Positions 1-56,710 of a DNA stretch of 56,710 bases are shown piece by piece (the first letter of the stretch is position 1; every line of letters begins with the position of its first letter). The stretch is from positions 1 to 56,710 of the forward strand of contig AJFK01000076.1 of NCBI GenBank assembly GCA_000467715.1, written 5' to 3'. Under the pieces are notes generated by a model. That model was not told the DNA's origin, searched no databases, and worked only from the letters and a program-made list of their open reading frames with translations. This stretch comes from Hysterium pulicare CBS 123377 (lineage: Eukaryota; Ascomycota; Dothideomycetes; Hysteriales; Hysteriaceae). Both the position numbers and the translations under genes were made by a program.

Positions 1-1428
1 AGCTCTTTTTTAAGCTTATTGTGTAAATATGGTTGCATAACTAAATTAAATTGCAATGGAGGCATAGGATAGATAAGGAGCTGCAAGAACGCTATTAGAT
101 GAGGCTATGGATAAACTAGATGCGTGGTTGAAGGTTATTGGAATTAGATAATTTAATTGCTTACTGCACTGCGGCCTGCCGCCTTGGAATTTCAATCTTC
201 ATCCATCCACACATTTCCTTTCTGCATTATGACGTCTTGCTATCTCATTCGAGAACTGATGCCAGAAAACTTGGAATTCAAAGAAGAGTGTTTCTTCGAA
301 ATCGATAGTCTTGCAGCTTTTCTGCATTTCACCGTGCGATGGTCCGACACGACGCATCAGGAGCTCTACTGTCCAGCGTCTCCATCTGCAGAGACCCGAG
401 ACAGGATGTGAGAGTTCGTTCAGAATTTTGCAAATAGATACCTGAGCGATGATTTGTATCACAATAGCCCGGTCATTAGGTTGCCGTGCAAATAAGAAAC
501 AATTGTGGCATGCCAGTCCTATTTCTCACATCACACTTCATATTCATTCGTATCACAACTGGTCTACACATATGGATCTTGGACTTTCCTCTTCAGATCT
601 CATACCTTCCTCCTTGGACGCTATATAATGCGCGTCCAAGGTACGAGATCAGTCCCAGATGCTCGAATGTCTGACGAGCTATGGTCTCGGAATGAGGAGC
701 TTGAGCCTGAGCTGAACTCTCTCGAGTTGGACTGGCTCGGGCAGAGGATTCTTGAGCGGAACTCTCTGAAGCGGGACCCTCACAAGCTAGACTCTCAACC
801 TGGACTCCTTCAAGCTAGATTCTTCCAAGCTATAATCTCTTAGTGATATACAGATACAGCTCAGCAGGCTACGCGAGCGTCTCGAGCAGATGAAAATAGT
901 GAAAGTCGTGCTTTGAGGGGATAGCAGTCCCCAAAAATGGAAGCCATTGGGAAAAGAAAAAATGCGCACCACACTAAGTTCAGGAAGCAATGAATACAAC
1001 GTAAAGGACCGAAACTGTATTCTACCTCTCGCTTCTATTGCGAACGTTCCTTCACCTCAACACGTTATTCGTGGCCAGCCTGTTCTACCATGCAAGCCAT
1101 GAGGGATTCCAAAAAAAAGGCCCGGTTGAGGTCGTACACATCGGTTAAGACATTTTCCATTTCATCGATCAGCCTGCGGGCGCGGTAGAGGTGGAAATGC
1201 CACAGCGTTTCTAAATTCCATTAGTTCGGCCACAGTCGGTGCAACTCTGGTGGTGGGTTTGGGGGTGATCCGAGCTTTTAGGGATAACCGTATGCGGGAG
1301 GTCCCCAAATTTCGAAGCACCCTCACCTCCACAACTAAGCATTTCAATGGGGAAAGACTGCAGATTGTAGGAGAGCTGTTCATGATGGTAATGCCTTGTA
1401 ATGCCTCGACATGATGAGATGACACTCA
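1..1428. other. Gene-poor left edge
   Basis: I recognise no conserved gene here. A short open frame on the + strand runs from an ATG at 668 to a stop at 841 (58 codons). It is rich in Leu, Glu and Ser and lies just behind a TATATAA inside a perfect inverted repeat (612-641). The DNA at 690-840 contains imperfect repeats of an ACTCTC-containing phrase, so the frame may be a by-product of repetition. The last 200 bases or so are probably the 3' untranslated region of the minus-strand gene ending at 1429. Confidence 0.5.
612..641. repeat. Perfect 10-bp inverted repeat around a TATA box
   Basis: The arms CCTTGGACGC (612-621) and GCGTCCAAGG (632-641) are exact reverse complements. They are separated by a 10-base spacer that contains TATATAA. 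The sequence could form a hairpin or cruciform, or be a site for a dimeric DNA-binding protein placed over a core promoter. It may also be chance; no gene that I trust starts directly downstream. Confidence 0.55.
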
Positions 1429-2063
1429 CTATATATTAGTGACTCCAGGTGCCCATGCATCCCCAATTCTTTTGACCTCTTGAATGAATCTTCGACTAGT
1501 AATTTGCGTAGATCCGACTCTTCGTTCTGCATTCGCGGTCAAAGGTGAATGTTCGTCAGGGCTATAGAACGGATTTCGTAGCAATGCAATGTATGCCGTC
1601 TGTAACGCCCTGAATGCCTGAACAGTAACCTTCAGCTACGAGACAAACTTCAAGCTCAAGCCAACTTACCGGCTTCAAATCCGCATCCCGTAACCCCACA
1701 GCGACAGGATTCTTGCCATCCAAGCTGTTGGCCGGCCGTCCTTCCATGTCTACGACGATGACAAATTTGACGCCCGTGTTGGTGAGCCATCCATACATGG
1801 CTAATCGCTCGTCAACAGCTTGCAGAAGCCCGAAGTCTTGATCCGCGGTCTTATGTGGAAGCCGTGCTTCGAAGATGTCGAGACATGATGAGAGGAGGAA
1901 GGAGAACTCTAAAGGCGCCCGTTCTTCTGGTGGGAAAAGTGATATGTGAAGGGGGTTGTTCTTCAGAAAACATGAATGAGATGTTGAACACCCGGATACA
2001 AGGCGTCCTTACATGTTTTCCCATCACTCCAATGCATGCTATTGAAGGTGCCCGGCCAGCCAT
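1429..2063 (-). CDS. TRAPP complex subunit, TRAPPC2L/Tca17 type
   Basis: Three exons (2063-2013, 1960-1670, 1617-1429) give 176 residues. The start MAGRAPSIACIGVMGKH is followed by a GTAAGG donor. Exon 2 reads through a sedlin-like core that includes FEARLPHKTADQDFGLLQ, MYGWLTNTGVKFVIVV and GLRDADLKP. Exon 3 reads AFRALQTAYIALLRNPFY and ends RIGDAWAPG plus a short tail. The introns are 52 bp each. This order and length match fungal TRAPPC2L (yeast Tca17), a longin-fold subunit of the TRAPP tethering complexes that act as Rab exchange factors in Golgi and endosome traffic. In intron 2 the acceptor at 1618 keeps the family phrase AFRALQTAYI in frame; a second AG nearby does not. The gene diverges from the complex I gene at 2398. 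Confidence 0.88.
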
Positions 2064-2397
2064 GGCTGCTTAAATGTCGCTCCGCAGCTCGAGGGTGACG
2101 ATATTCGCCTTTCGCCTCCGTTCACATATGCTGTCGGCGGATCTGAGTTCCGTCGCCAAGGAAATCTGATGGAATTCTATTCTTGCTGGCGCACAGCGAT
2201 GGAATTCAATGTCGGTAGAAGGGTACTCAGCACTGACCAACCAGATGAAGCTGATTTGATCTGCACGTGATCCATCTCGCCAAGCTTTAGCTCTTCGACA
2301 TCTTCAATGCCATCACGACTACAGCTTCAATCGCCACCTCAACTTGCTACCCTCTCCACTCCTTCGCTGCAGTGTCTCCTTTGTTTTTGTCGCCAAC
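2064..2397. promoter_or_regulatory. Divergent promoter region between tca17-like and NDUFS7-like genes
   Basis: These 334 bases separate two outward-facing start codons, so they must hold the promoters of both genes. I see no clear TATA box. CT-rich stretches near 2290-2390, just before the complex I start, are typical of fungal transcription start regions. Confidence 0.5.
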
Positions 2398-3253
2398 ATG
2401 TTGTCGACAACAAGGTCTGCAGCCTCAATGGCGCTGCGAGGTGCGTTCCCGGCAACTCAAACGTGAAAAGTCCCTCGGAGCTAATACTCCACTCAGTGAA
2501 ACCCTCAACAGCTCTGCTTCCATACCGCGCAGGTTCCGCAGCTTTTATATCCTCGTCTTCTTCGAAATCCGCGACACAAAATGCGCCAATGCAGACGCCG
2601 GCGGTGATTCCGGGTGGTCCACCACCCCCGCCGCCCATGAAGAAGGCGAGGACGGACGTACCATTGCCGAGCCAGGAGGGGAAGAAGGGTGCTGTGCAAT
2701 ACGCATTGTATGTAAATACCTTCACAAATCCTTTTGGACTATTTGAGTTACAGTAATAGCGGTTACATGGAAGATATTAGCTAACACAGTCTCCGCTCAC
2801 AGAACAACCCTTGACCAAATCGCCAACTGGGCCCGCCAAAGCTCCCTCTGGCCCATGACCTTCGGACTCGCCTGCTGCGCCGTCGAAATGATGCATCTCT
2901 CAACACCGCGATACGACCAAGATCGGCTCGGTATAATTTTCCGTGCCTCACCTCGGCAGTCCGACGTCATGATTGTGGCGGGTACACTCACGAACAAAAT
3001 GGCACCTGCCTTACGCCAAGTTTACGACCAGATGCCTGATCCGCGATGGGTAATTTCTATGGGCAGTTGCGCGAACGGCGGAGGATACTATCATTACAGT
3101 TACTCGGTTACAAGAGGTTGCGACAGGATTGTGCCTGTGGATATCTATGTCCCGGGTTGCCCGCCCACATCGGAGGCGCTGATGTATGGCATTTTCCAAC
3201 TACAGAAGAAGATGAGGCATACGAAGATCACGAGGATGTGGTATAGGAAGTAA
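2398..3253 (+). CDS. NADH:ubiquinone oxidoreductase 20 kDa subunit (NDUFS7/PSST)
   Basis: Three exons (2398-2440, 2512-2707, 2803-3253) give 229 residues. Intron 1 (71 bp, GTGCGT donor) and intron 2 (95 bp, GTATGTAAA donor) restore one frame. The N-terminus is Ser/Ala/Arg-rich like a mitochondrial presequence, followed by a proline run and the family phrase [17 protein letters not shown]. The core has the ligands of iron-sulfur cluster N2: the cysteine pair in GLACCAVE (about residue 100), the Cys in GSCANGG (about 166) and the Cys in PGCPPT (about 196). The end is KITRMWYRK. The subunit sits at the junction of the peripheral and membrane arms of complex I and passes electrons to ubiquinone. 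The ATG at 2398 gives the best presequence; an upstream in-frame extension from 2307 does not. Confidence 0.95.
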
Positions 3254-3479
3254 AGGAATAGAAGATTGCGTGGAGAACTGGCGGGTTAACAATCGTGTTC
3301 ATTGCTTGTCTAGAGCATTTCCAAGCGGCTCTCACTTGTACAAATCGATCCTTCATCCTACATTTACCATTACTTGCATATTGCTGACCTGTGTGTTGCA
3401 ATTTTGAGTCCTGCTGGCCCTAAACCGGCTTCCCTCGTCGTTCTCCACCCCACTACATCACCCCCTCCTTCTCCACTTA
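3254..3479. other. 3' flank of NDUFS7-like gene
   Basis: This holds the probable 3' untranslated region and terminator of the complex I gene and the lead-in to the tandem array. I see no gene. Confidence 0.5.
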
Positions 3480-3931
3480 GAACCGGTGGTGTACTCAATG
3501 ACATAATCTAGCAGGATATAAAAGCCCTTCAAATCCCTCCAGCTTAGAACCACACCTCCAAGTCCAGTTCAAGCCAGCTTTAGGGACAACAGGTCACCAC
3601 TACTTCGAGGGTGCTTGCATGTCTAAAACATTATGTGCTACACACCTGATGCTGGGCAAGCGGCAACACATTCCCTAACGCAGACCTCTACATGGCTACT
3701 ATGTCGGGATCTACTAGAGCCCATACCACACCTTCTCGGGCGGATGGTAACAAGATATTGCTGGGGCTGTATCATGAGCGGAGGGGAAGTGCGGGAAGAG
3801 AATGGGCGGGAATCGCTGATCAGCTCTATTATGGGGGTGTTGTCATGGAAGGGAGAAGCAGAAGCAGTCGAAATACTACAGATCATGATGATGCGAAGTT
3901 GATGTTCATCATATGTATCTCTTCTGCTTAG
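3480..3931 (+). repeat. Array unit 1
   Basis: TATAAAA at 3517 and a GATGATG motif at about 3885. The ATG at 3619 opens only a 19-codon frame. A longer frame, 3692-3931 (79 residues), runs through the motif rather than ending before it, so it fits the array pattern poorly. The unit is probably decayed. Confidence 0.4.
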
Positions 3932-4130
3932 TCTTGGACGAGTCCTTAACCCCACCCCAGCCTTCTCTACTCGACCCAAGCACTCCCATTGGATATTGCC
4001 AAAGACTCGAGGCCGTTCCGGGTCTCCACATATATAGATAGTGGAGGTTGGTTTGGCATGATTGTGCTTGCCATTCCTCCGTGTTAAGAAAGGAAAAAGC
4101 GCATAGAATCAAGGTTTATATGTTGAGTCC

Positions 4131-4580
4131 CCTGGCCTCGCTGCCCAGCGATCTAACGTTCTTATCAGAATGAGCTTGTCTCCACGTGAGGGGTAGTTAG
4201 GCGCTGATGTAAGTCGAGGTCTTCTCGCCGTCTATATAAGCCTCGTCGAGACTAGAGAACTTTTTCCCCTTCCACACATCACTCTCTTCCTAGTGGCAGT
4301 ACCAAAATACGACACTTTGAATATGCCATGGCCACCAAAAGCACTTTTGCATTAAGACACAATATGTGGCTTTGGGAGGAGTGAGACTCGGGGAAGGAAG
4401 ATGATCTGAAAACTGCCACCAGAGTATTCCATGTTGGGAGTGGCTGTCCAGTCTTGAAGGGGATCCAATATGGGGATTCTGAGGTGCTATGGTGCTGAGG
4501 AAAACCAAAGAAGAATCAAATGGTGGAAGAGATGATGAAGAACGGCATCTCCAGAGGTATTGCTGATCATCATCAACAAA
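4131..4580 (+). pseudogene. Array unit 2, broken small ORF
   Basis: TATATAA at 4233, an ATG at 4323 (TATA +90) and the motif TGATCATCATCA at 4564. The frame starts Met-Pro-Trp but meets a stop after ten codons and more stops later in the same frame. It looks like a decayed member of the array. An element with CACGTGAG lies about 50 bp upstream of the TATA; a CACGTGAG also occurs upstream of unit 5. Confidence 0.4.
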
Positions 4581-4679
4581 ACGGACGTTTGATTGTTCAA
4601 AGCTACAGATCAACTATTCATGCTACGAGACAATGCCCTTAAGACTGGGTCTAGGTAATCGACAACAGCCACACATTCC

Positions 4680-5120
4680 TTCCTTCCTGCTTTCCACACG
4701 TGCAGCAATAGCCAAAAGCTGACATAATCGGCATTCTCTCCATGTATATAAACGAGGTTCCCTCCAACTTTGGGAGTTCTCACTACCAGCTACCATCGTT
4801 ACATTCATAACGAAAATTAGGCAGATCTGATGGTTTGGTGCCTCTGTCAATTGCGAAGTCAACTTCAATCGATGCCGTCTGCGGAGAAGCTGACTCCTAA
4901 TAAATACCGAAAACGAAAGCTTACATGTTGTTTAAACACTCCTCACAACCCTGCAATATGTTTGGATTCTGCTTGGAGCTCAAATCCTGGCAAAGAATCA
5001 AAATAATTTGGAAGGAGATTGCGTTGGGATGTGCAAAGTGGAAGTGACGCATCAAGACTATACGTATTGGAACGTTTTCCCTAGTATCAAATTTTGATGA
5101 TGGGCTTCATCGCCATTCCT
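4680..5120 (+). repeat. Array unit 3 with 58-residue ORF
   Basis: TATATAA at 4745. An ORF from 4830 (TATA +85) to a stop at 5004-5006 encodes 58 residues starting MVWCLCQL, basic and Cys-rich in the middle (KYRKRKLTCC). The motif TTGATGATGG lies at about 5094. The ORF has no signal peptide or domain that I recognise. Its start resembles unit 4, where both open ATG GTT TGG. Confidence 0.4.
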
Positions 5121-5214
5121 AGACACTCTACTAGAATTTAAACTTCTCTTCTAATTGTTCCAACTCCCCACATACGTTTGGCGCACATATTGTTTTAGTC
5201 TTATCGATCTTCAC

Positions 5215-5700
5215 TGCAGGATGTCGGAACAGAGGAGGCTTGGGAAACGCGGCAAGTACCCCTCTCCTACTCCCTTTTTCTCGGATGCTCACGTTCATCG
5301 GTGCTCGAGAGCTCATGTAACTTGAAGTCTGCTCAAAATCTATTTAAACAGCCTCAACTCCCGATTTGTTCCACTACACTTCAAGGTCGCTTCAGAGTCT
5401 CTACCTTCAAAGAGGATTCAGGTGACATAATGGTTTGGCTGCTTGCCAGAATTCCCGTCGAACCTCAACCATGTGTCTGGAAGAGAGTGAAAGCCAGGAT
5501 TGAAACGATTCATCGAAATTCCTCATGGAGCGTGAGCGGTGGTGCTGGTCGGGCTGGAATTGAGCTTCGCTGCATAGTGAACGGGCTGAGAAGGCCGAAA
5601 AAGTTGAAAGGGGTATGAGTATCCTCACTATAGACGCGGTAATTCTGCTAGAGATTATTGTAGAACAGAAGTATGGTGATTACCATCATCAGAAACCCCA
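5215..5700 (+). repeat. Array unit 4 with 62-residue ORF
   Basis: TATTTAAA at 5341. An ORF from 5430 (TATA +89) to 5618 encodes 62 residues starting MVWLLARIPVEP and ending in a basic RRPKKLK stretch. The motif TGGTGATTACCATCATC (5674-5690) is an imperfect inverted repeat. I recognise no family. Confidence 0.4.
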
Positions 5701-5984
5701 AATACCCCGTCTCGCTGACAAGTTTCTATCCCCTTTCCCAGACGAGGACGGCATGGTACTTGCTGGCGTGCTGATATAAGGATTGAGAGCACTCCAACTC
5801 TCCGCCATCAGCTTGAAGATGGCTTCTAGTTAATCCCATCTGATGCCAACCAAAATACTTTCGATTCCACTTTCGCTGCCCAAGAGCACACTACAAGCCC
5901 ATACTCAGGAGGTTGTAGTTATTTGGTCAAGTCACTTCACCAGCAGGACGTTGGTGCATTTGTGAGGAAGAAGTAGAGGGAGAG

Positions 5985-6490
5985 TCCGAGATTTATATAT
6001 CTTCCTAGCAGGAGGGTTTGCGAAAGACTGGCTCACGTGAGATGACCGCCTCTAGGACCTACTCTACGGTATGAGCTTACATAACGCTCTCTAGTCTCTC
6101 CTCCACTCGGGTATATAAACCTCGCCGAACTCTCGAAGTTCTTTCTTTCTTCACAACCACCATGCTTGATTGTGGACAAAATCGGAATCCGAGCACATCA
6201 TGAAGTGGGTGCTGGTTCAGCTGCCAAAAATCATGTCAACCAGCCAAAATGGGGAAAAGGCTTGACGAACTAACAACCTGCTACAAGCATGTTCCCACCG
6301 GCGGAGACCAGAAGAGGAACAGAATAGTCCATATGCTGAAGATTTAGGGCTAGTCAAACGTGCACTGGAAGAGATTGACGAAAAGGGGGTGTACGAAAGT
6401 AAACAGGGTCTGTCACGTTTCAGCCTCACTGCCAATAGTCTCCAGCATTAGAGAATGATGATAATTGGTATCACCACCGTAAGTCTCTCT
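5985..6490 (+). pseudogene. Array unit 5, ORF with one internal TGA
   Basis: TTTATATAT at 5991 and TATATAAA at 6113. The ATG at 6200 (TATA +87) starts MKWVLVQLPK. The frame reaches a TGA at 6263-6265 (codon 22), then stays open to a TAG at 6449-6451, 84 codons in all. The second half is charged and looks protein-like (YAEDLGLVKRALEEIDEKG). The motif at 6456-6476 is TGATGATA, five bases, TATCACCA, followed by a GTAAGT donor-like sequence. One mutation would separate this from an 83-residue ORF, or the TGA is avoided in a way I cannot see. Confidence 0.4.
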
Positions 6491-6599
6491 CTCTTGTCTC
6501 GCTTGAAGAACTCCAATTTTGGATCCCGACGCTCGCTCTCTTGCTCTATAAGTCGTCTAGGTAGCTAATTTCAATATGTTGAAAATAATTTATTCTTTG

Positions 6600-7085
6600 T
6601 AGCTCGAGAAAAAATCGACCAGCAAGCAAGGGAAAGTTGGGTGTAAAGTGATCGCCTTGAACACTTCGGGCAGGGCAGATTATGTAACGCTACCAAATTC
6701 TCTCCGCCTGCTCAGGTTTATAAACATCTCCAGACTCCGTGACTTCCCTTTCTCTACCCTACCATCATCGCAATAGCTTTATATATTCTGAAGCCACAGC
6801 TACATGGATTGGAGTGCCGGCGGAGCATCCAAACTATCAAGTTCTTGCATGAAGTCGTACCATGGCTGTAATCTGCTAAAAAGAAAGAAGGCACAGGAAC
6901 TCATGCTGGCGGAAGTTAAACACAGCAGCAGGCATCGGTATGGCAGTTTGGGAAGGGGATTCGACGACGTGGACGATTCGGAGTGTACGGAGGTTAAAAT
7001 AAATGAAGATGAAAAGTAGCATTACCACTGGCACCAATACCTGATACTGAAGAACGATGCTGGTGATCGCCATTAGTTCCATTAC
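6600..7085 (+). repeat. Array unit 6 with 71-residue ORF
   Basis: TTATAAA at 6718 and a TATGTAACG element at 6681. An ORF from 6804 (TATA +86) to 7019 encodes 71 residues: Met-Asp-Trp start, a basic middle (LLKRKKAQ) and an acidic end (DDVDDSE, NEDEK). The near-palindrome TGGTGATCGCCA is at 7061. I recognise no domain. Confidence 0.4.
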
Positions 7086-7344
7086 GCCTACTACTTCTCC
7101 CACTATTCTTGCGACCCCTGCTCACCCACAACTCCCCCATGGGCAGTTGATCCTGGATTGTATTGATCCTGCCTTCGTCGTTGTAGTCATTCCAGTCCGG
7201 ATGATCACAAGTCTTCAATGGCTCGGCGTTAGGTTCATGTCTTTAGCCCCGGTACGCGCTGGAAGGCATTATGAGGCCGGATGCTCTTGTTTTGTAGAAT
7301 CCAGTCCATCAAGTAAAGGGAAAAAGAGAGAATGGAGAGTGAGG

Positions 7345-7805
7345 AGAGGTTTATATATCCTTGCCCTGCGAGAACCATGGCAGGTAGAATGACTAAGGGA
7401 TTACTAGATTTGACCGCTTCCAGGACTGCTGTCGTATTACACAAGCAATGGCTAGAGCCTCGCTTCTCTAGATATCTATAAAAATCTCCTCAAACACGCT
7501 GCAACCTCCACCACATCATATCCTCCTCACTGGAGCCTCCAAAATCGATACAAAGAAATGTAATGATGCTGGTGTTGGAAACCCTTCCGAAACCTTCTCC
7601 TTTTGACGTAACATGTGGTCGGGGAGCTTCGGAGAACAAACTTTCATACTACAACCTCCTGGTTCCACTTATCGGTAGTAATGGGGCGGTGAGAGATGGT
7701 CCTTTGGAGATTGAGAGAAAGTCCTACAAGATAGGGACACGGAAATAATGTCGTGACTGCAAGCTTTGAGAATGATAGTGAACGACTGCATCATCGTTCA
7801 ATGTT
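7345..7805 (+). repeat. Array unit 7 with 61-residue ORF
   Basis: GTTTATATATCC at 7349 and TATAAAA at 7477. An ORF from 7563 (TATA +86) to 7748 encodes 61 residues starting MMLVLETLPKPSPF. The motif region at 7768-7799 has GAACGA and TCGTTC as inverted arms. I recognise no domain. Confidence 0.4.
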
Positions 7806-8154
7806 GAGCGCAGTTGAAAGGAATATATTTTGGCAATTAAATAAGAGGATTATCATCACCGTTTCCTTTGTATCCCAGTGTTTCCTCAGATTCCCTACTC
7901 TTCGTCCCAGTCTCGTCTCTCCGCAACACCGGCCATTATACTTCTTGGAATCTGCGCTTTTGATCCCAAGAGCACTCATTGTACCCAACTCCAGCTAGGC
8001 AGAGCGCTTCATTATTGAAAATACCAGCTTTTATTGCTGTTCAGAAACATCAAGAAGACGACCTGATGATTAGAGTTTTGAGCGTAGTGGAATTTGAAAC
8101 AGTGATTGAGAGCTCTGTCAATGAAGTGATGAGAGAAGAGGATATATGGCCTAG

Positions 8155-8600
8155 ATAGGTTTATATATCTTTCGAATCCAAGAAGTCCAAGGAGAATGAC
8201 TAAGAATTCACGAGGATTGGACCATTCCCAGTGCTCTCTGTATATTGCGAACGAAGATTCGTCAACACGGAGGCTTATATTTTATTTCTTGGCCTCTGTA
8301 TCTATAAAACCTTCATGTTATTCTTCATCCTTCATCTTTGAATATATCATCTCCTTATGCATCCCGCTTCCAAAAGAAGCAATGGAACCTGGACGATGGT
8401 GGGAAAGAGGGGAGTATGCTATCACATTTAGTTATAGACAGCCTTCCTCAGGCCAAGGTGGAGCAAACTCATATAACATGCTCTTCTTGTCGATTCGACA
8501 ACACTGGGGTGCTAATGTTTGGTCGCTCGAGACGATGATATAGAACTGTATCGTAATCTTAAGGTTTAACGATCATAGTGAAGAGCAGCGTTATCGTCTA
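8155..8600 (+). repeat. Array unit 8 with 53-residue ORF
   Basis: GTTTATATATCT at 8159 and TATAAAA at 8303. An ORF from 8382 (TATA +79) to 8543 encodes 53 residues starting MEPGRWWERGEY. Inverted arms ACGAT (8569) and ATCGT (8593) mark the downstream motif. I recognise no domain. Confidence 0.4.
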
Positions 8601-8904
8601 CTACTGAAACCGACGGATTGGAGGATGACGATAACTTTGAGCCACTTACTATTTCCACAAGGAAATGAACCATTGACATACAGCTTTACTACGAGGTTTG
8701 GCAAATAACAGGTTCCGTTACTAGAAGCTCCTTGTTGTTGATCGTTTTGCAACGGTCTGAAAACGCCACGCAGGATCTGATTGGTGTTTCGCTCGGGGCG
8801 CGCGCTCGATCCGATTACTTGATGCAATTATGACCAAGCGAGAATCCAGGAATTGGACCCTGTTCATACCTCCTCGTACGTCATATCGCTTGAATAAGGC
8901 TGCA

Positions 8905-8910
8905 TATAAA
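8905..8910 (+). promoter_or_regulatory. TATA box of the Gly/Asn-rich gene
   Basis: TATAAA lies 111 bp upstream of the ATG at 9016. It is followed by a CA-rich leader (CTTCAAAGCAACTTACC, CAACAAACATC) typical of strongly expressed fungal genes. Confidence 0.6.
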
Positions 8911-9015
8911 CCCCTCGTTTCTCCACATCCAGAACCAATATTCGACTCAGCACTTCAAAGCAACTTACCAAAGTTCTTTTCTACTTCCAACAAACATCTC
9001 CATAACTTAACCGCA

Positions 9016-9421
9016 ATGGGTCTCTTCAATGACGCCGAAAGGCTTGAGGGTGACGTCTCGGGAAACAATCAACAAGGAGGGGGCAATGATCAGGGTTTCT
9101 CCGACAACAATAACAACAGCGGCGGCGGCGGCGGAGGCTTCGGTGGAAACGACAATCAGCAAGGCGGCAACTTTGGAGGAAATACAAATGAAAGAGAGAC
9201 CCAGAACTCTTCTGGAGGAGGCGGCGGTTTCGGACAGACTGCTGAGGATGGAATCGTGAACCAAGGTTTGTCTTCGCGTGCTATGTCAACTATGCAGAAC
9301 CATCCAACTAATGCACTCGCGTGACATAGAAATCGATCAGTTCGCTACGAAGGAGGGAATTCCCAATGTCGCTGACGGCGAGATAAACAAGATTGTAGAC
9401 GGTGAGATTAACAAGTTCTGA
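9016..9421 (+). CDS. Small Gly/Asn-rich protein of unknown function (array unit 9)
   Basis: Two exons (9016-9265, 9330-9421) around a 64-bp GT-AG intron encode 113 residues. The start is MGLFNDAERLEGDVSG. The middle is low complexity, rich in Gly, Asn and Gln (QQGGG, NNNNSGGGGGG, FGGN repeats). The splice restores a coherent end, EIDQFATKEGIPNVADGEIN followed by KIVDGEINKF, which holds two copies of a DGEINK phrase. There is no signal peptide or membrane segment, so a soluble and perhaps disordered protein is likely. Most of the ATG-proximal sequence differs from units 1-8, but the exon 1 end (GAGGATGGAATCGTGAACC, TATA +338) sits where the other units carry their downstream motif. I do not recognise the family. 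Confidence 0.75.
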
Positions 9422-10462
9422 GCGCCTATGGGGGCCGAGATTGGCTGCTCAATATTGCGATCGGCAGAAGGATTGCGATACATCCGAATAATGAGGACAT
9501 GATGGAAGGCTTCTTTATAATGTATTATGAATGAACCAGCGCTTTCCACCCAATATTGCCGATGAAGTGAATAGAAGTGATGGCCAAGCTCTTGGCCAAG
9601 TAACCTTACAAGCTGGGCATTCTTGGCTCCTTGGGTTTTCCGGGTGTTTGGGCCCTCAACACTAGCGGGCTCGCAACACTCACAAGTATCCATCCAGAAC
9701 ACTTCCTATGAAAGGCCCGAAGTTATTATACGTTCTCATCGCAGATCAGTCGCAAAGACATGCTGCTGTTCACGTACGTTCTTGAAACCACAATCAGACT
9801 TCATTGCCTCTGTCTACAAGTAATCTACGCCTGTGGAGCGTGCATCTAATCTCCAGCTCTATCCTTCACACTCTCTATGCTTGATCCTCTAAGTTGGGAG
9901 ACCCAAGACCTCGTAAGGATGACGTAACCAGAACAATGAACGGCCCTTTAAGGCAGGGTAAGTTTCCTCGGCTACTTTCAGTGTTGTCATAACGTTCTAC
10001 AACCTTCTCAACGTCTCAGTGGAACCACGTGCGAAGTACATTCCTTGATGCCGCAGACAGTGGTAACAAGCGCGCACCAGAGTGTAGCCATGCCTTCAAA
10101 TAGCCAGCTAATTGCTCTTTTGGGCGGGAAACCTTCAGTCGAACTCGCAGGAACCTCAAGGGTCTTCCAGACTCCGGCAAGCACCAATGCTCACGCATGT
10201 TGCGTACCGTTACCACGCATCAAATCGATAGTCTTCGTCGTGTTTTCCGTTACATGCTCATCTTTCATGATGCCACTGCGGCCGTGACGCCGTGAAATGG
10301 ACCAGAAAAGTTCCAGAGACAGCAATGGCAAATATCTTCCAAGTTTCCCAAAGCATCCAAGACATTACTATCGCGACGAGCAATTAGCTCCAGCTAACTA
10401 TGAACCGGGGTGCGGGTATATGTCCTGCTACGAATAAAGACACCCGCCGCGTTGCTAGTAAT
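9422..10462. other. Convergent intergenic region
   Basis: This lies between the Gly-rich gene (+) and the end of the CorA-like gene (-). It should hold two terminators. The open frames here are short and compositionally unremarkable, and I see no gene. Confidence 0.5.
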
Positions 10463-12801
10463 CTACTGGTCAATGTACCAGCTGGGCGACTTATCAACCG
10501 TAAAGCGGCCATTGTCCCAATCGAATCGAGCCGGTCTGTTGTAACTCTGCCGTGCTAAGTCTGGATGGCGTCTAATCCGCCGTTCGACTTCACTAGCGAC
10601 TCCAGCAGTCCTACGCCCAGAAAGCATGTTCGACGACGTGCGAAAGACCCCTGCGTCGTTCGTCGTGTCGTCGAAAGTTCGGGAAGATGGGGGCACTCGA
10701 AGTCTGGAGGGCCGGGAGATGGTGGTAAAATCAGAGGGTTGTTCAGCTTTAATAGATCTATCACCGGAGGATTGGACACCATCATGAGATGATGGACTAA
10801 GATGAGTATGTGTTTGTAAACTTGGCGAACGGCCACCTACTTCTGGGTCGAGATTGTTTGGCACAACAATTGGCACATCAGGAGTAGTCATCGTACCAGA
10901 AAAAGAGCTGGGGCCATGCGACTGAAGGTCCAGAGAAGCTGATTTCTGTTCTTCGAGCTCAATTTTGATCGACGGTATCTCATCGAATTGTTGTTTCTTT
11001 CCAACTACGGTGGGTTCTCCAGCTTTCATTTGCCGCGGATGTTTCTTCAGCGAGTCAATCGTCGACGCTCGCGTAGGTTTATGCCATGCAACCATTTCTT
11101 GCTCATTTCGAATTTGCGTTCCAGTGCGAACCTGTCGGGATCTCCATCGTGGAAACTTGATGTTGGGTCCGCTGAAGCGGTATTCTTCCCAGAGTTCCAA
11201 GGCCCTTCCAGATACCAATGCACAAACCATGGTTGCAAATAGAACAGGCGCCGCACAAACTGCGTACCACCGCGGCGAGAAATGGCCCTCGGTCATACCA
11301 AACAATCCCTACAAAGTGTTAGCAAGTTAAGAGAACACAAGGGCTAAGTTAGCATACAGCAACGAACGATAGAGGAACAAAAACGAACGCGAGCGCGCTT
11401 AGTCTTGTCACCGCCCTGCCTTGCTCTACAGTCTCGGTGTTGAAAGCCTGGCTTACGTCATAAGGGCGAACTTGTGCCGAGGATCATAACGCTCGGGCTA
11501 ACTCACTAACGACAGCAGATTGTTAAGTTGTTCCTTCGTTGTCTCCAAAGTGGTCTCGCAGTGCTTGAAGTTCAGCATTATATCATCCAAACGATCATGC
11601 AAAAGCGAGAAGGAATGTTGCTTTGAAGTTGATTCCTGCTGAGAGACTATAGTGGAATTGATTTTCTCGACGATTGACTGGTGAAGCCGAACATACTCCC
11701 TCAATTCAATCACCGTTGCAATATCTCTATGGATAGAGCGAGTCAAGGACATGATTGGTAATGATCCAAGATAGACAATCATCTCCTACGCATTGATTAG
11801 TGTTTCATTATCCATGTACGGGTTAGAATGGCCGTTCTTGGAACATGAAAGATGTATGATGAGCTCACTATTGTTGCTAAATTATCTAAAATCCCTTCTA
11901 GAACCTTATTCCATTTCGTAAACATGAATATCAGGTCCATGCAGATCCAATGGGGGGAGTCGGTTAACCTGCGCCACCTCCGTCGGCCTTCGTCGAAGAA
12001 ATGCTGTTTGAGTCGTTCTTCAATGTCATGATCTTCTTCGCAGATGATTACGACTACAGGTCGATCTGGATGATTAAGCAATGCATTATTGGAGCAGACA
12101 TAGGTGAAAATGCGAATAAGTCCGGCCGCCCCTAGTCGCTGGTGTGAGTCAAGGTCGGGCATAGACTCCTTGATGTTACACGTACTTGAAGCATCCAGCT
12201 GAAGTAATCTTTGGCTCTGACTGATATCTTGCTCGCGATTGAGGATATCGAGATGATCCATGACAAAAGCCAACTCTGAGCGTCAAGCAATGTCAAGGCA
12301 GTCTCGTGTGTGAAATACGGAGGACATAAACTTACCTCTTCCTTTTCGATCGACAACAGGAAGAATAGCAGAGCCTCCACCTGACCCATAACCCATGTTA
12401 TGATAGGTTGATGGAGGTAATCCTGGGAGGAGTTTTCTGAGCATCCCGTCTACCCAATCTCGCCATCCATCAAGGGCTCTGGTAAGGTCAGCTTCTAATA
12501 GCATGATTCTTGGAAACAGATCCTGGTAGTGAACGCACATGAGAATAGGTCCAGTTGTATCCTCTACCTCCTTTGAGAAGAAGGCGGAGAAAGCTGAATC
12601 GTCGTCTTCACCCACTTCTGCAGCCGCGAATTCTAACACGGCATCATGCTTCCTCATGGCTCCTAGGATAAACGTGATCTCGTCTTTGGGTTTTTCCGTT
12701 GTCTCAACTTCTTGAAATGCTGGTGATGACGTTGGCGGTAGGGACGTGTTTGATTGTTCCCAGCCTTGGGGACGACTTATCTTTGGCCTTCGTCCCGACA
12801 T
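10463..12801 (-). CDS. CorA-like membrane protein (fungal Mg2+ transporter-like family)
   Basis: Five exons (12801-12336, 12275-11869, 11785-11507, 11447-11358, 11308-10463) with introns of 60, 83, 59 and 49 bp give 695 residues. All four junctions keep phase. A long hydrophilic, helical N-terminal part (with ELREYVRLHQSIVEKI and an LEWK-type alpha-helical stretch) precedes two membrane segments. The first is LSALAFVFVPLSFVAG (about 400-415), running into LFGMTEG. The second is WYAVCAAPVLFATMVCALV (about 428-446). This is the layout of CorA channels, whose signature at the end of the first helix is GMN; here it reads GMT. A Ser/Pro-rich tail of about 240 residues follows. Fungi have many such degenerate CorA-like proteins, so ion transport is inferred and not shown. 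Confidence 0.72.
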
Positions 12802-13430
12802 GATCTAGGGATCGCTCTTTATATTATATACTAATGCTCTAAGTCCAGTCAACATGTCCCTTGGATTAAGTAACTGCTGGCGGGCCTGGTATGGAGGTCG
12901 ATGCTAACTATGTCCAAACTAGCGACTAGAAACACTCATAATGTTGAGAAAATAAGGAATATGGAAAGCCGATTAATAGTAAATTATCAAACTAAAGTTC
13001 GAACGACACGAGAAGAACTTATCGGTCTTTCAAAAGAGGTGCGAGGCTGAGGCTAGGCAGGCGTATAAAAAGCAGCCGATCGCTTACTAAGATAGTTTGA
13101 GTGACCACCTGCAGATCTCGACAAACTACGCCAGGTCAAGAAGTTGGCAGATCAAGAGCTTACAACTGAGAGAAGGCTACTAGATCAGCTAATCCAACAA
13201 CTACAAACCTGAGAGGCCACCATTATAGCCATTTGCGAGAAAGCTATGATAGGCCGTACAGGGACACATTCGTCTTATTCTCAAAAGCATATCAATTAGT
13301 TTTGGAAGAAGCGCCACTAGGTAGCGGAAGACACTGTAAGTGACGAGATACATGCAGGAGGAAGTTTGTTTGACTATCGAAAAATAACAGCCAAGAATCG
13401 TCGCCTTTGGCCTCTGTACTCCACCCTATC
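12802..13430. other. Divergent intergenic region with a possible coding relic
   Basis: Between the starts of the CorA-like and AFG1-like genes. At 13020-13260 the + strand has coiled-coil-like fragments in two frames (for example KRCEAEARQAYKKQ and, in another frame, KKLADQELTTERRLLDQL), broken by stops. They look like a relic of an alpha-helical coding sequence, but I cannot name it. The promoters of both genes must lie here. Confidence 0.35.
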
Positions 13431-15938
13431 ATGGATCCGAGGTCGATCCGCCCATCACATATCCTCGTGCCTCCTTCATGTTTCTTAAAGAAAATTCCTC
13501 TAATGCCTCCTAATGGCTCTGCAACCGGCCTCACAATCACAAACCCATTAGTTCTATATAGAGCACTAATAGCTACGAATCGCATAAAACCAAATCCCGC
13601 TCAGCATCGTCTTGGTAAGTGACGTCTACCATTCTCGGAATGCCAAGATCTCAAAATCATCAATTAATCGGGTCTTTCAGCAATCCATCTTCAAAAGCTA
13701 TATGAAAGATTAATCGATTATGAACCAACAATCGAATACAGCCAACGACTATCTCAGCTAAGCCGAGCAGTCGGTGTTCAAAATGCGCCCGCAGCGGAAC
13801 CCTTTGGAGAGGCTAAGATTGGCACAAGGGGCATATGGACTTCCCTGATAGCCCAGAAAGAGAAAAGAGATAGTCTAGAACTGACTCGAGTTCTAACAAG
13901 CCATGAAGCGGCGCTCCAACTCAACTCACCAAAGGGATTGATGCTGCATGGGGAAGTGGGGACAGGGAAGAGTATGCTAGTTGACCTATTCGCGGATTGT
14001 TTACCGCATAGGAAGAAGAGGAGGTGGCACTTTAATACCTTCATGCTCGAGACATTTTCGAAACTCGAGGCTCTCCGCAGAGACCGATCGTTACTGCCAA
14101 GAGAAGGGAACGCGGTACTTCCACAGGATGATTATTCGATGCTTTGTTTGGCAAGAGATATGATTCAGACTTCGCCAATTCTCTTCCTAGATGAGTTTCA
14201 GCTACCGGATCGCGCCAGTTCGAAGATCTTGTCGAATCTCATGACTAGTTTCTTTCAGTTGGGAGGCGTACTTATAGCTACGAGTAATCGTATGCCGGAA
14301 GAGTTGGCTAAAGCGGCCGGTATGGAATTCTCAAGACCACCCTCGAGACTGGAGTCACTGGGTTGGAAGTTTGGGATGAGAGGAGTGGGTAGAATTGCTG
14401 CTCAGCATGGAGAATTTGCTGCATTCCTTGAGGTGCTGAAGGCGAGGTGTGAGGTGTGGGAGATGGAGGGGAAGAAAGACTATAGACGGATAGAGAATGA
14501 AGAAGGAAAAGAGCGAGCATCAACCTCCACAGAAAACCTGATATCGTCTACAATTTTGACGTCTTCGGTGCACACGTCTAATGAAGTAGCATCTACATTA
14601 GACATCACGACCGCTCAAACGTCCGCCGAATCTACATCGTCTCCATCCACTTCCACGCTCCCGAAGTATTACTTCATTCAGCCGTCCCCCACCTCCGATC
14701 CAAAAAGCATCTCGGAATTCGCAACAACCTTCCTCATAGCCCAATCCAACGCTCTCTCCCTGCCCCTTTCATCCCAAATTCCCTGGACGCCCTCCTCCCT
14801 CCTCGTCTACGGCCGCTCCGTGCCGATCCCACGCCAATACTCCGGAACCACTCTCTTCACCTTCTCCGAACTATGCGGCAGCAACTTAGGACCAGCCGAC
14901 TACATAACTCTCGCCTCAACATACCACACCTTAATCCTAACAGACATACCCATCCTGAGCCTACTACAAAGGAACGAAGCACGCCGCCTAATAACCCTCC
15001 TTGACGCCCTCTACGAAGCAAAATGTCGTCTTCTAATCAGCGCAGCCGCAGGACCCGACGATATATTCTTCCCCGAACCAAAACAACGCCGACCCACTCC
15101 CTCCACAGCCACATCCACCTCCCCTTCCACCGGCATCATCGATCCAGCCAGCACCCTTAGAAATGACGAGGCAGAAGCTCTCCTCCACGACGCAACCCAC
15201 CCCGAAACCTTCAGCGAAGCCTACCAAGATGCCACATCGCCCTTCCGCCCCAACATATCCTCGTACACCTCTTCCTCCCTCTCCGAAGACGCGCTAGAAG
15301 ACGATCCACCAAATCGTCTCCGTCGGCCCGGCTCCTCATTCACCGACGAGCGGAAACTTCCTCTCCTGAACAAATCCCCCGATTTCGGAAACGTAGGCGC
15401 ATTTACGGGTGAGGATGAGAAATTTGCTGTTAAGAGGGCGGAGAGTAGGCTTTGGGAGATGTGCTCGGGGCGGTGGTGGGATCGGGGGAAATTCAGTGGG
15501 TTTGGGGAGGTGGGTGGGGAATTGGGAGTCGGAGAAGGGATAGGGGAAGGGGAAGAAGAGGGGAAGGGGTGGTGGCGTCCCCTCCCGCTCTCGGCGAGGC
15601 ATTGGGAACGCTCTTCTACGTCGCCTCCTCTTTCTGGAGCAGCGACAAGCACAGCCTTATCTCAACGCCGCGATGAGTCAGCTCTTTCGCAGAGAGAAGG
15701 TACGCACACCTCGAGACCTGTCTCAGAACAACAAGACGGTATCATGTTCAAACACGGCGCTTCTCCCTTCCGCACAGCTACGGAGCCTCCTCCCAAGATC
15801 AGCTGGACGCATGTTTGGGGGACGATGAGGTGGGGAAAGAAGGCTGGGGCTTGGGGCAGAGGAGTCGAGGGGTTGGAGGACAGGAGGGTAGAGAAGGAGA
15901 TAGAGAAGAGAGCTGGGAAGAAGGGAGATGAGAAATGA
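13431..15938 (+). CDS. AFG1/LACE1-type mitochondrial AAA ATPase
   Basis: Two exons (13431-13614, 13681-15938) around a 66-bp intron (GTAAGT donor) give 813 residues. The junction reads NPAQHRL-A-IHLQKLYERL, the family pattern. Features in order: Walker A GEVGTGKS (about 152), RRWHFNTFM, Walker B ILFLDEFQ (about 231), sensor-like ATSNRMPEEL (about 262), then FTFSELCG and DYITLASTYHTLIL, and an arginine region RRLITLLDALYE. Afg1 proteins work on the inner mitochondrial membrane or in the matrix, helping to degrade or handle respiratory-chain subunits. Unlike yeast Afg1 (about 500 residues), this protein has long Ser/Thr/Pro-rich inserts at about 280-330 and 465-540 and a basic tail. The start at 13431 is the first ATG in frame; it does not look like a strong presequence, and a further upstream exon is possible. 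Confidence 0.87.
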
Positions 15939-16184
15939 TGACGAGGTGTCGTGCGGATTGTAAATGTTGTGGTAGATAATCTGTATATAGAGTAAGTTGC
16001 ATGCATGGAAACATCACATTTCGAGAGACTTCAAGATATGGCGGGACGAAAGTGTCAATGAATTTCCATTGCTAAGGCTTTTCGCTATCCGCTACTCAGC
16101 ACGAACACAAAAAGTGATCCTCGATTTAGTCCCACCATAAAACGCCACCAATGCCTCATTTTGTCACACGATGTCACCTCTCAT
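15939..16184. terminator. Convergent 3' region of AFG1-like and eL31 genes
   Basis: A 246-bp tail-to-tail interval that must hold both polyadenylation regions. I see no separate gene. Confidence 0.4.
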
Positions 16185-16778
16185 CTAAGCATCCTCAACA
16201 ATAGTGGTGTGCAGACCCTTGGGATCCTTGACGTTGACGGCCTGGACGTAGGAGTATAGCTTCTCCTTAGCACCTTCCTCGTCGTTACGCTTTCGGGAGA
16301 TGCGGACACGGAGGCGGAAGGGAACGCCCTTGATGCCGGATTCCCAGACCTTCTTGTTGAGTTGGGGGTCGAGGCGGACGTCTTTGGTGCCCTGTAACGA
16401 GAAAAGACAACGGGTTAGCAAATGTTGACGTCGAAATTGCATCCGCTCTAGGCGGATGAGGACTAGCAAGACAAAGTTAAAACATACCATAGCGTTCTCA
16501 GCAAAAGCCTTGATCTCCTTGATCGCCTTGGGCGCTCTCTTCTTGAAGCTTACACCATGAACCTATCGAGCCGAAAGAATTCCCATATTAGCCAACATTC
16601 TTATTCAGTCTTCCGCCCAATGCCTCCCGAGGAGACCCTATTTGGACTTCATAAAACTAAATAATCATCTCAGACATACTCGTTTGTGCAAATGGATGGT
16701 ATATTCGCGCGCGACGACGTCGGCAATGGCGCTACGGGTGGACTTGCCCGCGGGCTTCTTTCCGCTCTTGGGTGGCAT
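16185..16778 (-). CDS. 60S ribosomal protein eL31
   Basis: Three exons (16778-16680, 16562-16488, 16391-16185) with introns of 117 and 96 bp give 126 residues, near the usual 120-125. The start is [20 protein letters not shown], then [73 protein letters not shown] and the end TTIVEDA. All of these fit eL31, a large-subunit protein near the peptide exit tunnel. Just upstream of the ATG an acceptor-like CAATAG and, further up near 16935, a donor-like GTAAGA suggest an intron in the 5' untranslated region, which is common in fungal ribosomal protein genes. Confidence 0.96.
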
Positions 16779-17471
16779 TTCTATTGATGGTATATAGGTT
16801 AGCAATCGTACATCTTGTGATTTGAATGGGTCCGGAAAGAATATCGAGGGGACTGGGGCAGTTGGGTAATGTGGAGGGAAAGGGTTTAACGTGAATCGGA
16901 GCTTCAATGGTGAAGGAACGTTTTGATTCTTACTGAAGACAGAGTTTCCTCGCGAAGCGGTGTTTGTCGATGGTGAGCGAGTCTTGATGTTGGAGTTCTG
17001 ATTCTCTGTGGTGTTGAATTGTTTCTGTGGATAAAAGCTCGCTTAAGTCTTGGCACTGATATACTTCCTGAACCAATCAGCACTCTGCATGTCTTTCTCG
17101 AAACCAGGAATCTTATGCAGAGAATTTAATAAATATTGACTTTTGATATTTTTTTTACCAATGCTATTTTATGATAGTCATGTCGAATAAGTGAAGTATA
17201 CCATACACCACAGCCCTCAGAAGGAACCTTGAAGACTGGAAGTAAGTAAAAAGCACCAAGCACCAAGCACCAGCACCAATAACACCCAGCATCAGCACCC
17301 TATACCCCAAACCCCCAAAATGATACCCCAGTCCATCATCCATCATGAATTCATAAGAAGCCACAAACGTATTCGATATGCAATAAACCAAACCAAATAC
17401 CGAACACCACGACATAACATGGTATGACTGACTTTACGCCTTTTCCCTCCTGAATGTTTTTTTTCCAATAA
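16779..17471. other. Intergenic region between eL31 and CHY/RING genes
   Basis: This contains the eL31 promoter and probable untranslated-region intron, and the 3' region of the CHY/RING gene. A hydrophobic 83-codon minus-strand frame at 17164-17415 falls within the expected 3' untranslated region and is not supported as a gene. Confidence 0.5.
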
Positions 17472-20100
17472 TCACCGATGCCCAAACAACTCCATATCAT
17501 CCCCTTCCTCCTCCCCCTCCTCTTCCTCCGTACCCAGCTCTTCATCTTCATCGTCACTACTCTCGCTCTCACTCTCACTCTCCCCACCATCCGCATCCCC
17601 ATCCTCATCATCCCCAGAAAGGAACCACCCGCCATCAGTCCCCCAAAACTCCAACGCTTCATCATCTGCGGGTCCCACAGCAGTGGCACCGCGCAAACCC
17701 TCCTCCCCGACATTTTCATTCGAAGGGTTCAAGTAGTTGCGGAACGGCGATAACCCTCTACTGAATCGCTCGTACATTTGCGCTGGGAGCGAGGGGGTGG
17801 ATACTTGGGGCTGCTCTCCAGTTGTAGTTGTAGAGGGGGCTTGGTCGCTGATGTAGGGGGATAGAGACCTGCTGAAGCGTTCGTACATCTGGTAGGGGAA
17901 GAAAGACGGAGCTTGTTCGCCTGTAGCTGGATTTTGTTCGCCGATGTACGGTGAGAGTGATCTACTGACGCGCTCGAACATCTGGTAAGGAAGAGTATCT
18001 TCAAATCCGGCGGCTGAGGGGGAGAAAGAGCGCATGCGTTCGAACATGTGGTAGGGGAGGCCGGGGAGGTTTGGTAGATTGGGGAGATTGGGTAGATTGG
18101 GGAGGTTAGGGAGGTTAGGGAGATTTGGGAGCGAGGGGTAGGGGAGAGATGGATATGGGAATGAGGAGCCTTGGTCTGAAGGAATAGCGCGAGGAGACCG
18201 AGAGGGGTCTTCGGGATCGTGTAGGAAATAGGAACGTGGAGAGCGGAGTTGAGATGTGGGTCGAGTTGGTTGTTGGGAAGGAGACGTGGCTGCGACGTTT
18301 GAGGCGTCGCGAGAGTTGATATCTGAGCTCTCGTCCGATATGATGGCGTTCGCAGTTTGTTCACTCTCTGGTCCGCTAAGAAGACGTAATTCATTGGTGT
18401 TGTACGATTCACAGGTACCGCATTGGTTCCCTAGCCAATGGTACTTGACTGATGATTTTGCAGAACAGTCGTTACATTGAATGATGACTCTGGTGTCGGC
18501 GAATTGCTCCGGCATGGGCTGAGTTTCGATAGCTTGCGTAATCTTTCGCCATTGTAATTCCATGTTGACAGCGCTCTTTTTACACATCGGACACTTGTAC
18601 GCGGTTTGCATGTAAAGGTCGTAGCAGTTTTTATGAAGGTAATGACCGCAGGGCATGGAGACCACGACACTTGAGGAATTGAAGAGGTATTCGCCGCAGA
18701 TGGGACAGTCGCAGTCCGTAGCCCTCTCGATGCAGCGATGGTCAGTACGAAAGCCAATTGCAATGCAGACGTTACATCTCTGCGATACAGTTAGTGGTCG
18801 TGTGACGAAGTTGCTGCTCGATGCTTACCTTGCAATGGAAGTAGTCTTTTCCAATGCCCTCTCCTTGCCTACAGATGCCACAATCGTCGCAATGATAGAT
18901 CTTCTTGCTGCTGTCATCGTCCCACAATTTGCAGATATTGCAGTAATACCATGCAGCCTCCATCCCACAGTGTCTGCAAGTGTCCGCTGCAGGTTGAGGG
19001 GTACCGCAAGCCATACAGAGCATGTTCTGTGTCTTCCTCCTATCTAAATGATGTGACTCGACCGCATCGTGGCAATGCCGACATGGATACCACCGACGGC
19101 ATTGATGGCATTGAACCTTGACATTGCGTTTATAGTGTTGGCATCCGAACGATACCTCATCCTCCGCTATACCTGCATCGTCATCGTCCCCTGTAGTACC
19201 TGCAGTTATGTCTGCCTCTTGAAGCCGATATGAAGGTTCGGTGTCGCCAGAACGAAGATTGTACGGATTTTCGGGATCGACTTCTGAATTGATAGAAGTG
19301 GGAGACGATAGGAGGAATTCCGAGTCTAGTAGTGACTGTGCAGACGTAGGTGTGAACGGTCGGTCTTGCGAAATGAAGCTTAAAGGTGACTGAGGCTTCA
19401 GAAGATTGTACCGCTCTGTCATCAAGTTATGCATCAACCGGGCCTTCTCCTCATCCGACACGTCGAACTCCCGAATCTGGTGTATCTTCGCCCTGAGGTG
19501 TCGCATGCCATCGTCCTCCGGCAGCGACGTCACCATGTTTTGTACATTATGCCGGCTCTCTCCCGACCCAGCCCTACTCCTACCCATGGTTTCATCCGCC
19601 CAGGTGGTTGACGTCGGGTCGGAGTTCAGGTCGAAGTGTCGAAGCCGGTGAGGGATGTCGAGAGAAGGGTTTTGGGACATTCCACCGCCAGCGGGAGCAG
19701 CGATTGGTAAGGAAGTTAAGGGTCCGGGAGAGTCAGATAAGCTTAATGGAGGGGCTTGTGCAGCAGTAGTGGCATCGTCGTTTGCACTGCTCTCCGCATC
19801 ACGAGGAGTCGTAGCCGGTGCTGAGGCTGGCCGCGAGTGACGAATTAAATTCGAGTACCGGCGAAAAGTATCAATGGCTGAATTTTCATCGGAGGTGTGG
19901 GGTTGATCCTGGATAGCGGGCGTGGTGGTGGCATCGCTGTCTCGATCTACAGCGGGAGATGGAGGCCTTGGATGATTATTTGCATGTGAAAGTCTTCGGG
20001 AGTCGCTCCGTGAAGACGCAGAGTCTGGGATCGCGCCTGAGAAGCGGCGTGCTTGACGACGGACGGGTTCAAAGATAAAACTGGATATCAGAGTACTCAT
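17472..20100 (-). CDS. CHY zinc-finger and RING E3 ubiquitin ligase (Pirh2/RCHY1 type)
   Basis: Two exons (20100-18829, 18779-17472) around a 49-bp intron encode 859 residues. The first 310 or so residues are Ser/Pro-rich. A CHY zinc finger starts SFGCQHYKRNVKVQCHQC (about 313), followed by a CTCHY part (CNICKLWDDD, YHCDDCGICRQG) that spans the intron. A RING finger follows (CPICGEYLF, MPCGHYLHKNCY, CPMCKK; about 447-490), then a zinc ribbon (CNDC, CGTC; about 522-550). This is the order in Pirh2/RCHY1 and the S. pombe homologue, E3 ligases that tag substrates with ubiquitin. The C-terminal third is unusual: an NLP triplet repeat (nucleotides 18061-18122), then four imperfect copies of a QMYERFSRSLSP unit, then a strongly acidic run. 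Confidence 0.92.
18061..18122 (-). repeat. NLP triplet tandem repeat inside the CHY/RING gene
   Basis: Tandem 9-bp units on the minus strand encode about seven Asn-Leu-Pro repeats. They are nearly identical at the DNA level, which points to recent slippage and likely length variation among strains. Confidence 0.75.
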
Positions 20101-21359
20101 GGGTGGTTTTTCTGTTCTTCTGGCAGGAAATACGCAGCGAGAGGGACGGTGGAAAGTTTCACATGGCAGAGAGCTGGCCTTTTGGACTCTGAGAGCCCTT
20201 GCTCACGCGCCACACTTCAGCTTTGCCCTGCAGGTGTGACGTTCAAGTCTAGCCAGACCAGTCCCTGGATCCACCACCACCAGAAAACCACCGCGCTTTG
20301 TCTCTTCAGGTCAACATTGCGAGAGAATTTCTTTTCCCAAGATGCGATTATCTTATCCTTCAGTTGGCTGTCTAAAAGAAATCAACTCAAATATCTCAAG
20401 AAAACCCCCCTCTGCGTCTATTATTGTCTCAGCGTCGTGTTATGAAAACGTATATGATATCCAGCACTTCGAATGACGGTGAATAGTCCGTCATCTTTTC
20501 TCATGCTTTATCGTCAGAGGAACACTGCACATTTTTAGGAGTCTGAAACATTCCTCACACCACATCACATTCAACCAAAATTGGTGCACGAAGTATTAAA
20601 TTCAGAATGCCGCCATAGCAATTCAAATAATTCAGCTACTTTCGTTCTGACTACTCGCCACTCGCCACATCGCGCATCGGGGCAGGATATTATACAAAAG
20701 CTTTTAATCCGGCATCCCAGAACCTAGGTAATTTAGAATGCACCCAGAAGCTCCGTAATGCTCCCACCCATTTTTATCCAGGTCAAAACTCAGCAGTAGA
20801 TTCCCTATCATAAGGCGGGGCGCCGGACTCCATCTTCACTCCATAGACGCCCGATTATCCAGACCCCTGATTTGATGAGACAGAGAGAAAATGGTTTGAT
20901 GCGAAAGGAGAGGGGGTTGGTATTATCACCACCATCGTCGTTTCATTTGAAATGAAAGGACCCCCGGTGTATGGTGGTGTAGCGACAGAGACAAGGAAAT
21001 GGGGAATCCAAAATGCAGTAAACCAAAAACACCGAGTGAACACCGGAATCCCGAGATTTCCATCGCTGAAAGTGGTATCTAAAACAAGTGAAAAAGAAGG
21101 CTCGAGCATTGGTATCGTAACATGTGGAATAAAAGAGAACAAAAGTAAAAGAAGATACAGACATTATGATATGCTCAACTTTCTCGCATCGATTAGAAAA
21201 AGGGAACACGGTTCATGTAGCGTCATGATTATCCAACAGAATAAAAGGAAAGCATGATACAAAAGGGCCACCCCAGAGGCCGATATAGAGGAAAAGGGTG
21301 ATGCTTCGTGTAAATGCTCAGGTACTGCTTGCTGGGCCGCGAGGCGCAATGATGCAAGT
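20101..21359. other. Intergenic region between CHY/RING and RasGEF genes
   Basis: Both flanking genes are on the minus strand. This holds the CHY/RING promoter and the RasGEF 3' region. A 130-codon + frame at 20053-20445 overlaps the CHY/RING start and shows no recognisable feature. Confidence 0.5.
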
Positions 21360-24300
21360 CTATCGATCTTTCATAGTGGAAGATGTGGAGGAGAAAGTGA
21401 AGTTGCTCAAGAACTGTAAGCGGTCTTTCGAGTTGGTTCGGCTATCGGCTGAGAAAGTACTTTGCGCACTGGTATCGACGGGTGGTTGAGGCGCTTTGAT
21501 GACTTGGGGTTGTTCGCGAGGTTCGAGGAGTAGGGAGCGTCTGTAATAGCTTTGGACATTGGCTTGGTCGCTGGAGTGCATTCGCTGAATTTGAGATTCC
21601 ATCCAGTCCTGCATTTCTGGTATAGACGCGAGGCGATATGGCACCTGAAAGCTTTGAATTTGACCGATGATCTTTGCTGTGCGCGTATGCTTGTCAAAGT
21701 TGATGACCTCAAGGCTTTCGCGTCCTCCATCGCCTGGAAGCTGGCGAGTAGTTCCATTGCCAACGTCAACAAATGTGAGGTCTGTCAAATAGATGCCAAC
21801 AAATGGAATACAAGGCGCGACATGGTTAAGAAGACGTTGACGGAGAACCGCGTAATTACGGCCGACATCAGTAATAGTCTTCAACTCTTCGAGGCGTGCC
21901 TTGGTCTTTTGTGAGACAAGCTCCCAAGTCCTCTTGAGTCGCAGCACCATCGATGAGTTCAGTGAGCAGATGATCGCCATGAGTGAGTCATAGTTGTTCA
22001 ACTCCAGGCACTTCATCGCAATCTTCACCCATTGCTTAATGATGACAGCACGTTTCTTCGCATCTTCTAGGTGCAAGATGGTGTCGGCGACCAAATTGGC
22101 CAGGTCCGTTGATAGCGTTGACATGGCACGAACGTTCAATGCCCGTGTGCTTGCCTTCTTGGTCCACTCTGACGCAAGCAGCTCTTCCGGTTGGATGGCG
22201 CAGAAGATCTTCGATTCCATAATTGTGAATTGCCTGGCAAGCTCAAGCGGATCGAAGTCGAGAATGGTGCAATGCGTCTTTCCATCACGAGCGCCTTTGA
22301 GAGCGTTGAGTTGGCTCTTGGTTATGATCGGGCTTGGCACGTTGACATCAACTGCAGAGTACAAAGTACTCGAAATCCCAGTCTTGCCCATGGAAGAAAC
22401 TAGTCGCGGCACCAGAGCTCCGGCACGTACTTCTGTAACCTTGGCGGTAAGTTCGGCAAGACGCTTTCCAGCCGCTGGTAGGGCAGTTCTCAATTTGTTG
22501 ATCGCGAATGAGAAGATGATGCCGAGGGCAGTGGCGTCCGGGTCATTTATCCAGTGGCTCTCAAGCCACCCCTTGAAGACATTGTAAACCCGCAGACGTA
22601 CTGGAACCCCAATCTCTTGACTGTCACCAACATAATCGAACCTGTCGATAAGACATTGAGCGAAGTCGACTGGCGTAGTAAAGAGTCGGAAGGTCAGATA
22701 AAATGTGGTAACAAAAATGGCGTCGGGTGTCGACTCGTGCGTTGTTAATTGTTCCACCAACGCAGGGAGGGAACCACCGGTGATTTGCCCTTCCTTGTTA
22801 TATACGAGCTCATGGGCATATGTCTTTTCGAGGAGCTGTTGTTCGACTGCAACTTCTTCGCTCGTAATTGATTGAAGTTCAGATACGCTACCGAAGCTGC
22901 TCAACAAAGCCTGGCTGCTCTGTTTCTTCAAAGGTGAGTGGTCTGGTGTCGTGGCTCTCGTGGATGCCTGGGATACGATGCTTGCCGTGTCACCCCGAAC
23001 ACTGTTGGGATACGTGCTGGAGGAGTCTGCAACCGAGGCATTAACGCTATCTGCTCTCGTAGTTTTCGAGAAGAACCGTTGTGTTGCGCTAGCAGGACTT
23101 GATGTATCCGATGGGCTAGGTTGGGGAAGATGTGGAGTAGGAAGGTGAGCTAGCGGCGGTAATGACGACCTAGAGGACCTGAAAGATACCGCAGTCGGGC
23201 TTTCGACGATAGCTGGTTGAAGTGGTTGGAAGGTGAGCTCTGTGACATGGAGCGGAGATGGCGCAGGGGGTTCGGGCAGTGGTTTAGACTCGAAGATAAC
23301 TAGAGGTGGCGGAGGCGGTCGAACAACGGGCTCTGGTGGTGGTGCAGGTAATGGCTTGTCTTTCTCGACGACTGGTTCTTCTTTGACAGGTTCCTCCTCT
23401 TGCTGGCCGGATTTATCGATGGTATCAAAGATCGCGTCGGAAAGACCAAGCCCGGCAGCACTCTCGAACTCGAAATCTCCGATTCTTTCGATGGCAAGCC
23501 GTGCTTTCGTAACGCATTCACCAGCTGATCGTACGCAACTCGTGGCTGCAGTTACTAGTTGCTGTCCTGGATCCAGGAAGATCACATCATCGCCGTTGGC
23601 GCTGTCGGCGCTGAACATGTCTTTTGTAGCGTGTACTAGTTCGGTGAGTCGCGCGTACATTGTGTCCCTTGCTTGCTCCAACTGTTCGGATCGGCGTGAG
23701 TCGCGTTCCCATACTTCCTCGACTACAGCGAGGAGTTGTCGACAGGCAATAACGGACTGTTGAGTGGTGAGGGTGAGTTCTGAGGACGAGCGCGATTGCA
23801 GGTGCAACCCAATAAATGAACCGATGAAACCTAGGAAGGAATCGTGTGCAGCGTTCAGCCGCTCAGAGGCAAGGTTATGTTTCCGTGAGCCCTGCGATTT
23901 TCCCGTGTACGACAGTCGATGAGTTACAGATAGCCGCTTGACCTGGCCTGGTGGCTGAGCGATAAAGAGAGGTGATTGGACAGAATCGGCTTCAGAGGGA
24001 ATTGAAAATGCCACAGACGCACGGTTGCGGTTACGTGGTGGCTGGGGTTTGGAAGTCTCGAGGTCTTCTCGTGTGTTCAACGAATTCGCTTGTGACACGA
24101 TGGCTTGATGTTCATTTGCTGTCCCGCTGTCTTCAGCGATCTGATTTGACGATGGCAGCGGCTGCGCATTTGATGACTCTGCAGTGTCAACTGGTGGGGT
24201 CAGCGGCCTATGCCTTGCGTCACCGTAATCAAAAGTTAATGACACGGCGTCTTGAGCCCAAATGTCGAGAAATCGAACCGCTCTCGTCACGAGCTTGAAG

Positions 24301-25147
24301 GCCTTCAGAACCAGCTCGTCCAACAGTTCAAAGACGGGTACAGTAGACTCCGAAACTGGAAGTAGTTCCTGTACTTTTTTCGCCGTCTTAACCAATGAAG
24401 AGAGATCGCTGAGTAGCCCCTTTCGCATCCGTCGTAGACCAACGTGTGCTTGAATGAGGGGCGACTCCCTTGTTAGACATTGCGTGTTCTCCTGTCATGA
24501 GAATTAACTCAGCGTCCCTTACGGGGAGTAAAGGGATAATGACTTACGAGGAAATGCCGGACACCTGCGATCATACCCCTTACATAATCTTGTTTGCCAA
24601 ACATTGCAAGATCGCCGTTCTCGCCATCGCGAACAAGATCCCATAAATGTGTTAGGGCATTTAGGAGACTACGGATGGACTTGTGATCGTATGCTTCGCA
24701 GTAGTTTGTCGGCAGCCATCCGCGAGCTCCCGATGCAAGAAGGGTTCCGTCTGCCCAACCGTTTGGGTGAACCGAGTGAACCAGAATTACGTCGCCTTGA
24801 TTGATTGGCACGGTGATCGATGACTCGTCTGTTGATGAGGATACAGTAGAGGTCGGGTGGAAGTGGTAGAAGGCTCGTAAGTAGTTGTGAAATATCGGCT
24901 GCGGTTGAGGATGTTGAGCCAAAGTCTCTTTCGAGGTGCGCGGTGTTAAGGGAGGGGAAATTTGCGATTGCGACTGTGATTGCGATTGCGGTCTTATGGA
25001 TGTGGCTTTGCGACTGATGGAAGAGGAGCATCGCGTGTGCCCTGATGCCCTGCTTCGTGACCTTTGAGGTGACTTGGTGATGTTTAGAGGCGCCACAAAT
25101 GCGCTTGCGCGGCGATCCACCGCTTCTCTTTCTTGGAAATCGGACAT
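21360..25147 (-). CDS. SH3-containing Ras guanine nucleotide exchange factor, Cdc25 type
   Basis: Two exons (25147-24548, 24491-21360) around a 56-bp intron give 1243 residues. An SH3 domain lies at about 92-153 (start FYHFHP, ending GARGWLPTNYCEAYD). A helical region follows, then a Pro-rich and Ser-rich linker. The Ras exchanger motif domain is at about 765-865 (GGSLPALVEQLTTHESTPDA). The catalytic Cdc25 domain is at about 946-1172, with FDPLELARQFTIMESKIFCA, NNYDSLMAIICSLNSS, PCIPFVGIYLTDLTFVDVGN and the closing YRLASIPEMQDW. This layout matches fungal Cdc25/Ste6 proteins, which load Ras with GTP at the plasma membrane and feed cAMP and MAP-kinase signalling. Exon 1 also has a SQSQSQSQ run encoded by a short GATTGC-type repeat. 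Confidence 0.94.
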
Positions 25148-28100
25148 TTTGAATCTTACAACAGTAAAAAGTGCGCTGCTTCAACTGATAGTTGAAATCA
25201 ACGTCGCAATTAGAAGACGCTAGATAAGCAACGCAACATAGGCAGTACGCCACGCAATCATTGGTGGCTCCGTCAAGTCGATTCGGCGAGAAGTTTGAAA
25301 CCAGTGACTGGAAACGGTCTCGATTTTTGGGGGATGAGATTTCGCTGACGTGATTTGTACAAGTTGGAAATTCCGAGCGAGTTCTGTGTTTACTATGATT
25401 GAATTGTTAGTTGTTGGTTGTGTACTTGTTGTGTGATGGTCAATTGCTGAGGAATGGCGCCCCAAAAAAGGTTACGTCGAAAGAATGCAGGCACTTTGGT
25501 CTCGACAACGGAAAGGCACATACCCGTTGACTACTGCGAACCCTTACGTATCTCCACAACTGAGTCGTTGATGCAGTGAGAGAGTGTATCAGAAGTCAGA
25601 GGGCGCTGCGGCTCCTTTCCGGGACGTGGTGGTGAAGCAAGCCCAGCGATATTTCGAGAATCTGAGCCGAGCGCAGCAAATTTACAAATTTACTCCTTCT
25701 GGAACCCTAGTATTTGTGACAGTATGACGACGACCATGTGGCATGGAATAACGGTGATGCGTCTCTTGAAACGGTTTGGAATACTCGACGGTGCCGGTTC
25801 CACTTGGGGAGGGCTCGTTAGAGGTCGGTTTCTGTTACGCAGAAGTTGCCGCAGGACGTGGCTGTAGGCGAACCCTACACGCACAGTGTTTCTTGTTGTC
25901 CAACCTCTTATAGAGGGGTTTATAGGGAATCGGATTGGGGATGTCGCTCGAGCACGCTGGTACGTCGGTCTTTAACACAGCAGAAGGAGGGACTGATGAT
26001 GCAAGGGTAGTGCCTGCCGGGTAGGGACAGGGCGTGTCGCTTTCAACGGTTCGATAGTTGGCTCGATGTCGGCAGTGGACCGGCAAGCAAAGGAATGAAT
26101 GAATGATTGAATGGAGGTGAAGTTGGTGAATTAGGGCTGGACAGCGACGGCGAAAGGTTGGAGGGGAGAGGCAGACCGCGGAGTCAATAACGTCGACGAC
26201 GACGCCCTCAGAGGATGCAGCGGGCCGCACAAGATGGTCAACAAGCACTCGTGCACTTCGCAGCTTCGGCTGTTGACAAGGGCTGCTGTCTCTCCCAGGG
26301 AGCATTGGAACTAGCCAAAGCCACTTCATTCACGGACAGCCCAACGCGTGGAGACGTCAAGGGGTTGTGCTTCGAATGCACTTGGCAACATGCGCTCTGC
26401 GCAGTCTGCTCGAGTCTTCCTCGAGTCCTTGCGCGCTCCTTGAGGCACAATTATTAAACGTTTATTTCTAAGTCCAGTTCATCCGGCCAATGGCAATTTT
26501 GGAGGAGGCGTGCAACACATCAATGAACGGTCAGTTGGTTCTGCTCACTTGTCCCCAACTTCATGCCCGACGCTGCATCTCTCCCCGCCGATTGTTCAAC
26601 CAAACCTCCAGCCCCACGCCGGACAGCATGTCCACGCTGAGGGATGGCATGGTCGTTCGGGCAGTGACCTAGCTCACGAAAGTGCCGCGTTGCAGCAAGT
26701 CGACACGCTAGATGCAAACCGAGAGCCCTAGAGAGCAGCCAGGCTGCATGTGAGGCTTGCGGGTGGAGGAGCTCGAACCTCTCCCCAACAGCGTCTGCCT
26801 GGGTCAAGGTCCGCTCTAGTCTGTTCGATAGGGAAAAGATCTTCCAATCTCCCCACGAATCCCTATTTCGAATTTGGCTTCCTCCCGAAGCTTTCGTCCC
26901 GTCCAGGAACACTGCCAATCATTCCCCTCAATTCCTTGTGCCTACAGTCTTATCAGGTCATTGGTGCTACGATAATGTCCGACGGGTAGCTGACCCTTCC
27001 CTCTCTCAAAACGGTCGCGGCTCGAGGCAAGCCGTATGAAACACTTTCTCTTCTTGTCGGAGAATTCAACAACACGGTTGTACCGGCGCGAGTGGCGTCC
27101 CCAAGGCTTGAAGAAGAGCGGGAGAGAATTCTGGCATCAGCCCACCTCTGACGCTGCGGAGCAGAGAAACAATCCATATGGCGCGGCGACCCACTTCGCG
27201 ATCCCACCAAGCTCTGTTCACTTGGACCTGGTGCCGTGATGAATGTGACCGTCATGCAGGCCAAAACACCGAGACGATGGAACAGTGATTTTCAATCATG
27301 CGCAAGTATCCTCGAAAGGAGAAGTGGAACTCGAACGGGTTTAGCCTGCCATGGGAATCCCATAGGCAGCTCGCGGAACTATCAGGTCACAGCTTTCATC
27401 ACATCACCTATAAGGTCAAATGGGACCCGATATCCCGAGTCGATCATTGTTCTCCAGCAGTAAATCAATGAACCTCGCAATCAGCTGTCACTAAACAACC
27501 TGTGCATTGTACTACCTTGAAACCAAACCTCCCTTTAAGCTACTTCCCTCATCACCTTATCCTTGTAGTCCGATCAATACCGGCAGGCGATAATCTCAGG
27601 GATGATGTTCCAGAGAACTCCTCGTGCCGAAAGGGCAATTCGACGAAGAGAACGCCAGTCTGATAATTAAGGATGTCTATCTACAGCTACGAGGCTGTGG
27701 TAAGTCGCGCCGCTATTCCGACCTTCTCAACAGGCAATTCGTTACCAAAATAGTTCCTGGCGTCTTGAGAGAGATATGATTGGATTTACAATTGTTGAAG
27801 GCGGCGCTCAAGCCACGAGGAAGACTCTGAAACTCAACCCGCGTTCCCCATAGACCAGCCAATTGGAACCGAAAGCGATTGTCGAGACTGCGAGCTAGAC
27901 TCGCTGTCTCAGATCGGACGGGATCATCGACAAGGTCAAAGCATGTTGATGCCTGAGCCTGGACTCCACATGGCGGAGTGGCCGTCTGACATGTTCGTGA
28001 ACGTTCGTCCTTCTTGATCAGGAAACACATTCGGATATCGAATGTCAGATTAGGATATGGCAATTGTTCCACAACTTCGACAGCACGTTGAAGCTGTCAA

Positions 28101-31100
28101 TTATGTCGTGCGACCAAAAAGTGACACAGCTGGCACCAAGCAACACTGCGTACCTGCACGAGCCCTAGGATTGACACCTTGGCCGCAATAATGCGTATGC
28201 ACTCACCCGAAACAGGCCTTCTAGTCCCATACCCTCACCACGGCATTGGCTGCCATTCTGCCACCAAATACCGAGAGCATGGTAATTCGTCTGAATATCC
28301 TCACACCTCCCTCCCGTTGGTGGTAACACAAATTTATCGAATGGCGAGAACTTGACTCCGCATAATCGACTTTTCGAAAACCCCACGCTAATAATCTCCG
28401 AATCGGCATCCGCTCACACGGTGTGGCTGCATATGAAGCGACCGCCTTGGCAAGCGCTGAAGCGAACTGGAGTGCTAAAAATGAAATTCTAGGGAATTCC
28501 ATGCCTCTGATTTACCAGCCATAGCGAAAGGCGCCAAAGGGAAAACCGCAAACCAAATCTTCTGCACTAACAATCTGCAAGACTTTGATTCACGTCATGG
28601 AGAAATGATCGACCCATCTCAACCGCCACAGTGGATTGCGCGAATGCTCCAAAACGACGCCATAGACGCGCCGAAAGAAATGAGAAAGCACGCGAGAGAA
28701 GGGACGGATGATGTCGGTGACCTACCTTTCCGGAGATCGGCATGATCTTGCGCAAAGCTAGTGTCCAAGATTGATTCATTTGTCGCCTTTCTGCCTCAAT
28801 ATCTTCAGTCTCACTATCATTCTTTTCCAAGCAAGAGGACCTTGGCCGCGCGGGACGATTGCTAGCCTGTATCCCGCAATGCATTTTGAGGAATCCGAGA
28901 TGCATGAACTGCTGCTCTGAACAGACTTCTTGGTCTGAAGTCTTGTACCTATGCGCATATCAACTCGATTCACAAAAATTATGCCATCTACGGCAACACC
29001 CAGTTTCCTCCCGTGGTCTCCGCCAGAGCGGGTCCGATCCAGCAACGCCTCGGACCGAATAGGGCTTGTTTCATCATCCGAGAGCCCAAATTCGCGGTGT
29101 AGCGAAGAAGAAGAGCTCTCGTGAACAATTACTCAAGCCTTGAAGTTTTGATGTCAAAGTTAGGTATTGTCATGATCTTTGACAGGGACCTGGATAGGAG
29201 CAGAAAACTCCCTTGTCGTAACCCAACAGTCTGGGGACCCCAATTAGGCTGGGTGTTTCTGTTTCAAGCCCTAGCATGTAGGGAATCAAGAAGCTTGTCC
29301 CTCTCAGGCACATGATCTACACATGGACACCGAAATGTTTCGACTGTTTCAGCCGACTCGGCCCGTTTCATCAACTCCAGGATGGCCAGCAGTCTCGTTG
29401 CAGATACTGCTGAGAACCTAGAAGAACATCCAGGTATCGATGCAACTCTTTAGCCTTTCTATCACCACCGGCAGTTCGTAATGCGCTGCCGGCACATGGA
29501 ACTCCATTCTGTTTGAGAGATCTAATGATGCTGGAGGGCGTTTTAGAACTTTGCGAGACGCGGAAGAGCCGCAGCGGAACGTGGCAGTTGAAAACTTCTG
29601 AGGTCAGCAAAGCTTCAACCACGGTTCAGTCTTTGCGCCGTTGTCAGACAAGTTACTCCATTGCGCTAGAACACAAGCATACCGGCGATGTTAACCATCA
29701 TTGTGGTAGTACCTCGTAGATGAATTCCCTCGGGCATGAAGACCAGAAGCCCTTTCTCAGCAGGGGCTATGTCACGTCGAGGTTTCCTCCCAACTCCTAC
29801 GAAGCATGGCCGTAAGAGCACCTCGAACCGTCTATCATACCTTGGGCGAACACTGCACGCGTCCGTCGTTCACTTGCGTCTCTTTACGATCGCATCCTGG
29901 CAATATTTGCTCTACTATTGCACGGCTTCTTCCTTCGCTGAGCGGACTGCGGCCCGAACTTCTCACGACGCCGTTAGAGACTTTGAAACTCTTTGTTACA
30001 CTCGTCTATCAACCGTCTCCGGCACCGTTGACTCTCGCATACATGGAGTCCACTTCGCCAAATCCTAAGTCTTGGGCGATGTTCCTAAAGATCACACCCT
30101 TTGGGTCTGGTTTAGGATTCAGCAATATGCCATCACAATTCCCTATTGCAGATCTCTGCTCCATGAATCGTCTTATACGGGCTTCTCCGTCCTACGGACC
30201 GAAGTCTTCTCCGTACGGAACAGAGTCCGATTCCGAACGAAAGACTTGCTGGTTCTCGTACCCAAGCCACCTCTGTGCAGAGATGACTCGCATGTCAAAA
30301 CTTCCTTGCGCTCCATCATCTCCAGTCTATCGATCTCATGCATGTCGTCTTCTGCTGCTTGCTTCTATCCCAGAACCAAGGAGCAAGATTAAGTCGGGCT
30401 CAAGCGCAAGGTGATCACAATTAAAATCTGTTCCTGGAGGAAAGAGGCCCCACACACGTGCATCTAGCCTCACTTTTTATATGGATCAGACCGATGATTT
30501 CCCAGCTTGTCTCCGTCCCGTCAAAACTGACTCGACAGATGTAACTTCGCGATAACCTTAACAGAACCGATAACGATCTTTTCCAAGGATTCTCCGACGC
30601 TCGGCCTGCCATGTTCAAAGTGGTTACTGCTGATTGCTGTAACTCTTAGCGAGGCCGTGTTGAGCTTTCCCGCCTGCGCCAGCGAACCGCGCTATTGACA
30701 GGAAACGGTCCTCGCAACCGGAGCTAACGATAAAGAAAAGAAATGGCTTTGAAACACTAAACACTACTCGATTTAGGCAGGCGAGTTGTCGCGTTATGCG
30801 AGTGTTGCGTTGACTCGCGGATTTTGTCTCGGGATCAAACCTGCTCGCAGAAAGTTCATGCGAAAATGTCCTAATCTGTTCAAATTTCAGCACTCGATGA
30901 GTAATGCATCAACATCCTTTGTGGCCAAGAAATGCTTTGGCTCTGTGAGGGGACATCGTTCTATTCTCTTCAGTACAAATCTTCTGCTATGCGATGAATT
31001 ACGCCGCAGAGCGCAACGGGAGTTTTGCGCAACAAAACTTTCGGAACTTCCAACGTATCGATTAAACCTCATTCGCGCCAGACTAGCTCAAAAAGACCAG

Positions 31101-33800
31101 CTACAAATCGTGCAACGGCTGCCATGTCCTTTAGTCAATCGATGAAAGTAGCGCCAATATACCATGAACTACTTCCAATTCCAAAAACTGAGTCGATCTT
31201 GTCTGACTCTGCCATATGACATGACCGTCGGGCAGGAGTCATTAGAAACCGACGGTAACGCAATACATTGCGGCACGATGTTAGGCCTTTGTTCGATAGT
31301 CTGATTTTCGTCACAGTTCACGATAAAGTGACAGCCAAATCGGGACTGCACTCTCGATATCGCGCAAGCGAACGGGACGATATGTATTCATCCAAGCGCT
31401 CTGATTGGTAGTTCACTAAGCAACCCCGTCACTCAACATTGTATCTCAAAGGAAACCCTTCCTCTACATCACTGATTCTAACGTTTCCAACTATGGAAGT
31501 GATTTAGTTACTAACTACCAGAGGGAAACCCCCAATTTGTCACAAGTCGCGTAGCCTCTTCCGGACCTCCCCCAGCACGAGGCAAACTCTATTCTGCCAA
31601 GCCAAACATCACAGTTTCACAACTGCAGTTTCTCCGCACGAGAAGTATTCCCATCACGGTTTCTCTATCTACTTGCCCTATCTGAAAGCAGTAATTATCA
31701 TGCCATGAAGGGATCGAGCATGTACCGGATCCGTTTGAATGCTAAGGATTTCTTTGCATTAATACTTCACTGTACTTCAACTTGTCAAGCCTCGGTTTGT
31801 AACATGAAGCCATTTTGTCTTCTTTTCAAGCTTTTCAAAATGCTCTATGCATGAACTCACAATTCAAGACCTTCTCCTGCCTCAATGGGGACTCGGACTG
31901 GGAAGCGGGAGGCACGCCCACGCACTGTATTGACGATACATTCTTGCTTCGTTCTGGTGTCCATCTTCGAATCACACTCATGCAACCTGCACGATAAGGT
32001 GTTTGTGACTGGCAGGCAGCATCGCAAGGGCAGACAAGCACATGACTTTGACAAGCTCGCTTAGAAGTTCATCTGCACAGAAAGGTAGCATACCGCATGT
32101 CAACGATGTCGATGTTATCTCGCCACTTGACGTGCGATAGGTTCAAGCACATCCCTTGATACCCCTCGTGGACTCTATCGATACTCCTTGTTCGACTACT
32201 TTCCACTAACATGCATATGACAAAAAGTAATCCAAGTACTGTTTCGTATCTCCGAATACCGCAACTAGATCGCTACTCGTCTCGTAGTCTAAGGGATTTG
32301 ATGTAGCGAACAGCGAGCCCCCTTGAGCCCTACCAATCCAGAGTACGGCATTCAGGATGAGGAGTTCGGCTCTTCCAACAGCTACCGGGCACCATCCCTT
32401 TTTCTCTCCCAAGTTCCCCGCCTACTTTGAAACATGGTGACAAATGGAATACAGAGTCTCCTCTCCATTACGCTACATCACTGTAAAGGATTTGGATCCC
32501 TTGTATAAGCTAGCTATCTCCCTATCTCGTTCTTGGTCTATAGCTCAAATATTAGAGTAAGGTAGGGAAAGAGATACTTGGGGGATTAGATTTGCCCGTA
32601 CTGCGATTGGATTGATCGTAGATAAGGGTCTGGACGTATTTCTTCTTCTCCGACTATAGTATTTGTCAATATGACATTCGAGTCAGGCGTTAAAGTCGCC
32701 CAACACATTCAACTCAAATTTCTCCTCCGCTCTAGGTAGGTAGCCGGGAAACTTGCCCAGAAAAGAAAAAATCCGTCACATCTCTGAATGGAAATAAGTA
32801 CAATCCATCAATCCACATAGTCCAAACAGGGTATCATCTCGGCTTCACATGCTCCACCGCCACCCCTCCTCTCTAGATCGACGGTAATCTCCACTCCTGC
32901 AGTAAGCAAGAATGACCACTGCCACGCACATGTCACGCACGGTATGGCTCGGCACAGCATAATGTTATCCGTTTTCCTATATCTCCTCCTTCCATGCCCT
33001 ATATCTCGTCGGAGGAAACTGAATCGCAAAAAGCAAATAGCGTAGCGGATTGAGTGCCTGATGCAGACAGTAGAGCGGAGGTGAAACGGAGCGTCCGGCA
33101 TACGGGTTGCTTTTTTCTGGGGCTCTGGCTTGAGGTAAGGAGGAAAGGGGAGAAGGACATACGTAGGTTGGAGGTGTTGGGTTGGTGGAGGGTTCAATTC
33201 TGCAAGCATTGGATCCTTTGTTGGTATGGAGAGATAAATAGACTTGTTTGGATACGTATAGTGTATGTTCGGGTAGAAATCAGAACCCCCTTTCGGTCTT
33301 ACTTGTTCCTGGTAGGGAGGAAGTACGTTTCCTAAACCCTAAGTATCACGCTGTGTATCACAGCAAGATATCGAGTGCCTACAACGGGCTCTGAAACAGT
33401 CAAAAAGCAAATGGAGAGAATACTGGTATTTCAAATCAAATCCTACCATACTAGCATCTTTCACGTCCCCCGAGTTTCGAACAATGATGCCAAGGCCAAA
33501 TTGGAAAGAATTTGCATTCTATGTGGCAATTGGTCATGGTACACAGGTATTTGCGTACATCATGACTGTCGTCTACTATGGTCTTGAAAATAGGCCTCGG
33601 CTCGTGTCTCTAAATGCGCAAACCTATCGAGTTCCAGAAATGTGATTGTTTGTGACTTCGGGAAGCCCATGATTTCAGTCGTCTCGGCGTCACAATACTC
33701 TCGGAAGCCGGGAACCTTAGGGAGACTTCATTCCTCTTCTCTCCTCGTCCCAACCCGAGTCGTTGCCCGTGGGTATCCAGCACCGCAACAACCTCCAACC
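25148..33800. other. 8.6-kb interval with no recognisable gene
   Basis: The first few hundred bases are the RasGEF promoter. Beyond that, both strands hold many short open frames (up to about 200 codons) with no motif that I recognise. On the minus strand near 28200-28950 there are coding-like patches in shifting frames (for example ISFLALQFASALAKAV at about 28480, and QMNQSWTLALRKIM just before a GTAGGT donor at about 28730), broken by stops. They may be remains of a gene. I found no tRNA, no clear terminal repeats and no transposase motif. Confidence 0.45.
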
Positions 33801-34668
33801 TCACATATCCATCTCATCATCCTCATAATCCCCCGCCGTACCCGCATACCCATTCTCCCCATCCTCCCTCTCTCTATCCCGTCTCTGCTGCTCCTTACTC
33901 GCCCCAATCCTCCTCAACCCATCCACCACGCCCCCAACAAATGCCCTCCCCTCCGCAACTTCCATACCCCCTACTCCGTTCATTTTAAATCCCCCAGCCG
34001 CATCCAACACCTCAACCCCCTTCCTCAATTTCGCCATCCGCACTTCTCGCAGCCCGCGCAAGAGTCCGCGAACGCGATCCGGCTCTTCGAAGTCATCGCC
34101 CGCGGCCTCGAGTAGGATCTCCCCTAGCTCTAACCAGTGGTAAGGGAGCGCATCTGGCGGGGCGTCTGCCGTGCTAGAGGGGAGGAAGGGCGGAGAGAAG
34201 GGGAGGGAGCCGGAGGAGGGAGCCGGGCCGAGGCGGGGCGCTGGAGAGAAGGAAGACTCGTAGTCGGTTTCGTGGTCGAGGATTGCGCGGAGGCAGTCGG
34301 GATGGAGCCAGCGCGGTGGCAGGATGTTTGCGCGGCGTTGGCGTTTTAGGAGGAGGGCGAGCCAGAGGGGGAGGGGGGTTCTGTGCGGTGGGGTTAGGGT
34401 TGGTGTTGGGCCCTGTGTGTATTTAGATCAGTTTACATTAATTGAGTAGGATAGAGGGCTTCGTGGTTATAGAGGAGCTTGTGCGCGGATAGCCACATAC
34501 GATGCGATGCGCTTGTGGTGGCCCGTGGTGTGTTGTTGGCGGGGCTCAACTCACTCCGAGCAGTTCTAGTCCTTCGAGTCTCTGTCGCGGTATTACGGTT
34601 ACAAGCTCCATTTCGCATAGAAAGGCGATTTCAGGCGGTGTCAGCCCTGGCGGAAGAGGTAAAGCCAT
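33801..34668 (-). CDS. GINS complex subunit Psf2
   Basis: Two exons (34668-34555, 34412-33801) around a 142-bp intron give 241 residues. Exon 1 reads [20 protein letters not shown] and ends LEGLELLG; exon 2 continues [76 protein letters not shown] and [15 protein letters not shown]. This matches Psf2 along its whole length. GINS (Sld5-Psf1-Psf2-Psf3) is part of the CMG replicative helicase with Cdc45 and Mcm2-7 in the nucleus. A Pro/Ser-rich insert and an acidic C-terminus (DYEDDEMDM) are typical of filamentous fungi. The gene diverges from alg10, with 166 bp between start codons. Confidence 0.94.
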
Positions 34669-34834
34669 CTTGTGTGGTTGTTTTGAAGATGCTAGTTTCG
34701 GTGTTGAGGAAATGGTCTGTGACGCCAGAGGTCAGGACGCGTCGAAATTTAGCCGAACATTTTCAAGGGCGTGGAGAGCTTCTTCACAATTGCAACTGCA
34801 CCCATCATGGAATTTACTCCCTAAGCCTTTGACT
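34669..34834. promoter_or_regulatory. Short bidirectional promoter between psf2 and alg10
   Basis: Only 166 bases separate the two start codons, so both promoters and both leaders share this stretch. I see no TATA box. The pairing of a replication gene with an N-glycan gene is probably just compaction. Confidence 0.6.
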
Positions 34835-36684
34835 ATGAGCAGTATTGATTCAGCTCTAAGACATTGGGCTTTGCCCATTGCCGTTCTCCTGGTTGCCGCG
34901 TTGAGTGGGAGCTGGCATGAAATCGTCTCTCGCATCGTTCCCGAGCCATATCTCGTATGTATTGGTACTAAAGCTTCATTAAGGGATCAACTACTGAAAC
35001 AAGCTCCAGGATGAAGTATTCCATGTCCGTCAAGCTCAGGTCTACTGTTCCGGCGCGTTTCGTGAATGGGATCCCAAGATCACTACGCCTCCGGGCCTGT
35101 GAGAACACCTGTCCACCCTTCTGAGCCTCCAATTGACCATTTTGCAGATATTTGGTATCATACATTATCTACCGCCTTACATATCGCTGCGACATTACCA
35201 TACTGCGAAGTCTGAATGCCGGAGCCATTTGCGTTATTTGCCTCCTATCATATGACATTCTGCGCAACCTCCGCAAAGCAAACGGCAACGCGGCACCACA
35301 GAGAATCAACAATGTGCAAACTGTCTTGTTCAATGCTCACTCTGCTTTGAACATCAGTCTATTTCCCCCTCTTTTCTTTTTCTCTGGTCTGTATTATACA
35401 GATGTCGTATCGACTCTCTGCGTGCTGCAAAGCTACAACGTTCTATTGCAGTGGCATAATGGAACGGCCTCCTATGCTACTTCCGCGCTGAAGGCTGTCT
35501 TGGTTGGCATCGTTGCTCTCCTTTTCCGACAAACGAACATCTTTTGGGTTGCAGTATTTCCTGCAGGCCTTGCTGTCATTCATACCTTGAAAAAGACGAG
35601 CCTGAACTTGCAGCGATCTGTGAAGAGTTTAAGTATGGTAGATGACCTAAAAGACTCTTGGGATAAAGGAGCTGTGATTGATTACTCAGTTCATGAAGCG
35701 GGTCTGAAAGGTAACCTCCTAGGCAATCCAACTCAATTAAACACCATGCTGATATTCAAAGACTACGTAACAATGCTGTTTTCAGCTGCTCTTGGAGCCA
35801 TTCAAAGACCTTTTTCAGTTCTCCGAGTCATTGTACCCCACCTGCTGCTCCTCGGTGCATTTGGCGGCTTCGTAGCTTGGAATGGGGGCGTGGTTCTCGG
35901 TGATAAATCAAACCACGTTGCCACGCTTCACTTCCCACAAATGCTGTACGTCTGGCCGTATATCCTCTTTTTCTCTTTTCCACTCGTTTTATTCCCCTTG
36001 GTTGGTCCAATCATCGATATGCTCCCAGATAGCAAGATGAAAAGCTTCCTTCAAAATCACCTGGTTGGCTCGACTCGTATCCGATCTCCGCGTATGATGT
36101 CCATCATCCTTTTTATCGTTCTCGGCATCGCGGCTGTACAATTGAATACTATCGTTCACCCGTTCACGTTGGCGGACAATCGGCATTACGTCTTCTACGT
36201 CTTCCGCATCTTGCGTCGACACCCATCAGTTAAGTATTTCGCCGTACCTGCATACGTCGCGTGTGGATGGTTCGCAATTCAAACTCTCGGAACGAAACCA
36301 TCTTCTGGGCAGGGTCAAGCGAACACCAGTCGCGGTGGAAACAGAAACCCACCAGCGAGAGAAGACAAGGACAACCAATCCTGTCAAATCAGCTTCATTA
36401 TCGTCTGGGTGGCCACGACAGCTTTATCTGTGGTGACCGCTCCGCTAGTCGAGCCACGCTACTTTATCATTCCCTGGGTCATGTGGCGACTGCATGTACC
36501 GAGTGTTGCCGCCTCACCGCGCGGAAAATCGACTTCGAATGGGCTGTGGCAGGGTTATGACTTGCGTTTGTTATTGGAGACAGTATGGCTGCTGTCCGTC
36601 AATGCGGCTACTGCCTACATGTTCTTATATCGCGGATTCTCTTGGCCACAGGAACCGGGGAAAATACAGCGATTCATGTGGTGA
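34835..36684 (+). CDS. Dolichyl-phosphate-glucose alpha-1,2-glucosyltransferase Alg10/Die2
   Basis: Three exons (34835-34954, 35010-35098, 35148-36684) with introns of 55 and 49 bp give 581 residues. After a first membrane segment ([14 protein letters not shown]) comes the luminal signature [20 protein letters not shown], continuing [15 protein letters not shown] across intron 2, then [15 protein letters not shown] and, near the end, [19 protein letters not shown]. Many hydrophobic stretches fit a multi-pass ER membrane protein. Alg10 adds the third and last glucose to the dolichol-linked oligosaccharide before transfer to proteins. Length is close to that of fungal homologues, and every junction restores a conserved phrase, so the structure is well supported. 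Confidence 0.95.
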
Positions 36685-37423
36685 TTGAATTATACGTTGG
36701 TTTTATGAAGGAACAAGACTTTTAGACGGTCCTTTCCCGAAAGTGAGGCGGTGCCGGCCTGTGTGATCGAATAGTTGACGTTGGGGCGGCCTCTTACAGC
36801 ACACGACAGGCTCCGGTGTAGGCGAAGGACATGGTTGCCTAGAGGGACGACTACGTGGCCATATTCACAACTAGGGCTACCTTGCAACAGTTATTGCTGA
36901 CAAGAGCTTTTGATTCCTGAACGTCGCTTTTATGGTCAGAAGAAGAAAGGTATGCGGCTTCTATTGAGATATCGTGATAAGATGACAATGAGGTCAAGAG
37001 GCATAGTTGGGCTTGGCGCCGCTTTTCTGAAATGGGAACGCTTCGCGAAAACAGACTGCCACATTGCTGTTGAACGACCATCGTCCGTGATTCACCGGCT
37101 TCAGAGCCAGGCATAAACTAGCTCTTTTGGATCCGTCAGGCTCTCACAAGGGCGAAAAGATGGGTGAAATGGGCGAAATGGGCGAGGGAGCCTCAGTCCA
37201 CATCAATAGGCTTAGCAGTGCAGCACGAAAGAAATTGGAGCCGATGCCCAAACCCTTCAACAGATATTTTCCCACAGACTTCTTTCCTTCTGTTTCCTCA
37301 GGACGCTTTCCGGTCAGTTTTGCACCCTGTCCTCGACTCCAGCTTCGCACACGGCTTGCCTAAACCTCAGCCTCGCACGTGCCCTGAGGCTTGGCGACTT
37401 GACTGTCGTGAAAAGTGAGAAGG
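36685..37423. other. Intergenic region upstream of the zinc-finger/kinase gene
   Basis: Both neighbours are on the + strand. This holds the alg10 terminator and the promoter of the next gene. A short tandem phrase GGGTGAAATGGGCGAAATGG is visible near 37162. I see no gene. Confidence 0.5.
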
Positions 37424-40400
37424 ATGGACCCGTCCTTTTATAGCAGCAGGAGAACCCGCTTAGGCAACAATGTGAGCCAGCAAGGTCAAGGCACTCATGG
37501 TCTGATTTCGGTTCCGAACAGAGCGCTCGACAGGACTCAACCACACACTCCGCCCTCTTTTACCATAGCCCACTATGAGACCCCCAACAACTATTCCGCT
37601 AGCGGCCCTGAGTTCGGAAATTTCGACGTATCCGACACCTTTCCCCATTGGCAGCTTTATACAGGAGTTCCTGATCAGACAGTGAATGACCAAATCCGCC
37701 AGGTAAGATACTTTGGACATTTGGACTACTCCTCCTGCTTTCTCTCGACCCGCCAAGAGTCACGTAGAGCAGCTCAGTGCCCCACCATAATTGGTCAATA
37801 ACAAGGCATATTTGGAAAATTCTCGGCCCCCATGACCTACCCCAGCCTTGTCGTCCTGGTTGATCTTATAAACTAATGGTGTCCATAGGCGACTACTTCT
37901 ACGAGCTCCAATGACTCTGCTTACTGGTCATACCCATCATCAACCCAAAGATCTAACGGTATTGAAGGTACAGAGCTCGTCCACTCCAGTCTCTACCATT
38001 ACCCCTACAGATCCCTCAACCCTCCGTCATACATGTCAATGGATCCTGCTACACCAAATTACACGAGCCCCGAGGAACAGCAACTCATTAATGGCTCATT
38101 CTTTAGTCCAATGACTCAGCAGAGACTGCACCGAGATGCTTTGTTGGAAACCCCATCACATAAAAGAAGTCGGGATTCACGTTTTCTGGATACTTTGGAT
38201 TCCATTGAGCAGTCCCAACCCGCTGCTAAGGTCCATAGGGGATCAAAACGCCCCTCTGCGAATTATCTCAACATCCAAAGGAATGATTCTAGTTTCGAAA
38301 ACTCTTACGCCGGTCCTCAAAGTCACAATAATGCTCTTCAACCCCTCATGCCTCCATTCACTCAATCTATCGTGCCTGGGCAACTGGCAGATACAGGGCC
38401 GAGAACAGCGAAGGTTTTGAAGAAGCACAAGAAGGTAATACGAAATTGGTATCATCACTTTGCCGAAGGCAAGGATATTGCTTCCCTGAAACCGGAGGTA
38501 GAGTTATTGGCCAGTCTAATTAAATTACCTCCGGAGACCGTTCACCAATGGATCCATGGATACCTAATATCTTCAGACGTGAGTCCAAGGGTTCATCGGA
38601 CTCCAAATACCAGGCTATCGCGCGGACACTCTTCTCAGACCAGACCAGATATAGCAGCCGCTATAGCACGTCATAATTATCATCTTTCACAAGACGTACT
38701 CAATCAAGTGCAGAAATACGTACGAGGCTGCCAAAGGTTTCGCTCTGGTACAGATGGTCGACGAACGGTCAACACGGGACGGTACAAATGTACAATTGGC
38801 TGCAATTATTGTACTAATCGTCCATTTGACTGGAAGCGTCACGAGGAAACTCACCAACCGCAAGATCTCTGGCTATGCTCAGTCTGCCAGAGTAAGGGAC
38901 TGTTACATCCATTTTTAGATAAACGAAAAGATAAAATGTTAAAACACGCGAAAGAGACTAGAGAGCACGACGGGCCGGATGATATTGTCGAAGAGTCAAA
39001 ATTAGAGTATAACGCACCATTTGATACCCAGTGCCCATACTGCGAAGAGACGTTCGAATCTTGGGACCAAAGGTGTAAACACATCATCAAGCATTTCGAC
39101 AAAGGAGACGAAGGCCAATCTCGTGCCGCGAGCGAATCCGTTGATAATTCGAAATTAGAAGACTCAGAAGAAGACTCAGAAGAAGACTCTGACGATGCGC
39201 GACACACGTCAGACTCTGACGAAAGCTCAGGCGACGACGACGATGATGATGCTCCTGATGGAGGCGCGAACAGAGATGCTACTGGAGGATCAGGGGGAGG
39301 ATCTGGAAATGTATATGGCGATCGCTCTCCATATCGAGGCGTTACAAATGCGAGCAGCAGCCAGTTCTACTCTGGAGGCGATCAAACTTACGGATCGTTT
39401 TCGGGTACGAGCTATGCGGCATCTCCGTCTACTGCGGCTACATCATTAACAACAGACTCGAACTTGAATAGGATGGGCGCACCAGCTGGGTCGTGCACGA
39501 GTGCCCCTGGAAACAGCTCATTATCGTTCCTTGTCAGGAAAAGGCCTAGATCGCAGAGTATATCAATGATTTCCCCGGGAAAAACAAAGTAAGTGCATGT
39601 GTCAAGTTAATATTGATTTGCCGTTGACATAGTAAATAGAGCCGTGAAGCAGCATATTGATACCATCGGGAAGATTGAGACGGCTCTTAACCACGAAACC
39701 CAGCTTCACCGAGTCAATCTCTCGTCAACATACCTGGGAATTGGAGCCCATGGGTATGTGGACATGGTGCAACAGTACTTTACTGGACGAGTATATGCGC
39801 GCAAGAGATGCAGGACTCCATCATTTCCTCATGAGGTGGCAATCCTGAAGAGGTTGCACCATCCGCACATTGTCGAGTTCATTGCCGCGTATACACAAAA
39901 CGCCTGCTTAAGTCTCATCATGAGCCCAGTTGCCCACGCGACTTTGAAGGACTTCTTGGACGTTTACAAGGCCCCAGAGCAGAATCACTCTTCAATTCAC
40001 AAGTGGATTGGCTGTTTATCTTCTGCACTTGCGTACATGCATTCCAGTCGAATCCGCCACGCCGACATTAAGCCTCAAAACATCTTGGTACGGGACAATG
40101 ATATCTTCATCAGCGATTTCGGCATTTCCAGAGTTGTCTCCGAGCCTGATTCGACTTCTTCCAGCATCAGCCCTATGACACCATTGTATGCTGCTTTCGA
40201 GATTGCAGAACGCAAGCCGCATGGCAGAAAGGCCGATATCTTCTCTTTTGGATGCGTCGTCATCGAAATGCTTACTGTCGTCCAAGGCAGGAATGTCAGT
40301 GAATTCCATCGACACCTGGGCTTTTCGAAGTCCAAATACGGGAGTCAGCAAACTCCGGCGTACTACAAGGAGCGCATAAGTCTTCTTTCTTGGATCTCGC

Positions 40401-42383
40401 TAATGCGAAAGTCTGCGCCAAAGCTCACAGAGCGTTTGTGGGATATCTGCGCATCGATGGTGGAGAATAATGTTGATCTTCGGCCGTCAGCAATTATCTT
40501 GCTCGCAGAGGTTCGTCAGGCTTTACAAATTCACAAACCTGAGCGCTGTTCCGATTGCATGGCAACCTCCATCCGCACAGATCGAGGCAATGTTGGGGAG
40601 AAGAGGCAGCCCGATCTCTTCGCTAGGGCAATCACGTACCCGGACCAAGATCCTACCAAGCACCACTCGCCATCTCCACGCATGGTTGATTGCGATGAGT
40701 CCTTGGAGGAAGAAGCGCTTTCTTTTGCGAAGTCGCCAGACTTCGTGCGAAGACAGCCCGATGAGCTACAGTCATCTACACAGACTCGTATTGTCAAAGC
40801 ATGGGAATCTTCCTCGAAATGTACTTGCGCTTGCACCCGGAAGCAGAAGAAGACGAATTACCTCGCCGATCTTGCCGATATCCTTGCCGAATATGAAGAA
40901 TGTGAAGACGAATATCCAAGCTTGTGCATTCCAAACTTAGCTTTCGGCTACACGATACTCCACTCTCCACCAGCTTACGATGGATTTGTACGTCCCGTGA
41001 CGATTATCTCGGTCAACTACGGCCCGATGAGGCTCCTTGAGGCTCAAGAACAGATGCCTCCGCGGGACACAAGCGACACATCTCTGTTATCAATCCAGGT
41101 AGAACGCATTTCAATTAAGGCTCAAGGCTTTCACTAACTCAAAATAGGACCAAGACGGAAGATTCGGATGCGCTTTTCTCTTGGAAGGCTTGGCGGATGG
41201 ACCACACGACGAGTCTTCACTCACGCTTCAACGTCAATCTAGCCTCTTACCTAAGAGATCATGTCACATGTGCAGTACTCCATTCGCAGCTCCACGTCTC
41301 CAACTCTGTCGGTTCTGCAGACATACCTGCTGCGAAAAATGCCCAACTGCTCCGAACAACCGTTGCCAACGTGAGCCTCATAAGGCAAATCTTGATCTTC
41401 TCGCATCGATTGGCAGCCATCTTGGCCCACCTGCGTATTCCTTGCACAAAGCCGAGCATAGTTCTTCACATGCTCTCGATAGTCTCCCTACCGGTGACAT
41501 AGTCCCAGACGTAGAAACGGATGAAACGGTATATGATATGGTCATTGCCCAGAACCAGAGCCTTGGCGATCATCCCGGAGAAAGATTTATACAAGACCTG
41601 CCCTCCACTTTCGATCGAATTCAAGCGCCAATTCACAATTACAATCATAAGTGGTGGCATCCTCGCTTATCCATCTCATCTGCAGTACGATCTCATTCTC
41701 CACGTACTTCATCGGAAGGTCGAGATTCTATATCGGAACACCCACATAACAAGAGACTCAAACTTGGTTCGGAAGGAGACTCTGAGTTCGACAGACCTGT
41801 ACAAGCTCAATCTCACTGTCACTCGAGGTTGAGGATTGATCGCCAACGCATTTCAGGCCGAAGCAAGCAAAGCGTAAGGAGGAAAGGCGCAATCGAAATG
41901 AGAAAGACCAAGCAAACCACCATCGATCCTCAAGATCTAGCGTCAAGGCTAGAGAATGTGGAGAGACAACGACCACATTCTGCTACAGTAGATTCGAGCA
42001 CGCCAGAGCTCCCACACATGCAGAAATCCAAATCAACCGACGGAAGCGAAGTTATCTCGAGATGGCCAAGTCTTCGAAAGAGGCGAGCCACCTCGACCTC
42101 CACCCCCCAAAGTAACCCAGTCCTCAGACTTCCAGACATTCGGACAATCCCATCGATCTCGACGGCGCCCGAGACGTTGCAAGCTCAGGGCGAGTTCGAC
42201 AAACCTGAGCCACACCATGTTCGAAGGAAGAGCTCCGAGAGTACGCGGTCACAAGACAAGCAATTCCAATATTATGGGAGGCATGCGAATAGCTGGCTTT
42301 TCAATGACTTCAGCGTCACGGATAATGCGAAGAAGGTTTTTAAGTTCCTTGGTGGTGGGAAGGATGGCACTGATGAGACTTGA
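37424..42383 (+). CDS. Homeodomain-like, C2H2 zinc-finger and protein-kinase fusion protein
   Basis: Four exons (37424-37702, 37889-39588, 39640-41098, 41148-42383) with introns of 186, 51 and 49 bp give 1557 residues. Residues about 274-314 (VIRNWYHHFAEGK, LASLIKLPPETVHQWI) resemble a homeodomain-type helix-turn-helix. C2H2-like fingers follow (GRYKCTIGCNYC, DWKRHEETH at about 391; CPYCEETF, RCKHIIKH at about 473), then an acidic Ser/Asp/Gly linker. The kinase domain spans about 687-953: loop GIGAHGYV, lysine in VYARKR, glutamate in HEVAILKRLHHPHIV, catalytic HADIKPQNIL (Arg of HRD replaced by Ala), SDFGIS, AAFE in place of APE, and DIFSFGCVV. A Cys-rich cluster (CHMC, CRFC, CCEKC) lies at about 1183. 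This suggests a nuclear or DNA-linked kinase; the substrate is unknown. The intron at 39589-39639 joins the finger and kinase halves in frame; reading across it without splicing gives a stop. Confidence 0.8.
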
Positions 42384-43151
42384 GGATGGGGAGGAAGCGT
42401 AGGATGGGAGATTATGGTCATGTCACTTTCACCGCATTTTGCATAGGGCTTTGGCGTTTTGGGGTTTCGGATTTCAACGATATCTCATTGGGCTTGGCAT
42501 ACTGTTCGTCCTCACGGATCACGAGCAACGTTTTCATTTGTTCAGGATTGTGATACCTGCAGTAATTTACTTTCCAGGTTTTCACCTCTGGCATTATGCT
42601 GAATGTATTTTTCGGTGTGTTGATGAAGGATGCATCCTTTGTAATGTACCATCTAGTTGGCCGCGTTGGCTTACCTCTGCTTTCCGGAATGCATAAGCTG
42701 GCAACAGCAATCGGTCGCCAATTCCATATCCACGACCTCTGCCCCTCATCTATATCCAGAAATGCATGCATTTTAATGTGACATGGCTACGTCTCACCCG
42801 CCAAGCCGCGTCAAACCCTGAATCTCATAGAGCTCAACCGATTCCCGAGATCAGCCCTATGCGCTCTTTCAAAAGAGTCAACACGCTCTCTTAGTCTCTA
42901 AGCACCCGCCACACGCGACCATCTCTTGATGTTCTTCCAACCCCATTCTTCAGCCCTACTCCCAAGCATGTCCCAAGTCCGCTCGTCTCCCAATACTACT
43001 CTAAATTCCCTCATCGCCTAAGCAGCACTTGTACCAGGCTTTCATTCGACAAAAAGATACACTATGCCTTCTAGGACAACTGAAACACCCTCTCCTCACT
43101 CTTTACCGGCTTCTTCGCCATCACGTGTCTCTTCAAGAAGCGTGTTGTTTT
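42384..43151. other. Intergenic region before the tRNA-like element
   Basis: Terminator region of the zinc-finger/kinase gene. Open frames on both strands at 42418-42771 overlap each other and show no recognisable features. Confidence 0.5.
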
Positions 43152-43229
43152 GGCCGGCGCGCAGGAATCGAACCTGGGTCTCCTTGTCGTAATCAACAAT
43201 AAGGTATTCTACCACTAGACTACACCGAC
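43152..43229 (-). tRNA. tRNA-like gene or tRNA pseudogene, anticodon uncertain
   Basis: On the minus strand a polymerase III A box (TAGTCTAGTGGTAG) and B box (GGTTCGATTCC) are spaced as in a tRNA. The ends GTCGGTG and CGCCGGC can pair over 7 bp with two G-T pairs. However, the T stem has a mismatch or an extra base, and the anticodon arm is 23 nt instead of 17. That fits a short intron with loop TTGTTGA (GTT, Asn) but leaves an A-C mismatch in the stem. It is either an unusual intron-bearing tRNA or a decaying copy. Confidence 0.6.
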
Positions 43230-46056
43230 TTGCTTGTATGATGCTTTGTTTGGCATGAAGAGATGTATGATGGGAAGCAGGCTAAGAGCTGGGAGTGTCG
43301 GAATTGGGTGGTATGGATTGTGTAGCGATGTATCTGCCGAAGCAGTGGTAGTGTTCTGTGCTGTTGGGTTGGGCTTGTCGGGTTCGACGATGCTGTATAT
43401 GCCCTTGGCTCGGGTGCTATTTATTTCATATGTCGGTTCGGGAATAGTTCTCCCTGCCTTCGTTTGTGCATGTTGTTGCTCCGTTTGAAGAGTGTCCGTG
43501 GACCGCGAGAGTCCTTCCAAGGCGGTTAACGAGAAGCGTGTTGGAGGTAGGAGGCTTGAAAACTAGATCAGTCAGCTTAGGGTTTGGAATTCGAAGGTTC
43601 GGGGTTGCGAGGTCTATTCGGTTCCTGCTTTACCAGATGGTAAGTAGTAACCATTCGTTCGTTTGTTCAACTCCCTGCTCCGCTAAAGCTGCTAAAAACC
43701 CCCAATGTCAGATTTGCCTAGAAGAGGGCGAATCCTGCTTAACAGCTAAAAATATGGCAAAGATCTTGACCAGAGCTAGTTTTGTTCGAAAGTCGAAGTG
43801 TTCTGCGGTTGGACATCCTCGTTAGCGTTTTAAGGACGCTGTGGAATTCAACGGGATCTTTAGGAACATACAGATTTACATGCCGATACTAGAAGGACGT
43901 GGGTTCGATGGTTCTTATGATAATTGAGCTGCTACCTGCATGCGTAGGGTGTTGAGTCTGCTTGTCATCGTGACTGAATGATGAGGCCATAGTTATCAAA
44001 TCCGAACGTGGATAAGCTATCATGGTTGAATCTAGTCATCAGTCGGGTATCATGCTTGCATGTACTCGCAGAACATACCTAGTCGTGGTTTGTAGACTCC
44101 AAAGGTACCAATGTCTCACGAAGATTATGTGGTAAAGCTTGGATAATTGCTGACGCGAATGGGCCGAGCTGAAACAAGGATATTGGTACCCATGAAGTCA
44201 ACGTAATTGTAATATTATTCCTTGACGTTCCGAGAGCCTCCAACCAGCACTGTCGGCTCTTAATAAGTACCAGCCCTTTCCACATGTCTTTCCAGTCTCT
44301 GTCTTTGTACAACGAGATCGCGTATAGCATGCATTGTTGAGGTAGACTTATACTAGGAAGGATGGTTGATTGAGAGGTAGAACCTGCAGAAGTTGTGAGT
44401 CCATAAGTATGGTATTGTGCCTGTTCAGCAATTTCAACTGCCAGGACTCGTTGCATATACCTTTTGAGAACAGAGTCTTATAAGCGTACCGTGAACTCTC
44501 CGGTCTTTCCCTACGAGGTCGGGTATAGTAGAGCCTTTGGTATTTGGTGTAGTTCTCCGCGTTCCAATGGCTCCTGTTTCCCACTTGCATTCTCAGCGTT
44601 AGGTTTGTCTTGTTCCAACCAGATTACGTCCTTGTCGCTGGTTCGGCCCACAATCGATTTCGTGTGGCAAGAATGATTCGTGACAGGTAGCCAACTCCAA
44701 AGAGGCCGAAAGGGGGTATGTGCTGCTGCTTCCTGTGCAGAACCTGTCGGTAGAATATCAGTAGCTAGAAATAGCCCATTCGGACACTTCTCCTTTGTCT
44801 AAGCCCTTCGAAGAGATACCGCAGATCTCACCCGGCAACTGCGGTATCCCCTGAGCAAGCAGTCGCGTGTGAATGCATTGTAGCGATCGAGGAGCAGGTT
44901 GTGGTAGTGTCAAAGTCCAATGGAGAGCGGAAAAGGATAGGTAAAGAAGGAGACTGCACGGAGGAGATGGTCTAAGGTCACTATGCGCAGTAGGTCAGTA
45001 CCTTCTCGGGCGAGTTGTTCGAAACCGCGTCGCAAAGGCCATCGCTGCTTTGCTCCTCTCCAAGACTCCGGAATGGGGCAGCATTCTCGCCGCGCGATGA
45101 GTTGTTCTCTCAGTCAACCGTGTAGATGGAAGTGCGGCTCCGGATGCAGCGCAAGGTGCAGAAGGCTGTTGAAAGCCTTCTGTTGGATGTCGTCGCGTCT
45201 TAAAGAACGGAGGGTGGTGCAGCTCTGAGAGACTACTGCTGAACACTAGGAGTCCGCGAAATTCTGTCCAGCGTCAGAATCAGGGGCATCACTTGCCTGC
45301 TGCCACAGGCCCTCTAAGGGTAACCGGGATGCTCCTTCTGACCTGCTAATCGTAAGGAGTTGGGGCAGGTGGTGAGAATCATTGCGCGGGCCATGGTGTT
45401 GTTGCGGCATTGCCCCCGGTCGGGGTTGTAGTTGGGAAAGTGTGCTGGCTCAGTGCCTCGCTATTGTTGAGTTGCTCTGGCGCACGTAAGTCATCTAGAC
45501 TGGAAGTCCGCTGCACTTCTCTGTCACCCGCGGCCAAATTGTGAAGCTCTAGGGTATACCGCTAGGCTTGCAGCAAAGCATCCTACAATGCAAGCAGGGC
45601 TTCAAAGCTATGGAGGAAGGCATCATGTTCTATTTGCACTTCGACCCTGCCAAAGAAAGGCTGCTTGGCGGACACACTGGGCTGCATCAAAGACCTTGCT
45701 TCACGTAGAAGTCTTCCTGTATAACACTGGCAAAAGGGGGTCAGCCTGGCATGGGCAATTCACACTGCATTCATTCAAAGACCTAAGAAAGGGACGGGAT
45801 GCACTGAATTAGATAGAGAACAGAGAATATAAGAGCGTGTAGAGGACGTTACTAAGCGAATCAGCGTTGCTGCGTAGCCCGCCTGGTGAATCTGGGCAGG
45901 AACCTCGCGCGGTTTGATGTTGAAGGTCGTGTCTGCCCTGTTCACCCTCCCTCCCACAACCAACAAACTCGACATTCTTTATCGATCTCGACCACATTCT
46001 TTTTGGGACAATCATTTAACGAATATCGTATATCAAGAAGGGGGTTTGGTAGCAAG
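43230..46056. other. Gene-poor interval
   Basis: No gene that I can defend. A 125-codon minus-strand frame with an ATG (44456-44079) has a balanced composition (phrase SLYKDRDWKDMWKGLVLIKS) but no recognised motif and no clear neighbouring exon. A 9-bp hairpin (CAGAAGGCT, 6-base loop, AGCCTTCTG) is at 45159-45182. The last 150 bases are pyrimidine-rich, like a leader of the gene at 46057. Confidence 0.45.
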
Positions 46057-46537
46057 ATGTCCGGAGACGACCGGTGAGTGATGCCCCCTTCTTGTTGTTT
46101 TTGCTCTGTTTTCGCGTTTCGCCACCTGGATCTGGCCGGTAGAGGATCAAGCTACATCTGCCAACCGGCATTGGAGCAACTACACTTGGATCTGGACCAA
46201 TGGATACCCATATCTTCATGCCGTTTGATTGAAGGGTCAACTGGGAAGAGGTAGAAGTGAGACAGAGCCTCATCGGGCACTTCCTTGCAAAACAAGCTCG
46301 AGGTGAGTTTCGGCCAACTACCACAGTCGAACGGATTATTCGCTAACAGTAACAGAGCTTGAGAAGAACCAGATGAGCTACATCCATCTCTTGCTCGTGT
46401 GCAGACTCGGTGCGAGTAGAGGCTTCTCTGAGTAGACGCTTTGGGAGGTTGAGCTGGAGGTAAGTCATACCACGTCGACAACCAAGCCTTATTGATGACA
46501 TTACTGACGACGACAGACCTTTATAATCTCTCTGTAG
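46057..46537 (+). pseudogene. Small gene of unknown family with intact introns but two in-frame stops
   Basis: The ATG at 46057 follows a CT-rich leader. Exons 46057-46073, 46145-46302, 46356-46459 and 46517-46537 join through GT-AG introns of 71, 53 and 57 bp that all keep one frame. The product begins MSGDDRIKLHLPTGIGATTL and continues with DTHIFMPFD. It meets TGA (46231-46233), resumes with NWEEVEVRQSLIGHFLAKQ and ELEKNQMSYIHLLLVCRLGA, meets TAG (46431-46433), resumes TLWEVELE and ends. Both stops are one C-to-T change from a sense codon (CGA, CAG). The consistent introns suggest a gene that worked until recently. Recoding cannot be excluded. I do not recognise the family. Confidence 0.42.
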
Positions 46538-49500
46538 ACTACCCCGACAGCCTGTTGACGAGAAAACGCGAAAGGAAGTCGGCCGCCTCGAAACCACGAG
46601 TTCAAGTCAACCGCACACGGCGTGCCAGGTCACAGCGGCCGCAAAGACAAAGACATGCTTCTTAAACCGGAAACAGCAACATGCAAGAAGGGATGCAAAG
46701 CCGCAGCAATATCTGTCGTGGCTTGAACTGTGCTGCTCCATCGCTCGATCCTCCAAGCATGCAGCCTACACGATTGTACGAAAGCATCCTAGCCTCTTCG
46801 TCAATCGCTATGGCACGATAACACACATACAAACTATAACAGTTCGGTTGAACCTTCTCTTGTCTTGGTCCCCAGTTTTCAACATTTCTTTCCGGGGTCG
46901 GGAATTATCGAAAAATTCGTCGATCATCGAGCTGTGTCCACGAATCAGGGCCGATGGGCTCGTCAAATGGGGCCACTCCAAGGTAAATCGTCCTCGATTC
47001 GTCCCCGATCCTCGTGTCGATTATCTGGGAAAAGGAAAAAAAACATTTCGTGTCCAGTTGATCTCACACCGACATTTCTGACTCGAGCTGCGGACTTCGA
47101 CAACTCTCCCGTCAGCCCCGCTTTCTTAACGAGAGGCAATATATGGGTGGAGAAATAAAAAAAAATCGACAATAATAAAATATGCTCTTGGCCAACAGCG
47201 GATTGATGCACATTGCAGATGGCAAGGGCACATCCTCAAGCAGCGGCATACAGGTACTTGGCAGCAGGAGCTTGTTGATGTGATAAGATAGTTCCAAGAC
47301 GACTCTGAGCCGGATGGACTTCATATCAGTACTCTGGCATGTATCGTTCTTCGATGTGATACTTTTGGCTTAGCTCATCGATCATTCTGGATGAAGGTTT
47401 CAAGGCTTGTCGTTCGCATCTGCCAGCAGCGATGACCCTTCTTCCACATGGGCCGGCATCCTCCTTTGGCACAAGCAACCCTCGACGGTCGCCCACGCCA
47501 CGCGGGCCGCTAAGGCTTCTAAATGGCGGCAGATGGATTGGGCTGCCACGTGTTGGCCATCCAGGATCCACGCGATTAATAACTCGGGTAACGAACTTTG
47601 CCGTCTCGGCGGATGATCTGCGAGAGTCGAGATAGGGCCATGGGAAAGATGCACCTCAATCTTACTGCTGTCGGTCCTCCTCGGTATTGTCGGAACCGAG
47701 CCGTCTTCGGTGCTTGAGATCGTCTGATACTTGCAGCCAGTAGTTGGAAGTTCGACTGGATCGCTGTTCGATCTGGCTATTTAGAGGATACAGAGTGGAA
47801 AGCAACTCTGGCCTCCCCTGCGGATTGCTTGGATGGTCGACGCATTATCAGTGTCACCACCGGGCTACCGCACACGCTGCGCTTGGCTGCGGGCTGCCGT
47901 GCCTATGGCGGATATCTCGGATTGTAGGAATTCCAGCAGCTTGTCTCCTACCCGCTGGCCATGCTCGGAGACAGATATGGCGAGGCACAGGCCGTTTCTC
48001 CTAGCTTGGCATAATCAATGCTCGCATGAACACGAGAGGACTTTGTTCCCAACGACAGCAGCGATGAGCGAGAGCGGAAATCAGGCTCCGCCGCCGGGAC
48101 ACAAATGAGTGAGAGTCGGGATTTGAATAAGCTCCACCCCTTACTTGCCCGCTTTGAGCTTGAACGTGGGGGTATTTGCTTTTTCGCATCCTTCGCACGT
48201 GCCGACGGTCGGAGATTTACACCACCTTTCTTGAGGGCTTCTGATGGGGAATATTTCGCAGCGGCATCGCTACTAGCACCCCTTCAGTTACGGGGTAAGC
48301 CACTCGCCCCGTGGCGCTTCCTATGAAACGCCCCGCCCATGGCCAAATTTCTGACCAAATTTATGTGTCCTTCGGGGCCTTGGCAGAAGGCCGAGAGTCT
48401 CCGGCGGAAGTCTGAGAGTGAAGGCCTTCGTCGGCTTACCTACATGGAAAAGGGTCCAGCAAGTCGGGCGGGTCAACAGGCAAGGAGGTGCTTGGTTGTT
48501 CAACCTTGAGCATGTCTCGCAGCGAAAACGGCCAACAAAACGTGTCGCGGTGTGGGGCAAGTCGCACACGTGGAAGCGCGGCACATCTAATCGTCAGAAA
48601 CACTCCATGATTGCGTATTTCAGGAATGGATCGCTGCTGTGCCTCGTCGCTGCTGATGAATCCTTTCGATGAGGGATCGTCTCCGTGTGTCATCTTTCAT
48701 CTCGCCGAGACCCGAGATCCTCTTTTCCCATGGCTGTTGGCTTCTGCAGGGGCTTGCTATTAAAGTGCCATGTGGGCTTCTAGACACGGACAGATACCCA
48801 TCAAATAGCACAAAGGAACGACAAACGATCGTCTCTCAGCTGAAAGCGCTCTGACCTGTTGCTTACGGGAGCTTGTCAGCCGGAAGCAAGGGTGCAACGT
48901 GGATTGCACGTTGTTGTGGAATCGCTAGCAAACCTCCGCTCCTCTCAGCATCTTCCCGTCTCCACTACTGGTGAGGCTGTCGCCTGCATGTCTAGTGCGA
49001 GTGGAGAGATTCTTGTCCAGAAGCAAACACTAGCTATGGTAGTCGTCTCACAGAGCCGCCCTTTCTTGTCCGCTGAATAACACCAAGTTGCGAGCTCCTG
49101 TAACACCAAAACGGGGTCGTCCAGAGTTTGGTAAACGGCGGTGCAGCGCTCGAAACCTGGTTGACGCTGCTGTCTGAAAGCATTGCGGTCGTGCAGCTAT
49201 GCCTTCGCTCTCTCCTCCCACATCCGTGGCGGTCGCCGTGGCACAAACACTCCCAGGTGAAGTGCTGCTTGGTTGCCTCTTGGGACACAGCAGACACCGC
49301 AGCCGTCGAAAGGCGGGTGTGCATCGGGACTGCGTCATGCTGCGAAAAGGACATTCTCAGCCCGCATACAGCCAAAGCACAAGCAGCACTCTGTCGGGCT
49401 GGCTGGCTGCAGCACTATTGCGTGCAGATGCAGCCTGCAACAAAGACGCTTCCAATCTGCTCGACCGCCTTGGGTCAATGTGCTGCTGCTCTCTCCACGG

Positions 49501-50088
49501 CAATCGGCATGCCGCTCTCCCAGCCATGCGAAGATGCAGATTCTGCAGACGTGCGGAAAGAGTGTGTCAAGCAGAGAAGCTCAACGGTGGACATGATGGC
49601 AAGATGGATGAGGGGTTGCCGCTGTGAGTGCGTCGACGGGCAAATAGGCGGGAGAGGTTCTGCCGGCGACGAACCCCTCCCTTTCCTCGCCGAAGGGGAC
49701 TTCCCGGCAGCACTCTGCTCCATGGTGCTCCAGCTTAACGTGCTCCAGCACACCAACGTCGACAGTACAGCAGAACAGTAGATGTCGGTGATGGGGGCTC
49801 AGGAGCGCTGGGGTTGGCAAAGGCGTGTGGCAGATCTGCAGGGATGCCTCGTGGGCGCCGTCCGCCATGGATGTTATTCCCTTGCGCGGAGGGTGCGCGC
49901 AGTGGGATCGCTGGTTTTAGCCCTCGGCGGTGTCGTCTTAGGCCTCCTGGCGGCACACGCTCGCCAGTCCTTCCTGACCAGAGTCTTGTTCAGCCACCCT
50001 TGCTAGCCCGCACCCACCGTCGACAAGTCTGCGACCTAAGACCTTCTCTCCGCTACGCTCCTGCCTACCTCTACCGGCCAGATGCCCT
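46538..50088. other. Gene-poor interval including the long upstream region of the RGS gene
   Basis: I recognise no protein-coding gene. At 47326-47654 the minus strand has two overlapping open frames with protein-like ends (one closes SSRMIDELSQKYHIEERYMP, the other contains SLPELLIAWILDGQHVAAQS) that might be exons of an unknown gene. A 217-codon + frame at 49128-49781 is Cys/Ala-rich, as expected from the local GCAGC-type composition. The last 1-2 kb may be the promoter and a long leader of the FlbA-type gene. Confidence 0.4.
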
Positions 50089-52627
50089 ATGTCTTCCACT
50101 CCCTATTTCCCTCTCACTGTTTCTTCTCTGCACCATTCTCTGCCCTCGCTCGCTAATCCCCATCCCTCCAGCAGGCGCGGCTTTGTCCCTTTGACCGCCG
50201 ACAGACGCCCTCGCATCGCCCACTCCAGGTCAGCCGCCGGGCCCACTACCACCACCGCCGACCGCAACGACAGTCTCACCCCGACCACTGCACCTCGAAG
50301 CGCATCCGTGGCACCCCCCGACCAAGCGCCAGGAGAACTTCATCGAAGTCATCGTTTCCCGTTCCTGAAGAGCAAGCCATCCCGCTCGCAAATTGCCGGT
50401 GCTTCTACTGGCTCGGCATCTTCGCTCCATAAGAGAGGGACCTCCGACGCACCTTCTGCATCCTTGACACCTGCCTCCTCCACCACAACTACGATAACAG
50501 GACGCACCTCGTCTTCCTCGTCCCGATCTGCACAAACCGCACAAACACATAGGGACCTTCACCCCCTGCCTTCCGCCGATCGGGTAGTGCGACAATTCGC
50601 AGGCACACCCGAGGATCCATTCGCAGGCTCACCTGTGAATTTCGACGTGCCTGGTGACGTTGTTCAGGGAGGAGTACCTGTCCAATCAGTGCAAGGAGGA
50701 ACACCTGGTCGAACAATCCAAGGAGGAACATCTATTCAATCCTTTGAAGGAGAGAAACCCAAGATGCATCAAACATCTTCCAGATTGCTCCGTATGACGG
50801 ACGATGAGCGTCCATTCACGAGAGTAAGCAACACTTCTCCTTCCTTGTGTTTTCTGCACCATGCGAATTGAGGGCGAGGGCTGGGGGAAGCAGCGACATC
50901 ATCACTGATTCCGCAGCGACTTTTCCCCCTCTTCCCACTGAGCGTTCTTGTTCTGTTTCCCCTTTCAACCCTCTCCCGCTCCTCTCAGCAGTCACACCAC
51001 CATGCCTTTTCCTCTTTGTTAGAATGACGTATCTGGAGAGGAAGTCGAGCTCGAGCCTACACCAGAGCATCAGGTTTTTGCATGTCTTTTCGGTCTCATT
51101 CAGCTGACTGTGAGCCAAATATAGGACTTCAAAGACCTGTTCTCAACACTTATGGTCTCGCTCCCTCTGGGTGCTCATCGAGTTAGGTTCCGATCAATTG
51201 AGTCTACTTTCACGACCGAAGAGGCTATCACCAACCTCGGCTCTCTAAAATTCAGCCAGTCCAATAGAATGCCAGACCCCAAGGATCCTTCACGAGTCGT
51301 CACAACCACAACCACCACGACTTTCTCTATGGCGAGGGAAATGGCTCGCTCGGTTCTCAACAAGTTTGTGGACGCTAAGTTCATTGAGTCTTGCGAGGGG
51401 AAGGCCGACTTCTCCAGCAAAAATTCGATTTGGCAAATGACCCCCAAGGGAGTCCATATTCTCGAACGTTTCTGCGCTCGAAATGGCATTACGCAGGCAC
51501 ACGTCAAGCACGTGATCGACTCAGCGCGCAACGCTCACCAGCTTGTCATCCTTGAGCGAGAAGTGGAGACGGATAAACTCAACCACGACGAACAGACAGT
51601 GGAGATCATCTTTCGCCGCTTTGCGGGCAGCTCGCCCAATAGCAAGGGTGGTTCCTCTGATTCTGATTCTGTGCACGAGTCCTCACGCTGTGATGTAGGT
51701 GTCCGCTACTCTGAATACACTGTTGGGGGCCGCCACTATCGTTATGTATTTTCCGGGAAAGCGCTCGTTGATTGGCTCATGGACTGTTGTACTATGGTTG
51801 ATCCCCGTGAGGGTGCCGAGGTTGGATCACTATTTGTCGAACAAGGACTGATTCAGCAACTCAATACTTATCCGAGCCGCACTCGCCAGAACATGTCAGT
51901 CTTCCCACACGACAAGTCAGATATTTACTTCATCACGCCTCGGGGCGAGAAAGCAGCAGGCTGGGTTGTTAGCCCGGAAGGATCTGTCCACGGTGACGTT
52001 AACGGAAACAAGAACCGCGACGGTGCGGTCCGGGAGACGAACTCCAACCGGATGCTAATAATACTGGAGAATCCCGCATTCCGTCTGCTCTACCGGGAAT
52101 TCATGAAGGATACGTTTGCGGAGGAGAACCTCTCTTTCTACCTGGAGGTGAAGGAGTTCCTCAATCAATATAATGCTACAAAAGCACACGGTAATCCTAG
52201 AGCCGAGACGATCCGTGAAACTTTGGCAGCTGCTTACAGTGAGTTATCTTCCATTGTCTTGTTTGCAACGAATGCTAATGAATGTAGGCCTCTACAACGC
52301 TTTCTTGGCACCTGGCTCTCCCAACGAGCTGAATATCGACCACAGCCTCCGCACTTCGCTGGCTGCCCGAATGACTCGCGCTGTGGGTGCTGATGCTGAG
52401 ATGATGGAGAGTTTGGATGAAGTTGCTCTGCTGTTTGAGAAAGCACAAGCTTCTATCTTCAAGCTAATGGCTTCCGTCAGTATTTCCCGCTCTGCGACGA
52501 TGAAAACCACTGACTGAATCATCAGGACTCCGTACCGAAGTTCATCAAGCACCCCAAGTTTCAGTACCAGCTCCGTGGTCTTGACTCGGCAACCGTGCCA
52601 TATGCATCTCGACCTTCACCACCGTAG
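50089..52627 (+). CDS. Regulator of G-protein signalling with DEP domains, FlbA/Rgs1 type
   Basis: Five exons (50089-50823, 51023-51073, 51125-52238, 52288-52475, 52526-52627) with introns of 199, 51, 49 and 50 bp give 729 residues, close to Aspergillus FlbA. A Ser/Thr/Pro-rich N-terminus contains a short VQGG repeat. Two DEP-type domains follow: about 263-350 (DFKDLFSTLMVSLPLGAHRV) and 470-540 (YVFSGKALVDWLMDCC). The RGS domain spans about 571-720 (ILENPAFRLLYREFMKDTFA, ENLSFYLEVKEF, LYNAFLAPGSPNELNIDHSL and SVPKFIKHPKF). It speeds GTP hydrolysis on a G-alpha protein and so restrains growth signalling in favour of sporulation. The 51-bp second exon is needed to keep frame. The donor of intron 4 is GTCAGT, slightly unusual. 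Confidence 0.93.
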
Positions 52628-53766
52628 ATGATACCGGTTCTTCCTTCACGGCTTGACTCTTCGCCCTGTGGGGATATCAAATTTCCTTGCTTGCATTACG
52701 GCTTTCAAATCCCACTGGTCTCTGGACTCTTCGGCCTATTGTCCTCAACACCCGGCTGATTATTCTGGACCTACGAGATCCGAAAGCCACCGACGATTTC
52801 CCAGCAGTTGTTAATGGTTCCCTCTTTCACATGCATAGTCAGCAGTAGACAATCGGCGTTTCACGGAACGGAAAATCCTACATACTTCATTAGCATACCC
52901 CTCTCGACGCCGAGTCGCGGATAGCTTTGCACGGCGGTCTTTTGTTTTCGGTTCTTCTCCTGATTTTCTCATCCTACGGCTTTTCCTACCACATGGCGGT
53001 CGTCACTGTGCGACGGCCTTTTATTCGACAAAGACTTGTTCATACGGGAGTTACTCTCCGACACATACTGGAAATGCATGGTTCACTCTTCGCATAATAC
53101 GGTCACTGTGTTATCAATGGAGGTAACGAGGATTCACACGATTTCGGCTCTACATGGATGGAATGTGGCATGCAGCTACTAGTACGACAATGTGGCTAGG
53201 CGTGCTTTTCCTTATATTCCCCGTGCATTGGGCAAGTACCTAAAGTATCTATGATGATGCCTCCTCTTTTCTCTCTTCTTTTCTGCTTTCTTCCTATGAA
53301 TAAAGGGGGTATCATCACATCAGCGATGGATGGTGGATGGATGGATCAAACTACCTGCAGCACCCTACATGTATGATAATCAACTCACAGACACAGACAA
53401 GTTCACTGAATGGATTAGCTATAGGCTACAAATCTGTCTCCAGTATGACCGTCTGCTTTCGTGAGGTCCAAACCGTATCACGCAAAACCAAACACCCCAC
53501 CTTGGCTACCATGTGCATAAAACGCCAAGTAATCGTTTTCAGGAAGCATCACTTGAGATGGTGGAATTTGTGGATTCCACACGCTTCTCCTCGTTGAAAG
53601 TTCGCCGTGTTGCGAAATGGACTTTCGCATTGCCGACCCCCGCATCCTGCATCCGAGTGGTCCCGTACCAGAGATTTTCCATTCCAAAACGCACCACGAT
53701 TCATGTTTGGAGGGTAGGAAATGCGGCTTGCGAAGCTTAAGCGGGAAAGCACGACTACCGTACCCG

Positions 53767-53786
53767 CGCCGCCGCCGCCGCCGCCG
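53767..53786 (+). repeat. CCG trinucleotide run
   Basis: About six CCG units in a row in non-coding sequence. Confidence 0.7.
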
Positions 53787-54451
53787 TTTCGGCCTTTAGT
53801 TTCTTGGGGCCGGGGAAGTTGAGCCATACATGGTTGGTTGGTTGGGTCGGGATATACAAAGCGTCAAAGTCAAATGGTGGGTGTTGTGAAGGAGGTATGT
53901 AGTGAGTAATGATGTGTCGGCACGGGGGAAGGTCTCTGCACACGGATGGACTCGCGCACACCGTTATTCGATATCGAGGCGGGGGTCTGGTCTGGGCTGC
54001 GGCTTTCGGGCGGTGGGCTTCTGTGTACTGTGTCGGTATATACAGTAGGTACAGAGATAGCAACCAGTCGAAGGCCCGGGGGAACGAAGTCGTGTGTTTA
54101 CCGGGTCGTGCTTTATGCACATCTAGGTAGTAGGCTGCGTCATGGTAGGTACGCAGGCAAACGCACTACTGTAGGCACGAAATACAGCACGTGCATAGGG
54201 ACGAAAGCTGTAAATGTTTGCCGTCTTGGGAACAAGCACATGGAACCTCGCCGCAAATGTACATAAACACAAAGTTTAAAGTTCCGCGGCCTTCCAGCTG
54301 GCTGGATGCTCCGCTCGGTAGCCTCTCGCGGCATCCTAACGGTCGTCCGATGCCCTGCCTGCCTACCTAGGCAGCGGTGTGCTTGTGCTTTGCAGTCGGG
54401 CGTGGTGGCGACTACTTGCAGCGTGGCGGATGCATGGAGGCTTCCCCGGCA

Positions 54452-54486
54452 CACATACATACATACATACATACATACATACATAC
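54452..54486 (+). repeat. ACAT tetranucleotide microsatellite
   Basis: About eight to nine perfect ACAT units in a row between genes. Length is likely to vary among strains. Confidence 0.85.
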
Positions 54487-55247
54487 GCAGGGCAAGCCGA
54501 CGATCCCTTGACCTGGGGTTGGGGTTGGGTGGCAAATGCAACACAGGGGCATGATGGGAATATTTTTTTTTAAAGTTCTCGGTGCCTGGATTTTGAGTTT
54601 GAGCGTGGCTGATCTGGGCTTGTGTGTGTATGTGCAACAGGCAATAAACTCCGGGCTTCGCCGCTTGCAGCACACGCGGTAGAGCACGCGGTTGCGGGGG
54701 TTCGTGGGCGAGGCTGGATGCTTGCAGCGACTGCTGTACTCTGGGAGAAGGTGCCTTGTGCGAAGTGGTTAGGTAAGGGGAAGACTCCTACTGGTTGACG
54801 GGCCTTTTATGGGGAAAAGGAACACGCGGAGGGGATCATCGGTGGTTGATCGTTTGGTGAAGTGAGTTTTTGGGTTTGGTTGAGGGTGTGATTAGTGATC
54901 GGGCAGAGTGTCGGGACGGGGAGAGTGCGGGTGGTTCCTTTTGGTGGTGATGGGCATTTGACTTGCAGATGAGCTTTGGACATGCAATTCATGGGCTTGC
55001 TTTTGTGTGATGGTGATCCTGCGAAGCCTTTCGTGTGCGGGGTACGTCACTTCGCTGCACGTGGTTTGGTATTTTCGCGGCGTGGAAAGCATCTGTGCGT
55101 CTTGTTGGGCCGAGTCGCGTGTTGGCGCTCTCTTCAACATCAACACCGCACGCGAACATCGTCAATTGCAACCCTTTGCAGAAGTATATCGCTTTTTGGA
55201 TGATTGGTGAAAGAACTGTAGCACATCAGTATAATTGATCTATCGAA

Positions 55248-56710
55248 ATGGCTCCCGCGCCGCCTGGAGTGAGTTTGATCCTCTTCATTCACGAAGCCTC
55301 CAATGCCCGTGTCCTCGAGAAAGATGAACGTAGGCTGATGGTTAAACAGTCACAAGTTGTCCCACTGCCAAACAACCTCCCTTTCCGCATAATATCAAAA
55401 ACAATAGGTCAGGGCGCCTACGCCTCGTACGTCTTCCCAATCCCAACTCACCGCCTATCTAACTAATACCACTTCCGCAGCATCCGCAAAGCATGTCCCC
55501 TGGACAGACCTAGCCCCGTCATCGCGATTAAGTTCATCAGCAAAGAACATGCCTTCAAACAAGGCCGCCTCTCCCCCAAACAACTCGCCATGGAAATAAC
55601 CCTCCACAAATACCTCGGCAAGCACCAGAACATAATCCATTGCATCGGCTCCGGCGAAGATACAATCTGGACCTGGATAGCCATGGAGCTGGCTGAAGGA
55701 GGGGATCTCTTCGATAAGATTGAAGCCGATGAAGGGGTTGGAGAGGAAATTGCGCATTTCTACTTCGCGCAGATGATAAGTGCGATTAGTTATATGCATA
55801 GTAAAGGCATCGCGCATCGGGATATCAAACCCGAGAATGTGTTGCTGAGCGAGAATGGGGATTTGAAGTTGGCGGATTTCGGTCTCGCGGCCATGTTTCA
55901 AAGAGATGGGAAGACGAGACTTTGTAATACCGTCTGTGGCTCACCTCCCTACATCGCTCCCGAAATCGTCAGTGGGAGACGGAGTAAGAGACCCGATTTA
56001 CTGGATTCGGGGTACGCGGCCAACATCTCTGATATCTGGAGTTGCGGCGTCGTGCTCTTCGTCCTGCTGGTTGGAAACACACCCTGGGACGAACCGACGC
56101 TTCGAAGTGAGGAATTTAAAGAGTACGTGGAGACGAAAGGTCGAACGACAGATGAACTATGGCTGAAGATTCCTCCCTCGATAACGAGTCTCCTGCGCGG
56201 AATGATGAAACTCGATCCAACGACTAGATTCACGCTGGATGAAATCCGCACACACCCCTGGTTCACGCAGCGAAACTCCTATCTCTCAGCCAACGGCACC
56301 TCGGCGAATCCAGTGGGATTAGCTACGCAAATGCTCAGTTCGCTCCGGATAGATTTCTCCGCCGATCCAACACCCTCGCAACAAAATTCGTCTCAATACA
56401 CGGACACAGATATGATGGACGTGGATTCCGCCCGTCCTCCCCAACACCCCCAACTCCAACCAACCGCCCACCTCCTCTCCTCCACCCAGCCCGAAACCCC
56501 AACAGCCGACACCCCCTTCGACTGGGAGCGTCCCCCACGTCTAGGCCTCTACGACGGCATCTCAGCCTCACAACCAACCTCACACCACGACGCCCACCCA
56601 GCTCCGCACCGCCCCACCCACCTCCCATCCACGCCCCTACCTCCCCGCACTCACACCACCAGACCCCCAACCATCCACTCCCTCCCCGCCTCAACAGCCG
56701 ACGCCCCCTC
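55248..56710 (+). CDS. Chk1-type DNA-damage checkpoint kinase (3' end outside window)
   Basis: Exons 55248-55268, 55350-55426 and 55481 to the window end, with introns of 81 and 54 bp. The visible part is about 442 residues. After MAPAPPG come the Gly-rich loop IGQGAYASI (spanning intron 2), the lysine in VIAIKFI, HRDIKPENVLL (about 145), LADFGLAA, activation segment CNTVCGSPPYIAPEI and WSCGVVLFVLLVGNTPWDEP. After the kinase domain, VGLATQMLSSLRIDF is a Chk1-like phrase. A Pro/Thr-rich linker then runs to the edge, so the kinase-associated C-terminal domain lies outside. Chk1 phosphorylates mitotic regulators when DNA is damaged or replication stalls. Other CAMK-type kinases are possible but fit less well. 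Confidence 0.85.

Follow-up and report, generated by a model that had tools for sequence, protein, structure and literature searches.

Part of a 56,710-nucleotide stretch of the Hysterium pulicare CBS 123377 genome (contig AJFK01000076.1; hereafter the window) is occupied by an array of short units whose signals at both ends are kept around strongly differing contents. We interpret this locus, with a probability of about 0.5, as an array from a dispersed family of non-coding transcription units that are short, oriented by strand and putatively of Pol II type. In each unit, an upstream site and a TATA box are followed by a leader rich in pyrimidines and then by a G-rich body of roughly 200–300 nt that lacks conserved sequence; the 3' part of the unit holds the 18-nt near-palindrome TGATGATGATCATCATCA, termed P. 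A preliminary description of the window had proposed such a kept frame of signals around divergent contents; this core claim was right, and it extends past the window.

Layout of the array

Nine plus-strand TATA boxes stand at positions 3517, 4233, 4745, 5342, 6112, 6719, 7477, 8303 and 8905, with successive spacings of 716, 512, 597, 770, 607, 758, 826 and 602 bp, which bears out the tandem array with intervals of 512–826 bp. Between 3300 and 9600, each strand carries 15 copies of TATAWA, where 300 dinucleotide shuffles predict 2.4 and 2.2; no shuffle reached 15. Elsewhere in the window, the two strands hold 1.25 and 2.12 copies per 6.3 kb, making the array 7 to 12 times denser. The array had been described as lying on one strand. 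This holds for the nine plus-strand boxes, but about four minus-strand promoters had been overlooked: the TATA boxes at 4120, 5999, 7357 and 8167 are each divergent from a plus-strand box 112–136 nt away. Some units are arranged head to tail; others form divergent pairs, separated by a single short promoter region, or convergent pairs with a single P.

The coordinates of plus-strand units 1–8 are given from TATA box to P site. Unit 1 (3517–3913) has P at 3890–3913, which shows the lowest score of the set (12.5) and is common to a minus-strand unit (3890–4125). The latter is directed leftward from the TATA box at 4120, divergent from 4233, and its TATA box and leader are weaker than in the other minus-strand units. 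Unit 2 (4233–4579) is preceded by an E-box, CACGTG, at 4183 and contains an ATG at 4323 (10 codons) and P at 4556–4579, with an extra P-like site at 4529–4552. Unit 3 (4745–5114) has an E-box at 4697, an ATG at 4830 (58 codons) and P at 5091–5114. The TATA box of unit 4 (5342–5695) is degenerate, reading TATTTAAAC at 5342; an ATG follows at 5430 (62 codons), and P at 5672–5695 is common to the minus-strand unit 5672–6005, whose leftward TATA box at 5999 is divergent from 6112 with an E-box at 6034 between them. Unit 5 (6112–6475) carries an ATG at 6200 (21 codons) and P at 6452–6475. In unit 6 (6719–7076), the ATG at 6804 (71 codons) is followed by P-like sites at 7000–7023 and 7053–7076. The second of these is also the P of the minus-strand unit 7053–7362, which is directed leftward from 7357 and divergent from 7477, and whose promoter and leader make up the inverted repeat 6109–6149 / 7320–7360. 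Unit 7 (7477–7795) has an ATG at 7563 (61 codons) and P at 7772–7795, common to the minus-strand unit 7772–8172, whose leftward TATA box at 8167 is divergent from 8303. Unit 8 (8303–8595) contains an ATG at 8382 (53 codons) and P at 8572–8595.

Both an ATG at 79 to 90 nt past the TATA box in units 2–8 and a Trp third codon at the ATGs of units 2–6 are present as originally reported. The ORF length of 53–83 codons reported for units 4–8 fits units 4, 6, 7 and 8, but not unit 5. In unit 7, the first ATG (+81) is immediately followed by a stop, and the count of 61 codons excludes that ATG.

Recurrence across the genome

The layout recurs in the genome, as at least two such units were present in each of 16 out of 24 fetched stretches. 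A TATA box followed by P at a gap of 290–320 yielded 18 genome matches versus 1 control match, and a gap of 321–351 yielded 18 (17 distinct) versus 2. Pooled, these adjoining gaps gave 36 matches (35 distinct) versus 3 controls, while a shorter gap of 130–160 gave 6 versus 0. The pattern TATAWAAN{60,90}ATGNNNTGG showed no genome-wide excess, with 79 matches versus 78 in the control. Twelve TATA-chosen stretches were picked by eye, for leader type, from the matches to this pattern, so that they are biased by selection in both TATA and ATG content. The P-site match counts of 65 and 1004 are not unit counts, because many near-palindromic sites were scored on both strands and sites also fall inside protein-coding ORFs (loci L040 and L041). 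As a rough estimate, the genome may hold some 100–1000 units.

For family-wide measurements, we utilised a set of 89 units with a TATA score above 9.5 and a P score of at least 10, counting one unit per P and strand. Units 3 and 4 of the window are absent from this set because their TATA boxes score too low, whereas a doubtful minus-strand TATA box at 6785 is among its members. The scoring matrices behind the unit calls, including those of the 89-unit set, were trained on the same loci that they scored.

The near-palindrome P and strand asymmetry

P lies mostly 250–410 nt downstream of a TATA box, and its position is tied to that box. The recurring downstream motif of the preliminary description is present far above chance; its nature as an 18-nt near-palindrome had gone unrecognised. 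P was found de novo downstream of TATA boxes in loci not selected for P. The EM motif reached a log-likelihood of 338 versus 60 for shuffled sequence, and TGATGA is found in 46 of 86 units, where 6.3 would be expected. In a held-out test, a P model was started at random and trained on contigs other than that of the window; it recovered P behind 10 of 11 TATA boxes of the window. Pairs of TATA and P at +200 to +399 number 14 in the window, 54 in the 12 TATA-chosen loci and 20 in 12 P-chosen loci, and none was found in 20 random loci. P is not diagnostic by itself: the 12 P-chosen stretches contained five arrays, one single unit and, in six cases, neither.

The units are also asymmetric by strand. 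Their bodies are G-rich on the sense strand, with G exceeding C in 76 of 86 units, on both contig strands. An E-box (CACGTG) is located upstream in 24 of 89 units, against a background of 0.017 per 130 nt.

These elements could alternatively act at the level of DNA, as regulatory or boundary arrays of clustered, promoter-like protein sites, with any RNA being a by-product. P would then be a palindromic site for a dimeric protein, serving as an insulator, origin or roadblock. In line with this, P is nearly symmetric even where a TATA box stands on one side alone, it is often common to two convergent units, and the unit bodies are neither coding nor structured. However, oriented transcription is indicated by the abundance of pyrimidines in the leader and by the excess of G on the sense strand. 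Deviations within P at one-strand sites, comprising 50 G-U pairs versus 28 A-C pairs, further hint at RNA, and because of this imbalance we keep an RNA hairpin as a possible reading of P. Covariation between the arms of P exceeded shuffles in one of ten pairs (P value 0.0115) and not in the other nine. Overall, we regard a purely DNA-level function as unlikely, if by no means negligible. If the units are transcribed, as we favour, P would represent a putative 3'-end or stop element that is usable from either side and may set the 3' end of the transcript.

Relatedness of the units

Similarity searches yielded 21 rows, from which two artefacts were removed (two TATA boxes of one stretch; overlapping neighbour windows). 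Fifteen of the 19 genuine rows connect units of one locus, and the remaining four cover 47–71 nt around the TATA box and leader. Neighbouring units are 61–73% identical at best, and short cross-locus rows reach up to 77%. Judged by their sequences, neighbouring units are diverged tandem duplicates. The arrays would have grown by tandem duplication, with selection preserving both initiation and the 3' element and letting the body of the transcript drift. Ten paralogous pairs, aligned with a permissive treatment of gaps, showed a body likeness of 0.75 versus 0.80 for TATA box and leader. Because the body is hardly less alike in these pairs, a stronger constraint on the promoter is argued from the family-wide motifs and not from the pairs.

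Diverged duplicates, and the similar identity of body and leader in close pairs, would also be expected from relics of a gene family or mobile elements that were amplified long ago and are now dead, yet whose promoter and end signals are still undecayed. Neutral decay, however, should also erase TATA box, leader and P, which can still be told in units with bodies too diverged to align. Furthermore, no RIP-like dinucleotide shift was detected, and a genome DNA search with the window array matched the array itself and no other locus; near-identical genome copies, as would mark a transposable element, were not found. We therefore consider relics improbable.

Coding potential and RNA structure

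The unit bodies lack a coding signal, as do fungal lncRNAs. The period-3 value was 1.08 in 68 unit bodies versus 2.20 in 77 exon pieces and 1.02 in shuffled sequence. The codon score of the bodies was –0.031 versus a comparison value of 0.097, and the bodies score below intergenic DNA. Measured from first ATG to first stop, 87 units genome-wide span a mean of 24.5 codons in their own frame and 21.0 and 33.7 in the other frames, revealing no ORF excess in the own frame. The start frame joins the P frame in 9 of 89 units, versus 7 and 13 for the wrong frames. Donor-like words have no fixed position in the units, giving no indication of introns there; branch-like words are slightly commoner around P.

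The ATG and the M-x-W start were considered as family elements and rejected, being strong in loci chosen by the ATGNNNTGG pattern and absent in P-chosen loci. At +75 to +105, the number of ATGs per 100 nt was 3.81 versus 2.54 in the window and 4.08 versus 2.83 in the ATG-pattern-chosen loci, whereas 25 units chosen by P alone showed no enrichment (3.23 versus 3.29). ATG-N3-TGG occurs four times in 36 units not selected for it (window included), which equals the counts for spacings 8 and 12, so that the Trp third codon is a feature of units 2–6 of the window but not of the family.

Fast-evolving small proteins, possibly encoded with introns and with P as a C-terminal acidic-histidine motif, were one of three readings offered in the preliminary description. 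The ATG at +79 to +90 with M-x-W in five consecutive window units speaks for this, as does the fact that P at one-strand sites contains few stops and can be read as D-[DE]-x-x-[HYQ]-[HYQ]. Against it stand the missing period-3 signal, the unjoined start and P frames, the lack of an ORF excess, a left arm of P almost without C at the would-be wobble positions, and the absence of any Pfam match for the nine unit ORFs searched (four plus five). At the family level the reading is unsupported, and we regard it as quite improbable. P can also be read as the peptide D-D-x-H-H, and three units of locus L038 have similar C-terminal readings; this candidate was dropped after frame listings, intron models and tests.

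A second reading, that of short structured RNAs, agrees with the non-coding appearance of the units but not with their folding. Among 50 of the 89 units, the bodies fold no better than dinucleotide shuffles, with a mean z of –0.31 for the sense strand and –0.25 for the antisense strand. No Rfam family reached its gathering score in 3300–9000 or in nine array loci; within 3300–9000, there were three sub-threshold matches with E values up to 1. The nine array loci contained no tRNA. Two words were counted per 20-nt bin around P, CTGA as the D box of a box C/D snoRNA and TTTT as the T-run terminator of a polymerase III gene: CTGA occurs 10 times at P and 1–9 times elsewhere in 57 one-strand units, and TTTT ranges from 0 to 10 without a single preferred position.

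The ninth plus-strand TATA box, at 8905, is that of a genuine protein-coding gene (8905–9421, plus strand, ATG at 9016), which encodes a glycine-rich protein and lies outside the unit family. Its ORF has a period-3 value of 5.8 versus 0.1–1.6 for the listed ORFs of the eight units, and the protein, with a presumed intron removed by eye, had no Pfam match. That the units are decayed copies of this gene, the third reading, is very improbable: the gene comes directly after the units and, like them, has a TATA box and a leader rich in pyrimidines, but the similarity of its promoter, leader and start to the units is weak (z at most 3.9), and the same units are found at many other loci, next to other long ORFs. 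Taken together, the interpretation in the preliminary description is partly supported.

Comparison with known systems

Within the portions of the open PMC literature consulted, neither such arrays nor the P sequence in such use is described. In the sections used of a review on fungal ncRNAs, CUTs, SUTs and lncRNAs from bidirectional promoters are single transcripts identified via RNA-seq or tiling arrays; 'palindrom' and 'TATA' are absent from the review, in which 'tandem' appears once (PMC12566771). Compared with the transcripts as described there, the putative transcription units are likewise short, intergenic and without coding signal, and they have divergent promoters. Unlike those transcripts, they form duplicated arrays in which the TATA boxes are strong, the layout is fixed and a near-palindrome recurs.

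In roadblock termination of the yeast Reb1 type, a DNA-bound protein stops transcription between convergent genes. Similarly, a candidate protein site between convergent units could stop transcription here, whereas the sequence is another one and the sites are arrayed, one for each unit. Tandem arrays of spliced-leader, 5S and snRNA genes also consist of many short units with their own promoters. However, these are near-identical repeats of a conserved RNA, whereas the neighbouring units of H. pulicare are only 61–73% alike at best and bodies differ between arrays. Integron cassette arrays, in which palindromic sites also separate the units, are bacterial, mostly promoterless and moved by an integrase; each unit described here has its own promoter.

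Implications

In the reading favoured here, the units would be transcribed, presumably by Pol II, and the act of transcription may be what counts. The units would act via transcription itself or via short terminal signals. It is possible, though we put this forward tentatively, that they represent a new class of eukaryotic element, with hundreds of duplicated non-coding mini units in which selection acts on transcription start and end and leaves the content free. The product would then be the act of transcription, or a promoter-driven stock of random sequence for new genes.

Should the units prove to be transcribed, ORF-based annotation would overlook a large number of genes in this genome that are conserved in start and end and not in content. 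They would offer a natural test bed for selection on the act of transcription alone, and for the origin of new genes from promoter-driven random sequence. P offers a way into the study of a possible two-sided 3'-end element and can guide the search for such elements in other fungi.

A diverged, partly bidirectional array in the window

The window, contig 63 in an assembly of 37.2 Mb and 596 contigs, is probably filamentous ascomycete DNA, to judge by its long uninterrupted ORFs and by its genes, with matches to Oxidored_q6, AFG1-like ATPase, RING/zinc-ribbon and RasGEF. The array is flanked on the left by the gene for a 20 kDa complex I subunit (ORF end at 3253) and on the right by a plus-strand gene for a glycine-rich, Asn/Gln-rich small protein (8905–9421 including the TATA box; 9016–9421 from the ATG), which found no Pfam match at E values up to 1. 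The TATA box and pyrimidine-rich leader of this last gene are of the same general type as those of the units. Over the whole window, an Rfam scan gave no gathering-level RNA match besides a minus-strand tRNA (43152–43229; 31.9 bits, gathering score 29), and a perfect ACAT microsatellite of 8.5 copies (54453–54486) lies inside a minus-strand ORF (54140–54673).

Between 3300 and 9600, TATAWA occurs 15 times per strand compared with about 2.3 in dinucleotide shuffles; per 6.3 kb, the remainder of the window holds 1.25 on the plus strand and 2.12 on the minus strand. The nine plus-strand TATA boxes of the preliminary description are confirmed, at spacings of 512–826 bp. Local alignment of the stretches upstream of the TATAs was strong for some pairs. 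The pair 7477/8302 reached a local alignment z of 10.4 against shuffles, and the minus-strand pair 7357/8167, the same DNA read from the other side, 8.3. Lower values were obtained for 7357/5999 (minus strand, 5.0), 4031/8302 (5.0), 6111/6718 (4.7) and 6111/7477 (4.4), and most pairs lay near zero. Units 5–8 can be aligned over −130 to +115. Four TATA pairs stand back to back (4120/4233, 5999/6112, 7357/7477 and 8167/8303), with 112–136 nt between them. Because of the TATA density, the pairwise alignments and these divergent pairs, we conclude that the array is real, diverged and partly bidirectional.

A near-palindrome downstream of the TATA boxes

A first search of the whole genome with TATAWAAN{60,90}ATGNNNTGG returned 79 matches versus 78 in controls, hence no excess. 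The 12 stretches fetched from its matches are a selected set, having a pyrimidine-rich leader in common or being close neighbours. Behind 86 TATAs with such a leader, window included, TGATGA was found at +250 to +600 in 46 cases (6.3 expected), and CACGTG upstream of 24 (1.4 expected). The motif search, run by expectation maximisation behind the 86 TATAs, yielded aTGaTGAtgatCatCAtc at a fraction of 0.96 and a log-likelihood of 338 versus 60 for shuffled sequence; the motif, a near-palindrome of 18 nt, is here called P. For a held-out test, a matrix was trained with the window excluded, starting at random and using the 72 TATAs found in the 12 TATA-chosen loci. It converged on TGATGATGATCATCATCA; 10 of the 11 window TATAs scored above the 95% level set by random loci, and the remaining one scored 8.8 against a cut of 9.4; the recurring downstream motif described earlier is thus borne out.

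Allowing one mismatch, ATGATGATNATCATCA has 65 genome matches (both strands, overlapping registers counted) versus none in the control, and TGATGANNNTCAYCA has 505 + 499 versus 105 + 111. P alone is not diagnostic for units: among 12 stretches picked by P, five carry clear arrays (L035–L039), one (L044) a single unit and six none.

In the 89-unit set (TATA score >9.5, P score ≥10), the region −130 to 0 of the TATA holds, besides the E-box, four words above background: GCTTAC/GTAAGC (17 units), TTACTAA/TTAGTAA (9), TGACTAA/TTAGTCA (7) and GACATAA/TTATGTC (5). These are perhaps alternative activator sites.

Layout and spread through the genome

TATA-to-P distances in the 89 units have quartiles of 291 and 361 (5–95% range 250–410). 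Pairs at +200 to +399 number 14 in the window (14 TATA, 10 P), 54 in the 12 TATA-chosen loci (72 TATA, 52 P), 20 in the 12 P-chosen loci (37 TATA, 38 P) and 0 in 20 random loci (63 TATA, 13 P). Five loci (L033, L035, L036, L038, L039) show head-to-tail series with TATAs 419–570 bp apart and P ahead of the next TATA. In locus L022 a minus TATA and then a plus TATA stand between one P and the next, and P is therefore common to convergent units. Long ORFs of other kinds adjoin several fetched arrays.

Genome-wide, TATAWAW followed by the P pattern gave 18 matches at a gap of 290–320 (control 1), 18 at 321–351 (17 distinct; control 2) and 6 at 130–160 (control 0). The 290–320 pattern recovers 4 units out of 64 in the window and the TATA-chosen loci taken together, and 1 out of 25 in the P-chosen loci. 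As 17 excess matches stand at a recovery of 4/64, the genome would hold about 270 units (binomial range about 100 to 1000). Two of the 20 random loci, each the opening 10 kb of a contig (40 and 50), have 1.2–2.0 TATAWA per kb and strand and few or no P sites; further along contig 50, TATA-to-P-type pattern matches are present.

No coding signal in the unit bodies

The preliminary description had offered fast-evolving small proteins as one reading, and P can indeed be read as a good acidic-histidine peptide, with similar C-terminal readings in three units of locus L038. Against this, C is nearly absent from the would-be wobble positions of the left arm of P, whose profile, though stronger, largely mirrors that of the right arm. 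Nor did the bodies show a period-3 signal, an excess of frame joins or an ORF excess. The period-3 value of 68 bodies (1.08; 1.02 after shuffling) lay near that of 42 intergenic pieces (1.03) and well below that of 77 exon pieces (2.20); window unit ORFs scored 0.1–1.6 versus 5.8 for the last gene. Codon scores were −0.031 for bodies, 0.097 for exon and 0.022 for intergenic pieces. In 87 units, the run from the first ATG averaged 24.5 codons versus 21.0 and 33.7 in the other two frames, with no ORF excess, and when no more than one intron was allowed, the start frame ran into the P frame in 9 units out of 89, versus 7 and 13 for shifted frames. Permissive-gap alignments of ten paralogous pairs gave gap lengths of 1, 2 and 0 modulo 3 in 234, 144 and 87 cases. 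The unit bodies do not look coding.

On the sense strand the bodies carry an excess of G: the skew is +0.214 for the 59 units on the plus strand and +0.145 for the 30 on the minus strand, compared with −0.076 in nine window exon stretches, and 76 of 86 bodies have more G than C. Folding was ordinary in the 50 of 89 units taken. Ten pairs of positions within P, tested over 50 sites, gave no convincing covariation; one of them stood above shuffles (P = 0.0115). Deviations in P favoured G-U over A-C at one-strand sites (50 versus 28) and at 16 convergent sites (8 versus 5).

Origin and significance of the units

BLASTN among the 89 units gave 21 rows, two of them artefacts. Fifteen of the 19 genuine rows join units of the same locus, the main ones at 61–73% identity over 88–558 nt; four join different loci over 47–71 nt around the TATA and leader. 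At the tool's sensitivity, no DNA match of the window array was found elsewhere in the genome. Mean aligned-column identity in ten such pairs was 0.80 both upstream and over TATA and leader, 0.77 for P and 0.75 for the body; since these values are similar, close pairs alone show no much stronger promoter constraint, and the argument for it is that different arrays still have TATA, leader and P in common. No shift resembling RIP was seen (the TpA/ApT ratio was 0.59 for bodies and 0.72 for random loci).

Most likely, the units are short non-coding transcription units that form a family scattered through the genome, in which start and end signals, not content, are kept. In the most economical picture, P would be a 3′-end or stop element usable from both sides, as DNA or RNA. 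Described here from the sequence of one genome, the family is in our judgement new, going by searches of open papers, Pfam and Rfam, which are no proof of its absence from print. Because start and end are kept while frame, fold and sequence of the body are not, we infer that transcription itself may be the function of the units.
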